A DNA stretch of 64,000 bases, from assembly GCF_018324385.1 (NCBI RefSeq), contig NZ_AP019536.1, forward strand, positions 2,108,001-2,172,000. Reading direction: 5' to 3'. Within the stretch, counting starts at the first letter, position 1; every line of letters starts with the position of its first letter. Source of the stretch: Ferrigenium kumadai. GTDB taxonomy: Bacteria; Pseudomonadota; Gammaproteobacteria; Burkholderiales; Gallionellaceae. The position numbers and the translations under genes were made by a program. A model generated the notes under the pieces. The model was not told the DNA's origin. It searched no databases and saw only the letters and a list, made by a program, of their open reading frames with translations. This document shows positions 1-64,000 of this stretch, in pieces.

Positions 1-377
1 AGCGCCGCGACGATGTCCACAAGCTTGTCCGGGTCGTTCTCGGCTATCTCGATGTCGAACACGTCGATGCCCGCGAACTTCTTGAACAGCACGCCCTTGC
101 CTTCCATCACCGGTTTGCCCGCCAGCGGGCCGATGTTGCCCAGGCCCAGCACCGCCGTGCCGTTGGAGATCACCGCCACCAGATTGCCGCGCGCGGTCAG
201 GTTGCGCGCCTCGTTCGGGTCGCGCACGATCTCCTCGCACGCCGCCGCAACGCCGGGCGAGTACGCCAGCGCGAGGTCGCGCTGCGTCAGCATCGGCTTG
301 CTCGGCTCCACAGTGATCTTGCCCGCCGGGGACTGGCGGTGGTATTGCAGCGCGGCTTCGCGCAATTTCTTGTCCAT
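1..377 (-). CDS. maeB: NADP-dependent malic enzyme, N-terminal part (runs off the window edge)
   Basis: Only the first 125 codons are present; the gene continues past base 1. The visible protein has the malic enzyme N-terminal domain, with [14 protein letters not shown] near residue 38 followed by the [20 protein letters not shown] region, which is the start of the NAD(P)-binding part in the MaeB family. The enzyme converts malate to pyruvate with CO2 release and NADPH formation. The ATG at 377-375 lies 45 bp after the hrpA stop on the same strand. MaeB proteins often carry a C-terminal phosphotransacetylase-like domain, which cannot be checked here. Confidence 0.9.
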
Positions 378-422
378 TTATTCCTCGAATATCGAACAGT
401 TATCGGATTATAGCTTGTTGAC

Positions 423-3400
423 TCAACGCATAGCCGCCAGCATCTTTTCCAGCCGCTTCACCGACACGATCACCGGGGTCTTCAGTTCCTGCGCGAACAA
501 CGACACGCGCAGCTCCTGCAGCAACCATGCGAACTCGTCCATGCGCGGGTCGGGCTTTCCCTGCTGCGCCTGGCGCTGTTTCTGCAACGCCTGCAACAGG
601 GGCTGCATCTGGCTCATGCACTGCGCATCGCGCACCGGGTTGCTGCGCAGCTTCTCGATGCGCAGACTGATGGCTTTAAGGTAGCGCGGCACATGCTGCA
701 GGCGCTCATAGGCCGTCGCAGCGACGAAGCGCTTGTGGCATAAGCCTTCCAGCTGCGCGCGCACGTCCTGTGCAGCCTGGGCATGTGCCTTGATCTGCGG
801 CAGGCTCTTCTGCACCGCCTGGTATTCGTTGAGGATGTTGCCGACCAGCCGCGCGATCTCCTGCGCGATCAGCAGCAGGCGGTTCTTCGCCTCCTTGCCG
901 CGCGCGGTGAACTCCGCCTCGTTCGACGGCAAGGGATCGTTCAGGCAGCAGCGATCGAATGTGAGCGCGAGTATCTGCTGCTGCAACTCCTGCTGGGTGC
1001 CGAACGGCATGAACAGCATGAACAGTTTCTGCGCATCCGGCAGGTTCTTCTCCAGATATTTCACCTGCTCTTTCAACAGCAGCATGAACAGGCGGCGCAG
1101 CCCGCCGCGATGCGCCACCTGCGCCGCCTCGCGCGTATCGAAGGCGCGCAGCACCACCGCGTCCCCATCGTCCACCAGCGCGTTAAACAGTGTGACGTTC
1201 TGGCCGGCGCGCCTCACTTCGCGCGTCTCGGCGAATGCACCGAAACTCCACGATGTGTATCGTTGCTCCGCGGCGGCATCACCCTCGCCCTTCTCTTCCG
1301 CCGCTGCCGCGACTGCGACAGGGGCGACGCGCGAAGCCAGCTCGCCGTGCAGTTGCGCGAAATTGCGCGACATGCCGAGCTGACGGCCGTGCTCGTCGAT
1401 CACGCGGAAGTTCATCAACAGGTGCGGCGGCAGTTGCTCGAGGCGGAACGCGTCCAGCGGAACGTCGACCTGTTTCTGCTCGCGGATGTAGCGCGCCAGA
1501 GCGGACAACAGCGCAGTGTTGGACGGCTGCACCTCGCGACAGAAGGCCGCTGCAAATTCGGGCACAGGCACCATATGCCGGCGCAGCCGCTGTGGCAGCG
1601 TCTTGATCAGCTGCTGTACTTTCTCCGCCAGCAGGCCGGGCACCAGCCACTCGCAGCGCGTAGCGCTCACCTGGTTGATGAGTGCGAGCGGCACGCTGAA
1701 TGTGATGCCGTCGTCGCTCTTGCCAGGCGAGAAGTTGTAGCCCAGTGCGAAACTGACGTTGTCTATCTTCAGTTGCGGCGGGAACTGGTCGGTCGTGATA
1801 CCTGCCGCCTCATGGCGCATCAGGTCGTCCTTCTTCAGGTACAACAGCTTCGCGTTGTCGCGCTCCGCCTCTTTGCGCCAATGCTCAAACGTCGCACCCT
1901 TATGGATGTCCGCAGGGAGGCGGCTGTCGTAAAAGGCAAAGATCAGCTCGTCGTCCACCAGCACGTCGGGGCGGCGCGCCTTGTGTTCCAGCGCCTCGAT
2001 GTCCGCGATCAGCTTCTGGTTGTGGGCGAAGAATGGCGCGCGCGTGTCGAACTCGCCCTCCACCAGCGCCTGGCGGATGAACACCTCGCGCGACTCGGCG
2101 GGATTCATCGGCCCGTAATGCACGCGCTTCTTCGGATTCAGCAACAGGCCATGCAAGGTGCTGCGCTCATAGGCGACCACCTGTCCGGCCTTCTTCTCCC
2201 AGTGCGGGTCGTAGTAGTGCCGCTTGATCAGGTGCGCCCCGACCTCTTCCAGCCACTCCGGTTCGATACGCGCGAGGCAACGCCCATACAGACGATGCGT
2301 CTCGGTCAGCTCCGCCGCCATCACCCACTTCGCGCCCTTCTTCGCCAGCACCGAATTCGGCGCGATGACGAACTTGATGCCGCGCGCGCCGAGGTACTCG
2401 TTACCTTCCACGCCCTTCATGCCGATGTTGCCGAGCAGACCGCAGAGCAGCGCCTTGTGTATCTCCTCGTAGCGCGCGGACTGTTCGTTCGGGTACCCGG
2501 GCATAAGTTTTTCGCCTTCCTTCATCCCCATCTCGGCGACCTGCGCGTGCAGCTGCTGGTGCAGCTCGTGCCATTCGCGCAGGCGCAACGGGGACAGGAA
2601 ATTCTTGCGGCACTCTTCCGCCAGCAGGCGGTTGGATTTCTTGTGCGCTACCGCCTCCTGGAACCACGCCCACACTTTCAGGTAGGCGAGAAAATCGGAG
2701 CGTTCGTCGGCAAAACGTTTGTGCGCGGCATCCGCCGCCTCCTGCCGGTCCAGCGGGCGTTCGCGCGGGTCCTGCACCGACAGCGCGCTGGCGATGACAA
2801 GGATCTCGTCGAGGCAATGGTATTGCCGTCCCGCCAGCAGCAGGCGAGCGACCTTAGGGTCGAGCGGCAGCTTGGCCAGCTCGTGGCCGATCCGGGTCAA
2901 CTCCCGGGACTCGTCGATTGCGCCCAATTCGGCGAGCAACTGGTAGCCGTCCGCGATCATGCGCGGGCTGGGCGGTTCGATGAAGGGGAACTCGGCGATG
3001 TCGCCCAGGTTGAGCGCGCTCATGCGCAGGATCACGGTGGCCAGCGAGACCCGGAATATCTCCGGGTCGGTGAACTCGCTACGCTGCAGGAAGTCCGCCT
3101 CGTCGTACAGGCGGATGCACACGCCGCTCATCACCCGTCCGCAGCGTCCCGCGCGCTGGTTCGCTGCTGCGCGCGAGACCTTCTCGATGTGCAGCTGCTC
3201 GACCTTCTGGCGAATGCTGTAGCGGTTCACGCGCGCGAGTCCGCTGTCGATCACGTAGCCAATGTTGGGCACGGTCAACGAAGTCTCCGCGACGTTGGTA
3301 GCCAGCACCACGCGGCGCATGCCGGAAGTGGGCTTGAACACCTTGTCCTGTTCCGCCGCCGACAGGCGTGCGAACAGCGGCAGCACCTCGATGCCTTTCG

Positions 3401-4196
3401 GATGATGCTTGCGCAGCGTTTCCGCCGTGTCGCGTATCTCTCGCTCGCCCGGCAGGAACACCAGTACGTCGCCGCGCAGCCCGCCCGCGGCCAGCTCATC
3501 CAGCGCGGAACTCACCGCCTGCGGCACATCCTGAGCCTCTCCTTCATCGCTGAGCTGCAACGGCCGGTAGCGGGTCTCGACCGGGTAGCTGCGCCCCGAC
3601 ACCTCGATCACCTGCGCACCGAAATGCTTCGCGAAGCGATCAGCATCCAGCGTCGCCGAGGTGATGATGAGCTTGAGGTCGGGACGCCGCGGCAGTAGCC
3701 GCTTGAGGTAACCCAGCAGGAAATCGATATTGAGCGAACGCTCGTGTGCCTCGTCCACGATGATGGTGTCGTAGCCGCGCAGCAGCGGGTCGCTATGGAT
3801 CTCCGCCAGCAGGATACCGTCGGTCATTAGCTTGACGCTGGTGTCCGCGGAAACCTTGTCGTTGAAGCGCACCTTGTAGCCAACCGCACCGCCGAGCTCG
3901 GTCTTGAGTTCGTGCGCGATGCGCGACGCCACCGAACGTGCCGCCACACGGCGCGGCTGGGTATGGCCGATGCAGCCAAGCACGCCGCGCCCCAGGGTCA
4001 GGCATATCTTGGGTAATTGGGTAGTCTTGCCCGACCCGGTCTCGCCGCACACGATGACCACCTGATTGTCGCGGATCGCGCGCGCCAGATCCTCGCGCTT
4101 GCCCACCACCGGCAGGTCGGCGGGAAACTCGATAGCGGCGAGGGATTCGAGACGCGCCTTGCGGCGCTGCGCACTTGCGGGCAACACGGTATTCAC
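423..4196 (-). CDS. hrpA: ATP-dependent RNA helicase HrpA (DEAH box)
   Basis: A protein of 1257 residues, the usual size for HrpA. Walker A GETGSGKT is at residues 51-58 and the DEAH box at 148-151 (VDEAHERS), followed by SAT and the QRAGRCGR motif VI of DEAH helicases. The long C-terminal half is HrpA-specific (HA2, OB-fold and DUF3418-type regions). HrpA acts on RNA and, from family knowledge, helps rescue stalled ribosomes. The start codon is GTG at 4196. A terminator lies just upstream, after the tRNA gene, so hrpA probably needs its own promoter or read-through. Confidence 0.95.
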
Positions 4197-4210
4197 GGCG
4201 AAAACAACCC

Positions 4211-4247
4211 CATAAAAGAAAAAGGGATCAGCACCTGGCTAATCCCT
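4211..4247 (-). terminator. Rho-independent terminator after tRNA-Ile
   Basis: On the minus strand a 10-bp stem (4247-4238 with 4232-4223, one G-T pair) has a 5-base loop and is followed by a T-rich run over 4222-4211. It closes the rpoD-tRNA transcript before hrpA. Confidence 0.8.
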
Positions 4248-4251
4248 CGTT

Positions 4252-4328
4252 TGGTGGGCCCAGTAGGACTTGAACCTACGACCAAAGGATTATGAGTCCT
4301 CTGCTCTAACCAACTGAGCTATAGGCCC
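4252..4328 (-). tRNA. tRNA-Ile (CAU anticodon, lysidine type), CCA encoded
   Basis: The 77-base minus-strand sequence folds as a cloverleaf: acceptor GGGCCTA pairs with TGGGCCC, the D-arm has AGCTCAGTTGGTTAGAGC, the anticodon loop reads CTCATAA with anticodon CAT, the T-arm contains GGTTCAAGTCC, and CCA is encoded. The body resembles tRNA-Ile2 (where C34 is modified to lysidine by TilS to read AUA) more than initiator or elongator Met. It begins 8 bp after the rpoD stop with no terminator between, so it is probably co-transcribed with rpoD. Confidence 0.85.
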
Positions 4329-4336
4329 GAAAGCAA

Positions 4337-6268
<1,932 letters not shown>

Positions 6269-6372
6269 ATTCTCCGATTCCCCGTTGCATGTTGGCGTGG
6301 AAAACGGCGGATTATACCCGATTCCACCGACTCTTTCTCTACCCGATTAATGGGTTAGCCCCATTGCCCGGC

Positions 6373-8097
6373 CTACCGCTGTAATAACCTCAAATACTGC
6401 TCGCGCTCCGAATCACTCAGGCTTGCCAGCCCGCCCTGCGCTTTCGCCTGCAAGGCATGGAACTGCCGGCGGCGCTGCTCCTCGGTAAGTTTGCCCATCA
6501 GGCCGGCGAACTCGGCCTCGACATCGAACGACTCGCCCCAGCTCAGCATGTCCGCCTCGACCGCCGCCAGCACCTTCTCGTGCACCGTCCCCTGGAACAT
6601 CTGCGTCAGCGCCGGACCGCTCAGGGCAAAATCCGCCTCGCGCAACACGGCCAGCAACCCCGAGATCGCCTCGGCCTCGCTGCCTTCGTCTTGCCAGTCG
6701 CCGCTCATCTGCGCGCCCAGCGACGGCTGTGCGATCAGGCATTGCAGCAACAATCGGAGCGCGGATGGCGGCACGCGCCGCGCCTTCTGGGGGGCCGCCC
6801 GTACCGCCACACGAGCGACGGGTTTGATGTCATACAGCGCTTCCAGTTCCGCCTGGCTCACGCCAGCCAATGCAGCCACTTCCTTGCGCAGCAACAGCGC
6901 CGCGGCAGGAGCAGTAATGGCGGACAGCAACGGCTTGGCGCGCTGCAGCAACTGGTTGCGCCCCTCCGGCGTGCGCAAGTCCAGTTCAGCACTGATCTCG
7001 CGCAACAGATAAGTCGACAGGGGCATGGCTTCCTGCACGCGCCGCTCGAACGCCTCCCTGCCGAATTCGCGAATGAAGCTGTCCGGATCATGCTCCACCG
7101 GGAGGAACAGGAAGCTGATGCGCTTGCCGTCCTGCAAATGGGGTAGCGCATTCTCCAGCGCGCGCCATGCCGCCTTCTGCCCGGCTTTGTCGCCGTCGAA
7201 GCTGAACACGATGTGATCGACCATGCGCAGCAGCTTCTGCACGTTGTACGGCGTCGTCGCAGTACCCAGGGTCGCCACGGCATACTCCACGCCGTGTTGC
7301 GCCAGCGCCACCACGTCCATGTAACCCTCGACCACCAGCACCTGCTGCGCGGCGCGGATCGCCTTCTGCGCCTGGAACAGGCCATATAGCTCGCGGCCCT
7401 TCTCGAACAACGGCGTCTCGGGCGAGTTGAGGTACTTGGGTTCCCCCTTGTCCAGCACACGCCCGCCGAAACCGATGACCTGCCCCCGCACATTAATGAT
7501 CGGGAACATGATGCGGTCGCGGAAGCGGTCGTAGCGCTTGCCCTCGTCGCCGACGATCACCAGTCCGGTCTCGCTCAAGCTGTCGCTCTGGTAATCCGGA
7601 AACGCAGCAACCAAGTTCTGCCAACCTTCCGGCGCATAGCCGATGCCGAACTTCGCCGCGATCTCGCCGGAAAGTCCGCGACGCTTGAGGTAATCGATGG
7701 CGCGCGGCGACTGCTTGAGCTGTTCGCGGTAGTAGCGGGTCGCGGTCTGCATCACCCCGTACAGGTCGGGCGCGACCTTCTGGTGCTGCTCGCCCGCCGC
7801 AGAGCGCTCATGCGGCACTTCCAGCCCGGCACCACGCGCCAGTTCCTCCACCGCATCGACAAAACCCAGCCCCGCCTGTTCCATGACGAAGCCGATGGCG
7901 GTGCCGTGGGCGCCGCAGCCGAAGCAATGGTAGAACTGCTTGGTCTGACTGACTGTAAAGGAAGGGGATTTTTCGTTATGGAAGGGACAGCAGGCGACAT
8001 AGTTCGCCCCGGCCTTCTTGAGCGGCACATAGCGCTCGACCACATCCACGATATCGAGACGATTGAGCAAGTCCTGAATGAAACTTTTTGGAATCAA
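6373..8097 (-). CDS. dnaG: DNA primase DnaG
   Basis: 574 residues. The N-terminal CHC2 zinc ribbon uses Cys37, His40, Cys58 and Cys61. The Toprim core has the VVEGYMDVVAL motif, and the C-terminal part is the helicase-interaction domain. It makes RNA primers at the replication fork. The best start is TTG at 8097, giving MIPKSFIQDLL as is typical of DnaG, so translation may be weak by design. It sits between yqeY and rpoD on the same strand. Confidence 0.97.
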   Translation of the reverse strand: MIPKSFIQDLLNRLDIVDVVERYVPLKKAGANYVACCPFHNEKSPSFTVSQTKQFYHCFGCGAHGTAIGFVMEQAGLGFVDAVEELARGAGLEVPHERSAAGEQHQKVAPDLYGVMQTATRYYREQLKQSPRAIDYLKRRGLSGEIAAKFGIGYAPEGWQNLVAAFPDYQSDSLSETGLVIVGDEGKRYDRFRDRIMFPIINVRGQVIGFGGRVLDKGEPKYLNSPETPLFEKGRELYGLFQAQKAIRAAQQVLVVEGYMDVVALAQHGVEYAVATLGTATTPYNVQKLLRMVDHIVFSFDGDKAGQKAAWRALENALPHLQDGKRISFLFLPVEHDPDSFIREFGREAFERRVQEAMPLSTYLLREISAELDLRTPEGRNQLLQRAKPLLSAITAPAAALLLRKEVAALAGVSQAELEALYDIKPVARVAVRAAPQKARRVPPSALRLLLQCLIAQPSLGAQMSGDWQDEGSEAEAISGLLAVLREADFALSGPALTQMFQGTVHEKVLAAVEADMLSWGESFDVEAEFAGLMGKLTEEQRRRQFHALQAKAQGGLASLSDSEREQYLRLLQR

Positions 8098-8156
8098 GTC
8101 AGCACCCTTTCATTTCTCCCGACCACGAGCCGGAAGAACGTTCAACCGGGTTGGAT

Positions 8157-8603
8157 TTATTTGGCGAGTTGCGCCTTGATCAGCGCGGAAACCTTGCCCA
8201 TGTCGGCACGACCGGCCAGCTTGGGTTTAAGCACACCCATCACCTTGCCCATATCCTGCGGACCGGCAGCGCCAGTCGCGGCGACAGCCTCAACGATGGC
8301 CGCATTGATCTCGGCCTCGCCGAGCTGTTGCGGCATATAGGTTTGCAGCACGCCCATCTCGAACTTTTCGACATCCGCCAGTTCCTGGCGGCCCGCCGCC
8401 TCATACTGACTGATGGAATCGCGCCGCTGCTTCAGCATCTTTTCGATGATGGAGACCACATCAGCATCCGACAGCTCGATGCGCTCATCTACCTCGCGCT
8501 GCTTCATTGCGGCAAGCAAAAGACGGATAGCCCCGAGGCGCGCCGCATCCTTGGCGCGCATCGCGGCTTTCATATCATCGCTGATTTGCTGCTTGAGACT
8601 CAT
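8157..8603 (-). CDS. yqeY: GatB/YqeY family protein
   Basis: 148 residues beginning MSLKQQISDDMKAAMRAKD, the normal start and length for the family. An ATG seven codons upstream (8624) is also in frame, but family N-termini begin at MSLK. YqeY resembles the tRNA-binding tail domain of the amidotransferase subunit GatB, and its exact role is unsettled. The rpsU-yqeY-dnaG-rpoD order is common in proteobacteria. Confidence 0.92.
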   Translation of the reverse strand: MSLKQQISDDMKAAMRAKDAARLGAIRLLLAAMKQREVDERIELSDADVVSIIEKMLKQRRDSISQYEAAGRQELADVEKFEMGVLQTYMPQQLGEAEINAAIVEAVAATGAAGPQDMGKVMGVLKPKLAGRADMGKVSALIKAQLAK

Positions 8604-8636
8604 ATCAGAGCCAGCCACACCCATACAGGGCGCGAC

Positions 8637-8849
8637 TTAGTACAGCTTGGGAGGAAGAGTTTGGCTACGCAGACGCTTGTAGTGACGCTTCACGGCAGCA
8701 GCCAGCTTGCGCTTACGCTCGGCGGTGGGCTTTTCGTAAAATTCGCGAGCACGCAGATCGGTCAGCAGACCGGTCTTTTCCACGGAACGCTTGAAGCGGC
8801 GCATCGCTACTTCGAACGGCTCATTCTCTTTAACACGTACGGTTGTCAT
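8637..8849 (-). CDS. rpsU: 30S ribosomal protein S21
   Basis: 70 residues starting [20 protein letters not shown] and ending in the basic [12 protein letters not shown] tail, a full-length bS21. The ATG at 8849 was chosen over one seven codons upstream because S21 proteins begin there and an AGAAGGTAG ribosome-binding stretch precedes it. It is the first gene of the rpsU-dnaG-rpoD operon. Confidence 0.97.
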
Positions 8850-8885
8850 GAACAAACTACCTTCTACCAAAAAATTGAGGGCGCG

Positions 8886-8914
8886 ATTCTAGCAAAACAG
8901 TCCGCCCCCCACAA
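8886..8914 (-). promoter_or_regulatory. Sigma-70 promoter of the rpsU-yqeY-dnaG-rpoD operon
   Basis: On the minus strand TTGTGG (8914-8909) and TAGAAT (8891-8886) are separated by exactly 17 bp. The -10 box is 36 bp before the rpsU start codon. Confidence 0.65.
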
Positions 8915-8972
8915 CCACAATTTGTTTTCTACCTGAATACCCTACCCTGCCCGCCCCGGGGCGGCGCCCAAA

Positions 8973-9001
8973 TTGACTTCACCCCGGCCGGGTGCTACTT
9001 T
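8973..9001 (+). promoter_or_regulatory. Candidate promoter of the Zorya-like operon, with palindrome in the spacer
   Basis: TTGACT (8973-8978) and TACTTT (8996-9001) are 17 bp apart, 72 bp before the zorA start. The spacer holds an inverted repeat CACCC (8980-8984) / GGGTG (8990-8994), a possible operator. A separate perfect 14-bp GC palindrome lies at 8951-8964. Confidence 0.5.
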
Positions 9002-9073
9002 CGCGGCGCGACGCGGACGGTGCCCTGCATCCCTCCTACGGCTCCACTGACCATATAAACAGAAGTAAAGCCA

Positions 9074-11035
9074 ATGCCGACACTTGCCAACCTCCCCCAC
9101 CATATATATGTCTTCGCTGCGATACTCGGCGTTCTGCTCTTCGCGTTCCTGTTCTTCTTTTTCCTGCCGTCCCTGCTCCTGTCGAGACGGTTATCCGCCA
9201 CCGCCAGGAAGCTGGAGGCCCTGAAGGGAAAGCCGGGCGCCGACATGGGCCGCATCTTCGATAAAACCGGCGTTCTTGAGCATCTCTGGCAGGAATACAC
9301 GGATACCCTGCACAAGCAAACCGAGACCGATGCCCTCACAGGCCAGCCCGTCACACGCATGCGCTCGACCATGCCGGCTGGGGCGATCTTCCGTCCCGAG
9401 ATCGTCGTCGACATTCCGCTGCGCGCCGATTTCTTCAAGCACCTGCCGGGGCTGTTCACCGGCGTGGGTATCATCGGGACGTTCTATGGCCTCCTCATCG
9501 GCCTGCAGGCATTCGAGGTGTCGGAGAACGCCATCGTCGTGCGCAACAGCCTGAACAAACTGCTGCACGGCGTCTGGGAAGCATTCCTGGTGTCGGCAGC
9601 GGCCATCACGCTCGCGATGATCGTCACCTTCATCGAAAAGCTGCTCGTCGCCCGCCTGAATGCCGAGGTCGAGAAGATCGTGCAACTCCTCGATGCGCTC
9701 TTCGAAGGCGGCGCAGGCGAGGAATACCTGGCCCGGCTGGTGAAGGCATCGGAGTCGTCCTCGAACCAGACCGCCACCCTGCTCAAGGGCGAATTGAAGC
9801 AGATGCTCGCCGAACTCTCGGCACAGCAGATCGCTGCGGCCAATGCCGCCTCGTCCACTCTCGGGGACCGCATCGTCGGCAGCATCGAAGCCGGCCTGAA
9901 GGAGCCGCTCAACAAGATCGCCGAATCGTTCAAGGGGGTACGCAACGACCAGGAAGCGGCCGTCCAGTCCCTACTGACCAACGTGCTGCAAGGCTTCAGC
10001 CAGCAAATGAAGGATCTGTTCGGCAACCAGATCGCCGGCATCAACGGCCTGCAGCAGGAAACCATACAGGCGCTTCAGGCAGCGGTCGTCACCCTTGAGC
10101 AGATGGCCTCGAACGTGGAAGCCTCCGGACTGCGAAGCACCTCGTCGATGGCCGACCAGTTGGCCGAAGCGATGGCGGCGGCAGAATCGCGCCAGCGCAT
10201 CATGAACGACAAGATGACCGAGTTCATCGACCAACTGCGGCTGGTCGTGTCCAACTCGCAAGGCGAGACGCAGGCGAAACTGCAGGGCACGCTGGACGAC
10301 CTGTCGGAGCGCATGGGCCAGGTCATCGACAGCCTGAGCGCACAAGTCCGTTCCGCAACGGATGCCAGCATGAAGTACCACGATGAATTGGCCATCAAGA
10401 GCCAGAATGTCGTCGGACAGTTCGGCGGTCATGTCGAAGCGGTCGTGGATAGCGTGAATCGTGCCGCCACCGAAATGCGTGCCGCCGTCGAGGCGATGCG
10501 GCGCACAACAGGCGAAGCGCTGTCCAAGATGAATAACGGCGCAGACACCCTGTACCTTGCGGCCAAAGACTTCGCCGCAGCAGGCCAGGGCGTCACCGCC
10601 ACGCTGGACAAATCTTCGCAGGTGGCGAACCAACTCTCTCAGGCCGCCGGCTCGGTATCCGCGGCCTCCAAGGGATTGAGCGGCATGCTGGCGGACCATC
10701 AGTCGGTGCGCGATTCGATCGCCGGCATGGTAGGGTCGATGCAGGCCATCGTCGAGCAGGCGCGCCGCGAGGCCTCCATGTCGAGCGACGTGATCACGCG
10801 CATCGAAGGGGCCGCGGCAAAACTGGTGGAGGCGCAAAAAGAGGCGGACAGCTACCTGTCCAGAGTCTCCGAAGTGCTGGGCGAGGCGCACCAGTCTTTC
10901 AGCGACGGCATGACCAAGGCGGTCGGCGAGGCCAACCGCGACTTCCACCAGGCGCTGTCCGATTCCGTGAAACTGCTGCGCGAGGGTATCCAGGAACTGG
11001 AAGACACCCTCGGCACCGCAGCCGGCCACGCCTAG
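9074..11035 (+). CDS. zorA: ZorA-like MotA/TolQ/ExbB proton-channel protein with long helical tail
   Basis: 653 residues. A transmembrane helix spans about 12-36 and two more lie at about 124-147 and 167-192; the middle one, GLFTGVGIIGTFYGLLIGL, is the MotA/ExbB-type channel helix. From residue 200 on the protein is almost all predicted helix or coiled coil rich in Ala, Gln, Ser and Glu, reaching to the C-terminus. This matches ZorA of Zorya anti-phage systems, in which a pentamer with a long cytoplasmic tail forms a proton-driven motor with ZorB. The next genes (OmpA/MotB-like and EH_signature) support the call over a plain ExbB or TolQ. A promoter-like sequence is at 8973-9001. Confidence 0.82.
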   Translation: MPTLANLPHHIYVFAAILGVLLFAFLFFFFLPSLLLSRRLSATARKLEALKGKPGADMGRIFDKTGVLEHLWQEYTDTLHKQTETDALTGQPVTRMRSTMPAGAIFRPEIVVDIPLRADFFKHLPGLFTGVGIIGTFYGLLIGLQAFEVSENAIVVRNSLNKLLHGVWEAFLVSAAAITLAMIVTFIEKLLVARLNAEVEKIVQLLDALFEGGAGEEYLARLVKASESSSNQTATLLKGELKQMLAELSAQQIAAANAASSTLGDRIVGSIEAGLKEPLNKIAESFKGVRNDQEAAVQSLLTNVLQGFSQQMKDLFGNQIAGINGLQQETIQALQAAVVTLEQMASNVEASGLRSTSSMADQLAEAMAAAESRQRIMNDKMTEFIDQLRLVVSNSQGETQAKLQGTLDDLSERMGQVIDSLSAQVRSATDASMKYHDELAIKSQNVVGQFGGHVEAVVDSVNRAATEMRAAVEAMRRTTGEALSKMNNGADTLYLAAKDFAAAGQGVTATLDKSSQVANQLSQAAGSVSAASKGLSGMLADHQSVRDSIAGMVGSMQAIVEQARREASMSSDVITRIEGAAAKLVEAQKEADSYLSRVSEVLGEAHQSFSDGMTKAVGEANRDFHQALSDSVKLLREGIQELEDTLGTAAGHA

Positions 11036-11048
11036 GTAGCCGCCCATC

Positions 11049-11136
11049 ATGCTCGGCAAGCTGATCGTACTCGGCAACCGCAACAAGGAGGAAGGCGAAG
11101 CCATTCTGGATCTCGTATGCCGACCTCATGTCCCGC
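11049..11136 (+). other. zorB: Out-of-frame N-terminal segment of zorB
   Basis: ATG at 11049 opens a frame reading MLGKLIVLGNRNKEEGEA and then stops at 11139-11141. From 11098 a second frame reads KPFWISYADLMS, the expected ZorB/MotB start with the channel aspartate (GAC at 11122-11124). From 11135 a third frame continues ALMVMFLLVMSVALL into the main open frame. One extra base near 11090-11100 and one extra C in the CCC at 11132-11134 would account for both shifts. Confidence 0.7.
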
Positions 11137-11764
11137 GCTGATGGTCATGTTCCTGCTGGTCATGAGCGTGGCGCTGCTCGCGATCACCAACAACGTCTCC
11201 GAAACGGAGCGCAGGGAAGTCGAACGCACGCATGAAATCGACCAGATCCTGGCGAAGATCGAGAAGGCAACCCAACAATATCCCGGCATCTCCATCGACA
11301 AGAACCGTAGCGTGATCGATTTCGGCGACCGCGCACGCTTCGAAACCGGCAGCTCGCGACTGTCGAACGAACAGGCACAGTACCTCAGCACCTTCGTCTC
11401 GGAAGTGCTCTCTATCGCCCGCGAAGAACTGGGCAAGAAATGGGTCAAGCGCATCGTCGCAGAGGGGTTCGCCGACCAGCGCGGCGACTACCTGCTGAAC
11501 CTCAACCTGAGCCTGCAGCGCAGCCAGCGCGTGCTTTGCGTGCTGCTCGCTCCGCCGCCCACGCAGGAGCATGTGCTGAGTCCCGCCGAACTGGAGCAGG
11601 TCCGCGAGCTGTTCCTGGTCGGGGGATATTCGTTCAACTCGGCCAAGGCATCCCTGGAAGAAAGCCGCCGCATCGAACTGCGCCTGGAATTCTTCGGCCT
11701 CGATGAAGTCCGCCCGGCAAATCTCGAAATCCCGCGCGGCGATTTCGGAACCTGCCGGATATGA
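11117..11764 (+). CDS. zorB: ZorB-like OmpA/MotB-domain protein, 5' end frameshifted
   Basis: The open frame of 215 codons starts at an ATG that is out of register with the real N-terminus, so residues 1-6 are not authentic. Residues 7-23 are the rest of a transmembrane helix. The remainder is an OmpA-like peptidoglycan-binding domain: FETGSSRLS, then GFADQRGDYLLNLNLSLQR, the counterpart of the GHTDxxG...NxxLSxxR motif. ZorB is the stator that pairs with ZorA and binds the cell wall. The intact gene would run 11049-11764. As read, the channel aspartate in YADLM is lost, so the motor would be dead unless the shifts are sequencing errors. The stop codon overlaps the next start (ATGA at 11761). 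Confidence 0.75.
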   Translation: MPTSCPALMVMFLLVMSVALLAITNNVSETERREVERTHEIDQILAKIEKATQQYPGISIDKNRSVIDFGDRARFETGSSRLSNEQAQYLSTFVSEVLSIAREELGKKWVKRIVAEGFADQRGDYLLNLNLSLQRSQRVLCVLLAPPPTQEHVLSPAELEQVRELFLVGGYSFNSAKASLEESRRIELRLEFFGLDEVRPANLEIPRGDFGTCRI

Positions 11765-13344
11765 GCGCCCTCGACCAACTGCAGCGAACACTGCACAACG
11801 TCAGCCAGGTCGCGCTCGCCAGAATACGTCTCGGCGATTCGCTGCAGATCGCGCATGAACGCTCCAGACTGATAGCCTGGCTGGGCGGCACATCGGAACT
11901 GGAGGAATCGACCGGAGACCGCATCGCCGATGCACTGCGTGCTTTCGAACAGAACCGGTACGTTTCGGGATTGCGCCAGGCGCGACTGATCTGCTACGGC
12001 TGCACGCAACCGTTCGGCACGCCGCCCCAGCGCCTGATCGAGCACAGCGAACTCTTCGCCATCCTGCTGGAGTACGTCGACCAGCACCATTACCGCACCC
12101 GTGCATTCCGCAAATGCTACCGGGGCTTGTTGAACTGCTATTTCTCCTACGACCCCGCCAGCACGGACAACCTTGCCGAGGGTCGGCACAATTGGGAGAC
12201 CCTGCGGCAATTCCTGGACAAGCGCAAGGATTGCCTCGACACGCCCGGCTACAACCCAGCATGGGTCGCCGCGTTGTCCGTCCATCACAACCTGCTCGAC
12301 AAGGATCCCTGCAAGCCCTACCAACTGGCAGATCTGGAGGAAAATCTCGAGATATTCGACGACCTGCGCGAGCGCCTTGAGATCAGTGGCGACAGCTGGA
12401 TCATCCGCAAGATCGTTTTCTCCCAGATCAGGGAGGCCATTGCCCTGGATGACGCCTCGTTTGGCGCAAACATCGACAGCCTCCTGCTGTTGCTGATCGC
12501 CCATCCGCTGCATGCCGGTGCGGCGCTGACCCTGCTGCTGAACCGCCACGTGCGCAGCGAGCAGATGGAGATTGGCGCTGCGCTCCGGGATTTTTCGGTC
12601 AAGCAATGGGGCAATCCCTGGCTCGCGGCCAATGCCCACCAATGGCAATGCGACCAGGAAGCGCGAGGGATGGTCGCACATTCCCTAAGGCGGCACTTGC
12701 TCGATAGGTTCTTATCGATACTGTCGGACGACAATGCGAGAAATCCGCGCCGCCGGAATTTCTGGGAGTTGTATTGCGGGGACATGCAGGGCATGTACTT
12801 CGCGCTGGGCAGCGATGCCTTCATCCGCGGCAACCTGGAACTGCATATGTTCAGGCACCACGCTCAAAGCCTTATCGTCAGGCTGACTGAGGGCAAGAGC
12901 GACACCCATGCGCTCATCATGCAATTCGGCGAGCATCACGTCGTGGAGTTCAACAACCATCACAATCCGGCTTATTTCTACGACACCCGCCACGGCTTGC
13001 CCCCCTTCTATCTGAGCAAAGGCTGGGTGGAGGTCGGGGCACTGAGCGCGAGCAAGATGACTCAGGGCATCGGCACCGCGCCGCGTTCGAAAGCCCTCCG
13101 CCACCAGGACAGCAGCCAGCTCTTATGGGAAGGGAAATTCGCCGAGCTGATGGGCGCAACCGAAAATTCCATCAAGGCATTCTGCAGGAAATATCACTGC
13201 CAGCACGATGATCTGAGATCCCGGGGCGGGCAGGAATGGATACGCCCGACCGACCGGACGCAATGCGGAACGGAGGCATGGTCGGTGCTGCTGGGATGGG
13301 GTTTCAACCCGTCGCCGGATGAGGCGGGTTACTGCCGCGTGTAG
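11761..13344 (+). CDS. zorC: ZorC-like EH_signature-domain protein
   Basis: 527 residues, starting in a 4-base overlap with zorB. It is a soluble helical protein without signal peptide. The C-terminal half carries Glu- and His-rich motifs (MFRHHAQSLIVRL, then FGEHHVVEFNNHHNPAYFYD) like the EH_signature family that defines ZorC of type I Zorya. ZorC is reported to bind DNA and to act with the nuclease-helicase ZorD. No ZorD gene follows; the next gene is a kinase. I recognise the family from motif pattern, size (ZorC is about 550 residues) and position, not from an alignment. Confidence 0.72.
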   Translation: MSALDQLQRTLHNVSQVALARIRLGDSLQIAHERSRLIAWLGGTSELEESTGDRIADALRAFEQNRYVSGLRQARLICYGCTQPFGTPPQRLIEHSELFAILLEYVDQHHYRTRAFRKCYRGLLNCYFSYDPASTDNLAEGRHNWETLRQFLDKRKDCLDTPGYNPAWVAALSVHHNLLDKDPCKPYQLADLEENLEIFDDLRERLEISGDSWIIRKIVFSQIREAIALDDASFGANIDSLLLLLIAHPLHAGAALTLLLNRHVRSEQMEIGAALRDFSVKQWGNPWLAANAHQWQCDQEARGMVAHSLRRHLLDRFLSILSDDNARNPRRRNFWELYCGDMQGMYFALGSDAFIRGNLELHMFRHHAQSLIVRLTEGKSDTHALIMQFGEHHVVEFNNHHNPAYFYDTRHGLPPFYLSKGWVEVGALSASKMTQGIGTAPRSKALRHQDSSQLLWEGKFAELMGATENSIKAFCRKYHCQHDDLRSRGGQEWIRPTDRTQCGTEAWSVLLGWGFNPSPDEAGYCRV

Positions 13345-13389
13345 AATCCGGAACGGCGTCCACCTTCTTATGATCAACGATCAATCTCA

Positions 13390-15105
13390 ATGGCAGAATT
13401 AACCAGACTCGGCAAATACGAAATTTGGCGGGAACTCGGGCGCGGGGCGATGGGCGTCGTCTACGAAGCGTTCGATCCGCTCATCCAGCGCACCGTCGCC
13501 ATCAAGACCGTCCTGAAGTCATCGTTCGACAAGACGGAGGCGGAAGAAGCCTTCAGCAGATTCCGCCGCGAAGCGCAGGCTGCGGGGCGGCTCACACACC
13601 CGAAGATCGTCTCCGTCTATGAGTACGGAGAAGATGAAGAAATGGCGTACATCGTCATGGAGCTCATCCGCGGCAAGGAGCTGAAGGAATACTTCGACCA
13701 CGAAGAGCGCTTCGAGATCAGGAACGGCATCCGCATCGTGCTGCAGTTGCTCGATGCACTGGATTATTCGCACAGCCGCGGCGTGGTGCATCGCGACATC
13801 AAGCCGGCCAACATCCTGATCACCGAGGACGGCCAGGTAAAAGTGGCGGACTTCGGCATCGCCAAAATCGAGTCGACGCACCTGACCCAGGTCGGGATCG
13901 TGCTCGGCACCCCTTCCTACATGTCGCCCGAGCAGTTCATGGGGAAATCGGTGGATCGCCGCACCGACATCTATTCCGCCGGAGTCGTCCTTTACCAATT
14001 CCTCACGGGCACGCGCCCGTTCACCGGCAGTGTGATCACCATCATGCACAAGGCGGTGAACCAGGAAGCGGTGCCGCCCTCGCAACTCAACCCCGCCGTA
14101 TCCAAAGCCCTCGATGAGGTGGTCAGGAAAGCCATGGCCAAACGACCGGGCGAGCGTTTCCAGACGGCCGCCGAGTTCATGGAGGCGCTCAAGCTAGCGG
14201 CGAGCACCATACCTTCGGGTGTCCCGAACAAGCCCCTGATTGCCGCAGATGAGATGTTTGATGCGACGGATTCGACCATCGTGCTGCCTGGCGGCGCCGC
14301 TTTCAAGGCAACGCCGCGCCAGGGCGATATCGAATCCTGGCGGAGCATCACCGACAGCCGGAACAAGGCGGACTTCCAGCGTTACCTTGAAGAATATCCC
14401 GCCGGCCAATTTACCGAACTGGCCAGATTGCGCATCGCGGCGCTGGAGAAGGCCGACGCCCAAACGCGCGAGGAGGCTGAGCGCCGCCGGCTGGCGATCG
14501 AAGAACAGGCTCGCCGCGACAAGGAAGCCGAAGAAGCCAAGGCAAAAGCAGATGCCCAGCGCCAGAAGGAAGACGAAGAAAAAGCGCGTCTCGCCCGGAA
14601 AATAGGCGAGATCAAGAACGAGGCCGCCGAGACCAAAGCCAGGGTGGAAGCCCAACGCAAAAAGGATACCGAGGAGCAAGCCCGCCGCGCCCGGGAACTG
14701 GCTGGTGTCATGGCTGAAAAGGAAAAACGGCTGGCTGACGTGATGGCCGAACGCGAGGCCGAGCGCGAAATTCAACGCAAACTGGAAGCCGAGGCCAAAC
14801 AGAAACTGGAAGCCAGGATCAAGCGCAGGAAGGAAGCCGAAGAAGAAGAGGCGCGCCGCGAGAAAGAACTCGCCGAAGCCAAGCTGCGGGCCGATGCAGA
14901 GGCAAAACGCAAACTGGCGGAGGATGAGCGGTTACGCCGTGAGAACGAGTACGCCGAAGCCAGGGCTCGAGCCGAGGCTCGTCGCGAGGCGGAAGAGGCA
15001 GAGCAGGCGCGCCGCGCACGCGCCAGGATCAGGGCAATCGCGGTGGTTGCAGCGATTGCCGTCGCAGGGGCTGCAATCTGGTATGTCCTGCGCATGTTCT
15101 CGTAG
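13390..15105 (+). CDS. Membrane-anchored Ser/Thr protein kinase with coiled-coil stalk
   Basis: 571 residues. A complete Hanks-type kinase domain occupies about 10-270: glycine loop GRGAMGVVY (18-26), catalytic Lys39, HRDIKPAN with Asp136, DFG with Asp154 and GTPSYMSPEQ activation segment, all consistent with activity. Residues around 315-350 have a W..I..S....F..YL..YP.G.F...A motif often seen next to signalling domains. About 350-545 is a highly charged Glu/Lys/Arg/Ala coiled coil, and a single transmembrane helix (about 547-567) ends the protein, placing the kinase in the cytoplasm. It starts 45 bp after zorC on the same strand with no terminator, so it is probably in the same operon. No good ribosome-binding site is visible. 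Its function in defence is inference. Confidence 0.85.
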   Translation: MAELTRLGKYEIWRELGRGAMGVVYEAFDPLIQRTVAIKTVLKSSFDKTEAEEAFSRFRREAQAAGRLTHPKIVSVYEYGEDEEMAYIVMELIRGKELKEYFDHEERFEIRNGIRIVLQLLDALDYSHSRGVVHRDIKPANILITEDGQVKVADFGIAKIESTHLTQVGIVLGTPSYMSPEQFMGKSVDRRTDIYSAGVVLYQFLTGTRPFTGSVITIMHKAVNQEAVPPSQLNPAVSKALDEVVRKAMAKRPGERFQTAAEFMEALKLAASTIPSGVPNKPLIAADEMFDATDSTIVLPGGAAFKATPRQGDIESWRSITDSRNKADFQRYLEEYPAGQFTELARLRIAALEKADAQTREEAERRRLAIEEQARRDKEAEEAKAKADAQRQKEDEEKARLARKIGEIKNEAAETKARVEAQRKKDTEEQARRARELAGVMAEKEKRLADVMAEREAEREIQRKLEAEAKQKLEARIKRRKEAEEEEARREKELAEAKLRADAEAKRKLAEDERLRRENEYAEARARAEARREAEEAEQARRARARIRAIAVVAAIAVAGAAIWYVLRMFS

Positions 15106-15132
15106 CATGGGCTACGCCGCCAAGCCCGATCT

Positions 15133-16041
15133 TCAATAAACGCAGAAGAACTCTACGACTTCGCTGGGATCCTTGGCATAGGCATGCCCCAGACTGATGC
15201 TGCCGTTCCCGTGCAGCACAAACTCCTCACGCCGCAACTGGATCTCTTTTTCGCCGCTGATGGTGACATAGCTGCCGTTCGAGCTTTGGTCGATGAAAAC
15301 GAACTTGTCGCGCCGGCGTTCGATCTTGGCGTGAATGCGCGAAGCCCTGCGATCCTCGATCACGATGTCCGCCTGTTCGTCCCTGCCGATGACGACCGAA
15401 GGCCGTTCGGCGTTGATCAAGAATTCCCGGCCCTGGTGAACCAGGCGCACGGCAGACTCATGGATGGGCAGCCCATGGGTGCGCCCCACCATCATGGTCA
15501 TTTCCTCGCTCTCATGCCAGACGATCTCGAACACATGGATGTCCTCAGCCTTGCCTTTTACGGTCAACGCATCGAGCATGCGCGCGCTGGACTGAATGAT
15601 GGGATGAAGCGTCGAGACGGAAGAATCCGAAGTGATGATCTGGCCGCCCTTGGCGATATTCACCATGCGTGCCGCGATGTTGACGGTATCGCCGAACACA
15701 TCAGCATCCGTTTCGAGCACCGACCCGAAATGCAGGCCGATACGGACCATGATGGGAGTGTTTTCCACCGGCGGTTGCGCGGTCACCTCGGTCTGCATCT
15801 CGCAAGCTGCCTGCACCGCCGCATCCGCACTAGGCAACACCGCCATGATCTCGTCGCCTATAGTCTTCACGACATGTCCGCCATGCGCGGCCGTCACGCG
15901 CCTCAATATGTCGAGACAGCCGTTGATGGCGGCAAACGCTTTCGTATCGCCAAGAAGTTCATACAGGCGCGTGCTGCCGCTGATATCGGCGAACAGCACG
16001 GCCATTTCCCGCTCGATACTGGATGACGCTGTTTTTGTCAT
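15133..16041 (-). CDS. Class III adenylate cyclase with C-terminal FHA domain
   Basis: 302 residues. The class III cyclase domain (about 10-170) has the metal-binding Asp in LFADISGSTRL and in IGDEIMAV, the transition-state Asn/Arg in VNIAARM, and the base-specifying Lys (VVKTIGDE) and Asp (DVFGD), which predict ATP rather than GTP as substrate. The FHA domain (about 205-295) has the phosphothreonine-binding GRDE, SRIHA and NGSY motifs. It converges on the kinase gene with a 27-bp gap. Kinase plus FHA protein is a classic signalling pair, but this gene may equally belong to the tyrS side of the locus. Confidence 0.88.
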   Translation of the reverse strand: MTKTASSSIEREMAVLFADISGSTRLYELLGDTKAFAAINGCLDILRRVTAAHGGHVVKTIGDEIMAVLPSADAAVQAACEMQTEVTAQPPVENTPIMVRIGLHFGSVLETDADVFGDTVNIAARMVNIAKGGQIITSDSSVSTLHPIIQSSARMLDALTVKGKAEDIHVFEIVWHESEEMTMMVGRTHGLPIHESAVRLVHQGREFLINAERPSVVIGRDEQADIVIEDRRASRIHAKIERRRDKFVFIDQSSNGSYVTISGEKEIQLRREEFVLHGNGSISLGHAYAKDPSEVVEFFCVY

Positions 16042-16105
16042 GCCCCTAAAACCAGCCAGTTAAGTGGCTAATTGTAACGTCATTTTTGGTAGCCGCAGCC
16101 ACAAC

Positions 16106-17314
16106 TCACTGAACCGTGATTCTGGCGAATTTGCGCTTGCCGACTTGCGCCACCACGACCGCCCCCGCATTGAGCTGCAGCGCCTTATCGCTGACTTTTT
16201 CACTATCCAGCTTGACCGCGCCCTGCTGGATCATGCGCAACGCCTCCGATGTGCTGTCGACCAGCCCGGCCTGCTTGAGCAGGTTGGCGATGGCGATGCT
16301 GCCATCGACTGCGGAAACATTAACCTCCGGCATGTCATCGGGCAATACGCCCTGCCGGAAACGCGCCTCGAATTCCGCCAGCGCATCCACGGCAGCCTTG
16401 TGCGAATGGAAGCGCGCAACGATCTCCTGCGCCAGCAACACCTTGATGTCGCGGGGATTGCGCCCCTGCTTCACCTCTTCGCGCCAACCCGCGATTTCGG
16501 CCAGGCTGCGGAAAGACAGCAATTCGAGATAGCGCCACATCAATTCATCGGAAACCGACATCAGCTTGCCGAACATATCCTGCGGCGTGTCGGTGATACC
16601 GACATAGTTGCCCAGCGACTTGGACATCTTGTTCACCCCATCCAGACCTTCCAGCAATGGCATGGTGAGTATGCACTGCGCCGGCTGACCGTAGTGGCGC
16701 TGCAATTCACGCCCCATCAGCAGGTTGAATTTCTGGTCGGTGCCGCCAAGCTCGATGTCGGCCTTGAGAGCAACGGAGTCGTAGCCTTGCACCAGCGGGT
16801 AGACGAATTCGTGGATGGCAATGGGTTGGCTGCTCCTGTAGCGTTTGCCGAAATCGTCGCGCTCCAGCATCTGGGCCACGGTGTGGGTAGCCGCCAGCTT
16901 GATCAGGTCCACCGCGCTGAACTTGTCCATCCAGGCTGAGTTGAACACGATCTCGGTCTTCTCCGGATCGAGCACCTTGAACACCTGGTCGCGGTAACTC
17001 TGCGCATTGGCGAGCACTTGCTCACGCGACAACGGCGGACGGGTGGCGTTTTTGCCAGTGGGGTCGCCGATCATGCCAGTGAAATCGCCGATCAGGAACA
17101 GCGCATGATGACCCAAATCCTGTAACTGGCGCATCTTGTTGAGCAGCACCGTGTGACCGAGGTGCAAATCCGGGGCGGTGGGATCGAAACCCGCCTTGAC
17201 GCGCAACGGGCGCCCAAGCGCAAGCTTTTGTTTCAATTCGCCTTCTATCAGAATCTCATCGGCTCCGCGCTTGATCTGCGCGAGCACATCCTGTGGTGTC
17301 ATTTCAGCCATCAT
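16106..17314 (-). CDS. tyrS: Tyrosine-tRNA ligase
   Basis: 402 residues. HLGH at 51-54 is the class I HIGH motif, and KMSKS lies near residue 230 (NKMSKSLGN). The C-terminal 70 residues form an S4 RNA-binding domain. It attaches tyrosine to tRNA-Tyr. ATG codons at 17314, 17311 and 17302 are all in frame; the first is used here. It is divergent from the M23 peptidase gene. Confidence 0.97.
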
Positions 17315-17428
17315 TTCATACCAGTTTCAAAGCATTACCGCTCATTCCAGATTTTCAACCGCTCGTCGGCCATAATTTGCCGCCCGTTTTTTACACTCCC
17401 CATCCATCAGTTTGATTTTGAGGGGTAA

Positions 17429-17447
17429 GCACTTTCTGTTAAAGTGC
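17429..17447. repeat. Short hairpin in the tyrS / M23 intergenic region
   Basis: GCACTTT and AAAGTGC form a perfect 7-bp stem with a 5-base loop, 59 bp before the M23 gene. It could be a regulatory hairpin or operator; nothing decides which. Confidence 0.35.
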
Positions 17448-17505
17448 GCACCAATTGAAAAAACAAAGCGTTGTAAATGCCGCGTAGCAATTCAAGGAGG
17501 CGCGA

Positions 17506-18807
17506 ATGTTAACCCAAAACCTGCTCAGCCAAGAACGCAAATTGAAATTGCGTTGGTTCGTCACCCTCTCCACCATGCCCTTGCTGGGCGTCGTGACTGC
17601 TTTCGGCCTGGTGCCGGAAAGCAAGCTCGGCCTGGACTCGACCAAGCTTGCCGTCGAAGAGCTCGCCTTGCCCAAGGTCGCCCCTGCCCCGGCCACCGTC
17701 GCCAGCTTCTGGCGCAGCGAGCATGTGCAGCGCGGCGACACTGTCGCCGAACTGCTGCGCCGCCTGAACGTGGACGACGCCGCGGCCAGCAATTTCCTGC
17801 GCACCGACGCCACCGCGGAATCCTTCCGCAAGCTGGCGGTTGGCAAGGAAGTGCAGGCCGAAACCAGCGCTGCAGGCAGCCTGGTCGCCTTGCGCTATCT
17901 TGGAGAAAACGGCGCCCAGATCGTGATCGAAAAGCTGGGCGAAGACTTCAAGGCCCGCATCCTTCCCGCTCAACTGGAAAAGCGCCTGTTCGTGCGCACC
18001 GGCGAGATCAAGACCAGCCTGTACGCCGCGACCGATGCCGCCGGCGTGCCCGAGGGTGCAGCAAACCAGTTGACCGAGATCTTCAGCGGCGACATCGATT
18101 TCCATCACGATCTGAAGCGTGGCGACAAATTCACCGTGGTCTATGAAATGGCCTACAGCAACGGCGCACTGGTAAGCACCGGGCGCATCCAGGCTGCCGA
18201 ATTCGTCAATCAGGGCCAAGCCTACCGCGCCGTATACTTCCAGCGCGATGCGGAACATGGCGACTACTACACACCGGAGGGGAAGAGCGTACGCAAAGCC
18301 TTCCTACGCTCGCCCATCGCCTTCTCGCGCATCAGTTCGGGGTTCTCCAACTCGCGCTTCCACCCCGTACTGAACAAGTGGCGTGCCCATAAGGGTGTGG
18401 ACTTTGCAGCGCCCATCGGCACGCCGGTGAAGGCCACTTCGGACGGCGTAGTATCGTACGTCGGCAATCAGAACGGCTACGGCAACGTTGTCATGGTCAA
18501 CCATCAAGGCGGTCGTTACACCACTGTCTACGGCCACCTCTCGCGTTACGCGAAGGGACTGTATCGCGGCCAGCGGATCGGGCAGGGCGACGTAATCGCC
18601 TTTGTCGGGATGACCGGCATGACCAGCGGCCCTCACCTGCACTATGAGTTCAAACTCGATGGCCAGCAGCGCGATCCGCTGCGCGTCGCGCTGCCCAACG
18701 CCATGCCGGTGGATGCGACCAACATGCCCGCCTTCCGCTCGTTGGCAGACAACTTCGTTGCCCGCCTGAACCAGTTGCGCAACACCAACCTCGCCAAGCT
18801 CGATTAA
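17506..18807 (+). CDS. M23 family peptidoglycan DD-metallopeptidase
   Basis: 433 residues. An N-terminal hydrophobic segment (about 20-40) anchors or exports the protein, a LysM-like/OapA-type region follows (HVQRGDTVAELLRRLNV), and the M23 domain is C-terminal. Zinc ligands are visible: HKGVD (H...D) and HLHYEF, together with the YGHLSRY motif. It cleaves peptidoglycan cross-links in the periplasm. AAGGAGG lies 6-12 bp before the ATG. It is followed closely by anmK, a second cell-wall gene. Confidence 0.93.
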   Translation: MLTQNLLSQERKLKLRWFVTLSTMPLLGVVTAFGLVPESKLGLDSTKLAVEELALPKVAPAPATVASFWRSEHVQRGDTVAELLRRLNVDDAAASNFLRTDATAESFRKLAVGKEVQAETSAAGSLVALRYLGENGAQIVIEKLGEDFKARILPAQLEKRLFVRTGEIKTSLYAATDAAGVPEGAANQLTEIFSGDIDFHHDLKRGDKFTVVYEMAYSNGALVSTGRIQAAEFVNQGQAYRAVYFQRDAEHGDYYTPEGKSVRKAFLRSPIAFSRISSGFSNSRFHPVLNKWRAHKGVDFAAPIGTPVKATSDGVVSYVGNQNGYGNVVMVNHQGGRYTTVYGHLSRYAKGLYRGQRIGQGDVIAFVGMTGMTSGPHLHYEFKLDGQQRDPLRVALPNAMPVDATNMPAFRSLADNFVARLNQLRNTNLAKLD

Positions 18808-18814
18808 GCCGTTC

Positions 18815-19915
18815 GTGGGACAACCTGCCGAGCTTTATGCCGGGCTCATGTCGGGAACCAGCCTGGACGGCATCGATGCCGTCCTCGCTGACTTGAGCGA
18901 TTCCCAGCCCAGGCTTCTGTCCAGATACTATCTCCCGTTTGACGATGCACTGAAAGGCGAGCTGCTGGCGCTGCACCAGCCCGGCCACAACGAACTGCAC
19001 CGCACGCTCCTGGCCGGCAACCGCTTGGCAGCGCTGTATGCGGCAGCCATCGAACGATTGCTCGATCTTGCCGGCACCGCGCCAACTCAGGTCCGAGCCA
19101 TCGGCTGCCACGGCCAGACCATCCGCCACCGCCCCGAGCATGGCTACACCCTGCAGATCGGCAATGCCGCATTGCTCGCGGAGTTGGCCGGCATCGCCGT
19201 GGTCAGCGACTTCCGCAGCCGCGACATCGCCGCTGGAGGACAAGGCGCGCCGCTGGTACCAGCCTTCCACGACCGTATCCTGCGCCATGCAGACATCCAC
19301 CGCGTCGTCGTCAACATAGGCGGCATCTCCAACCTGACCAACTTGCCGCCGAAAGGCGCCGCCTCGGGTTTCGACTGCGGCCCCGGCAATCTGCTGATGG
19401 ACGCTTGGTGCATGCAACATACCGGCAAGGCTTACGACGAAAACGGCGAGTGGGCCGCATCCGGCAAAGTACGCCCCCTGTTGCTGGAGCATATGCTGGC
19501 CGAACCGTTCTTCGCCTTGGCGCCGCCCAAGAGCAGCGGTCGCGACCTGTTCAACATGTCGTGGCTGCAAGACAGACTGGAAGGCAGCGAAACGGCGGCA
19601 GACGTGCAGGCCACGTTGCTGGAGCTGACCTGCCGGACGATCGCGCAGGCCATCGAACTGCATTGCCGTGGGGCGAGGGAAATCTATCTGTGCGGCGGCG
19701 GCGCACACAACCAGGCCCTGCGCACCCGCCTCACCGCCCTGCTACCCGATTGCACCGTAGGTACGACTGACGATCTGGGGGTGAGTGGCGACTATCTGGA
19801 AGCCATCGCCTTCGCCTGGTTGGCGCAGCAGACCCTGGAAAACAAGCCGGCCAACCTGCCGGCCGTCACAGGCGCGCGCCATCCCTGCGTGCTGGGCGCG
19901 ATCTATCCCGCATAA
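18815..19915 (+). CDS. anmK: Anhydro-N-acetylmuramic acid kinase
   Basis: 366 residues with the family signature GLMSGTSLDGID at residues 9-20 and DCGPGNLLMD further on. AnmK cleaves and phosphorylates 1,6-anhydroMurNAc to MurNAc-6-P for cell-wall recycling, using ATP. The start is GTG at 18815, 7 bp after the M23 stop, because the first ATG would cut the ATP-binding motif. The genes are probably co-transcribed. Confidence 0.96.
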   Translation: MGQPAELYAGLMSGTSLDGIDAVLADLSDSQPRLLSRYYLPFDDALKGELLALHQPGHNELHRTLLAGNRLAALYAAAIERLLDLAGTAPTQVRAIGCHGQTIRHRPEHGYTLQIGNAALLAELAGIAVVSDFRSRDIAAGGQGAPLVPAFHDRILRHADIHRVVVNIGGISNLTNLPPKGAASGFDCGPGNLLMDAWCMQHTGKAYDENGEWAASGKVRPLLLEHMLAEPFFALAPPKSSGRDLFNMSWLQDRLEGSETAADVQATLLELTCRTIAQAIELHCRGAREIYLCGGGAHNQALRTRLTALLPDCTVGTTDDLGVSGDYLEAIAFAWLAQQTLENKPANLPAVTGARHPCVLGAIYPA

Positions 19916-19946
19916 AACAAACGGGGCGCATCTGCGCCCCGTTTCT
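19914..19946. terminator. Bidirectional terminator between anmK and erpA
   Basis: A perfect 12-bp stem (19919-19930 with 19933-19944) with a 2-base spacer sits between convergent genes. T-rich tails follow on both strands. Confidence 0.85.
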
Positions 19947-19965
19947 CAACACCCCTCAGAACCGG

Positions 19966-20316
19966 TTATACCGAGAACGATGAACCGCAACCGCAGGTGG
20001 TGGTGGCGTTGGGGTTCTTGATGACGAACTGCGAACCTTCCAATCCCTCCGTGTAGTCGATCTCTGCACCGACCAGGTACTGGAAGCTCATCGGATCGAT
20101 CAGCAATTGGACGCCGTTCTTGGTCATCACGGTGTCATCCTCGTTCGTCACTTCGTCAAAGGTAAAACCATACTGAAAACCGGAACAGCCGCCTCCGCTG
20201 ACGAACACGCGCAGCTTCAGGTCTGGATTACCTTCCTCTTCGATCAGTTGCTTTACCTTGTTCGCCGCGCTATCGGTAAAGATCAGCGGGTCTTGCGTTT
20301 CAGTCACTGCGTTCAT
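19966..20316 (-). CDS. erpA: Iron-sulfur cluster insertion protein ErpA
   Basis: 116 residues, A-type carrier family. The three conserved cysteines are in [11 protein letters not shown] and the C-terminal TTCGCGSSF. It delivers Fe-S clusters to apoproteins such as those of isoprenoid synthesis. It is the last gene of the argC-DUF6776-bactofilin-erpA run on the minus strand. Confidence 0.95.
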
Positions 20317-20335
20317 GCTCTCTCCTAAAAAATGG

Positions 20336-20743
20336 TTATTCGCCGCTGCTCAGTTTGAAGGCCACCACCTTGTCCTGCACGGCCGCGTTGCTGTGAATCA
20401 GGCGCCCTTCGACGATTGCACCCAGCTGGATCTCCAACGTTTTGTAATGCACATCGCCAGAGACCTTGGCTTTGCCTTGTAGTTCCAAATATTCGCTCGC
20501 AGTCACCGGCCCGCTGATCGTACCGTTGACGACCAGGTGGGTGACGCTCACTTCGCCGTTCACCCGCGCGTGCTCGCTCAGCACTAGCGTACTTGGCTTG
20601 CCGGGCGCAGCAATGACGTTGCCGTTGACCTCGCCATCGATGCGCATCCCGCCGCTGAAATTCAGGTTCCCCGCGATGGACGTTCCCGCACCGATCAGTG
20701 AATCGATACGATTCTGGGGCTTGCTGTGCTTCTTGCTGAACAT
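20336..20743 (-). CDS. Bactofilin family cytoskeletal protein
   Basis: 135 residues. After a short basic N-terminus, repeated short beta strands with a glycine/valine/hydrophobic pattern ([19 protein letters not shown], then repeats every 17-19 residues) form the bactofilin right-handed beta helix. Bactofilins polymerise without nucleotide and scaffold cell-wall enzymes. It lies 19 bp upstream of erpA. Confidence 0.93.
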
Positions 20744-20756
20744 GTTCTGCTCCTTG

Positions 20757-21500
20757 CTATGAAAGGTTCACGCTCTGCCGCACCTTCGGCTCGCGCGCGC
20801 CCTGTTCGAATATGCGCACCTGCACGCTTTCCAGCTGCGCATCCGGGGGCAACTGTATGCTTTGTTCGATGCGCTGATAATACTTGAAACCAAGCTGGAA
20901 TTGGGCATTCCCGGACGCTTCCTGGGGGAACATGCGCGTCGTGCGCTGCCCGTTCTCCAGCACGGTAGCCACCAACTGGTAGCTGCCGACGAACTCCTTG
21001 GCGCGCTGCCCGCCCCGCACCAGCAGCATGCGCAAGTGGTACTCACCGGGCATCTGGTCATGCTCCAGCCTCAGGCGGTGCACCCCAAGCTCGCCTTCCT
21101 TGCCATGCGTCGCGGTCAGGTTCTGAAAAAAGGCCAAGTCTTCCTGCAGGCCGACATTCTCGTCCGCCTGGACCTTCAGCTGCCGGGAAACCTCCTGATT
21201 GCTGGCCTGTTCGATCTGGATCTGCCGCTCATACTGCGCGACTTGGTCGTGCAGTTGCGTATTCTCCGTGCTCAGGCTGGTAACCTGCTCGCGCAGCTGC
21301 GCCAATTCCTGCTGCGCCTCGCTGCGGTGAAACCCGGCCAACTCCAGGCCGCTGCCATAGGCCCACCACGCCAAGCCCAGCGACGCGACCAGGAACGGCA
21401 CCGTCATGCTCCAGCGGAGATACCACGGGATATGAGGCCGCACCGCCAAGCGCGGCGCGGAAATGCCGAACCTGCGCTTGACGCGCCGCCACATCCTCAT
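20757..21500 (-). CDS. DUF6776 family membrane protein
   Basis: 247 residues. One transmembrane helix (about 33-52) follows a basic N-terminus; a coiled coil spans about 60-130, and a C-terminal beta-rich domain ends in [16 protein letters not shown]. No catalytic motif is visible. Its place between argC (4-base overlap) and the bactofilin gene is conserved in betaproteobacteria and suggests a role in envelope organisation, which is inference. Confidence 0.8.
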
Positions 21501-22525
21501 GGGAGCAGCGGCACGTTGTCCAGCGCAGTCGATTCCGGCAGGCAGAACATGATGTTCATGTTCTGCACCGCCTGGCCCGCTGCGCCCTTGACCAGGTTAT
21601 CGATCACCGACAGCACCACCACGGTGTCGCCGCCCTGCGGCCGGTGCACCGCGATGCGGCAGCGGTTCGCGCCGCGCACCGAGCGCGTTTCGGGATGGCT
21701 GCCGGCCGGCATCACATCCACGAACGGCTCGTTGGCGTAACGCTGTTCGAACAGCGCCTGCAGATCCACATCGCGCGTCAGCCTGCCGTACAGCGTGGCA
21801 TGGATGCCGCGGATCATCGGTGTCAGGTGCGGCACAAAGGTCAGCCCGACGGGGTGGCCGGTCACGCAGCCCAAGCCCTGCCGGATCTCCGGCAAGTGGC
21901 GATGACCCGCCACGCCATAGGCCTTGAAATTGTCGGAGGCTTCGGAGAATAGCGTCGGGATCTCCGCCTTACGCCCTGCGCCGGAAACGCCCGACTTGGC
22001 ATCGGCGATCAGGCTGCCCGGCTCGATCACGCCAGCTTCCAGCAAGGGGATGAACCCCAGCTGCACCGCGGTCGGGTAACAACCGGGATTGGCCACCAAC
22101 CGCGCCTGTTTGACCTGGGCGCGATTCACCTCGGGCAAGCCGTACACTGCCTCGGCGACCAGATCCGGGCAGGCATGGGTCATACCGTACCACTTCTCCC
22201 ACTCCGAAATATCCTTGATACGGAAATCCGCGGCGAGGTCGATCACCTTCACGCCCGCATCCAGCAGCGCGCGCACCTGCTGCATGGCAATGCCGTTCGG
22301 CGTGGCGAAGAACACCAAGTCGCACTGTTCCAGCTTCGCCTCGTCGGGATGGGTGAACGGCAGATCTACATAGCCGCGCAAGCTGGGGAACATCTGGCTG
22401 ACCTTGGTGCCGGCATCGGCACGGGAAGTGATCACCTGCAACGCCACCTGCGGATGCGCCGCCAACAGGCGCAGCAGCTCCACGCCGGTGTAGCCTGTGC
22501 CGCCAACTATGCCAACTTTAATCAT
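21497..22525 (-). CDS. argC: N-acetyl-gamma-glutamyl-phosphate reductase
   Basis: 342 residues. The N-terminal Rossmann motif [14 protein letters not shown] and the catalytic cysteine motif NPGCYPTA are present. It is the third enzyme of arginine biosynthesis (NADPH-dependent). It overlaps the DUF6776 gene start by 4 bases. Confidence 0.97.
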
Positions 22526-22572
22526 CTTGAATCTTCCTCAAAAACGTCCTGCATCATACAACAAACCCCAAT

Positions 22573-22600
22573 GCAAAAGCCGCCCGAAGGCGGCTTTTGC
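22573..22600 (-). terminator. Terminator of the rplM-rpsI transcript
   Basis: A perfect 12-bp stem (22573-22584 with 22589-22600) with a CGAA loop lies 19 bp after rpsI; the TTTT that would end the transcript is part of the stem. Confidence 0.75.
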
Positions 22601-22618
22601 AGGATACGACAGCAGCGA

Positions 22619-23011
22619 TTAACGCTTGGAGAACTGCTTACGACGGCGGGCCTTGCGCAGACCGACCTTCTTACGTTCAACTTCGCGTGCATCGCGGGTC
22701 ACCAGACCTGCTTGCTTCAACACCGGCTTGAACTCGGCGTTGTAATCGATCAGCGCGCGGGTGATGCCGTGGCGCACAGCACCTGCCTGGCCGGCTTCGC
22801 CGCCACCAGTGACGTTCACCATGATGTCGAACTTGCCCAGTGTCTCGGTCAGCGTCAGCGGCTGGCGCACGATCATGCGACCGGTTTCGCGGGAGAAGAA
22901 CACATCGACCGGCTTGTCGTTCACGACGATGTCACCCTTGCCCGGCTTGATAAAGACGCGAGCCACCGCACTCTTGCGACGACCGGTTCCGTAGTTGTAA
23001 TTCACGCTCAT
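22619..23011 (-). CDS. rpsI: 30S ribosomal protein S9
   Basis: 130 residues, full-length uS9, from [15 protein letters not shown] to the basic tail [12 protein letters not shown] that reaches the ribosomal P site. It follows rplM by 2 bp in the standard rplM-rpsI operon. Confidence 0.98.
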
Positions 23012-23013
23012 GA

Positions 23014-23451
23014 TTAAGCCTTCAGCAGGTTAACGGGTTTCGGTTGCTGCGCGGCATGCGGATGATCCGCACCGGCATACACCTTCATCTTGCGCAGCAT
23101 CGCGTAGCCCAGCGGGCCCTTGGGCAGCATGCCCTTGACGGCCTTTTCCAGCACGCGTTGCGGATGACGCTGTTGCAACTTGGTGAAGTTGGTGGTGTAC
23201 AGGCCGCCCGGATAAGTGGTGTGGCGATGATACAACTTGGCTTCCGCCTTGTTGCCGGTCACGCGCAGCTTGTCCGCGTTGACCACGACGACGAAGTCGC
23301 CGGTGTCCACGTGCGGTGTGTAGATTGCCTTGTGCTTGCCACGCAAACGCGCAGCGATTTGGGCAGCCAAACGGCCCAGCACTTGGTCTGCTGCGTCAAC
23401 CAGAAGCCAGTCGTGCTGGACTTCCTGGGGCTTAGCGGAAAATGTTTTCAT
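23014..23451 (-). CDS. rplM: 50S ribosomal protein L13
   Basis: 145 residues beginning [20 protein letters not shown]. The ATG at 23451 was chosen because uL13 proteins begin here and AGGAA precedes it by 10 bp; an in-frame ATG 16 codons upstream gives an untypical tail. It is the first gene of rplM-rpsI. Confidence 0.98.
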
Positions 23452-23497
23452 AGCCACTATTCCTAAAAATTCAATAAGTAAACCTCGAAGGGCGCGC

Positions 23498-23527
23498 ATT
23501 CTATTTCAGCCACCCCGCCACTGTCAA
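23498..23527 (-). promoter_or_regulatory. Sigma-70 promoter of rplM-rpsI
   Basis: Consensus TTGACA (23527-23522) and TAGAAT (23503-23498) are 18 bp apart on the minus strand, 47 bp before the rplM start. Confidence 0.75.
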
Positions 23528-23632
23528 ACGCTATTTTGGCCGAACGTAATCTGCCCAATCCAAACAACCCGGACGGAGCCAAGCCAGAAGCGATGTTAAG
23601 ATGCGCCCCGTTGCCGCACCGGCCCCAATATT

Positions 23633-24397
23633 ATGTCCTGGTTCACCACCAATACCGTCGCCGCCTTCCTGTTGCCGCCGCTGAGCCTGCTGCTCGTGCT
23701 CGCGTTGGGTATCTTTTTATTGTACCGCCGCAAAAAGTCCGCCAAGGCCGTACTCCTCACCGCGCTCGCCCTGCTTTGGCTCGCCTCCACGCCTTATGTT
23801 GCCGAGAGCGGGCTGCATCTGCTTGAAGAGCGCACTTCCATACCGGACATCCAGCGCCAGCAAGCCGATGCGATCGTGATCCTCGGCGGGGGGACTTATT
23901 TCCATGCGCCGGATTATGCCGGACAGGACACCGTCAGCGAACCAACGCTGGTTCGCCTGCGCTACGGCGCAAGGCTGCAGCGCGAGACCGGCAAGCCGAT
24001 ACTAGTGAGCGGCGGCAAGCCGCACGGCAACCAGCTGTCCGAGGCTCAACAGATGAAGGTAGCGCTGGAGCAGGATTTCCGCATCCCAGTGCGCTGGACC
24101 GAGGACACTTCCGACAACACCTTTGAAAACGCGCATCATTCCTTCCGCATGCTGCAACAGCAAGGCATCCGCAAAATCTATCTGGTGACGCATGGCTGGC
24201 ACATGCCGCGCGCCGCCGAAGTGTTCCGCCGTGCCGGATTCGAAGTTGTCGAAGCGCCGACCGCTTTCACCACGCGCTACCGCACCGACCTGCTCGCCTT
24301 CCTGCCGCGAGCCGAAAGCCTGGTCGACAGCAAGATTTTCGTCCATGAAGCCATCGGGCTGCTGTGGTATCGAATAAGATCAACCATCTCAAATTAA
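23633..24397 (+). CDS. YdcF/ElyC family (DUF218) membrane protein
   Basis: 254 residues. Two N-terminal transmembrane helices (about 10-30 and 38-55) are followed by a DUF218 domain: ADAIVILGGGTYF, then a DNTFENAHHS motif and YLVTHGWHMPRA. The E. coli relative ElyC acts in envelope (peptidoglycan/undecaprenyl) homeostasis; the molecular activity is not settled. The stop codon overlaps the ribosome-binding site of the next gene. Confidence 0.85.
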   Translation: MSWFTTNTVAAFLLPPLSLLLVLALGIFLLYRRKKSAKAVLLTALALLWLASTPYVAESGLHLLEERTSIPDIQRQQADAIVILGGGTYFHAPDYAGQDTVSEPTLVRLRYGARLQRETGKPILVSGGKPHGNQLSEAQQMKVALEQDFRIPVRWTEDTSDNTFENAHHSFRMLQQQGIRKIYLVTHGWHMPRAAEVFRRAGFEVVEAPTAFTTRYRTDLLAFLPRAESLVDSKIFVHEAIGLLWYRIRSTISN

Positions 24398-24407
24398 GGA
24401 GAACAAC

Positions 24408-24824
24408 ATGAAAGCTCGCGTCAAATGGATCGAAGGGATCGCCTTCGTGGGAGAAGCCGAAAGCGGCCATGCCGTGGTGATGGACGGCGCGCCCGCTGCA
24501 GGCGGCCGCAACCTCGGCCCGCGCCCGATGGAAATGCTGCTGCTCGGTGCGGGCGGCTGCTCCAGCATCGATGTGATCATGATCCTGAAGAAAAGCCGTC
24601 AGGCGGTTTCCGACTGCTATGTCGAACTGGAAGCGGAACGCGCCGAGACCGACCCCAAGGTATTCACCAAGATACATATGCACTTCGTGGTGAAGGGCAA
24701 GGACATCAAACCGGAAGCCGTCGAAAAGGCCGTCAAGCTATCGGCAGAGAAATACTGCTCGGCCTCTATCATGCTCGGCGCTACCGCCGAGATGACGCAT
24801 GATTTCGAAGTGATTCAGGAGTAA
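24408..24824 (+). CDS. OsmC family protein (YhfA-like)
   Basis: 138 residues with two conserved cysteines (GGCSSIDV near residue 48 and KYCSASIML near 118) as in OsmC/Ohr peroxidases. The YhfA-like subgroup is the best fit by length and sequence. It may reduce organic hydroperoxides. AAGGAG lies 7 bp before the ATG, next to the stop codon of the YdcF-like gene, which suggests coupling. Confidence 0.88.
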   Translation: MKARVKWIEGIAFVGEAESGHAVVMDGAPAAGGRNLGPRPMEMLLLGAGGCSSIDVIMILKKSRQAVSDCYVELEAERAETDPKVFTKIHMHFVVKGKDIKPEAVEKAVKLSAEKYCSASIMLGATAEMTHDFEVIQE

Positions 24825-24828
24825 CGGC

Positions 24829-24910
24829 GGGGAAGGGTAAAGAGGGAAGGGAGAAGGGTTTTACCCTTGAGCGCCGAAGGTGCAGTCCCTTCCCTCTTCT
24901 CTCTTCCCTT
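24829..24910. repeat. Inverted pair of purine-rich period-7 arrays between osmC-like gene and coq7
   Basis: Left arm 24829-24858 reads in degenerate 7-mers (GGGAAGG, GTAAAGA, GGGAAGG, GAGAAGG). The right arm 24886-24910 is its inverted counterpart, with a 12-bp perfect match (24841-24852 with 24886-24897). An inner AAGGGT/ACCCTT hairpin lies at 24854-24868. It separates convergent genes and may also end transcription. It resembles the heptamer arrays at 27933-28029 and 38517-38971 in period and layout. Confidence 0.6.
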
Positions 24911-25535
24911 AAATGCGGTAGGCGGTGTGCGTCAATATCTTCGAAGTCGCCTTCATCGCGAACTTCACCGGCGCAGGCAGATCGGCGCCGCCCATCTCCT
25001 TCGCCATCTCCGAATGCTTGGTCTCGTCCACATACATCTGCTGGACCACCGCTCGGCTCTTCGCATCCTGCGGCGGCAATTTCTCCAGATGGCTCTGCAG
25101 GTGCCCGCCGACCTGATGCTCGGTCTCGGAGAGAAAACCCAGATTCCACTTGTCACCCAGCAACCCGGCGAATGCCCCCAGTGTCAACGAGCCGGTATAC
25201 CAGAGCGGATTGAGCACACTCAGGTGTCCGCCCAGTTCATGTACGCGCTTCGAGGTCCAAGCCAGATGCTCGGTCTCTTCCTGAGCCGCCTGCTGCAGCT
25301 TCGCCTGAACCGCGGGATCGCGCGCCGTCAGTGCCTGCCCCTGATATAGAGCCTGAGCACATATCTCGCCGCTGTGATTGATGCGCATCAGCCCGGCGGC
25401 GTGCTTGCGCTCCGCCTCGTCCATGGGGGCATCGGACATGTTCGCATCGGGATGCGGGCGCGCACTGTGCGCCTGACTGAACAGGGTACGCAGCCCCTTA
25501 TCGAATTCGACGATCAGATGATCCAGATTCAACAT
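24909..25535 (-). CDS. coq7: Ubiquinone biosynthesis hydroxylase Coq7 (DMQ monooxygenase)
   Basis: 208 residues. Di-iron ligands are visible as Glu/ExxH motifs: INHSGEICAQ, EETEHLAW and VDETKHS. It hydroxylates 3-demethylubiquinol in the last ring hydroxylation of ubiquinone synthesis, the alternative to UbiF in many betaproteobacteria. GGAGG precedes the ATG. Confidence 0.95.
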   Translation of the reverse strand: MLNLDHLIVEFDKGLRTLFSQAHSARPHPDANMSDAPMDEAERKHAAGLMRINHSGEICAQALYQGQALTARDPAVQAKLQQAAQEETEHLAWTSKRVHELGGHLSVLNPLWYTGSLTLGAFAGLLGDKWNLGFLSETEHQVGGHLQSHLEKLPPQDAKSRAVVQQMYVDETKHSEMAKEMGGADLPAPVKFAMKATSKILTHTAYRI

Positions 25536-25553
25536 ATTGCCTCCCTGGTTGAG

Positions 25554-26342
25554 TTACGCGAACACTTTCGCCAATTCCGCGCCCGGATCGCCGGCGCGCA
25601 TGAACGCTTCGCCGACGAGGAAGGCGTTCACCTGATGGTCGCGCATCAGCTTCACGTCTTCCGCCCTGAGGATGCCGCTTTCGGTGACCACAATACGCCC
25701 CTGCGGAATGCGCGACAACAACCCCAGCGTGGTTTGCAGGCTGACCTCGAAGGTGCGCAGGTTGCGGTTGTTCACCCCGATCAGCGGCGTGGAGAGCTGC
25801 AACGCCGCATCCAGCTCCTCGCCGTCATGCACCTCCACCAGCACCGCCATGCCAAGGCTGTGTGCCAGCGCCTCGAATGTCTGCATCTGCCTCACATCGA
25901 GCGCCGCAGCGATCAGCAGGATGGCGTCCGCGCCCATCGCCCGCGCCTGGTAGATCTGGTACTCGTCCACCATGAAATCCTTGCGCAGCACCGGCAGGGT
26001 ACAGGCGGCACGCGCCTGCTTCAGGTATTCCTCGCCGCCCTGGAAGAACTGCTCGTCGGTCAGGACGGAAAGGCAGGCTGCGCCGTGCTGCGCGTAACTT
26101 GCGGCGATCTCGGCGGGGCGAAAGTCCTCGCGCAACACGCCCTTGCTGGGGCTGGCCTTCTTAACCTCGGCGATCACCGCGGCCCGGCCGGCCGCGATCT
26201 TGGCGCGTATCGCGCCGACAAAATCGCGCGCCGGTCCGGCCTGCTCGGCCTCGGCACGGATCTGTGCCAGCGGTTTGGCCGCTTGCGCCGCGGCCACTTC
26301 TTGCGCCTTCACGGCGAGTATCTTCTTCAGAATATCGGACAT
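25554..26342 (-). CDS. trpC: Indole-3-glycerol-phosphate synthase
   Basis: 262 residues from [16 protein letters not shown]. The TIM-barrel motifs are present: [46 protein letters not shown] and TESGI. It makes indole-3-glycerol phosphate in tryptophan synthesis. A much longer in-frame opening reaches back to 28046 but runs antisense through proA and is not real. It is divergent from proA. Confidence 0.97.
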
Positions 26343-26417
26343 GCTTTGTTCTTTCGAATGAGGCCCGCATTCTAGCAGGATGGTAAAATGCACGTCCGCT
26401 CCAACGAGACACGCACG

Positions 26418-27677
26418 ATGGAAGACATCAAGAAATACATGCAACAGGTCGGACAGCAGGCACGCACCGCGTCGCGCGCGATGGCCATGGCCGATACCAA
26501 TGCAAAGAACCGCGCGCTTGAGAACATCGCGGCCGCCATTCTGGCCGACAGCGCCAAGCTCATCGCCGAGAACGCCAAGGATGTGGCAAAAGCCAAAATC
26601 GAGGAGCTCGATGCCGCCTCCATCGACCGCCTCACGCTCACCGAGAAGACCGTGAAGTCCATGGCCGAAGGTCTGCTCCAGATCGCCGCTCTGCCCGATC
26701 CCATCGGCGAGATCAGCGACATGAAATACCGTCCGTCCGGCATCCAGGTCGGCAAGATGCGCGTGCCGCTCGGCGTCATCGGCATCATTTACGAATCGCG
26801 CCCCAACGTGACGGCGGATGCCGCCGGCCTGTGCCTGAAGTCCGGCAACGCTGCCATCCTGCGCGGAGGCTCGGAAGCCATCCATTCCAACCAGGCCATC
26901 GCCGCCTGCGTGCATCAGGGCCTGCGCGAAGCGGGACTTCCCGAGACCGCAGTGCAGGTGGTGAGCACCACCGACCGCGCCGCGGTGGGTGAACTCATCA
27001 CCATGAAGGAGTATGTGGATGTGATCGTGCCGCGCGGCGGCAAGAGCCTGATCGCGCGCATCTCCGAAGAGGCCAAGGTGCCCGTCATCAAGCACCTGGA
27101 CGGCATCTGCCATGTATATATCGACGACGAGGCCGACCTCGAGAAGGCCATCCGCATCGCCGACAACGCCAAGACCCACCGCTACGGCGTATGCAACGCC
27201 ATGGAGACCCTGCTGGTGCACAAGAGCGTCGCCGCGCAGGTGCTGCCCGACCTGTGCAGGATCTACCTCGACAAGGGCGTGGAGCTGCGCGGCGACGACG
27301 CCGCGCGCGCCATCATCCCGCAGATGAACACGGCGACCGAGGAAGACTGGCGCACCGAATACCTCGCCCCCATCCTGAGTGTGCGCGTGGTGAGCGACCT
27401 GGACGAGGCCATCGCGCACATCAACACCTACAGTTCGCAGCACACCGACAGCATCGTCACCGAGAACTACACCAAGGCGATGCGCTTCCTGCGCGAGGTG
27501 GATTCCAGCAGCGTGATGGTCAACGCCTCGACGCGCTTCGCCGACGGTTTCGAATACGGTCTGGGCGCGGAGATCGGCATCTCCACCGACAAGATCCACG
27601 CGCGCGGCCCGGTCGGACTGGAAGGACTGACCTCGCAGAAATACATCGTGCTCGGCAACGGGCAAGTCAGAATCTAA
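26418..27677 (+). CDS. proA: Glutamate-5-semialdehyde dehydrogenase (gamma-glutamyl phosphate reductase)
   Basis: 419 residues from [20 protein letters not shown], which matches normal ProA N-termini. The alternative ATG at 26388 has a better ribosome-binding site (AGGA, 7 bp upstream) and would add [10 protein letters not shown], so the start is open. The catalytic region [18 protein letters not shown] and the cysteine in HLDGICHVY are present. Second enzyme of proline synthesis, NADPH-dependent. Confidence 0.95.
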
Positions 27678-27693
27678 AAAGAAAGAGAACAAC

Positions 27694-29454
<1,761 letters not shown>

Positions 29455-29462
29455 GAGGCAAT

Positions 29463-30269
29463 ATGCCGAACTTGCACCGTCTGCTGGCTGTTTCATTGCT
29501 TGCCTGCTCCGCACAGGCAAGCGCACTGAATCTGGGCGACCTGCTCAACAAGGAGCAGCTGGGCAACATCGGCAAGGCGGCACCTCCAGTCAGCGCGCCG
29601 GCAGCCGCATCGCCCGCACCTGCGGCGAAGTCCCAGACTTCCGACCTGTCCATGTTCAGCAACAAGGATCAGGTCGCGAGCCTGAAGCAGGCCCTCACCC
29701 AAGGCGCAGAAACGGCAGTCAGGAACCTGGCAAAAGAGAACGGCTACCTCGGCAACGACAAGGTGCGTATCCCGCTGCCGGAGAGCCTGCAAAAGGCCGA
29801 CAATCTGCTGCGCAAATTCGGCATGGGAAGTTACGCCGATGACCTCGTCACCTCGATGAACCGCGCCGCGGAGGCCGCTGTACCGGAAGCGAAGACGTTG
29901 CTGATCGGCGCAGTGAAGCAGATGACCGTGGCAGACGCGAAAGCCATCCTCACCGGCGGTGACGATGCCGCGACGCAATACTTCCGCAAGACCACCGAAA
30001 CCGCGCTCACGGGCAAGTTCAAGCCCATCGTCGCGAAATCCATGCAGAAGGTGAAGCTGGCGCAGACCTATGACCGGTTCGCCGGCAAGGGTGCCCAGGT
30101 CGGCCTGGTGGAAGAGCGTGACGCGAAGCTCGACGACTACATCACGCGCAAGGCGCTCGACGGCCTGTTCCTGATGATGGCCGAACAGGAGAAGGCCATA
30201 CGCGCGAATCCGCTGGAAGCCACCGGCAACCTCGCGAAAAAAGTCTTCTCCGTCCTGCGCGGACAATAA
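29463..30269 (+). CDS. DUF4197 family exported protein
   Basis: 268 residues. A signal peptide (about 1-21, ending AQASA) precedes LNLGDLLNKEQLGN, and an Ala/Pro-rich stretch spans 38-60. The rest is the helical DUF4197 domain, with repeats of IPLPESLQKADNLLRKFGMG and KPIVAKSMQKV type. LLAC in the leader could alternatively be a lipobox. AGGAGG directly precedes the ATG, overlapping the lpdA stop. The role is unknown; it is envelope-located by inference. Confidence 0.85.
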   Translation: MPNLHRLLAVSLLACSAQASALNLGDLLNKEQLGNIGKAAPPVSAPAAASPAPAAKSQTSDLSMFSNKDQVASLKQALTQGAETAVRNLAKENGYLGNDKVRIPLPESLQKADNLLRKFGMGSYADDLVTSMNRAAEAAVPEAKTLLIGAVKQMTVADAKAILTGGDDAATQYFRKTTETALTGKFKPIVAKSMQKVKLAQTYDRFAGKGAQVGLVEERDAKLDDYITRKALDGLFLMMAEQEKAIRANPLEATGNLAKKVFSVLRGQ

Positions 30270-30279
30270 CCCTCAGTCC

Positions 30280-30696
30280 GTGAGCGAAACCGCCGGCCTC
30301 GCCTCGCTCTTCCTCAGCAGCCTGCTCGCCGCGACATTGCTTCCCGGCGGATCGGAAGCAGTGCTGTTCGGCGTGCTCAAGGCCTATCCAGAAACGCTGT
30401 GGATCGCGCTTGGCGTCGCCACGCTCGGCAATACCATCGGTGGCATGATCACCTTCGGCATGGGCTGGCTGCTGCCTCAGACCCAGCAGCTCAAGCACGT
30501 GGAGAAGGTGCGCCGCTACGGCACGCCCGCGCTGCTGTTGGCCTGGGTGCCGCTGATCGGCGATGCGCTGTGCCTCGCCGCCGGCTGGCTGCGGCTCAAT
30601 CCGTGGCAGGCTGCGCTGTTCATGGCCATCGGCAAGTTCGCGCGCTACTGGCTGATTGCTTCGGGCATGCGATACGCGTTCATCTTCACGCAGTAA
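30280..30696 (+). CDS. YqaA family inner-membrane protein
   Basis: 138 residues with about four hydrophobic helices and the SNARE/DedA-like re-entrant motif (LLAATLLPGGSEAVL, later PLIGDALCLAAGWLRL). The start is GTG at 30280, 10 bp after the DUF4197 stop. YqaA/DedA relatives are implicated in lipid or membrane homeostasis; the substrate is unknown. Confidence 0.85.
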   Translation: MSETAGLASLFLSSLLAATLLPGGSEAVLFGVLKAYPETLWIALGVATLGNTIGGMITFGMGWLLPQTQQLKHVEKVRRYGTPALLLAWVPLIGDALCLAAGWLRLNPWQAALFMAIGKFARYWLIASGMRYAFIFTQ

Positions 30697-30814
30697 CCAC
30701 GCAACCCGCCTGTCCACGACAGTAAGGCAAAACCCTCATTGTTCCGGTCTCCGAAGCTGAGTACACTGCCCCCAGCAGTAAGTGACGCGAACCATCAACA
30801 AGAAGGAGCCGATC

Positions 30815-31315
30815 ATGACCAGCCAGTCCAGAAATGCTGCATTCCATCCCATCCGCCGCGACCGCCTGTTGCAGGAAGCGGTGCACGACAGCTACAAGAT
30901 GCAGGGCAAGCTGCCGGAACCGACCGTCTGCCCCGGCTGCGGCGCCGTATTCAAATCCGGCCACTGGCAATGGGCCGAGAAACCGGCGCAGGCGCACGAG
31001 ACCCTCTGCCCGGCCTGCCACCGGCAGCACGACGAGTTCCCTGCGGGTTATCTGCACATCTCCGGCGACTTCGCCGCCACCCACGAAGCGGAGATCCTCA
31101 GCCTGGTTCACAACCACGAGGCGCGCGAGAAGGCGCAACACCCGTTGCAGCGCGTGATGGACATTGAGAAGAAGCCCGAAGGTATGACGGTCACCACCAC
31201 CGACATCCACCTCGCCCGCGGCATCGGCGAGGCGCTGCACCACGCCTACCAGGGCGAACTGGAATTCCACTACAACCCGGAACAACTCCTGCTGCGCGTC
31301 AACTGGCAGCGTTAG
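30815..31315 (+). CDS. BCAM0308-like zinc-ribbon protein
   Basis: 166 residues. Two CxxC knuckles (VCPGCGAVF and LCPACHRQ) about 27 residues apart form a zinc ribbon, followed by an alpha/beta domain ending ELEFHYNPEQLLLRVNWQR. The ATG at 30815 has AAGGAG 6 bp upstream and was preferred to an in-frame ATG 11 codons earlier. I recognise the general family (BCAM0308) but no activity is established. Confidence 0.75.
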   Translation: MTSQSRNAAFHPIRRDRLLQEAVHDSYKMQGKLPEPTVCPGCGAVFKSGHWQWAEKPAQAHETLCPACHRQHDEFPAGYLHISGDFAATHEAEILSLVHNHEAREKAQHPLQRVMDIEKKPEGMTVTTTDIHLARGIGEALHHAYQGELEFHYNPEQLLLRVNWQR

Positions 31316-31370
31316 CGCCTCGTCTGCACGGGATGGCCGCTTGGCTGTCCCGATACTGCCAAGCTGCTTG

Positions 31371-31631
31371 TCACTTCAGAAGCGGATGCTCCTTGGGCAA
31401 TTGTTTGGCGTACCAGATGGCCAGTTTGTGCCGCAAGGATTTTTCGGCGACCTGATCTTCGGGCAAGGGCTGCATGACTTTGTCGTGGACCATCAGCCTG
31501 TAGATGTATAACAGCTTCTCGCTTGCCGAATCGGTTGGTTCGAATTCGACCACGCCCCGCCCCTCCGCATACCTCACGCCCGCAAGCAGGGCTTCTTTGA
31601 ACAACGCTGTTTCGTTTTTCAATTTCTTCAT
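31371..31631 (-). CDS. DUF5062 family small protein
   Basis: 86 residues from MKKLKNETALFKEALLAG, with FEPTDSASEKLLYIYRLMVHDK and ending PKEHPLLK, typical of DUF5062. No motif suggests an activity. It stands alone, convergent with the zinc-ribbon gene. Confidence 0.75.
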   Translation of the reverse strand: MKKLKNETALFKEALLAGVRYAEGRGVVEFEPTDSASEKLLYIYRLMVHDKVMQPLPEDQVAEKSLRHKLAIWYAKQLPKEHPLLK

Positions 31632-31844
31632 GGCGACTCCCGTCAAGTTTTAGAGTGCTGCGTGGTGCACCGTGAAAAGACCGGTCTGCGCCGTCGGCCG
31701 ATTGGACGTATTGCTGTCCCAACTCAGGTGCGGCCGCCAGCATACTCCCGGACCGTACGGTGAAGAAATCAGTGGCGATACGTAGAGACCGGGAATGGCT
31801 CCCCATGTTGTAAAATGCGCGCCCCCCAAATTTTCACACGAACA

Positions 31845-32510
31845 ATGACGCTCACCGAAACACAACTCACCACCATGCTGGAACTGCAGGACGGCATGAA
31901 CAGCAAGGTCAATCCCGACTGGGTCGCGGCCAACAACAACTGGCACCGCGCCATTCAGGTCGAAGGCGTCGAGGCGATCGAGCATCACGGCTGGAAGTGG
32001 TGGAAGAAGCAGGACTGCGACATGGCCCAGCTGCGCATGGAACTGGTCGATATCTGGCACTTCATCCTGTCGGCCGCCATCCAGGAGAAGCACGGCAACG
32101 TTGCGCTGGCGAAGATGGAGATGCTCTCCGAACTCAACCTGCACCAGAAATCGGTGCAGTTCGACAACCAGTACTACATGCTGGCCCAGATGAAGCTGCT
32201 GGAAAAGCTCGACCTGCTGGTCGGTCTGGCCGCGGCCAGACGCACCAACCTGGCGCTGTTCGAATCGCTGCTGCTGGATTGCGGAACGAACTGGACGGAC
32301 CTGTTCAAGCAATACATCGGCAAGAACGTGCTCAACGTGTTCCGCCAGGACCACGGCTACAAGACCGGCACTTACATCAAGATCTGGGGCGGGCGCGAAG
32401 ACAACGAACACTTGGTCGAGGTGCTTGAAACGGTCGATCTGAATGCGGACGATGTGCGCGACGCGCTCTACCAGTCGCTCAAGGCAAGATATATCGTCGT
32501 TGCCGGCTGA
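31845..32510 (+). CDS. Dimeric (all-alpha) dUTP diphosphatase
   Basis: 221 residues. The MazG-like dUTPase_2 motifs are visible: LQDGMNSKVNPDW, HHGWKWWKK and MELVDIWHF with Glu/Asp metal ligands, then the DNQYYMLAQMKLL helix. It hydrolyses dUTP to dUMP, protecting DNA and supplying ThyA (37723) with substrate made by Dcd (53131). The ATG at 31845 fits the family N-terminus; one 10 codons upstream is possible. Confidence 0.88.
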   Translation: MTLTETQLTTMLELQDGMNSKVNPDWVAANNNWHRAIQVEGVEAIEHHGWKWWKKQDCDMAQLRMELVDIWHFILSAAIQEKHGNVALAKMEMLSELNLHQKSVQFDNQYYMLAQMKLLEKLDLLVGLAAARRTNLALFESLLLDCGTNWTDLFKQYIGKNVLNVFRQDHGYKTGTYIKIWGGREDNEHLVEVLETVDLNADDVRDALYQSLKARYIVVAG

Positions 32511-32786
32511 GTGCCAAGGCCGGCACCTGGCGCAGCGGCCATAATCCGCTGCCCCCTCTCCCTCCCGGCGCGCCGCCCTCCCCGCCTCCAGTTCAAAATA
32601 TTCAGGGCAAAGCGCACCGTTATGGTGTGGGGAATACAACGCATGCACTCTTTTGTACTCGCGCTACCGGGAGCGCACGGGCATATCGGCCGCGCCATTG
32701 CATCTGCAGTACATTTCGCCTGATTTATAACCTCATGGCATGCATATTGCTGATTGAGCATCATCCAACAGCAGAGATGACATGCG

Positions 32787-34928
32787 ATGTTAAAAAGTCA
32801 GGAAATGCAATTGACCGCAGGCGAGCGGGGCTGGCTGCCCTGGCTCGGCAAAACCGGCAAGATCGCCATGCGCTGGGCTTGCTTCGTCAACCGGCACCGT
32901 TACCCGATACTTGAGCAGACCTTCGAGGGGATCGCCGCAAACCGCGTCAGCATCCTGCAGGGCTGGGCGGAACAGCAATGGTCACATCTGGAAAACCTGG
33001 GCGAGGAGATCGCGCGACACTTCCGGCATCCGCAACGCATCCAGGACACTCTCGAGACCGTCCGTTTCCAGGACTTTTCCGAACTGTTCGTCATCGGCAA
33101 GGACGGCAAGGTACTCGCATCGACCTGCCCAGCGCGGATCGGCCAGGCCGACCTCGATCCGCGCGTCATCGAACACGCGATGCAGCAGCGTTTCCTGCAC
33201 GGCCCCTACCTGGACAAAGCCACCGAACGCATCGGTCCCTCGTCCTCCCGATTCCACGATGCCGTAACCCTGATGTTCTACCTGCCGCTGATGCAGGACG
33301 GCGAACTGCTCGGTTGCCTGTGCGGTCGGGTTCCCAACGATGTCGTCGGAGACCTCATCCAGCGCGAAGCCGGGCATATCTATCATGAATCCGGCGACAA
33401 CTACCTGTTCATGGTGAAGCCGGTGTTCGACCCGGCCATCAGGCCCGGCACGGCGCTCTCGCGCTCCCGCTTCGAAGACAGCACCTTCACCCTCGGCGAC
33501 AACCTCAGGCAGGGCGTGCACACCGCGTACGGCACCGTGCAGATCCGGAACCACACCGAGTTCGAGCTGATGTTCACCGATCCGGCGACCAACTCCCTGC
33601 ACCCCGGCGTGCGCGAAACCATCGCACGAGGGCACAACCTCTTCGTCGCCTATCCTGGATATGCCGACTATCGCCACGTCCCGGTGGTCGGCAAGGGCAT
33701 CACCTTCCAGATGCCCGGCTCTCCCGACACCTGGGGCATGATGTGCGAAGCCGACCTGGAAGAGGTGTTCCGTTTCCGCTCCGTCAATTTCAGACTGATG
33801 AGGCTCTATCTCGGCGTGGTGCTTGCAACGTGGCTGGCCAGCATGGCAGTGGGCCACGGGCTCTCTCTCGGCGTCGCCGCCACGGAGTCCATCAATCTGG
33901 GCTTGCTGGCACTGGGTGCCACGATCTTCTATCGCTTCGGCAGCAACCCGATGGTCGGACGCATGCGCGGCATGGGGAAAATGATCAGGAGCATCGCAGA
34001 AGAAGGCGGAAACCTGGCGCAGCGTATCGAGCGCGACCACCGTACTGCCGACGAGCCGGCGATGATGGCGCAGTGGATCAACAGCTTCATCGACACGCTG
34101 GACGGTACCGTCGGCAGGGTCATCGGCGGCATAGTCGAAATGGACAACCTGCAGCACCGGGTCGCCACAAAGAACCGGGAGGCCACGGATGCCGCCAAGC
34201 ACGTGCTGGATGCGGTCAACGGCATCATCACCTCCCTGCACCGGCAGCTCGCAGACATCGACACCGCGAACCACACGGCAAGCGAGATCCGCGCGGCCAT
34301 GCAGGAGGCGATGGATAAAGCGCGCATGCAGTTCAAGATGGTGCGGAGCCGCACACAAGGCATCCGCACCTCGATAAACGAGTCATCCTGCACCATCAAG
34401 ACGCTCAGCGACAGCACCGCGCAGATCGGCCGGATCGTCACCGTCATCAACGAGATCGCCGACCAGACCAACCTGCTCGCCCTCAATGCCGCCATCGAGG
34501 CCGCACGCGCCGGCGAAGCGGGTCGAGGTTTCTCGGTCGTGGCCGACGAAGTGCGCAAACTGTCCGAGCGCACCGCACAGGCGACCCGCGAGATCAGCCT
34601 GATGATCTCGACCGTGCAAGTCCAGGCGCGCGATGCGATCACCATCATGGAGTCCGGCATGGGCAACATGGAAGAAAGCCTGCGCCTCGCGGAAGAAGCC
34701 GCTTCGGACAAGTCTGGCATGCAGCAGATCCTGGAGCGCATGTTCACCATCATCCAGGACATTTCCGACAGCACCCTGAGCTACGGACAAAGCGTCCAGG
34801 GAGTCGCGCAGATCACGGAATCGATGCGCGGCGCATTGAACGAGCTCAATTCCAGTGCCGCACAAGCCAGGCAGACCGCGGGCCGGATCAAGAGCCTCGC
34901 GGACCAGTTCCAGGTCACCCAGCATTGA
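32787..34928 (+). CDS. Methyl-accepting chemotaxis protein
   Basis: 713 residues. The N-terminal 330 residues are a Cache/PAS-like sensor region ([23 protein letters not shown]) with no obvious first transmembrane segment. Two hydrophobic helices lie at about 334-380, then a HAMP-like linker, then the MCP signalling hairpin with the conserved tip [20 protein letters not shown]. There is no CheB/CheR-tethering pentapeptide at the C-terminus. The sensor topology suggests an intracellular or extracytoplasmic ligand; which one is not clear. It is followed by an EAL gene 11 bp on. Confidence 0.9.
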
Positions 34929-34939
34929 ACGCCGCCGCC

Positions 34940-36196
34940 ATGAAATCTAACGACGAGACACGACGCATCCTGATGCACCTGCAACATGGAGAGGCCGGCG
35001 TGACCGGCCATCACCGCCATTTCACGCTACGCAGCGCATTTCAACCCATCGTCAGCCTGTCGCACTGCCGCAGCGTCGGATATGAAGCGCTGGTGCGCGC
35101 CACGCACTGCGACAACTCCGCCGTGTCGCCTCCGGCGCTGTTTGCCGGTGTCGCCAACGAGTCCGAACTGGTTCATCTGGACCGGCTCTGCCGCGCCGTG
35201 CACATCCACAACTTCATCCGATCAAACGACGACAACAGCTGGATATTCCTGAACGTCCATCCCTCCGTCAGCGTCAAAGGCCGTCATTACGGCAGATTCT
35301 TCGAAGAACTTCTGGAAGAGGTTGGACTGCCGCCGGAACGTGTCGTCATCGAGATTCTCGAAGATGCCACCTTCGACGATCATCAACTGGCGGATGCCGT
35401 GTCGTTCTACCGGGACCGCGGCTGCCTGGTGGCCATCGACGACTTCGGCATCGGCCACTCGAATTTCGGCCGGATCTGGCAGATCAAACCCCACATCGTC
35501 AAACTCGATCGTTCCACCCTGGTCTTTGCCAGGCAGGACGCCGCCGCACGTAGGGTACTTCCCGGGCTGGTCAACCTGCTGCATGAGGCCGGCTGTATCG
35601 TGCTGATCGAAGGGATAGAAGACGAATACGAAGCGATGCTCGCCATGGAAAGCGGCGCCGATCTGGCTCAGGGGTATTATTTCGCCCGCCCCGCAGCGCA
35701 ACCGCTCACGATGAGCGAATCCAGCGACACGATCCTGAGTCTGATCCATGGTTATCGTTCGCGGCTGCAACGGCAGGATCAGGCAGACCGCAATGCCGCC
35801 CATATGCCGGCATTGCACCGCGCCGCCATCGAAGTGGCCGCCCGGGAAAGCCTGCACTGTCCCGCCATCGACCGGCTATTGGGCATGAATGGCGCCGACC
35901 GTTGCTACCTCATCGACCATGAAGGCCGCCAGATCGGCGACAGCCGTGCGGCGGCAGGAAAAGCTCACGCCGGCGACATACGCTTCCGCCCGCTGGAGAA
36001 CGCAAGCAACGCCATCTGGATACGCCGTTCCTACTGGCGGCGCGCCTTGCACAAGCCGGGCGAAGTGCAGGTGACCCGGCCTTATCTGTCCGTGGCCACC
36101 GGCAGGCTTTGCATCACGCTATCCATTTCATTCAACGAAGCCGGTGTGGCGCGAGTCCTCTGCCTCGACCTGGAGCACGACGAATATTCACCGTAG
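34940..36196 (+). CDS. EAL-domain cyclic-di-GMP phosphodiesterase with C-terminal sensor domain
   Basis: 418 residues. The EAL domain (about 30-250) has FQPIV, EALVR, FLNVHP, EILED, IDDFGIGHSN, KLDRS, EGIED and QGYYFARP, so the metal and catalytic residues look intact. The C-terminal part (about 280-415) resembles a PDC/Cache-type sensor (CYLIDHEGRQIGDS). It should degrade c-di-GMP. The ATG at 34940 follows the MCP stop by 11 bp; a TTG at 34925 overlapping that stop is also in frame. Tight linkage suggests joint control of motility. Confidence 0.88.
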   Translation: MKSNDETRRILMHLQHGEAGVTGHHRHFTLRSAFQPIVSLSHCRSVGYEALVRATHCDNSAVSPPALFAGVANESELVHLDRLCRAVHIHNFIRSNDDNSWIFLNVHPSVSVKGRHYGRFFEELLEEVGLPPERVVIEILEDATFDDHQLADAVSFYRDRGCLVAIDDFGIGHSNFGRIWQIKPHIVKLDRSTLVFARQDAAARRVLPGLVNLLHEAGCIVLIEGIEDEYEAMLAMESGADLAQGYYFARPAAQPLTMSESSDTILSLIHGYRSRLQRQDQADRNAAHMPALHRAAIEVAARESLHCPAIDRLLGMNGADRCYLIDHEGRQIGDSRAAAGKAHAGDIRFRPLENASNAIWIRRSYWRRALHKPGEVQVTRPYLSVATGRLCITLSISFNEAGVARVLCLDLEHDEYSP

Positions 36197-36213
36197 CGTG
36201 TGTCAGCCCCGCA

Positions 36214-37662
36214 CTATAGCGCGCCGTGCAGCATCCCCACCCCCCAGGCCACGCCGAAGCCCGTCACGTCGGTAGCGACGATGCCCAAGCCCCCCTCGCA
36301 GCGGCTGGCGGAAAGATCCACATGCAACCAGGGCGTATCGTGTTCGACGAAGCGCTTGAGGAAGCGCGTGGCGAGGATATGGTCGGCTTCGCCATCCAGC
36401 GTGCACTGCTTGATGTCGGCGACCTTGGAATCCAGCGCGGGCTCGTAATCCTCGTCCTGCGGGAAAGCACACAGGCGTTCGCCGGTCTGCTTGCCCATGC
36501 CCACCGCGCGCTGCGCCAGCTCCTCGGTCGTGCCGAACACACCGCTGTAGCGTGCGCCCAGCGCCATCGCCATGCTGCCGGTGAGGGTGGCGAAGTCGAT
36601 CATCAGGTTGGGTTTCGCGCGGGAGGCGAGCGTCAGCGTGTCGGCCAGCACCATGCGGCCTTCGGCGTCGGTGTGCATCACCTCTATCGTCGTGCCATTG
36701 AGCGCCTTCACGATGTCGTTCTGCTTGTAGGCCTTGGGGCTGATGTGGTTCTGCGCCAGCGCCAGCCAGCAGTCGATGTTCACCGGCAGTTTTTGTTCGG
36801 TTGCGGCGAGCAGGATGCCCAGCGCAACCGCGGAGCCATTCATGTCCTCGTGCATGTTGTGCATGTAGCGCGACGGCTTGAGGTTGTGCCCGCCGGTGTC
36901 GAAACAGATGCCCTTGCCGACCAGCGCGACGCTCTGCTTGGCCTTCAAATGCTTGTACGAAAGATGCACGATGGCCGCATCCTCCGGGTCGCTGCCCTGC
37001 GCCACCGCAACGAACGCGCCAGCGCCCATCTTGCGCAGCTTCTTCATGTCGAACTCTTCGTGCTTCCAGCCGTTGTCCTGCGCCAGCTTCTTCACGCGCA
37101 CGCGGTACTGCCCCGGCGTCAGCTCGTTGGGCGGCAGCGCGGTCAGCTCACGGCACAGCAGATTTCCTTCCGCCTGCGCCTTGAGCGGCGCGAATATCTT
37201 CTTGTCCGCGCAACCGTAGAGCTCGATCTTCTGCAGCGGCTTGCGCTCGTCCTTCTTTTTATGCACCGGCAACGGCGCACCGTTCACCCACGCGCCATAT
37301 ACCGCCAGTTCCGCCGCACGCTTGCATTGCGCATCGTCGCCCAGCACCACGATAGCGATACTCTTGGGATGCTCGTCCAGCAGCAATTGCAACGCCTTGC
37401 GCACCTGTACCTGCTGCGCAAACGTATCCTTGTCGAGGTCCAGCATCGCCCACGCCACCAGCGTCCCGTCCGCCGCATTGGCCGCGACCGGCGACTTCGC
37501 CAGCTCTTCCGCCTTCATGTCGCGGCGCTTGAGCACGGCAGCGAGCAACTCACCGTGCGGCACGTCCTTGGCAAGCGTTTTGGCCTTGGGCAACAACACC
37601 AGCAGGTGCGTGGCGTTCAGCGTCTTGGGCAGGGCGGGAGTCAGGGTCAGTTGTGCTAGCAT
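36214..37662 (-). CDS. Leucyl aminopeptidase family (M17) protein
   Basis: 482 residues. The C-terminal catalytic domain carries [22 protein letters not shown] and [14 protein letters not shown], which supply the two lysines, the aspartates and glutamate for the two metals, and the arginine of M17 peptidases. The motif text differs from PepA ([11 protein letters not shown] in place of SLKPSAGMDEM), placing it in the less-studied M17 subgroup. It removes N-terminal residues from peptides in the cytoplasm. Divergent from thyA. Confidence 0.92.
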
Positions 37663-37722
37663 TACGTCCTCGAAAAGTCATTCAACGCCGCGATTATACG
37701 TGGCATTCGCCCCCGAATATTT

Positions 37723-38517
37723 ATGCGCGCCTACTTAGACCTCATGCAGCACGTGCTGGACCACGGCACCAAAAAATCCGACCGCACCGGCACAGGCACG
37801 ACCAGCGTATTCGGCTACCAGATGCGCTTCGACCTGTCGCAGGGCTTCCCGCTGGTCACCACCAAGAAGTGCCACCTGAAATCCATCATCCACGAACTGC
37901 TGTGGTTCCTGCAGGGCAGCACCAACATCAAGTATCTCAAGGACAACGGCGTCAGCATCTGGGACGAGTGGGCGGACGAGAACGGCAACCTCGGCCCTGT
38001 ATACGGCAAACAATGGCGCTCGTGGGAAGCGGCGGATGGCCGCGTGATCGACCAGATCAAGATCGCCATCGACCAGCTCAAGAACAATCCCGACTCGCGC
38101 CGCATCATCGTCTCGGCATGGAACGTGGGCGAACTCGACCAGATGGCGCTCGCGCCCTGCCATGCCTTCTTCCAGTTCTACGTCGCAGACGGCAAGCTCT
38201 CCTGCCAGCTCTACCAGCGCAGCGCAGACATCTTCCTCGGCGTGCCGTTCAACATCGCGAGCTATGCGCTCCTGACCATGATGATGGCGCGGGTGTGCGG
38301 CCTCAAATACGGCGACTTCGTGCACACCTTCGGCGACGCGCACCTGTATTCGAACCACATGGAGCAGACAGCGCTGCAGCTGTCGCGCGAGCCGCGCCCG
38401 CTGCCGACCATGAAGATCAACCCCGACGTGCAGGATATCTTCAACTTCAAGTTCGAGGATTTCACTTTAGAGGGTTATGACCCTCACCCCGCGATCAAGG
38501 CACCGGTCGCTGTTTAG
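37723..38517 (+). CDS. thyA: Thymidylate synthase
   Basis: 264 residues, same length as E. coli ThyA. The nucleophile is Cys146 in [31 protein letters not shown] and the C-terminal [10 protein letters not shown] are present. It converts dUMP to dTMP with methylene-tetrahydrofolate. The last base of its TAG stop is the first base of a heptamer array. FolA lies 0.4 kb downstream, past an inserted gene. Confidence 0.98.
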
Positions 38518-38971
38518 GATTCGGGATACAGGATACGGAATACAGGGGGCGAGGCGAGATGGATTACCGGGAACTGGTCGTTTGGCAAAAAGCGATGGAC
38601 TTGGTAACGGAAGTCTATAAGGTCACTGCCGTATTCCCGAATGAAGAACGCTTCGGCCTCTCCTCGCAAGCGAGACGAGCGGCAGTTTCCATTCCCTCCA
38701 ACATTGCAGAAGGGCATGGCCGCAAAGCGACAGGGGCGTATTTGAACCATATCTCGATTGCCTATGGCTCATTGATGGAACTTGAAACGCAAATGCAAAT
38801 TGCCGAAAGGCTGAATTTCCTTCCTGCCGAAGAAGTTTCGGCCATCCTGGAAAAGATTTCAGAAATCGCCCGGATGCTCAACGGTCTGAAAAAATCGCTC
38901 TCTGCGAAAGAAGCATAACCATGCATTCCTCCACACCTTCCCCTGTATCCCGTATCCGGCATCCTGAATCC
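38517..38971. mobile_element. Candidate insertion unit: four-helix-bundle gene between inverted heptamer arrays
   Basis: Left array 38517-38544 reads GGATTCG, GGATACA, GGATACG, GAATACA. Right array 38944-38971 reads on the minus strand GGATTCA, GGATGCC, GGATACG, GGATACA. The 455-bp unit separates thyA from folA, which are usually adjacent. No transposase is encoded. That it moves is inference. Confidence 0.55.
38559..38918 (+). CDS. Four-helix-bundle protein (23S rRNA intervening-sequence protein family)
   Basis: 119 residues beginning MDYRELVVWQKAMDLVTEVYK and with RRAAVSIPSNIAEGHGR, the signature of the S23/IVP family (TIGR02436-like). These small proteins are found in rRNA intervening sequences and, more often, scattered as single genes of unknown role. 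It lies between inverted heptamer arrays and ends 2 bp before the folA start. Confidence 0.92.
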   Translation: MDYRELVVWQKAMDLVTEVYKVTAVFPNEERFGLSSQARRAAVSIPSNIAEGHGRKATGAYLNHISIAYGSLMELETQMQIAERLNFLPAEEVSAILEKISEIARMLNGLKKSLSAKEA

Positions 38972-39460
38972 CGCCTTTCCATCCTCGTGGCGATGGCGAA
39001 GAACCGCACCATTGGCGTGAACAACACCCTGCCTTGGCGCTGCCCGGAAGACCTGAAGCACTTCAAGGCGCTGACCATGGGGCATCACATGATCATGGGA
39101 CGCAAGACGTTCGACTCCATCGGCAAGCCACTGCCGGGACGTACCACGGTGGTGGTGACGCGCGACAGGAACCTGAAGATCGAAGGCTGCGTGATGGCGC
39201 ATTCGCTGCAGGATGCGATCGCGGCTTGCGCAAATGACAGCGAGGTATTCATCGTCGGCGGCGCCGAGATCTATACACAATCGCTGGACTTGGCGGACAC
39301 GCTCTACATCACCGAGATCCAGCAGGACGTCGAAGGTGACGCGCACTTCCCGGAGTTCGACAGGAACGTATGGCAGGAAACCGCGCGCGAGGTGCGCAGC
39401 CAGCAGGAACCGCAGCCGCTGGAATACCACTTCGTCACCTACCGCCGCAAGGGCCGGTAA
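38921..39460 (+). CDS. folA: Dihydrofolate reductase
   Basis: 179 residues. The DHFR core starts at LSILVAMAKNRTIGVNN (about residue 19), with LPWRCPEDLKHFKALTMG, IMGRKTFDSIG and IVGGAEIY. The first 18 residues are an extension encoded mostly by the right heptamer array (38944-38971); no internal start codon would give a normal N-terminus except a poor GTG inside the first strand. It reduces dihydrofolate for ThyA. Confidence 0.95.
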   Translation: MHSSTPSPVSRIRHPESRLSILVAMAKNRTIGVNNTLPWRCPEDLKHFKALTMGHHMIMGRKTFDSIGKPLPGRTTVVVTRDRNLKIEGCVMAHSLQDAIAACANDSEVFIVGGAEIYTQSLDLADTLYITEIQQDVEGDAHFPEFDRNVWQETAREVRSQQEPQPLEYHFVTYRRKGR

Positions 39461-39465
39461 CGGCC

Positions 39466-40392
39466 TTATCGGCTGGCCGGCAACTTTCTCCGAAATACGT
39501 AAACGGCAGGCTCCAGTTCGGGCGGCAGCACCAGCGCACCCAGCCTTTTATCCTCTTCAAGATCGAAAACGGATTGCCGCAAGTAGTCTTTCCAGTTGCC
39601 GAAAGCGAACTGGTGACGGCTGCCGATGACGATATACAGCTGCACGCTGGGCGTATCGAACACATGGCGCTCGAAATCGTTCTGCGCCGGCGGCCAGGAA
39701 CAGATGACCACCTCCGGCGCATAGGCTGCCAGCGCCTCTCGCGCATCAAGCTTGGCCACCCATTCCGGGTACTGCACCGCCTGGCTCCAGCCGTGGTTGT
39801 CCGTTGCGGTGAGCTCCACACCGCTATCCTTCAGGAACCGTGTCAGGGTACCGTCCCCCGCCCCGATCTCCAGGCAGTTTCTGGACTCGATCATCCCGGC
39901 CAAGGCTTCGATCAGTTCGCGCGAGTAGAAACAATAGATCCCTTTAGGCTGAACCAGCGGCATCAGCCGCTTCTTCTGCCAGACCAGCGGCCAGAGCAGG
40001 CGGAACCAGGAGAGCGAGACAGGCTTGCGTTCCAGCCCCCGTGCAAACAGCAGCCTCTGGGCGATGAAGCCGTTGAGCCAGTTGAAGCGCAGCTTGCCTT
40101 TCTTCACGCCCGTATCCGCAGCCAGCGTGGACAGGCAAAGTTTCTTGACGGACTCGTGAGCCATACGGCTACGGACGAATTGCGACAGGGCGGCGTCCCT
40201 GTTCTGCTGGGGCGTCCGCGCGGACAGGCGTTCCAGATAAGCCTTCAGTTCTTCCGCGACGCCGCGCTCGACGATGGCAGAGATATCCTGCTGCACCCGC
40301 GCCCACTCCTCCGGAAATCTGGCGCAAAGCTCGTCCAGGGAGGGATTCGTCTTCAGCCACTCCAGCGTTTTCGCGTAGTCCGCTTGCTTCAT
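39466..40392 (-). CDS. Class I SAM-dependent methyltransferase-like protein
   Basis: 308 residues. The N-terminal 150 residues are helical and unrecognised. A Rossmann methyltransferase fold follows, with motif I CLEIGAGDGTLTRFL (about 172-186), an acidic residue after the next strand (ELTATDNHG) and EVVICSWPPAQNDF, where the usual motif IV would be. The substrate cannot be predicted. It is convergent with folA and divergent from rlhA. Confidence 0.75.
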   Translation of the reverse strand: MKQADYAKTLEWLKTNPSLDELCARFPEEWARVQQDISAIVERGVAEELKAYLERLSARTPQQNRDAALSQFVRSRMAHESVKKLCLSTLAADTGVKKGKLRFNWLNGFIAQRLLFARGLERKPVSLSWFRLLWPLVWQKKRLMPLVQPKGIYCFYSRELIEALAGMIESRNCLEIGAGDGTLTRFLKDSGVELTATDNHGWSQAVQYPEWVAKLDAREALAAYAPEVVICSWPPAQNDFERHVFDTPSVQLYIVIGSRHQFAFGNWKDYLRQSVFDLEEDKRLGALVLPPELEPAVYVFRRKLPASR

Positions 40393-40526
40393 GGGGATAG
40401 TTCGACCTTGCCGTATTGAGTCCAGCTGTCGCCGGATGGTGGATTTGAGCCGATATTACACATCAGATTGCCATTTGACGAGCCATCCCGGACAAGGCGA
40501 GCCGCCCCGTCCGGTATAATTGCACC

Positions 40527-42641
40527 ATGTCTGAATACCTCTCTTCCCAAGCCCTCGAGCTGCTCGCCCCCGCCAAGAATACCGACATCGCCCGCGAGGC
40601 CATCCTCCACGGCGCGGATGCCGTCTATATCGGCGGGCCCTCATTCGGCGCACGCGACAAGGCGGGCAACTCGCTCGCAGACATCGCCGCACTGGTCGAA
40701 TTTGCGCACCGGTTCCGCGCGAAGATCTTCGTCACCCTCAACACCATCCTGCATGACGCCGAACTCGAAGCTGCACGGAAACTCGCGCATGACTGCTACG
40801 ACGCGGGCGTGGACGCGCTGATCGTGCAGGACATGGGCCTGCTGGAACTCGACCTGCCGCCCATAGCACTGCACGCATCCACCCAGTGCGACATCCGCAC
40901 GCCAGAGAAGGCGCGCTTCCTCGCCGATGTCGGCTTCTCGCAGATCGTGCTGGCGCGCGAACTCACCATCTCGGAGATCGCCCGGGTGCACGCCGCCGTG
41001 CCTGCCGATACCGTGATCGAGCACTTCATCCACGGCGCACTGTGCGTGGCCTATTCCGGCCAGTGCTACATCAGCCACGCGCACACCGGGCGCTCTGCTA
41101 ACCGCGGCGACTGTTCGCAGGCCTGCCGCCTGCCCTACACGCTGACCGATGGACAGGGCCGCGTGGTCGCCTATGACAAGCACCTGCTGTCGGTGAAGGA
41201 CAACAACCAGAGCGACAACTTGCGCGCCCTGATCGCCGCGGGCGTGCGCAGCTTCAAGATCGAGGGGCGCTACAAGGATGCGCCTTACGTGAAGAACATC
41301 ACCGGGCACTACCGCCAGTTGCTGGACGGGATACTGGAAGAACGTACGGATCTGCATGCCGCATCCAGCGGCAAGACGAAACTGCTGTTCACGCCCGATC
41401 CGGACAAGACCTTCCATCGCGGAGCGACAGATTATTTCTCGAACGGCCGCAAGTCAGACATCGGTGCATTCGACACACCCACCTTCGCGGGCACGCTGAT
41501 CGGCCAGGTGAGCAAGATCGGCCCAGACTGGTTCGAGATTGAAACGGACGAGACGCTGGCAAACGGCGACGGCCTCAACTACCTGCACAAGCGCGAAACG
41601 CACGGCATTCGCGCGAACAGCGTGCGCCAAGTTGAAACGGCCAGGGGGATGGCCAAGGCGTGGCGCATATGGCCCAACGAAAAGATGTTCGAATTGGCCG
41701 GCCTGCGCATCGGCCTCGACATCAACCGCAACAGCGACCACGCGTGGGAACAAGCGCTCGCCAAAAAATCCGCCGAGCGCAAGATCGGCATCAGCGCGGC
41801 GTTCGCCGAAACCGCCGACGGTTTCTCGCTCACGCTGCGGGACGAGGACAGCATCACTGCGACCTCCGCCATCGCCTTCGACAAGCAGCCCGCGCAACAT
41901 CCGGCAGAAGCGGAAGGCAGCGTACGCGAACAACTGTCGCGCTTCGGCAACACCGATTTCGAGCTGCGCGATGTAGGAGCGGGCCCTGCTGCGAAAGGGT
42001 CGCTGCGCAGCAGCGGGGCACCCGCCGGCGTCCCCCTTGCGGGGGCCCGCGACACAAAAAATGATCGCGGGCAGGGCCCGCTCCTACAGCCGGATGATGA
42101 GTCTTCAGCAATCACCATCCACTGGGACCAGCCCTGGTTCGTCCCGAGCTCCGCACTTAACAAGCTGCGCCGAGACGCCGTGGAAAGACTCGAAGCGGCG
42201 CGCCTCGCCGCTTACGTGCGCCCGCTGAGCAAGACCGCGATCGAGCCCCCCGCGAAGTACCCGGAAGAATCGCTCTCCTACCTCGCCAACGTATACAACA
42301 GTGCCGCGCAGGCCTTCTATGCAAGGCACGGCGTGAAGCTGGTCGAGGCCGCCTATGAGCAGCACCAGGAAGCGGGCGAGGTCTCGCTGATGATCACGCG
42401 CCACTGCATCCGCTACTCCCTGAGCCTGTGCCCGAAACAGGCCAAGGGCGTGACCGGCGTGCAAGGCACGGTGCGCGCCGAGCCGATGACGCTGGTCAAC
42501 GGCAGCGAGAAGCTGCGGCTGGAATTCGACTGCAAGGCGTGCGAGATGCACGTCATGGGCAAGATGAAGAAACACATCCTGAAGACACCGCCGCCAACGG
42601 CCGTGCCGGTGACGTTTCATCCCCGCCATTCGCAAAAATAA
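40527..42641 (+). CDS. rlhA: U32 family protein RlhA, 23S rRNA C2501 hydroxylase
   Basis: 704 residues. It follows E. coli RlhA closely: LLAPAKNTDIAREAILHGAD, ASTQCDIRT, FIHGALCVAYSGQCY, NRGDCSQACRLPYT, FKIEGRYKD, and C-terminal cysteines in NLCPKQAKG-like and DCKACEMHV motifs (Fe-S or substrate-binding). RlhA makes 5-hydroxycytidine at C2501 of 23S rRNA with prephenate needed. Without residues 482-520, encoded by an inserted palindromic element (41972-42088), the length would be about 665, close to the family norm. The insert lies between LRDV and ITIHWDQPWFVP, a loop-like position. Confidence 0.92.
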   Translation: MSEYLSSQALELLAPAKNTDIAREAILHGADAVYIGGPSFGARDKAGNSLADIAALVEFAHRFRAKIFVTLNTILHDAELEAARKLAHDCYDAGVDALIVQDMGLLELDLPPIALHASTQCDIRTPEKARFLADVGFSQIVLARELTISEIARVHAAVPADTVIEHFIHGALCVAYSGQCYISHAHTGRSANRGDCSQACRLPYTLTDGQGRVVAYDKHLLSVKDNNQSDNLRALIAAGVRSFKIEGRYKDAPYVKNITGHYRQLLDGILEERTDLHAASSGKTKLLFTPDPDKTFHRGATDYFSNGRKSDIGAFDTPTFAGTLIGQVSKIGPDWFEIETDETLANGDGLNYLHKRETHGIRANSVRQVETARGMAKAWRIWPNEKMFELAGLRIGLDINRNSDHAWEQALAKKSAERKIGISAAFAETADGFSLTLRDEDSITATSAIAFDKQPAQHPAEAEGSVREQLSRFGNTDFELRDVGAGPAAKGSLRSSGAPAGVPLAGARDTKNDRGQGPLLQPDDESSAITIHWDQPWFVPSSALNKLRRDAVERLEAARLAAYVRPLSKTAIEPPAKYPEESLSYLANVYNSAAQAFYARHGVKLVEAAYEQHQEAGEVSLMITRHCIRYSLSLCPKQAKGVTGVQGTVRAEPMTLVNGSEKLRLEFDCKACEMHVMGKMKKHILKTPPPTAVPVTFHPRHSQK
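41972..42088. repeat. 117-bp palindromic element inserted in frame in rlhA
   Basis: Perfect 18-bp inverted ends (41972-41989 and 42071-42088, beginning TGTAGGAGCGGGCCC). Inside are further palindromes, CCCCC/GGGGG around 42032-42045 and CCCGCGA/TCGCGGG around 42046-42071. The length is exactly 39 codons with no stop. It resembles REP/BIME-like repeats of the GTAGGAGC type. Confidence 0.9.
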
Positions 42642-42687
42642 TCCAACTCCGGTACATTAGGCTCCTCATCCACGTGAGGAGCGATGC

Positions 42688-42975
42688 ATGAAAACCACAA
42701 TTATGAATGTGATTGTCGTTGCAGCATTGTCATTCAGCGGTGCGGCGCTTGCCGCCGCGGAGACGGCGGGCAAGGTACAGACTCCCGCAGCCCCACCTGC
42801 GGCACCGGCATCAGCAGTGCCGCCCGCCCCTGCGCAGGCAGCTCAGCCAGCAGCCAAACCTCTGGCTCCAGCCAAGCACGCCAAAGCAAAAAAACCGCGC
42901 CCGAAGAATCTCGACCTGAGGCATTGCCTGGATCTGGAGACTGACGCAGCCATTGCCAAGTGCGCAGGTGAGTAG
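42688..42975 (+). CDS. Small exported Ala/Pro-rich protein
   Basis: 95 residues. A signal peptide (about 1-22, ending GAALAAA) is followed by an Ala/Pro-rich low-complexity stretch (about 30-62), a basic patch KHAKAKKPRPK, and a short C-terminal part with two cysteines (RHCLDLETDAAIAKCAGE) that may form a disulfide. GAGGAG precedes it. I do not recognise a family; a periplasmic cell-surface or cation-binding role is only a guess. Confidence 0.65.
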   Translation: MKTTIMNVIVVAALSFSGAALAAAETAGKVQTPAAPPAAPASAVPPAPAQAAQPAAKPLAPAKHAKAKKPRPKNLDLRHCLDLETDAAIAKCAGE

Positions 42976-43279
42976 GCGCATTTTTTAGGTCGGCAAGGCA
43001 ACGCCTGCATCAACAATTAAAGGGACGCTCGAGATGTCTTTAAAACATTTCGAGCCCCTTTGGCTATTCCTGTAATTTGACTCAGCAAACGTTGATGGGG
43101 GTCGAAGGACGACCTCCTTTTCGAAGAGTGCGCGCACTCCCCTCTGACTAGCGCCTTGCCACAGTGCGCCGCCATTTGCCGGTTCGCTGCCCTCAGTTCC
43201 TTGTAATTATCCGGTTGCTTGGGTACAGTTGCGCCGCAAAATTCGGCGCTTCGATACTAAAAAAAGGATGCGGAACGAG
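42976..43279. other. Gene-free stretch with hairpins
   Basis: A long imperfect hairpin at 43019-43061 (AAAGGG..GCTCGAGATGT pairs with ACATTTCGAGC..CCCTTT, one G-T mismatch) and a smaller one near 43097-43116 (GGGGTCG/CGACCTC) followed by CTTTT. Either could end transcription of the small exported-protein gene. No gene is seen. Confidence 0.55.
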
Positions 43280-44404
43280 ATGGATATTCGGCAAAGTACC
43301 GGGGGAATTCTGATTCGCGGGGAAAGCGCCCCGGATATGGCTGAAACAGGTCGCAAGTTCTTTGAACAGGCTGCCGCTCACGGTATCGACCAGTATATGG
43401 AGGCCACCGACGCAGGCGAGCAAGGCGTCCGATTCCGGCTGCGCCCGGATTTGCGGCACCAGTGGGCGCCGGGTTGCGACACACGGCAACTTTGCGAGAG
43501 GCTCGGCCTCGATTCCCTGTCGAATCCCTCCGATCTCGAAAAGGAAATTTTGCTGGCGATGCTATTGGGGCCGGTGACATTCGAGTACCCGAGTCATGAC
43601 GAGCTCGTCGCATCGATACGCGTCCGGCGGAACGTCGCCGAGGCGGCCCGCCGCACGGCGCTCGCCTTCCACACCAGCAAGATCGAACGGCCCACGGATT
43701 ACTGGACTTACACGGAAGAACGCGGCTTTACCATCCTGCCGGGCAAGCCGCTGATCGAGGCGCTGCGCAAGGCGACCCAACCGGAGGTGTCCGGCCAGCA
43801 ATATTCCTTCTCCTGCTACCGCGCCACGGAATACGTGATGCTGCTCGGCATCGCGCAGGAACTCGCCACATGCAATCCGGTGCTGCTGCAGCAGCTTCAG
43901 CGGCAATGGGAATCGCGGGCCATCATGTCGCGGCAGTACCACGACGTTTTCCTGCGGGAATATGGTTCGATGGACGAGCCATTGCCGCCGGGATACTACG
44001 TTCCGGGTGAGCGCCTGTGGTTCCGCAATCCGGACGAGCGCTCCGCGGATGTTTCCGGTTACGAGGGCTCCTGGGTCATCTATATGGGGGGCGGTTTGTT
44101 TACCAATTTCTGGAATTGCGACAAGCCTTACACCCTGGCATCGAAATGTATCGAGATCTACCACTGGCGCGACGGGGTTTATCAGGATGCCGAGGGCAAT
44201 TCGCAGATGGATGAAGCCATCGTCGAGGAGCGCGTCCGCGCCACGTTGAGCACCCCCGGTGAGGTCGAGCGCATTCTCAACCGGATGATGCGAATGCGGG
44301 ACCCCCAGGACGTTTATGCAGATGGCGGCTGCATCGATGCCTCTCGCGAATACGCGCGCTGGATCTGCCCCAGCACCGCCGACCTCATCCTGCCCCAAGA
44401 ATAG
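43280..44404 (+). CDS. Transglutaminase-like protein (protein-glutamine gamma-glutamyltransferase, Tgl-type)
   Basis: 374 residues. Several blocks parallel the Bacillus Tgl family in order: DYWTYTEERGFTILPGKPLIEAL, QYSFSCYRATEYVMLLGIAQEL (candidate catalytic Cys, matching the ECATA motif), YVPGERLWFRNPD (matching GDCVYFKNP) and GYEGSWVIYMGGGLF (matching QGENVIVLGDGLY). There is no signal peptide. Tgl enzymes cross-link proteins through glutamine side chains. The expected GHG histidine after the last block is replaced by NFWNCDK, so activity is uncertain. The start at 43280 is a choice; 43268 and 43229 are also in frame. Confidence 0.55.
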   Translation: MDIRQSTGGILIRGESAPDMAETGRKFFEQAAAHGIDQYMEATDAGEQGVRFRLRPDLRHQWAPGCDTRQLCERLGLDSLSNPSDLEKEILLAMLLGPVTFEYPSHDELVASIRVRRNVAEAARRTALAFHTSKIERPTDYWTYTEERGFTILPGKPLIEALRKATQPEVSGQQYSFSCYRATEYVMLLGIAQELATCNPVLLQQLQRQWESRAIMSRQYHDVFLREYGSMDEPLPPGYYVPGERLWFRNPDERSADVSGYEGSWVIYMGGGLFTNFWNCDKPYTLASKCIEIYHWRDGVYQDAEGNSQMDEAIVEERVRATLSTPGEVERILNRMMRMRDPQDVYADGGCIDASREYARWICPSTADLILPQE

Positions 44405-44413
44405 CCATCCGAA

Positions 44414-44962
44414 TCAAACGATTCCGGCCAACCAAAGCCGCAGCCTGAGCCCGATCTCCGTGGTGTAGCCGACCTCGATAAAGCTTATCTCGCCGTCCGG
44501 CGCGACGATGAAGCTCGCGGGCACGGCATGCACGCCCCATGTCCTCGAGATGCTGCCGTCCGCATCGTTCACCGCCGGAAAAGCGATGCCCTGTTCGCGC
44601 ATGTGCCGTACGACTTCTTCCGGCCTGCCGCTCTGCATTGCGACGGTGATGGTGTCCGGATGGTCCTTCGCGATGGCGGCGATGCTGCCCTGTTCGGCAC
44701 GACAGACCGGACACCAGCTCGCCCAGAAATGCACCAGCACGGGACGTTCGGGATGCGCGGGCAAGATGTAGTTCTGGCCCGCGAGCGTGACGCCCTGTAA
44801 CTCCGGGGCTGCGCCGCCGGCCATGTCGCGCTGCTGCCAGGCGCGTATGCCAACGACGACTGCGACGAACAGCAGTACGGTGAGGGCATTCTTCAGGAAC
44901 GGACCGGGCTTGCGCACCCGGGACAGCCGTCGCACCAGCTCGCAGGTGAGGCAACGCATCAA
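44414..44962 (-). CDS. Membrane-anchored thioredoxin-like protein (ScsD/TlpA type)
   Basis: 182 residues. One N-terminal transmembrane helix (about 24-40) anchors a periplasmic thioredoxin fold with the redox motif WASWCPVCRAEQ and cis-proline loop HAVPASFIV. It should reduce or exchange disulfides in periplasmic proteins. Its start overlaps the stop of the upstream alkene reductase gene by 4 bases. Confidence 0.85.
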   Translation of the reverse strand: MMRCLTCELVRRLSRVRKPGPFLKNALTVLLFVAVVVGIRAWQQRDMAGGAAPELQGVTLAGQNYILPAHPERPVLVHFWASWCPVCRAEQGSIAAIAKDHPDTITVAMQSGRPEEVVRHMREQGIAFPAVNDADGSISRTWGVHAVPASFIVAPDGEISFIEVGYTTEIGLRLRLWLAGIV

Positions 44963-46026
44963 AGGTCCGTGTATCCCTTTTCGCCCGGCGTGTAGAAGGT
45001 GTCGGGGTCCGGCGCGGCCAGCGGGCTGCCGTTGCGCAGTTTCTCCACCAGGTCCGGATTGGCGAGGAACGGGCGGCCGAAGGCGACGAGATCGCCGCGT
45101 TGCGCGTCGAGGTCCGCATTCGCGCGCGCCAGGTCATAGCCGCCGGAGAGGATGTATTTGCCTTTGAAGCCGGCGCGTATCTTCGCCTTGATTACGGGAC
45201 TGACTTCGGGCGCCCCCATCGAGCTGTGGTCGACGACGTGGATGTATGCCAGGCCGATGCCGCTCAGCTCGGCCATCAGGCGTTCATACATCGCATCCAT
45301 TTCGGCATCGGGCGCCATGCCGTTGAACACACCATAGGGCGAGACTCGCATGCCGATGCGCTCCGCGCCGATGGCGGCGGCACATGCCCGCGCGACTTCC
45401 ACGGCGAAGCGGATACGGTTTTCGATGCTGCCGCCCCATCGGTCGGCGCGCTTGTTCGAGGCGGTATTGAGGAACTGGTCGATCAGATAGCCGTTGGCCC
45501 CGTGCAGCTCAATGCCGTCGAAGCCCGCTTCAATGGCACGCTTGGCGGAGTGGGCATATTCGGCGATGGCATGATCGATGTCGGCCTCGCTCATCTCGAC
45601 GGGTGCCGGCTGCGGCTGCGGCCCGTCACTGTCCGTCCACATCGTGCCGGGTGCTGCGATGGCGGATGGCGCGAGTATCCTGGTTCCGGCCGGCATGTTT
45701 GCGGGATGGCTGACGCGGCCGGTATGCATCAGTTGTATGAAGATCAGACCACCATCCCGGTGCACGGCGTCGGTCACCAGGCGCCAGCCCTGTACTTGCG
45801 CATCCGAATACATACCGGGGATGCGGGCATAGCCCAGGCCGTTCGGCGATGGCGAAGTTCCTTCGGTGATGATGAGCCCTGCCCCGGCGCGCATGCCGTA
45901 GTACTTTGCCATCAGCTCGTTCGGCACGTTGCCGATGGCACGGCTGCGGGTCATCGGCGACATGACGATGCGGTTCTTCAGTTGCAGTTTGCCAAGCGCG
46001 GCGGGGGTGAACAGGGTGGTGGTCAT
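44959..46026 (-). CDS. Alkene reductase, Old Yellow Enzyme family (NemA-like)
   Basis: 355 residues from MTTTLFTPAALGKLQLKNRI. FMN/substrate motifs include VMSPMTRSRA, the HTGR motif IQLMHTGRVSHPANM, FDGIELHGANGYLIDQFLN, DRWGGSIENRIRF and VAFGRPFLANPDLVEKL, all typical of NemA. It reduces activated C=C bonds (and often nitrate esters or quinones) with NAD(P)H. AAGGAG is 7 bp before the ATG; an earlier in-frame ATG at 46080 has none. It lies downstream of the VOC gene on the same strand. Confidence 0.93.
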   Translation of the reverse strand: MTTTLFTPAALGKLQLKNRIVMSPMTRSRAIGNVPNELMAKYYGMRAGAGLIITEGTSPSPNGLGYARIPGMYSDAQVQGWRLVTDAVHRDGGLIFIQLMHTGRVSHPANMPAGTRILAPSAIAAPGTMWTDSDGPQPQPAPVEMSEADIDHAIAEYAHSAKRAIEAGFDGIELHGANGYLIDQFLNTASNKRADRWGGSIENRIRFAVEVARACAAAIGAERIGMRVSPYGVFNGMAPDAEMDAMYERLMAELSGIGLAYIHVVDHSSMGAPEVSPVIKAKIRAGFKGKYILSGGYDLARANADLDAQRGDLVAFGRPFLANPDLVEKLRNGSPLAAPDPDTFYTPGEKGYTDL

Positions 46027-46080
46027 CTTGTGCTCCTTGGTTCGTTTGAAATCATGTGAAAAACCAACCGTTTCGTACAT

Positions 46081-46482
46081 CTATTTTCCTGGCCATATGA
46101 ATTCCACACGGATGCCGCTTGGCTCATGGCACATCATATGTTTCGCAGGCCCCTGTCCCAATCGCTCCGGGGCGAATTCAATGCTGGTTCCGTTGTCTGT
46201 GAGTCGCTTGTGAATCCTGATCAAGTCATCCTCGTTTTCAACATTAAAAGCCACGTGGTGCAGCCCGATATTCTTATGCCTGTTGAATTGGACGGATGGC
46301 TCATCCTTGATCGCCCAAAGGGTAACCATGATGCTGCCATCGCTTACATAAATGGCCGGATAGCCTTCATTCCTGCGCACTTCCTTCCAGCCGAGCAAAG
46401 AGGTAAAAAAGTTTGCACTTTCCTCCAGCTTCGATACGGCAAGCCCGATATGATGCGCACCGTTTGTAATCGGTTTATTCAT
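46081..46482 (-). CDS. VOC (glyoxalase/bleomycin resistance) family protein
   Basis: 133 residues. Two beta-alpha-beta-beta-beta halves are visible: HHIGLAVSKLEESANFF starts the first and LHHVAFNVENEDDL the second, with His and Glu residues (HHI, HHVAF, VEFIW) at metal positions. The substrate is unknown. It probably shares a transcript with the alkene reductase 54 bp downstream, suggesting a role in handling reactive carbonyls or quinones. Confidence 0.87.
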   Translation of the reverse strand: MNKPITNGAHHIGLAVSKLEESANFFTSLLGWKEVRRNEGYPAIYVSDGSIMVTLWAIKDEPSVQFNRHKNIGLHHVAFNVENEDDLIRIHKRLTDNGTSIEFAPERLGQGPAKHMMCHEPSGIRVEFIWPGK

Positions 46483-46516
46483 GGTGCCCCTTTAAAGTGA
46501 CATGGTAAATCATGCA

Positions 46517-46596
46517 AAGCGGCCGGAACCAAAACGCAGTTTCGGTGCAGGCTAACACCGCCCAGCGGATGTTAAGCGAAGCGGCCGGAACCAAAA
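46517..46596. repeat. 18-bp direct repeat: duplicated 3' end of the pirin gene
   Basis: The same 18 bp occurs at 46517-46534 and 46579-46596. On the minus strand both copies read FGSGRF followed by A and a stop. The second is the true pirin end; the first lies 62 bp downstream and is a relic. Confidence 0.7.
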
Positions 46597-47438
46597 TCCT
46601 GCAGCGCCCGCTGTATCTCTTCCGGCGTATTCATCACGAACGGCCCGTACTGCACGATGGCCTCGTTGAGCGGCTTACCGGCGACGAGGATCAGGCGGGC
46701 ATCCTCCGTCGACGCGATGACCACGCCATCGGCTTCCGGCGTGTTGCTCAATATCCCCATGCGGTGCGATTCGACCGGCGTATCGCCGACTTGCACCGCG
46801 CCGCGATAGACGTAGATGAAGGCGTTATGCGAGGCCGGTACCGCGGTTGAAAATCCGGCGCCTGCCGGGATGTGGATGTCGAGGTACAGCGGCTCGGTGA
46901 TCTCGCGCGTGACCGCACCCGCCACGCCGTTGCTGCTCCCGGCGATCACGCGCACGGTCACACCATCGGGCGTCACATATTCGGGGATCGCCTCGCTGGG
47001 AAAATCCCGGTACCAGGGCTCACGCATCTTGTTCTGCGCGGGCAGGTTTAGCCACAGCTGGAAGCCCTCCATCACGCCGTTTTCCTGCTCGGGAATCTCG
47101 GAGTGGATCACGCCGCGCCCGGCGATCATCCACTGCACGCCGCCGTTTTGCAGCAGCCCTTCATGCCCCGCGCTGTCGCGATGCCGCATGCGCCCGGCGA
47201 GCATGTAGGTCACCGTCTCGAAGCCGCGATGCGGATGGTCCGGAAAGCCCGCGATGTAGTCGTCCGGGTTGTCGCTGCCGAACGCGTCCAGCATCAGGAA
47301 AGGATCGAGACGGCGTTGCAGTTTGCCGGTGAGCACGCGGGTCAGCTTCACGCCCGCGCCATCCGACGTGGCGACACCTTCGACGAGACGTTCGATGCCG
47401 CGCGATTGGTGCACGGCTGTCTGAGCGATTGTGTTCAT
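46572..47438 (-). CDS. Pirin family protein
   Basis: 288 residues, bicupin fold. The metal ligands of the N-terminal cupin are visible in FPDHPHRGFETVTYML and VQWMIAGRGVIHSE. Pirins include quercetin 2,3-dioxygenases and redox regulators; the activity cannot be told. The ATG at 47438 has GAGGAG 6 bp upstream; a longer opening to 47828 runs antisense to the LysR gene. It is divergent from that LysR gene and is its likely target. Confidence 0.92.
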   Translation of the reverse strand: MNTIAQTAVHQSRGIERLVEGVATSDGAGVKLTRVLTGKLQRRLDPFLMLDAFGSDNPDDYIAGFPDHPHRGFETVTYMLAGRMRHRDSAGHEGLLQNGGVQWMIAGRGVIHSEIPEQENGVMEGFQLWLNLPAQNKMREPWYRDFPSEAIPEYVTPDGVTVRVIAGSSNGVAGAVTREITEPLYLDIHIPAGAGFSTAVPASHNAFIYVYRGAVQVGDTPVESHRMGILSNTPEADGVVIASTEDARLILVAGKPLNEAIVQYGPFVMNTPEEIQRALQDFGSGRFA

Positions 47439-47509
47439 GATCGACTCCTCTAGTGAGTGAAGATGACTGCATCTTATGCGTATCGAAAACATAGATAAAG
47501 CCAGCATTA

Positions 47510-47526
47510 CGGGATAGACTATCCCG
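47510..47526. promoter_or_regulatory. Palindromic operator between pirin and lysR
   Basis: CGGGATAG (47510-47517), one base, then CTATCCCG (47519-47526): a perfect 8+1+8 palindrome ending 3 bp before the LysR start codon. It is a good candidate for LysR autoregulation, though T-N11-A boxes are more usual for this family. Confidence 0.55.
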
Positions 47527-47529
47527 ATA

Positions 47530-48435
47530 ATGGAACAAAAGAACCTCTCTGCCGATGACCTGATCCTGTTCGCGACCATCGTCGAACAGGTGAGCCTCGT
47601 TCGCGCCGCCGAACATCTCGCCATGCCCAAAGCCACGGTCTCGCGCCGCTTGGCGAACCTGGAAGCGGCACTGGGCCAGCGTCTGTTGATACGCACCACA
47701 CGCCGCCTGACGCTCACCGAATTCGGCCAGGAGTTTCTCGACCATTGCCGCCGCGTCGCCGAGGAAGTCGCGACCACGCAGGACTTCGTGCGCAGCCAGG
47801 ATGTGCAGCCGCGCGGACGGTTGCGCATCTCGATGCCGGCCGATTACGCGGAGCAACGGCTATCGCGCGCGATAGCTACCTTCATCGAAACCTGCCCCGA
47901 GATCGAGATCGAGCTGGACCTGTCCGCCCGGCGCGTCGACCTGATCGGCGAACGTTTCGACCTGGCGATACGCATAGGTCCGCTGGATGACGATGCGACA
48001 CTGGTGGCGCGCAAGATAGACGAACTGTGCCCCCATCTTTATGCCAGCCCGATCTATCTCGCGTTGCATCCGCTGCCGCAGCATCCCGACGACCTGATGA
48101 CGCACAGTGCGGTGCGCATGCTGTCCGGTCGCGGTGCGGCGATCCCGTGGAAACTGACCCGCGGAAAAGAGAGCTGGGCAAACGTCCCTCCCGGCAGACT
48201 CACCATAAACTCGCCGAGCGTGATCCACCAGCTCTTGCTGGAGGGGGCCGGCATCGGCGTGTTACCGGACTACTTTGCTGAAGAGGATGTGCGTCGCAAA
48301 CGGCTGGTGCGCGTGCTGCCGGACTGGTCGCTGCCGGTTGTCCCCGTGTGGGCAGTGATGCCGATGCGCCGCTACCTGCCGGCCAAGACGCGCGTCTTCC
48401 TCGCACATCTCGAGCGGTTCATGGCGAAGGGCTGA
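47530..48435 (+). CDS. LysR family transcriptional regulator
   Basis: 301 residues. The N-terminal winged helix (FATIVEQVSLVRAAEHLAMPKATVSRRLANLE) is followed by a substrate-binding domain (RGRLRISMPADYAEQRL; RRVDLIGERFDLAIRIG), the CrgA/AaeR-like LTTR subgroup. No Shine-Dalgarno sequence is visible; a palindrome occupies that position. It is divergent from pirin (91 bp) and probably controls it in response to an electrophile or aromatic compound. Confidence 0.92.
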   Translation: MEQKNLSADDLILFATIVEQVSLVRAAEHLAMPKATVSRRLANLEAALGQRLLIRTTRRLTLTEFGQEFLDHCRRVAEEVATTQDFVRSQDVQPRGRLRISMPADYAEQRLSRAIATFIETCPEIEIELDLSARRVDLIGERFDLAIRIGPLDDDATLVARKIDELCPHLYASPIYLALHPLPQHPDDLMTHSAVRMLSGRGAAIPWKLTRGKESWANVPPGRLTINSPSVIHQLLLEGAGIGVLPDYFAEEDVRRKRLVRVLPDWSLPVVPVWAVMPMRRYLPAKTRVFLAHLERFMAKG

Positions 48436-48514
48436 AAGGTCCCGGAGTCTGCCAAGTCGGACGGGGCCGCAGGGCTTCGCTCGCTTATGCTCATTCGTTG
48501 CAGCCTGTGGGTTG

Positions 48515-49582
48515 TCATGCCGGCTTGGCGCGCAAATACTGCTTCGGCCATTCCACTTCCGCGCCCAGTTCGCGCGCCGCATGCAGCGGCCAGTACGGAT
48601 CACGCAGCAATTCCCGTGCGAGCAGCACCGCATCCGCGAGGCCGGTGGCGACGATCTGCTCGGCCTGCGCCGCGTCGGTGATGAGGCCGACCGCACCGAC
48701 GGCGATCCCCGCTTCCTGTCGGATGGCGGTGGCAAAGGGCGTCTGGAAGCCGGGGCCAGCGGGAATCCTGGCGTCGGGGGTGAGCCCGCCGCTGGAACAG
48801 TCGATCAGGTCCACGCCGGTCTCTTTAAGCCAGCGGCACAGCGCAACCGACTGCGCCAAATCCCAGCCCCCCTCCACCCAATCCGAGGCAGAGATGCGCA
48901 CGAACAGCGGCAGGTTATGCGGCCAGACCTCGCGCACCGCGTGCGCCACCCGCAGCGGCAGGCACGCGCGGTTCTCCAGGCTGCCGCCGTAATCGTCGGT
49001 GCGGCGGTTGGTGAGCGGCGACAGAAACTGGTGCAGCAGGTAACCGTGCGCCATGTGGATCTCCACCACCTTGAAGCCGGCAGCGAGTGCACGCTTGGCG
49101 GCATCGGTGAAACTTTGCACGATGCCGTCCAGTTCCGTCACAGTCAGTTCACGCGGCATCGGCGATTCCCGCGAGAAGGGGACGGCGCTCGGCGCGACCA
49201 CCTGCCACCCGCCCTGCTCCGGCCTGAGCGGGCTGCCGCTGAGCCAGGGAGCGTCGGTGGACGCCTTGCGACCTGCGTGTGCGAGCTGGATGGCGGGAAC
49301 CGCGCCGTGTTCGGCGATGAAGCGCGCGATGGGCGCGAACGCCTCAGCCTGACGGTCGTTCCACAAACCGAGGTCATGGGGCGAGATGCGGCCCTCTGCA
49401 GCCACGGCGGTCGCCTCGACCATCACCAGTCCGGCGCCACCGACCGCGCGGCTGCCCAGATGCACGAGGTGCCAGTCGTTGGGCACGCCCTCCAGCGCAG
49501 AGTACTGGCACATGGGCGAGACGAAGATGCGGTTCCTGAATGTGGTGCTGCGCAACCTGAAACTCGAAAACAGTTTGCTCAT
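48515..49582 (-). CDS. NADH:flavin oxidoreductase, Old Yellow Enzyme family (YqjM-like)
   Basis: 355 residues. VSPMCQYSALEG carries the Cys typical of the thermophilic-like/YqjM class, with IQLAHAGRKAST, VEIHMAHGYLLHQFLSPLTN, DDYGGSLENR and ELLRDPYWPLHAA. It reduces activated alkenes. This is the second OYE in 4 kb but of a different class from the NemA-like one, and it is convergent with the LysR gene. Confidence 0.93.
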   Translation of the reverse strand: MSKLFSSFRLRSTTFRNRIFVSPMCQYSALEGVPNDWHLVHLGSRAVGGAGLVMVEATAVAAEGRISPHDLGLWNDRQAEAFAPIARFIAEHGAVPAIQLAHAGRKASTDAPWLSGSPLRPEQGGWQVVAPSAVPFSRESPMPRELTVTELDGIVQSFTDAAKRALAAGFKVVEIHMAHGYLLHQFLSPLTNRRTDDYGGSLENRACLPLRVAHAVREVWPHNLPLFVRISASDWVEGGWDLAQSVALCRWLKETGVDLIDCSSGGLTPDARIPAGPGFQTPFATAIRQEAGIAVGAVGLITDAAQAEQIVATGLADAVLLARELLRDPYWPLHAARELGAEVEWPKQYLRAKPA

Positions 49583-49622
49583 GCGTTCATCCTCCTTGCG
49601 ACTTCGGTTGGACTGGCAATGC

Positions 49623-50045
49623 TCAATCAGGCTCGAAACTTCCCCACGCCCCGCCCTTCCTGCTTCCCGACTCGAAGCGCTCGATCTCGCGCCGGTCGCG
49701 CTTGGTCGGCCTGCCCTTGAATGAAGGTTGAGGCATCAATTTGAGCTGGGCGGAGAGCGCTTCGCGTTTCGCCCTGCTTTCCTCGGTCTCTCGGTAGAGC
49801 TTCTGGGCCTCCGATGCGGGGCCGCGTTTACCGGAGATTGCGAGCACTTCAACATCGAAGCGGTACTGCCCGGCGCGTATCTCCAGCCGGTCGCCCACGC
49901 CCACGGCCTTCGCGGGTTTGATGCGCGCTTCGTTCATCGTGACCTTGCCGCTCTCCACCGCGTCGGCGGCAAGGCTGCGCGTCTTGAAGAATCTCGCAGC
50001 CCACAGCCATTTGTCTATACGCAGTTTGCCGGTTTCTTCAGTCAT
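49623..50045 (-). CDS. hslR: S4-domain RNA-binding heat shock protein Hsp15
   Basis: 140 residues. The S4 domain starts at [18 protein letters not shown] and continues to [12 protein letters not shown]; a basic C-terminal tail ([16 protein letters not shown]) follows, as in Hsp15. It binds 50S subunits with a stuck nascent chain to help recycle them. The ATG at 50045 overlaps the stop of the macrodomain gene by 4 bases. Confidence 0.93.
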
Positions 50046-50554
50046 GCGGATGCCAGGAGTTTTTCGTAGACGGCGAGATCGCCGCCGGAGAAACAACAGA
50101 AGACCACTTCCTCGATGCTCTTCAATTCATGCAGCATTTGCCTGACGGTCTGCACCGCGATGCTCGCGGCCTGCTCGAAGGGATAGCCGTAGACGCCGGT
50201 ACTGATGGAGGGAAATGCGATGGAGCGGACGCCGTGTTGCGCGGCCACTTCGAGCGAGCGGCGGTAGCAGGAGGCGAGCAGCTCCGGCTCGCCGTGCGTG
50301 CCGCCGTTCCAGACGGGGCCGACGGTATGGACGACGAGCTTCGCGGGAAGGCGATAGCCCTTGGTAAGCTTGGCGTCGCCCGTCGCACAGCCGCCGAGGG
50401 TGCGGCATTCGGCCAGCAGCTCCGCCCCTGCCGCGCGGTGGATCGCGCCGTCCACCCCGCCACCACCCAACAGCGAGTGGTTCGCCGCATTCACGATGGC
50501 GTCGACCTTGAGGGTGGTGATGTCTGCCCTTACTGCGTGGATCAGCGCGGACAT
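50042..50554 (-). CDS. Macrodomain O-acetyl-ADP-ribose deacetylase (YmdB-like)
   Basis: 170 residues, one macrodomain. Motifs are [35 protein letters not shown] and [14 protein letters not shown], which bind ADP-ribose; the Asn and Asp of the catalytic loop are present. It may remove ADP-ribose from proteins or hydrolyse O-acetyl-ADP-ribose. It is cotranscribed with hslR by overlap. Confidence 0.93.
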
Positions 50555-50573
50555 GGCACGGGGCGGGGTGAGG

Positions 50574-52826
50574 TTAACCCTGCTTCACGCAGTCCACGAA
50601 GTAGCGCTTCACGCCGTCCACTTCTTCCGCGACCAGGCCATGGATGTCGGTCTCGAAGCCCGGCAGGCGCTGATTGAAGTCGCGCGCGAACTTCAGGTAG
50701 TCGACGATGGTCTTGTTGAATATCTCGCCCGGAATCAGCAGCGGGATGCCCGGCGGATAAGGCGTGAGCAGCACGGCGGTGATGCGGCCCTCGAGCTTGT
50801 CGATCTCGACGCGCTCGATCTCGTCGTGCGCCATCTTCGCGAAAGCGTCGGACGGCTTCATCGCCGGCTGCATGTCGGACAGGTACATCTCTGTCGTCAT
50901 GCGCGCCACGTTGTGTTTGTTGTAGGCGTCGTGGATCTGCTGGCACAGGTCGCGCAGGCCGGTGCGCTCGTATTGCGGGAACCGCGCGGCGAACTCCGGC
51001 AGGATGCGCCAGATCGGCTGGTTCTTGTCGTAGTCGTCCTTGAACTGCTGCAACGCGGTGAGCAGCGTGTTCCAGCGGCCCTTGGTGATGCCGATGGTGA
51101 ACATGATGAAGAACGAGTACAGGCCGCACTTCTCCACGATCACGCCGTGCTCGGAGAGGTACTTGGTGACCATGGACGCGGGGATGCCGGAATCAGAGAA
51201 GTCGCCGTCCACGTCCAGTCCCGGCGTGATGATGGTCGCCTTGATCGGGTCGAGCATGTTGAAGCCTTCGGCCAGCTTGCCGAAGCCGTGCCACTTGTCG
51301 GAAGCCTTCAGCACCCAGTCTTCGCGCGAACCCACGCCCTCCTCGGCGATGTCGTTCGGCCCCCAGACCTTGAACCACCAGTCCTGGCCGAATTCCTCGT
51401 CCACCTTCTTCATCGCGCGGCGGAAGTCCATCGCCTCGGCGATGCTCTCTTCCACCAGCGCGGTGCCGCCCGGCGGCTCCATCATCGCGGCGGCCACGTC
51501 GCACGAGGCGATGATGGAATACTGCGGCGAAGTCGAGGTGTGCATCAGGTAGGCCTCGTTGAACACGTGGCTGTTGAGCTTGCGGCTCTGCGACTCGCGC
51601 ACCAGGATCTGCGATGCCTGCGACAGGCCCGCCAGCAGCTTGTGCGTGGACTGCGTCGCGAAGATCATCGATTCCTGCGCGCGCGGCCGGTCCTTGCCGA
51701 TCGCGTGCATGTCCTTGTAGAAGTCATGGAACGCCGCGTGCGGCAGCCAGGCCTCGTCGAAGTGCAGCGTGTCGATGCGGCCGTCCAGCATCTCCTTCAG
51801 CATCTCGACGTTGTAAACCACGCCGTCGTAAGTGCTCTGCGTGATGGTGAGGATGCGCGGCTTCTTGGTTTTGTCCTTGATGAACGGGTTCGCGTCGATC
51901 TTGCGCTGGATGCTCGCCGGCTCGAACTCCGATTTCGGGATCGGGCCGATGATGCCATAGTGGTTGCGTGTCGGCGTCAGGAACACCGGCACCGCGCCGG
52001 TCATCATGATCGAGTGCAGGATGGACTTGTGGCAGTTGCGGTCCACCACGACGATGTCGTCCGGCGCTACGGTCGAGTGCCACACGATCTTGTTCGAGGT
52101 CGAAGTGCCGTTGGTGACGAAGAACAGGTGGTCGGAATTGAAGATGCGCGCGGCGTTGCGCTCGGAAGCGGCCACCGGGCCGGTGTGGTCGAGGAGCTGG
52201 CCGAGTTCGTCCACCGCGTTGCACACGTCGGCGCGCAGCATGTTCTCGCCGAAGAACTGGTGGAACATCTGGCCCACCGGCGACTTCAGAAACGCCACGC
52301 CGCCCGAATGGCCCGGGCAGTGCCAGGAATACGAACCATCCTGCGCGTAGTGCAGCAGCGCGCGGAAGAACGGCGGTGCGAGCGAATCCAGGTAGGACTT
52401 CGCCTCGCGGATGATGTGGCGCGCCACGAACTCGGGCGTGTCCTCGTGCATGTGGATGAAGCCGTGCAGTTCGCGCAGGATGTCGTTCGGGATGTGGCGC
52501 GAGGTGCGCGTTTCGCCGTACAGATAGATGGGGATATCCGCGTTCTTGAAGCGGATCTCCTCGACGAAGGCGCGCAGGGTCTTCAGCGCCGCTTCAGTCT
52601 CTTCCGCGCTGCCGCCGCCGAATTCCTCATCGTCGATGGAAAGCAGGAACGCCGAGGCGCGGCTCTGCTGCTGCGCGAACGAGGTCAGGTCGCCATAGCT
52701 GGTGACGCCGAGGACTTCCATGCCTTCGTTCTCGATCGCAGCGGCCAGCGCGCGAATGCCCAGACCGCTGGCATTTTCGGAACGGAAATCTTCGTCGATG
52801 ATGACTATTGGGAATCTAAATTTCAT
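50574..52826 (-). CDS. Arginine/lysine/ornithine decarboxylase (PLP, fold III-type aspartate aminotransferase superfamily)
   Basis: 750 residues, the size of AdiA/CadA/SpeF enzymes. A response-regulator-like N-terminal wing (about 1-130), the PLP core with Lys396 in [22 protein letters not shown]-type motif [12 protein letters not shown], and a C-terminal domain ending in the FVDCVKQG tail. Which amino acid it uses cannot be fixed by eye; arginine is the usual annotation for this betaproteobacterial group. The product would be a polyamine precursor or acid-stress amine. Confidence 0.9.
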
Positions 52827-52904
52827 GGCTCACTCCCGAAGGGGGTAAAAATTGGCGCGGATTGTCGCAGATTTACGGCTACTGTGTGTCAGGACGTCGG
52901 GAAA

Positions 52905-53126
52905 TCACTCATCCTGCGGATAGGGATTCTCCAGGGATGCCACCAGCTCGGCCAGCACCGCCCGGAACTGCTGTTCGTCGCAGCCCATCAGCACGGCGTC
53001 CTCCAGCGCATCCTGGCAGACCTGGCGGATCTCGACGAGGTTCTCCTGCAGCACCTTGTTCTTCTCCACGCAGGCGATGACATCCCCCTTGGGAGAACGC
53101 CATACTATCCTCTTACGGTGAGGCAT
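52905..53126 (-). CDS. Small conserved hypothetical protein next to dcd
   Basis: 73 residues, hydrophilic, mostly helical (VIACVEKNKVLQENLVEIRQVCQDALEDAVLMG). It has three cysteines but no metal motif. Its start lies 4 bp after the dcd stop on the same strand, so it is probably translated from the dcd mRNA. The function is unknown. Confidence 0.65.
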   Translation of the reverse strand: MPHRKRIVWRSPKGDVIACVEKNKVLQENLVEIRQVCQDALEDAVLMGCDEQQFRAVLAELVASLENPYPQDE

Positions 53127-53130
53127 CGGA

Positions 53131-53697
53131 TCAGATCTTCGGCAAGGTCACGCCGACCTGGCCCTGGTACTTGCCGCCGCGGTCCTTGTACGAGGTCTCG
53201 CAGATCTCGTCCGACTCGAAGAACAGCACCTGAGCCACACCCTCGTTGGCATAGATCTTCGCGGGCAGCGGCGTGGTGTTGGAGAACTCCAGCGTGACGT
53301 AGCCTTCCCATTCCGGCTCGAACGGCGTGACGTTGACGATGATGCCGCAACGCGCATAGGTCGACTTGCCCAGGCACACGGTCAGCACGCTGCGCGGGAT
53401 GCGGAAGTATTCCACGGTGCGCGCCAGCGCGAAGGAGTTGGGCGGGATGACGCAGTAATCCGCCTCGACCTTCACGAACGAGTTGGGGTCGAAGTTCTTG
53501 GGATCGACGATGGTGCTGTTGATGTTGGTGAACAGCTTGAATTCGTTGGAACAGCGGATGTCGTAGCCGTAGCTGGACGTGCCGTAGGACACGATCCTCT
53601 GGCCGTTCACTTCCTTCACCTGGTTCGGCTCGAACGGCTCGATCATGCCGTGCTCCTCCGCCATGCGCCGTATCCACTTGTCTGATTTGATGCTCAT
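53131..53697 (-). CDS. dcd: dCTP deaminase
   Basis: 188 residues from [61 protein letters not shown] and [24 protein letters not shown] form the trimeric dUTPase-like fold with the catalytic Glu. It deaminates dCTP to dUTP. The ATG at 53697 has AGGAAG upstream; an in-frame ATG at 53739 gives an untypical extension. Divergent from metG. Confidence 0.97.
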
Positions 53698-53799
53698 CGT
53701 GCTTCCTTGATGGGTTTGTGCGGGCGCGATTTTAACCAATTAGCCGCCGGAGCGTGTGATTTGCTAAAATCCGCGCCTTTACAGCATTGGCAACAATCC

Positions 53800-55896
53800 A
53801 TGACCACGCGCAAGATCCTCGTCACCTCCGCCCTGCCCTACGCAAACGGCAGCATCCACCTCGGCCACCTGGTCGAGTACATCCAGACCGATATCTGGGT
53901 GCGATTCCAGAAGATGCGCGGCAACCAGTGCCACTACGTGTGCGCCGACGACACCCACGGCACGCCCATCATGCTGCGTGCAGAGAAGGAAGGCGTCACG
54001 CCGGAACAACTGATCGCGCGCGTGTGGCAGGAGCACTACGACGACTTCAAGGCGTTCCACGTCGCTTTCGACAACTACGGCTCGACCAACTCCGGCGAGA
54101 CCAAGAGCTTCGCCCAGGGCATCTACCGCACGCTCAAGGCCGAGAACCTGATCGAGGTGCGCTCCATCGAGCAGTTCTACGACCCGGTCAAGAACATGTT
54201 CCTGCCGGACCGCTTCATCAAGGGTGAATGCCCGAAGTGCCATGCAAAAGACCAGTACGGCGACAACTGCGAAGTGTGCGGCGCGGCCTATGCCCCCACG
54301 GAATTGATCAACCCGTTCTCCGCCGTATCCGGCGCAAAACCGGAACTGCGCAATTCCGACCATTATTTCTTCAAGCTTTCCGCCGATACCTGCCAGCAAT
54401 TCCTGCGCAAGTGGACGCGCGGCGGCGCCTTGCAGCCCGAAGCGGCCAACAAGATGCAGGAATGGCTGGGTGCCGAAGGCGAGAACAAACTCACCGACTG
54501 GGACATCTCACGCGACTCGCCCTACTTCGGCTTCGAGATCCCCGACGCGCCGGGCAAGTATTTCTACGTCTGGCTGGACGCGCCCGTCGGTTACATGGGC
54601 AGCTTCAAGCAACTGTGCGACGCCACCGGCATGGACTTCGACGACTACTGGAAGCCCGGCTCGGATGCCGAGCTGTACCACTTCATCGGCAAGGACATCC
54701 TCTACTTCCATGCGCTGTTCTGGCCCGCGATGCTGCAACACGCCGGTTTCCGCACTCCGACCAAACTGTTCGCCCACGGCTTCCTGACCGTCAACGGCGA
54801 GAAGATGTCCAAGTCGCGCGGCACCTTCATCACGGCCCGCAGCTACGTCGACCACATCAAGAACACCGAATACCTGCGCTACTACTACGCGTCCAAGCTG
54901 AACGGCACGATGGAGGACCTCGACCTCAGCCTCGACGACTTCGTGGCGAAGGTGAACAGCGACCTGATCGGCAAGTACATCAACATCGCCAGCCGCTGTG
55001 CCGGATTCCTCACCAAGTTCTTTGACGGCAAGCTGGCCTTCGCAGATTCGAAGTCGCTGCTCGACTACGCCAAGGGCAGCGACGGCGTCGTAGCCCAATC
55101 CTTCGAGTCTCGCGATTATGCTCGTGCGCTGCGCGACATCATGGCTATCGCCGACAGCATCAACGGCGAGATCGCTGCCGCTGCGCCGTGGACGCTGGCC
55201 AAGGATGAATCCAAGCGTAAAGAGCTACAAGAAGTCAGCTCTTTTGCACTGCACGGTTTCTATGTGCTGTCTATCCTGCTGAGCCCGGTGCTGCCTGCAC
55301 TGACCTCACGCGTAGCACGCGAACTGTTCGGTATGGACCGCGACTTCAACTGGGCCGATCTCGCCGTATTGCCAACACACATCAACGCCTATCAACATCT
55401 GGCGACCCGCCTCGATCCCAAGCTGATCGAGGCGATGATCGCCGCCAACCAGGAAAGCCTGAAACCCATGACCGAATCACATTCCGAGACACGCCACGCC
55501 GAACACCAGCAGCACACGCCTTCTGCTCAACCGCAAGGTGAGCAGAAGACTATCGCGCCCATCGCCGAGACCATCGGCATCGACGACTTCATGAAGGTCG
55601 ACCTGCGCGTGGCGCGCATCGCCAACGCCGAGCATGTGGAAGGCGCCGAGAAGCTGCTCAAGCTGACGCTGGACATCGGCGAGGCGCAGCCGCGCACCGT
55701 GTTCGCGGGCATCAAGTCGGCATACGATCCGGAGAAGCTCAAGGGCCGCATGACCGTGATGGTCGCCAACCTGGCCCCCCGCAAGATGAAGTTCGGCATG
55801 TCCGAAGGCATGGTGCTGGCGGCTTCTGGCGAAGCGCCGGGCTTGTTCGTGCTGTCGCCGGACGAGGGCGCACAGCCGGGGATGCGGATTAAATAA
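53800..55896 (+). CDS. metG: Methionine-tRNA ligase
   Basis: 698 residues, long form. HIGH-type motif [11 protein letters not shown] (12-22), zinc knuckle [22 protein letters not shown] in [12 protein letters not shown] and, after a Gln/His/Glu-rich linker, a C-terminal tRNA-binding OB domain ([14 protein letters not shown] to [14 protein letters not shown]). It charges initiator and elongator tRNA-Met. The ATG at 53800 gives the family N-terminus [17 protein letters not shown]. Confidence 0.98.
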
Positions 55897-55916
55897 GGAA
55901 AAATATAAACAATATT

Positions 55917-55965
55917 TGTAGGAGCGTGCCTTGCACGCGAATCGCGCCGAGGTGGCGTTCCTACA
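55917..55965. repeat. Short palindromic element of the TGTAGGAGC type between metG and sulP
   Basis: Ends TGTAGGAGCG and CGTTCCTACA are inverted repeats with one mismatch. Inside are a perfect GCGTGC/GCACGC hairpin and a CGCC/GGCG pair. It shares its outer 10 bp with the element inside rlhA (41972-42088). Confidence 0.7.
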
Positions 55966-56028
55966 GGATTTCTTTTTCATGGGGAAATCGGAATCCCTTG
56001 TTACTAAGGAGGTGCTGACACAGCAACT

Positions 56029-57714
56029 ATGGACAATTCGCTTTTGGTGAAATTCTCCCAGTTCTTTCGCCCGCGTCTGATCGACGCCTTGCGCGGCTAC
56101 GACAAAGCGCGCCTCACCACCGACATCACCGCCGGCATCACCGTCGGCGTCATCGCCCTGCCCCTCGCCATCGCCTTCGCCATCGCCTCCGGCGCCAAAC
56201 CGGAAGCAGGCATCTTCACCGCCATCATCGCCGGCTTCATCATCTCCGCACTGGGCGGCTCGCGCGTGCAGATCGGCGGTCCGACGGGCGCGTTCATCGT
56301 CATCGTCTACGGCATCATCATGCAGTACGGCTACGCCAACCTGCTGATCTGCACCATGATGGCGGGCGTAATGCTGGTGGCCATGGGCGCGGCGCGCATG
56401 GGCAACCTCATCAAGTTCTTCCCGCGCCCGCTGATCATGGGATTCACCAACGGCATCGCCGTGCTGATCGCGCTGAGCCAGGTGAAGGAATTCTTCGGCC
56501 TGCAGATCGACGTGATGCCCGCCGACTTCTTCCCCAAGCTGCAGGCCATCGCGCACGCGGCGAATACGGTGGACTTCCTCACGCTCGTGCTGGCTGCGGT
56601 ATCGGCGCTGTTCATCTGGTTCTACCCCAAGGCCTGGGCGCAGAAGCTGCCCTCGCCCATCATCGCGCTGGTGCTTGGCACCGCCGTGGTCGCGCTGTTC
56701 AACCTGCCTGTCGAGACCATCGGCACGCGCTTCGGCGGCATCCCGCAGGGCCTGCCGACCTTCGATCCGCCCGAGTTCACCTTCCAGACGCTGCGTTACC
56801 TGATCGCCCCGGCGATGACCATCGCGCTGCTCGGCGCGATCGAGTCGCTGCTCTCCGCCGCGGTGGCGGACGGCATGATCGACGACAAGCACGACCCCAA
56901 CCAGGAACTGATGGCGCAGGGCATCGCCAACATCGTCACGCCCTTCTTCGGCGGCATCCCCGCCACCGGCGCCATCGCCCGCACCGCGACCAACGTGCGC
57001 TCCGGCGCCACCAGCCCGGTCTCCGGCATCGTGCACGCACTCACCCTGCTGGTCATCGTGCTGGTCGCCGCGCCGCTCGCGGTCTACATCCCGCTCGCCA
57101 CCCTCTCCGCGATCCTCGTCGTGGTCGCCATCAACATGGGCGAATGGGAAGGCTTCCGCACCCTGCACAAGTACCCGAAGAGCGACAGCGCCGTGCTGCT
57201 CGCCACCTTCCTGCTCACGGTGATCTTCGACCTCACGGTCGCGGTCGAGGTGGGCATGTTCGTCGCCATCCTCTTCTTCATCAAGCGCATCACCGACCTC
57301 ACCCACGTCAGCGTGGCGGAAGAATCGCCGCAGATGGACGATGGCGAGTCCACGCTGTTGCGCAAAGGCGTGCCGCCGGGCGTGATGATCTATCGCGTGT
57401 TCGGCGCGCTGTTTTTCGGCGCGGCGGACAAGCTCGAAGCCATCCTCTCCACGACACACGCCGAACCGGATGTGCTCATCCTGAAGATGCACGAAGTCAT
57501 CAGCATGGACGCCAGCGCGCTGCACAAGCTCGAGCACCTGCACGGCAAGCTGCGCAAGCACGGCAAGCACCTCATCCTGTGCGGCCCGCACACGCAGCCC
57601 TACTTCCTGATGCACCAGGCAGGATTCTTCGCCCAGATCGGCACGGAGAACGTGGTGGCGAATCTTGAAGACGCGCTGAAGCGCGCGAAAGAGCTGTTGC
57701 CCCAAAAGGCATGA
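56029..57714 (+). CDS. SulP family inorganic anion transporter with STAS domain
   Basis: 561 residues. About 10-12 transmembrane helices span residues 25-430, with SulP motifs (GVIALPLAIAFAIASG, GPTGAFIVIVYGI, FGGIPATGAIARTATNVRSG). A cytoplasmic STAS domain (about 445-555) ends the protein. Substrate could be sulfate, bicarbonate or another anion. Its stop overlaps the acylphosphatase start by 4 bases. Confidence 0.93.
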   Translation: MDNSLLVKFSQFFRPRLIDALRGYDKARLTTDITAGITVGVIALPLAIAFAIASGAKPEAGIFTAIIAGFIISALGGSRVQIGGPTGAFIVIVYGIIMQYGYANLLICTMMAGVMLVAMGAARMGNLIKFFPRPLIMGFTNGIAVLIALSQVKEFFGLQIDVMPADFFPKLQAIAHAANTVDFLTLVLAAVSALFIWFYPKAWAQKLPSPIIALVLGTAVVALFNLPVETIGTRFGGIPQGLPTFDPPEFTFQTLRYLIAPAMTIALLGAIESLLSAAVADGMIDDKHDPNQELMAQGIANIVTPFFGGIPATGAIARTATNVRSGATSPVSGIVHALTLLVIVLVAAPLAVYIPLATLSAILVVVAINMGEWEGFRTLHKYPKSDSAVLLATFLLTVIFDLTVAVEVGMFVAILFFIKRITDLTHVSVAEESPQMDDGESTLLRKGVPPGVMIYRVFGALFFGAADKLEAILSTTHAEPDVLILKMHEVISMDASALHKLEHLHGKLRKHGKHLILCGPHTQPYFLMHQAGFFAQIGTENVVANLEDALKRAKELLPQKA

Positions 57715-57995
57715 CGACCACACCGCGGAAGGAAACGCTGCGTCTCGTCGTCCACGGACGGGTGCAAGGCGTGTTCTTCCGCGACTCGATGCGCCACGAG
57801 GCGCAACGGCTTGGCATCGACGGCTGGGTGCGCAACCGCAGCGACGGCACGGTGGAAGCCGAGGTACAGGGAGCGCCCGCCGCCGTGGAGGCCATCGTGC
57901 ACTGGGCGCATCGCGGCCCGGAACATGCGCGGGTGGAACGAGTCGAAGTCGAACCAAGCGAAGGAACGCACAGCAGCTTTGAAATCCTTTACTGA
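57711..57995 (+). CDS. acyP: Acylphosphatase
   Basis: 94 residues. VHGRVQGVFFRDSMRHEAQRL supplies the catalytic Arg and GWVRNRSDGTVEAEVQG the catalytic Asn. It hydrolyses acyl phosphates in the cytoplasm. Translationally coupled to the SulP transporter gene by ATGA overlap. Confidence 0.95.
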   Translation: MTTTPRKETLRLVVHGRVQGVFFRDSMRHEAQRLGIDGWVRNRSDGTVEAEVQGAPAAVEAIVHWAHRGPEHARVERVEVEPSEGTHSSFEILY

Positions 57996-58007
57996 GTAGA
58001 GGTGGAC

Positions 58008-58814
58008 ATGGGCATCATCCTCGTTACCGGAGCAACCGACGGCATCGGCTTTGAGACCACAAGGGAACTGGCCACACTGGGACATGAAGTGGTGGTGCAT
58101 GGGCGCAGCGAGGAGAAGGCGCGACACGCCCGCGATGCGATCCAGGATGCCGCGCCGAAAGCCGTGCTGCACCTCGCCCACGCCGACCTGACCGATCCTG
58201 CCGCAATCCAGCGCATGGCGCAGGACCTCCTCTCCCGCCTGCCGCACCTCGACGTGCTGGTCAACAACGCCGGCGTATACATGAATGAGTTCAGGCTCAC
58301 CAGGGACGGCTTCGAGATGACGCTCGCAGTGAACTACCTCGCGCCTTTCCTGCTGACGAACCTGCTGCTCCCATTGCTGAAAAGATCGGATGAGCCCCGC
58401 GTGGTCACGGTCGCATCGATCGCGCACCAGAGCGGACGCATCCCATTCGACAACCTGAACAGCGAACGGCATTTCGACGGCTACCACGCCTACGCCAATT
58501 CCAAGCTCGCCGTCGCCCTGTTCGCCGCCGAACTGGCGCGGCGCGAACCGTGGCTTGCCTCCAACAGCCTGCATCCGGGCGTGATCGGCACCAAGCTGCT
58601 GCATGCCGGATTCGACATGAAAGGCGCCCCCGTGACCGAGGGCGCGCAGACCCCGGTGTTCCTCGCCACCTCGCCCGCGGTCAAGGGAATGACAGGGAAG
58701 TACTTCGACCGCTGCACCGCCGTCCGCCCCTCGGCGCTGGCCGAGGACGAACAGCTTGCACAACAGTTGTGGGAGTGGACAGCGAAGGCCCTGCGCCCCT
58801 GGCTGCCTGTTTGA
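58008..58814 (+). CDS. Short-chain dehydrogenase/reductase
   Basis: 268 residues. Rossmann motif TGATDGIGFETTR, NNAG (VLVNNAGVYM) and YxxxK (YHAYANSKLAVALF) with the preceding serine VASIAHQSG. It resembles retinol dehydrogenase/WW-oxidoreductase-like SDRs. The substrate is unknown. The ATG at 58008 was preferred to an in-frame GTG at 58002; it is 13 bp after the acylphosphatase stop. Confidence 0.9.
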   Translation: MGIILVTGATDGIGFETTRELATLGHEVVVHGRSEEKARHARDAIQDAAPKAVLHLAHADLTDPAAIQRMAQDLLSRLPHLDVLVNNAGVYMNEFRLTRDGFEMTLAVNYLAPFLLTNLLLPLLKRSDEPRVVTVASIAHQSGRIPFDNLNSERHFDGYHAYANSKLAVALFAAELARREPWLASNSLHPGVIGTKLLHAGFDMKGAPVTEGAQTPVFLATSPAVKGMTGKYFDRCTAVRPSALAEDEQLAQQLWEWTAKALRPWLPV

Positions 58815-58817
58815 GGC

Positions 58818-58843
58818 AACCGGGAGCGACTCCGGTTTCTTTT
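58818..58843 (+). terminator. Rho-independent terminator after the SDR gene
   Basis: AACCGG (58818-58823) and CCGGTT (58832-58837) form a 6-bp stem with an 8-base loop, followed by TCTTTT. Confidence 0.65.
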
Positions 58844-59108
58844 ACCGTTTTCGAACGTGCAATTCCGGATTCCGGATGAGTGCGTACTCGAGCGCGTTGG
58901 CCAGGCTGTCGACCAGGGCATCCTGCAACTCGGGAGCGAGAGCATCGGCACCGTCGAGCGAGGCATGATATGCGGCCCGCGAGACCTGCTGCCCGTCCAC
59001 GTCGAACGCGGCGACGTGAACGGATGTCGGATCGGTCCAGTACTCGAGGTTTACGACAGGTCCGCTTTCCAGGCGGAACTCATTCCTCTTCACTTTATGC
59101 CGGGTCAT
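58842..59108 (-). CDS. Small conserved hypothetical protein
   Basis: 88 residues from MTRHKVKRNEFRLESGPVVN. Beta strands precede a helix (ALAPELQDALVDSLANALEYAL). I do not recognise a family. AAAGGAG lies 8 bp before the ATG at 59108. It is cotranscribed with the YciI-like gene upstream (59 bp apart). Confidence 0.65.
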   Translation of the reverse strand: MTRHKVKRNEFRLESGPVVNLEYWTDPTSVHVAAFDVDGQQVSRAAYHASLDGADALAPELQDALVDSLANALEYALIRNPELHVRKR

Positions 59109-59167
59109 TGGGAACTCCTTTCTTCGATGGTTTAGTAGCGGATGTTTCTGCGTCAGTCTCAACGCGG

Positions 59168-59578
59168 CTAAACGGCTCCCTGCATCTCTGCGAACCCTGC
59201 CGCAGCCTTCTGAACGTCGGGAGGGAAATCGGAAATATCCTGCACCTGGCGAATTTCGATGATCTCGTTGTCGGAAGCCGGACAGCGCGACGCCCATTCG
59301 ATGGCCTCCTCTTTCGACTTCACCTGGATCATCCAGTAGCCGCCGAGCGTTTCGTCCACTCCGGGGAAAGGGGCTCGGATCACCGTGGGCCTGCCGCCCG
59401 AAAAGGTCACGCGCGCGCCCATCGAGGGCGGATGCAGACCGTCGAGCGAGAGCAGTACACCGGCATCCTGCAGGGACTTGTTGTATTTCATCATCGCCGC
59501 GACGGCCTCGGCAGCGGGCATGGCGCCCGGCTCCGCTTTCTCATATCCCTTGGGAATCATCAGCATCATGAATCGCAT
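59168..59578 (-). CDS. YciI/DGPF-domain protein
   Basis: 136 residues. MRFMMLMIPKGYEK, LLSLDGLHPPSMGARV, and GYWMIQVKSKEEAIEWASRCP are typical of the DGPFAETKE/YciI-type family (ferredoxin-like dimer). It is often found beside ECF sigma factors, but no sigma gene is here. AAGGAG precedes the ATG. Activity unknown. Confidence 0.85.
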   Translation of the reverse strand: MRFMMLMIPKGYEKAEPGAMPAAEAVAAMMKYNKSLQDAGVLLSLDGLHPPSMGARVTFSGGRPTVIRAPFPGVDETLGGYWMIQVKSKEEAIEWASRCPASDNEIIEIRQVQDISDFPPDVQKAAAGFAEMQGAV

Positions 59579-59795
59579 GGCGGGGACTCCTTCCGGTCAC
59601 AGGTTCAATGAAGACGCGACTAGGCGCTGACCTGAATCGTGAACCAGAAACGTCCAATGAGAAATAAGCTGAATTGCTTAGGGAATGAGTGAACGGCTGA
59701 GAGTGGCACCGTCAGTGCTCCACTAAGGAAGCTTTACCCATTGGGCATATTGCGTTTCCGCCCAGATGCTGCAATGCTTCGCTTCAGATTTATTT

Positions 59796-59840
59796 GAGCA
59801 ACGGACTCCGCGCCTGCGGCGCTCACTTCCAACGTTAGAG
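59796..59840 (+). repeat. Partial attC-like site (right half)
   Basis: The core GTTAGAG (59834-59840) is preceded by CTCACTTCCAAC and a GC-rich hairpin (GCGCC/GGCGC). No complementary left core lies within the expected distance, so this half-site is degenerate or the junction with the former neighbour. Confidence 0.5.
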
Positions 59841-60576
59841 CACATATCCAGGAGCCCCCATGCAGCACATACTGGTCTACTCTGATTCGTTGTCCTGGGG
59901 CATTATCCCAACGACACGGAAGCGCCTGCATTTCGAGCAACGCTGGCCGGGCGTCATGGAAATATCCCTTTGTTCTTCTGGTCAGAAAGTTCGGGTTGTC
60001 GAAGACTGCCTGAACGGTCGGCGTACCGTATGGGATGATCCCTTCAAACCCGGACGGAATGGTCTTGTCGGGTTGGCTCAACGAATCGAAATTCACTCGC
60101 CGCTTGAGCTTGTTGTTCTTATGCTCGGAACAAACGACTTCCAGTCTATGCACCAGTACAACGCATGGCACTCATCTCAAGGAATTAGTGCGCTCGTATC
60201 CGCCATCCGCACAGCGCCTATCGAGCCAGGCATGCCCGTGCCACAAATACTTGTGGTTGCGCCGCCAGCCATCCGAACGCCGAAAGGACCGATTGCGCCA
60301 AAATTCGAGGGCGGCGAAACAAAGTGCGTTGGGTTGTCTGCCGCCTATCGGTTGGTGTGCGAAGAAGTTGGTTGCCATTTCTTCGATGCTGGCAGCGTAA
60401 TCACATCAAGCAATGTAGATGGAGTGCATCTTGATCTTGAGCAGCACTTGGCTCTTGGTAACGCAATGGCCAAAGTTGTTAAACCGCTGCTTTTGAAAAA
60501 TATGCTCTAACCCTGCGCTCAAGTTCGCGCCCTCCGGTCGCTGGGACGCACCTTCGGCGCCCCCCTCAGCTTCACG
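59835..60576 (+). mobile_element. Integron-type gene cassette carrying an SGNH hydrolase gene
   Basis: The cassette would run from the G/TTAGAG cut at 59834/59835 to the G/TTAGAT cut at 60576/60577. Its own attC left core CTCTAAC (60505-60511) is the exact complement of GTTAGAG at its start, as expected for a circularisable cassette. No integrase gene is present in the window. Confidence 0.65.
59860..60510 (+). CDS. SGNH/GDSL hydrolase family esterase (cassette gene)
   Basis: 216 residues. Block I is VYSDSLSWG with candidate nucleophile Ser10, block III is LGTNDF (about 88-92) and block V is DGVHLDLEQH with the Asp/His pair near 189-192. It resembles arylesterase-type SGNH proteins. No signal peptide. 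Its TAA stop sits inside the attC left core, and its base composition is more AT-rich than its neighbours, both normal for cassette genes. AGGAG lies 5 bp before ATG. Confidence 0.85.
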   Translation: MQHILVYSDSLSWGIIPTTRKRLHFEQRWPGVMEISLCSSGQKVRVVEDCLNGRRTVWDDPFKPGRNGLVGLAQRIEIHSPLELVVLMLGTNDFQSMHQYNAWHSSQGISALVSAIRTAPIEPGMPVPQILVVAPPAIRTPKGPIAPKFEGGETKCVGLSAAYRLVCEEVGCHFFDAGSVITSSNVDGVHLDLEQHLALGNAMAKVVKPLLLKNML

Positions 60577-60582
60577 TTAGAT
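60505..60582 (+). repeat. attC recombination site (integron cassette)
   Basis: A 78-bp site with cores CTCTAAC (60505-60511) and GTTAGAT (60576-60582), inner stretches CTGCGCTCAAG and CTCAGCTTCAC, and a GC-rich centre with GCGCC/GGCGC pairing. Confidence 0.75.
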
Positions 60583-60597
60583 GTCGGGCATGAGCTC

Positions 60598-60942
60598 TTA
60601 CTCTTGCCTGACTATATCGACCGAAATCTCCACCGCCGGAATTGTTCCTCTGTTCTCAAGCCAGTGTGTGGTGTTTCTATCCTCGGGCCAGCCCACTCCC
60701 GGCCCATAGTCCGTAGCGACTCCATTTCGATGGTCAGTGATCGTTCCTTGCAGTATGTAGACGGTGCCTGACCTGCCTTGATGGTCGTGAATCGGGCCGA
60801 AGACGCCTCCAGGCTCGATGGTCACCATACGCATGCGAAGTTGGCGCCCTGCCATACCCTCGATCTCAGGGCCAAGATCAACCGTTGCAAGTAACTTCAC
60901 CGTAACACCGCTCGTCTCAGGTGCCACCTGTTCGTTGCTCAT
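60598..60942 (-). CDS. Cupin-domain protein (second cassette)
   Basis: 114 residues, single cupin. Motif 1 is GGVFGPIHDHQGRSGTVYILQG with His ligands and motif 2 is GVGWPEDRNTTHWLENRG. It is a small metal-binding beta-barrel of unknown substrate. GGAGAGCACG precedes the ATG. It lies on the strand opposite the SGNH gene, between the attC at 60505 and the attC remnant at 60969. Confidence 0.85.
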   Translation of the reverse strand: MSNEQVAPETSGVTVKLLATVDLGPEIEGMAGRQLRMRMVTIEPGGVFGPIHDHQGRSGTVYILQGTITDHRNGVATDYGPGVGWPEDRNTTHWLENRGTIPAVEISVDIVRQE

Positions 60943-60968
60943 CGTGCTCTCCTTTCGGTACTTCCAAG

Positions 60969-60998
60969 GCCTAACTTGTAGTCAAGAACTTCCGGTTG
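60969..60998 (+). repeat. Truncated attC-like site (left half) next to zwf
   Basis: GCCTAAC (60969-60975) fits the RYYYAAC core and is followed by TTGTAGTCAAG, like the left half of an attC. The rest is missing; zwf coding sequence begins (on the minus strand, its stop) at 60999. Confidence 0.45.
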
Positions 60999-62510
60999 TC
61001 ATGCCTTGGTGATAGTCGGCGTCAGCCAGCTGTTGCCGTCGCGTGCCACCAGCAGGTCGGCAGATTCCGGCCCCCAGGTTCCGGCAGCGTAGTTGGGGAA
61101 ATCCGCTGCCGGATTCTCCGCCCAGACGTCGAGGATCGGCATGACTAGTTTCCAGGCCGCTTCCACCTGGTCGGCGCGCATGAACAGGGTGGCATCGCCG
61201 ACCATGACATCCCGCAGCAGGGTTTCGTAAGCTGCCGGCGTGTCGGTCTTGAAGGCCTCCATGTAGCTGAAGCGCATGTCGACGAGACGCAGCCGCAACT
61301 GTGAGCCGGGTTCTTTGGCCATGAACTTGAGCACGATGCCCTGCTCCGGGCTCATCTGAATGATGAGCCTGGTGGGCTGCGCATTCAGTCCGGCCGAGGC
61401 GGGAAAGGCGCGATGCGGAACATCGCGAAAACGGATGGATATCTCTGAGACACTGGCCGCGAGACATTTGCCGGTGCGAAGATAGAACGGCACGTCCTGC
61501 CAGCGCCAGTTGTCGACATAGAGCTTGAGCGCGGCATAGGTCTCCGTGTTGGAGTGCGGATCGACATCCGCCTCGTCGCGATAAGGCGCCAGCTTGGCGC
61601 CCTGTATCCACCCCTCGGCATACTGGCCGCGCGCTGCAAAGCTATCCACCGTGTCACGCGGTATCGGTCGCACGGCATGGAGGACATCGACCTTCTTGTC
61701 GCGGATGTCGTCCGCATCGTAGGCAACGGGAGGCTCCATCGCAACGAGGCACAGCAGTTGCAGCAAGTGGTTCTGCACCATGTCGCGCAGCGCGCCGGCA
61801 TGTTCGTAGTAGCCTCCGCGCTTCCCGACGCCCAGGGTTTCGGCGACAGTGATGGTGACGTGGTCCACGTAGCGCCGGTTCCATATCGGCTCGAAGATCG
61901 GATTCGCAAAACGCATGGCCAGGATGTTCTGCACGGTTTCCTTGCCGAGATAATGATCGATGCGAAACAGTTGCCGCTCTTCGAAGATCCGACACAGCGC
62001 ATCGTTGATGCGGCGGAAGGAATCCAGGTCGTTCCCGAGCGGCTTTTCGACGACCATGCGTACATGGTCTCGGTCCTGCGACAGACCTGCCGCCCCCAAA
62101 CCGAGTGCGATGCGCTCGAACAGGGAAGGCGGCGTGGCCAGGTAGAACACTCGCTCGGCCTTGCCGCCCCATTCCGTTTCATATATCTCCAGCGCCTTGC
62201 CCAGTTTGCTGAAATCCTCCGGCGCGGATACGTCGATCCTGATGTGGCGGATCATGCCGCAGAAAGCTTGCCATGCATCGGGAGGCGGTGCTCCGCGGCG
62301 CGAATTTTCGGCGACGCCCTTGAAATAGTGCTCGGCGAGGGCGGCATCGCCGGCATCCGAACGACCCACGGCCAGCAGCCGGAATCGCTCCGGCAAATGT
62401 TTGTCGAGATAGAGATCGAACAGTGCCGGAACCACCATGCGCCAGGCAAGGTCGCCGCTGGCACCGAACAGGACAAACAGGGTGTCGCTTGAGGCAATCG
62501 CTGCTTTCAT
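60999..62510 (-). CDS. zwf: Glucose-6-phosphate dehydrogenase
   Basis: 503 residues from [24 protein letters not shown]. The coenzyme loop GASGDLA, the substrate motif [13 protein letters not shown] and the C-terminal beta domain are intact. It makes 6-phosphogluconolactone with NADP or NAD. The ATG at 62510 has AAGGAG 7 bp upstream. Divergent from gnd and pgl, which encode the next two steps. Confidence 0.97.
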
Positions 62511-62686
62511 GGCATGTCTCCTTAACGTGCCGGACATCCCAAGCTGTCCGCAGAGGGGCAATTCTTATCGCCGGTATTCTTGCGATAGCAGAGGCGCTTG
62601 TCTCTAATGTCCTGACCCCATTGATATCCGCCCGCATGTGCTTGATTCTTGCCGTTGTTGCGAATCGATCGACAAGGAGAAGCAGG

Positions 62687-63664
62687 ATGCAGATCGCGAT
62701 GGTGGGACTGGGGCGCATGGGGGCCAACATGACGCGCCGCTTGATGAAGGACGGCCACGACTGCGTCGTATACGATCGCAATCCGGAAACCATGGAGCGA
62801 TTGGTTACCGAAGGGGCGATCGGAGTGACCAGCCTGCGTGAGCTGGCGGAAATGCTTGAGCCGCCGCGCGCCGCATGGATCATGCTGCCGGCGGGCGACG
62901 CCACCGAAGCAGCCGTGATGGAACTGGCCGGCTATTTTGCAGCAGGCGACGTCATCATCGACGGCGGCAACGGCTATTTCAAGGACGATGTGCGGAGATC
63001 AAAGATACTCGCCCAACGCGGCATCCACTATCTGGATGCGGGCACGAGCGGCGGCGTGTGGGGGCGCGAGCGGGGCTACTGCCTGATGGTGGGCGGCGAT
63101 GCCGTCGCGGTGAAGTATCTGGAACCGGTGTTTGTCACGCTGTCGCCCGGCGGTGCCGGCATCCCACCCTCTCCGAACCGAACCGCCGGCGGCAGCGCAG
63201 AACACGGCTGGCTCCATTGCGGTCCTTCCGGGGCGGGACATTTCGTCAAGATGGTGCACAACGGCATCGAGTACGGATTGATGCAGGCTTACGCCGAAGG
63301 TTTCGACATTCTCAAGAACGCCAATGCCGATTCGCTGCCCGCGGATCAGCGCTATGAGTTCGATCTGGCCAACATCGCCGAGCTCTGGCGGCGCGGCAGC
63401 GTGGTGACTTCCTGGCTGCTGGACCTGTCGGCGGATGCGCTGGCGCAGAATCCCGATCTGTCGAATTACGGCGGCTTTGTGCAAGACTCCGGCGAGGGCC
63501 GCTGGGCCGTGCAGACTGCCGTCGAAGAAGCGGTGCCGGCCGAGGTGCTCACCGCCGCCCTCTACGCACGCTTCCGCTCGCGCCGGGAACACACTTTCTC
63601 CGAGAAGATGTTGTCCGCCATGCGCCAAGGCTTTGGCGGACATATTGAGCCGAAGAACAAGTAG
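62687..63664 (+). CDS. gnd: 6-phosphogluconate dehydrogenase, short decarboxylating form
   Basis: 325 residues, the short (YqeC/GntZ-like, often NAD-preferring) class rather than the 470-residue form. GLGRMGANM (7-15), [23 protein letters not shown] and [19 protein letters not shown] supply cofactor and catalytic Lys/Asn residues. AAGGAG is 7 bp before the ATG. It converts 6-phosphogluconate to ribulose 5-phosphate. It is 7 bp before pgl. Confidence 0.95.
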
Positions 63665-63671
63665 TCGTCGG

Positions 63672-64000
63672 CATGGATGCGTCACAGACATGCCGCTGGC
63701 ACGAATTCGACAGCAGCATGGCCTTCGAGCAAGCGGCTTGCCGTTTCATCCTGGAGAACGCTGAACGGGCCATCGCCGCGCGGGGTGCTTTCCGCATCGT
63801 TCTGTCCGGTGGCGATACGCCGCGCAACATCTATCGCGCACTGCGCGACGCCGACACCGATTGGTCTGCGTGGCATATCTATTTCGGCGACGAGCGCTGC
63901 CTGCCTGCCGAAGACCCCGAGCGCAACAGCCACATGGCACGAAGCGCATGGCTCGATCATGTAGCCATCCCACCTCGGCAGATCCATCCGATATCGGGAG
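63672..64000 (+). CDS. pgl: 6-phosphogluconolactonase, N-terminal part (runs off the window edge)
   Basis: The first 109 codons are present. LSGGDTPRNIYRAL and WHIYFGDERCLPAEDPERN are the Pgl/NagB-type motifs. It hydrolyses 6-phosphogluconolactone, the step between Zwf and Gnd. No strong ribosome-binding site; it is probably coupled to gnd. Confidence 0.93.

Follow-up and report, generated by a model that had tools for sequence, protein, structure and literature searches.

A putative ZorD-less Zorya unit with a kinase and an FHA-domain cyclase in Gallionellaceae

The ZorA-, ZorB- and ZorC-like genes of Ferrigenium kumadai are followed by a gene for a Ser/Thr kinase, which raises the question of whether the kinase belongs to a Zorya system and, if so, what such a system would do with it. 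In the excerpted text of two published accounts, ZorC is assigned to type I Zorya only (PMC11890865, PMC8565338), and in the known Zorya types, as these excerpts present them, the last step is an attack on DNA, made by ZorD, by ZorE or by a proposed counterpart. A preliminary description of the locus had suggested either a Zorya variant that signals by phosphorylation or a type I system that lost ZorD and lies beside an unrelated kinase.

Gene content of the locus

The window (the whole 64,000-nucleotide stretch of DNA that was analysed) carries zorA-, zorB- and zorC-like genes, a complete Hanks-type kinase gene and a gene for a cyclase with an FHA domain, with open reading frames as follows:

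9074..11035, + strand: zorA-like gene; MotA/TolQ/ExbB motor subunit with a long cytoplasmic tail, 653 aa (PADLOC ZorA1; PDB 8qyd)
11117..11764, + strand: zorB-like gene; MotB/OmpA peptidoglycan-binding stator, open frame of 215 aa (PADLOC ZorB1; OmpA below cut-off)
11761..13344, + strand: zorC-like gene; EH_signature protein, 527 aa (Pfam EH_Signature; PADLOC ZorC1; PDB 8r68)
13390..15105, + strand: Hanks-type Ser/Thr kinase with a charged, coiled-coil-like tail and a C-terminal membrane anchor, 571 aa (Pkinase; catalytic residues)
15133..16041, - strand: class III nucleotide cyclase with a C-terminal FHA domain, 302 aa (Guanylate_cyc and FHA; own clade)

The kinase gene begins 45 bp past the zorC stop on the same strand, and a search of this gap on the + strand for a terminator-like site found none, as had been reported for the locus. 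The cyclase gene lies directly after the kinase gene and is convergent with it; ZorABC adjoins yqeY, the kinase gene and the cyclase gene in the window, and tyrS lies beyond the cyclase. The earlier view of a four-gene locus was right as to ZorABC and the kinase, all of which are confirmed at the stated coordinates and by family profiles, with solved relatives for ZorA, ZorB and ZorC; however, it overlooked the cyclase at 15133-16041, the other half of the addition.

ZorA, a MotA-like motor subunit with the long tail of a type I ZorA, matches the PADLOC ZorA1 profile at 751 bits and, by sequence, the ZorA of PDB 8qyd at 269 bits; it misses the NCBIfam type I equivalog cut-off (355 vs 750) and passes that of the subfamily antiphage_ZorA_3 (351 vs 250). 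Conservation at the tip of its tail (residues 600-650) is 0.87 over 26 aligned rows, the level of the best motor block. ZorC is an EH_signature protein of the type I kind by Pfam (EH_Signature, 165.6 bits; cut-off 27.5), so the family assignment of the third protein, on which the preliminary description had staked its proposal, stands; it also matches PADLOC ZorC1 (383 bits) and, by sequence, the ZorC of PDB 8r68 (61.5 bits), and misses the NCBIfam equivalog cut-off (103 vs 490). ZorB matches PADLOC ZorB1 at 281 bits, with an OmpA score of 23.5 bits that falls short of the Pfam cut-off (27.2) and an NCBIfam type I equivalog score below the cut-off (185 vs 400); the intact ZorB of a relative (L041), used as query, matches the ZorB of PDB 8qyd at 171 bits. 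In the window zorB is broken at its start: the reading frame from the ATG at 11117 (215 aa) retains the OmpA part, but the N-terminal stretch that bears the motor aspartate is missing from it and is placed by a three-frame reading in other frames just upstream, at about 11050-11116. This stretch is in frame in all 26 relatives examined, and the window's own five-gene unit is probably inactive if the break is real.

The unit shares with type I Zorya its ZorA1, ZorB1 and ZorC1 matches by profile and solved structure, the A-B-C order and the tight spacing; it differs in having the kinase and FHA-cyclase in the place of ZorD, and in that its ZorC matches canonical models over only about the first 464 residues. 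Types II and III (ZorE; ZorF-ZorG) share the ZorAB motor core, whereas the present unit has ZorC.

The kinase (Pfam Pkinase, 190.6 bits vs a cut-off of 31.7) is of the Hanks type, with the catalytic Lys, Glu, HRD, DFG and APE-type residues all kept in 26 of 26 aligned rows. Its C-terminal membrane anchor, as first described, is present in the window (hydrophobic stretch 549-567) but is not general, occurring in 18 of the 26 rows and missing in 8. The cyclase (Pfam Guanylate_cyc, 76 bits; FHA, 45.2 bits) is predicted from its residues to be a class III adenylate cyclase with an FHA domain: D19, K59, D63, N121 and R125 are kept in 28 of 28 sequences and D118 in 25 of 28 (Glu in two and Ala in one, the latter in the ZorC-less genome G068). 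We take these to be the two metal-binding aspartates, the lysine/aspartate pair for the base, and the asparagine and arginine that serve substrate and transition state. The lysine/aspartate pair is usual for adenylate cyclases. The phospho-binding Arg, Ser, His and Asn of the FHA domain are kept in 28 of 28, and an FHA domain next to a Ser/Thr kinase is a standard phospho-relay.

Association with ZorC and absence of ZorD in the family

Among 158 genomes of the window's family, the iron-oxidising Gallionellaceae, 27 encode this kind of ZorC; two genomes with a canonical ZorC (G085, G093) and one with a ZorC fragment (G114, 60.7 bits) were counted outside the 27. An ortholog of the cyclase occurs in 25 of the 27 ZorC genomes vs 2 of the 131 others (G157 and G068), and an ortholog of the kinase in 24 vs 1 (G157), at score cuts of 300 bits (cyclase) and 447 bits (kinase) that were chosen after gaps had been seen in the lists, with eight first-look candidates per genome scored for the kinase. 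The phosphothreonine-reading FHA-cyclase is the tighter partner of ZorABC than the kinase. Its orthologs form their own clade (support 100/100) apart from 24 paralogs, and a paralogous FHA-cyclase family of these bacteria falls outside that clade. The window kinase groups with 18 others from ZorC genomes (100/99). Because the kinases of genera g14 and g1 are neither established nor rejected as a single clade (AU p 0.40), the kinase was possibly recruited twice.

On a host tree of 96 of the 158 genomes (selected by us; G059 was left out, having no DnaG match), ZorC presence changes 13 times, and supported branches force at least 8 of these changes. In 200 random pairings with 8 independent pairs each, the cyclase parallels ZorC in 7.9 pairs on average (median p 0.008, with G044 counted as cyclase-bearing on a partial match of 210 bits) and the kinase in 7.4 (p 0.016), and neither is ever opposite to ZorC; these changes and the genome counts uphold the proposal that the kinase is specifically tied to ZorABC. 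Beyond what host distance accounts for, ZorC, kinase and cyclase correlate with one another in their pairwise distances (partial r 0.59, 0.84 and 0.62, in the 20 of the 27 genomes with all data). These distances also track the host (r 0.76-0.91; ZorC 0.875, kinase 0.912), and long vertical inheritance with losses is therefore likely. Much of the co-occurrence needs no functional tie because linked genes are gained or lost as a block, and the unlinked cases are few (about two events).

The linkage in other genomes that the preliminary description called for was found: kinase, cyclase and ZorABC are fully linked in 17 of the 27 ZorC genomes (in two of these across a contig break) and in a further metagenome-assembled genome, L068, that is not placed taxonomically. 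Linked genes come in three orders, the commonest being kinase - cyclase(reverse) - ZorA-B-C; the ZorA-B-C-kinase order of the window, originally taken as the defining one, does recur but is in the minority (3 of 27). In two sub-lineages the partners lie away from ZorABC and are mostly still present. Contig ends interrupt the linkage in G043, G048, G073, G074, G080 and G147. Recurrence in unrelated lineages, also raised at the outset, was not found: outside the family, the unit did not turn up in samples drawn from the order (399 genomes), the class (369) and the phylum (398), and it is confined to one family among the genomes searched, L068 being unplaced; it was likewise not found in a plasmid collection, three records of which matched at 26-36% identity. 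Its neighbours are housekeeping genes (dnaG/yqeY-tyrS in the window; elsewhere enolase, CTP synthase or threonyl-tRNA synthetase), its locations are stable within sub-lineages, and no defence island was seen around it. The g14 gene after ZorC (roughly 536 aa) had no match in Pfam or PADLOC scans. At L050, the kinase has a GGDEF protein and a LuxR-type response regulator as its neighbours on either side.

The absence of full-length ZorD is borne out across these genomes. Protein and profile searches gave no match in the window genome, and a ZorD hidden elsewhere in that genome was rejected on this basis. The 27 ZorC genomes, several of which are incomplete drafts, yielded no full-length ZorD (SNF2 helicase plus Mrr-like nuclease) and at most partial, helicase-only matches. 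Among the genomes probed, the only ones with a full-length ZorD are G085 and G093, which carry canonical systems within this family (1364-1479 bits by profile), and 20 of 22 ZorC matches outside the family are followed by ZorD. Because ZorABC and its partners co-occur, full-length ZorD was not found in the 27 and canonical relatives have it, the unit is, as judged from sequence, a ZorD-less, type-I-derived Zorya with a kinase/FHA-cyclase pair.

A proposed signalling output weighed against its rivals

It is very improbable that the locus is a type I remnant without ZorD whose neighbours, an unrelated kinase and cyclase of a signalling-rich genome, are there by chance. Such a remnant would fit the broken zorB of the window and the many kinases of these genomes. 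In six genomes that lack this ZorC, the same dnaG/yqeY-tyrS junction is occupied by a different kinase from the superfamily of the window kinase, and in two further contigs such a kinase adjoins tyrS. This resident kinase was weighed as the source of the window kinase because it shares 68-74% of the kinase domain with it; it was rejected, as it forms a separate clade (96/87) and lies on the opposite strand, whereas the window kinase falls with those of ZorC genomes. The association also recurs in other genomic places, other orders and a second genus, and the relatives have ZorB in frame. The co-occurrence over 158 genomes, the host tree and the cyclase clade largely refute this alternative, which the preliminary description had left standing, and together with the kinase trees they led us to reject a chance neighbour.

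A larger share of the probability, though still an unlikely one, goes to a role outside defence, in which ZorABC would serve ordinary physiology as a sensor of mechanical events or of the state of the envelope, with the kinase and FHA-cyclase as a relay to, for instance, cAMP-dependent gene control. The loss of ZorD, the host-tracking distances of ZorC and kinase, the stable locations among housekeeping genes and the regulators beside the L050 kinase are consistent with this; however, just 27 of the 158 genomes have the unit's ZorC and its presence changes at least 8 times on the host tree, a pattern that an accessory trait, for example defence, would show, and ZorC, a dedicated Zorya part, is retained over its full length. 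We consider it improbable that the unit is still a DNA-attacking Zorya, with an unlinked nuclease or helicase replacing ZorD and the kinase and cyclase merely regulating. Many of the 27 genomes do encode an SNF2 protein of about 1100 aa that matches the helicase part of ZorD at ~36-39%, but it covers only about ZorD positions 590-1075 and occurs also in G085, next to that genome's own complete ZorD, as well as in the ZorC-less G068; the window genome and several others of the 27 (G078, G076, G062, G059, G131, G144 and G147) gave no match at all.

We hypothesize, at roughly even odds against all other readings, that the five-gene unit is the sensor half of a type I Zorya from which ZorD has gone and which has gained a kinase and an FHA-cyclase for a phosphorylation/cyclic-nucleotide signal. 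The lack of a DNA-cutting part and the presence of both enzymes suggest a motor whose output is a chemical signal and not the recruitment of a nuclease. As in known Zorya systems, ZorAB would react when the envelope or peptidoglycan is disturbed; the moving ZorA tail, perhaps with ZorC as intermediary, would then activate the kinase (membrane-anchored in most of the genus), which would phosphorylate threonines on itself or on ZorA/ZorC; and the FHA domain would bind phosphothreonine, upon which the cyclase would make a cyclic nucleotide, most likely cAMP. An anti-phage response downstream, through a halt or altered gene expression, is somewhat more probable than not. The phosphorylation-signalling variant first envisaged thus survives in its ZorABC of type I kind, missing ZorD and associated kinase; it had missed the cyclase, and the zorB of the window is broken. 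Rather more tentatively, the unit may represent a further Zorya type with a signalling output, a nuclease-free Zorya in which an ion-driven, MotAB-type rotary sensor acts on a kinase and, through it, on an FHA-gated cyclase. If true, a mechanical cell-wall event would be turned into a second-messenger signal. A unit repeatedly kept with motor and ZorC, and without nuclease, would uncouple sensing from killing, open to experiment the signal that ZorC and the rotating ZorA tail pass on, and tie MotAB-like motors to phosphorylation and second messengers.

Parts of the unit resemble other known systems. PADLOC models of PD-T4-6, a single-gene kinase defence, match the kinase at 348 bits, mainly in the kinase domain, whereas the kinase here is not alone but part of a five-gene unit. 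The cyclase shares the class III fold with Pycsar cyclases (PycC; a weak profile match of 38.9 bits) and differs from them in its FHA domain and adenylate-cyclase-like lysine/aspartate pair, and in the window its neighbour away from the kinase is tyrS. FHA-domain adenylate cyclases and kinase-FHA relays are known in bacteria, and have the same domain make-up and adjacent kinase; unlike these, the pair described here travels with a Zorya motor.

Genes of the locus

The Zorya-like operon, in which the preliminary description had proposed that a membrane Ser/Thr kinase replaces the helicase-nuclease ZorD, is flanked by yqeY/dnaG/rpoD on one side and by tyrS (minus strand) on the other, and it is joined by a fifth gene, encoding a cyclase with an FHA domain, that lies directly after the kinase gene in convergent orientation.

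Genes of the unit in the window
9074-11035, plus strand, ZorA (PADLOC ZorA1, 751 bits)
11117-11764, plus strand, ZorB ORF (PADLOC ZorB1, 281 bits)
11761-13344, plus strand, ZorC (PADLOC ZorC1, 383 bits; Pfam EH_Signature, 165.6 bits)
13390-15105, plus strand, kinase (Pfam Pkinase, 190.6 bits)
15133-16041, minus strand, cyclase-FHA protein of 302 aa (class III cyclase domain and FHA domain)

PDB sequence searches with the window ZorA and ZorC returned Zorya ZorA (8qyd) and ZorC (8r68), respectively, and a relative's ZorB used as query returned ZorB of 8qyd; the window proteins score below the narrow type I cut-offs of NCBIfam, and ZorA scores above that of one ZorA subfamily. The window zorB ORF starts at ATG 11117, without the N-terminal stretch bearing the motor aspartate, fragments of which lie immediately upstream in other frames. 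This stretch is in frame in all 26 relatives examined (25 family-genome loci and L068, an additional MAG with the unit); the break in the window may be either a genuine disruption or a mistake in the assembly, with zorB intact in relatives.

The yqeY-tyrS junction beside dnaG (8157-17314) is a repeatedly used site: it carries the Zorya unit in the window and at loci L037 and L038, holds a different kinase (~600 aa, on the dnaG strand) at L106-L111, and is vacant at L138, L141, L142 and L143.

Recurrence of the unit and distribution of ZorD

The comparison covered 158 genomes of one family, probably Gallionellaceae, in which NCBI also places Ferrigenium. ZorC was matched in 30 of the 158, comprising 27 that score at least 233 bits (21 from genus g1 and 6 from g14), two distant canonical members (G085, G093) and one fragment (G114, locus L065), a 193-aa ORF at 9704-10285 that matches ZorC C-terminal residues 418-526 alone and is perhaps a remnant. 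The order ZorABC-kinase-cyclase (reverse) occurs in 3 of the 27 (G000, G016, G079). Fourteen others have kinase-cyclase (reverse)-ZorABC, an arrangement that in G073 and G147 spans a contig break. The genes are also linked in L068, as kinase (reverse)-ZorABC-cyclase, which makes a third order. In five genomes (G043, G045, G046, G048, G080) the cyclase adjoins ZorABC and the kinase either lies elsewhere or was not detected, and neither gene adjoins ZorABC in another five (G044, G074-G077); G075, G076 and G077 contain all of ZorABC, kinase and cyclase, the latter two in two other sites on different contigs, and no cyclase was found in G074, whose ZorC contig is just 6.2 kb.

With ortholog score cuts chosen after inspection of the lists, and many genomes being drafts, cyclase scores separate 27 genomes that reach at least 306 bits from a remainder below 240 bits, the upper group holding 25 of the 27 ZorC genomes against 2 of the 131 others (G157, G068), and kinase scores above a gap from 447 to 427 bits include 24 of the 27 against 1 of the 131 (G157). 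The ZorC genomes that fall below are G044 (partial match, 210 bits) and G074 for the cyclase, and G043, G048 and G080 for the kinase. The two FHA-cyclase orthologs without ZorC lie at L116 (G068) and L117 (G157).

A canonical ZorD from the family (locus L064 of G085; Pfam SNF2, helicase and Mrr nuclease; PADLOC ZorD1, 1478 bits) was searched as a protein in 31 genomes and the PADLOC ZorD profile in 29, and full-length matches came from G085 and G093 only. The window genome, a single contig of 2,572,603 bases, gave no match by either search, and any matches in the other ZorC genomes were confined to the helicase domain, the strongest scoring 370 bits against the profile (G080), none being a full-length ZorD; generic helicase matches to the profile also occur in 8 of 14 control genomes. 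Outside the family, ZorC is followed by ZorD in 20 of 22 distinct matches from samples of 399, 369 and 398 genomes (13 of 14, the remaining one at a contig end, and 7 of 8 within a 1.5 kb flank), and the flanks examined contain no kinase or cyclase of the unit type.

History of the unit

A 100/100 branch separates the 28 unit-type cyclases (26 of them from ZorC genomes, namely 25 family genomes and L068) from 24 FHA-cyclase paralogs hand-picked from the match list. The window kinase belongs to a 19-member group (100/99) drawn entirely from g1 ZorC genomes and separate from the yqeY-tyrS junction kinases of genomes that lack window-type ZorC. In a tree with L068 added, the resulting group of 20 has weak support (65/69), the junction kinases form one group (8 rows, 96/87) and the six g14 kinases form another (100/100); a single grouping of g1 and g14 ZorC-genome kinases is neither rejected nor established (AU p 0.40).

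On a host tree built by a quick method from DnaG and RpoD (96 genomes, 13 to 14 largely without RpoD), explaining where ZorC is present takes 13 changes, of which supported branches force 8. Of 8 independent pairs, the cyclase tracks ZorC in 7.9 on average and the kinase in 7.4, the opposite direction never occurring, and ZorC distances correlate with those of kinase and cyclase beyond host distance (in the 20 of the 27 genomes that have complete data). Because the distances of all three proteins also track the host strongly (r 0.76-0.91), we read the unit as having been inherited largely vertically, lost many times and in some cases relocated.

Conserved residues and a proposed relay

Cyclase residues D19, K59, D63, N121 and R125 and FHA residues G219, R220, S234, R235, H237 and N255 are kept in 28 of 28 rows; D118, the substrate aspartate, is kept in 25 and is alanine in G068, a genome without ZorC. 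Kinase K39, E61, HRD, DFG and PE are kept in 26 of 26 rows, and a C-terminal hydrophobic anchor is present in 18, with none in g14, L068 or G016.

In the literature searched (preprints and most subscription papers lying outside it), we found no paper that connects Zorya to an FHA domain together with a kinase and a cyclase, no Zorya in Gallionella, no phage defense system combining FHA domain, adenylate cyclase and protein kinase, and nothing relevant under type IV Zorya. The accessible passages of the PADLOC paper cover Zorya types I to III (PMC8565338), the word kinase is absent from the accessible text of a Zorya paper (PMC11890865), and the protein kinase that appears alongside ZorC in excerpts of another is a phage countermeasure (PMC12904381).

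According to the available portions of two papers, ZorAB forms a motor driven by ions, ZorA has a tail in the cytoplasm, ZorB is the peptidoglycan-binding subunit and its aspartate is required, and DNA is the target of ZorCD (PMC11890865; PMC12904381). Given that ZorD is absent and that an active-looking kinase and FHA-cyclase are kept with ZorABC, the simplest relay we infer is one in which the motor would signal to the kinase, the kinase would generate phosphothreonine, phosphothreonine would engage the FHA-cyclase and the cyclase would produce a cyclic nucleotide, with a putative outcome in defence. The ZorA tail tip (residues 600-650) is conserved equally with the best motor block, the intervening tail being variable, as if the tip might dock some partner.

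A GGDEF protein and a LuxR-type response regulator are encoded divergently from the kinase at L050:1251-3789, and similar-sized genes flank the kinase also at sites away from ZorABC. Genus g14 carries a gene of ~536 aa some 30-80 bp after ZorC (L052:11480-13090; also L054, L057, L062) that has no Pfam or PADLOC match and whose C-terminal part is, by eye, reminiscent of PilZ domains.
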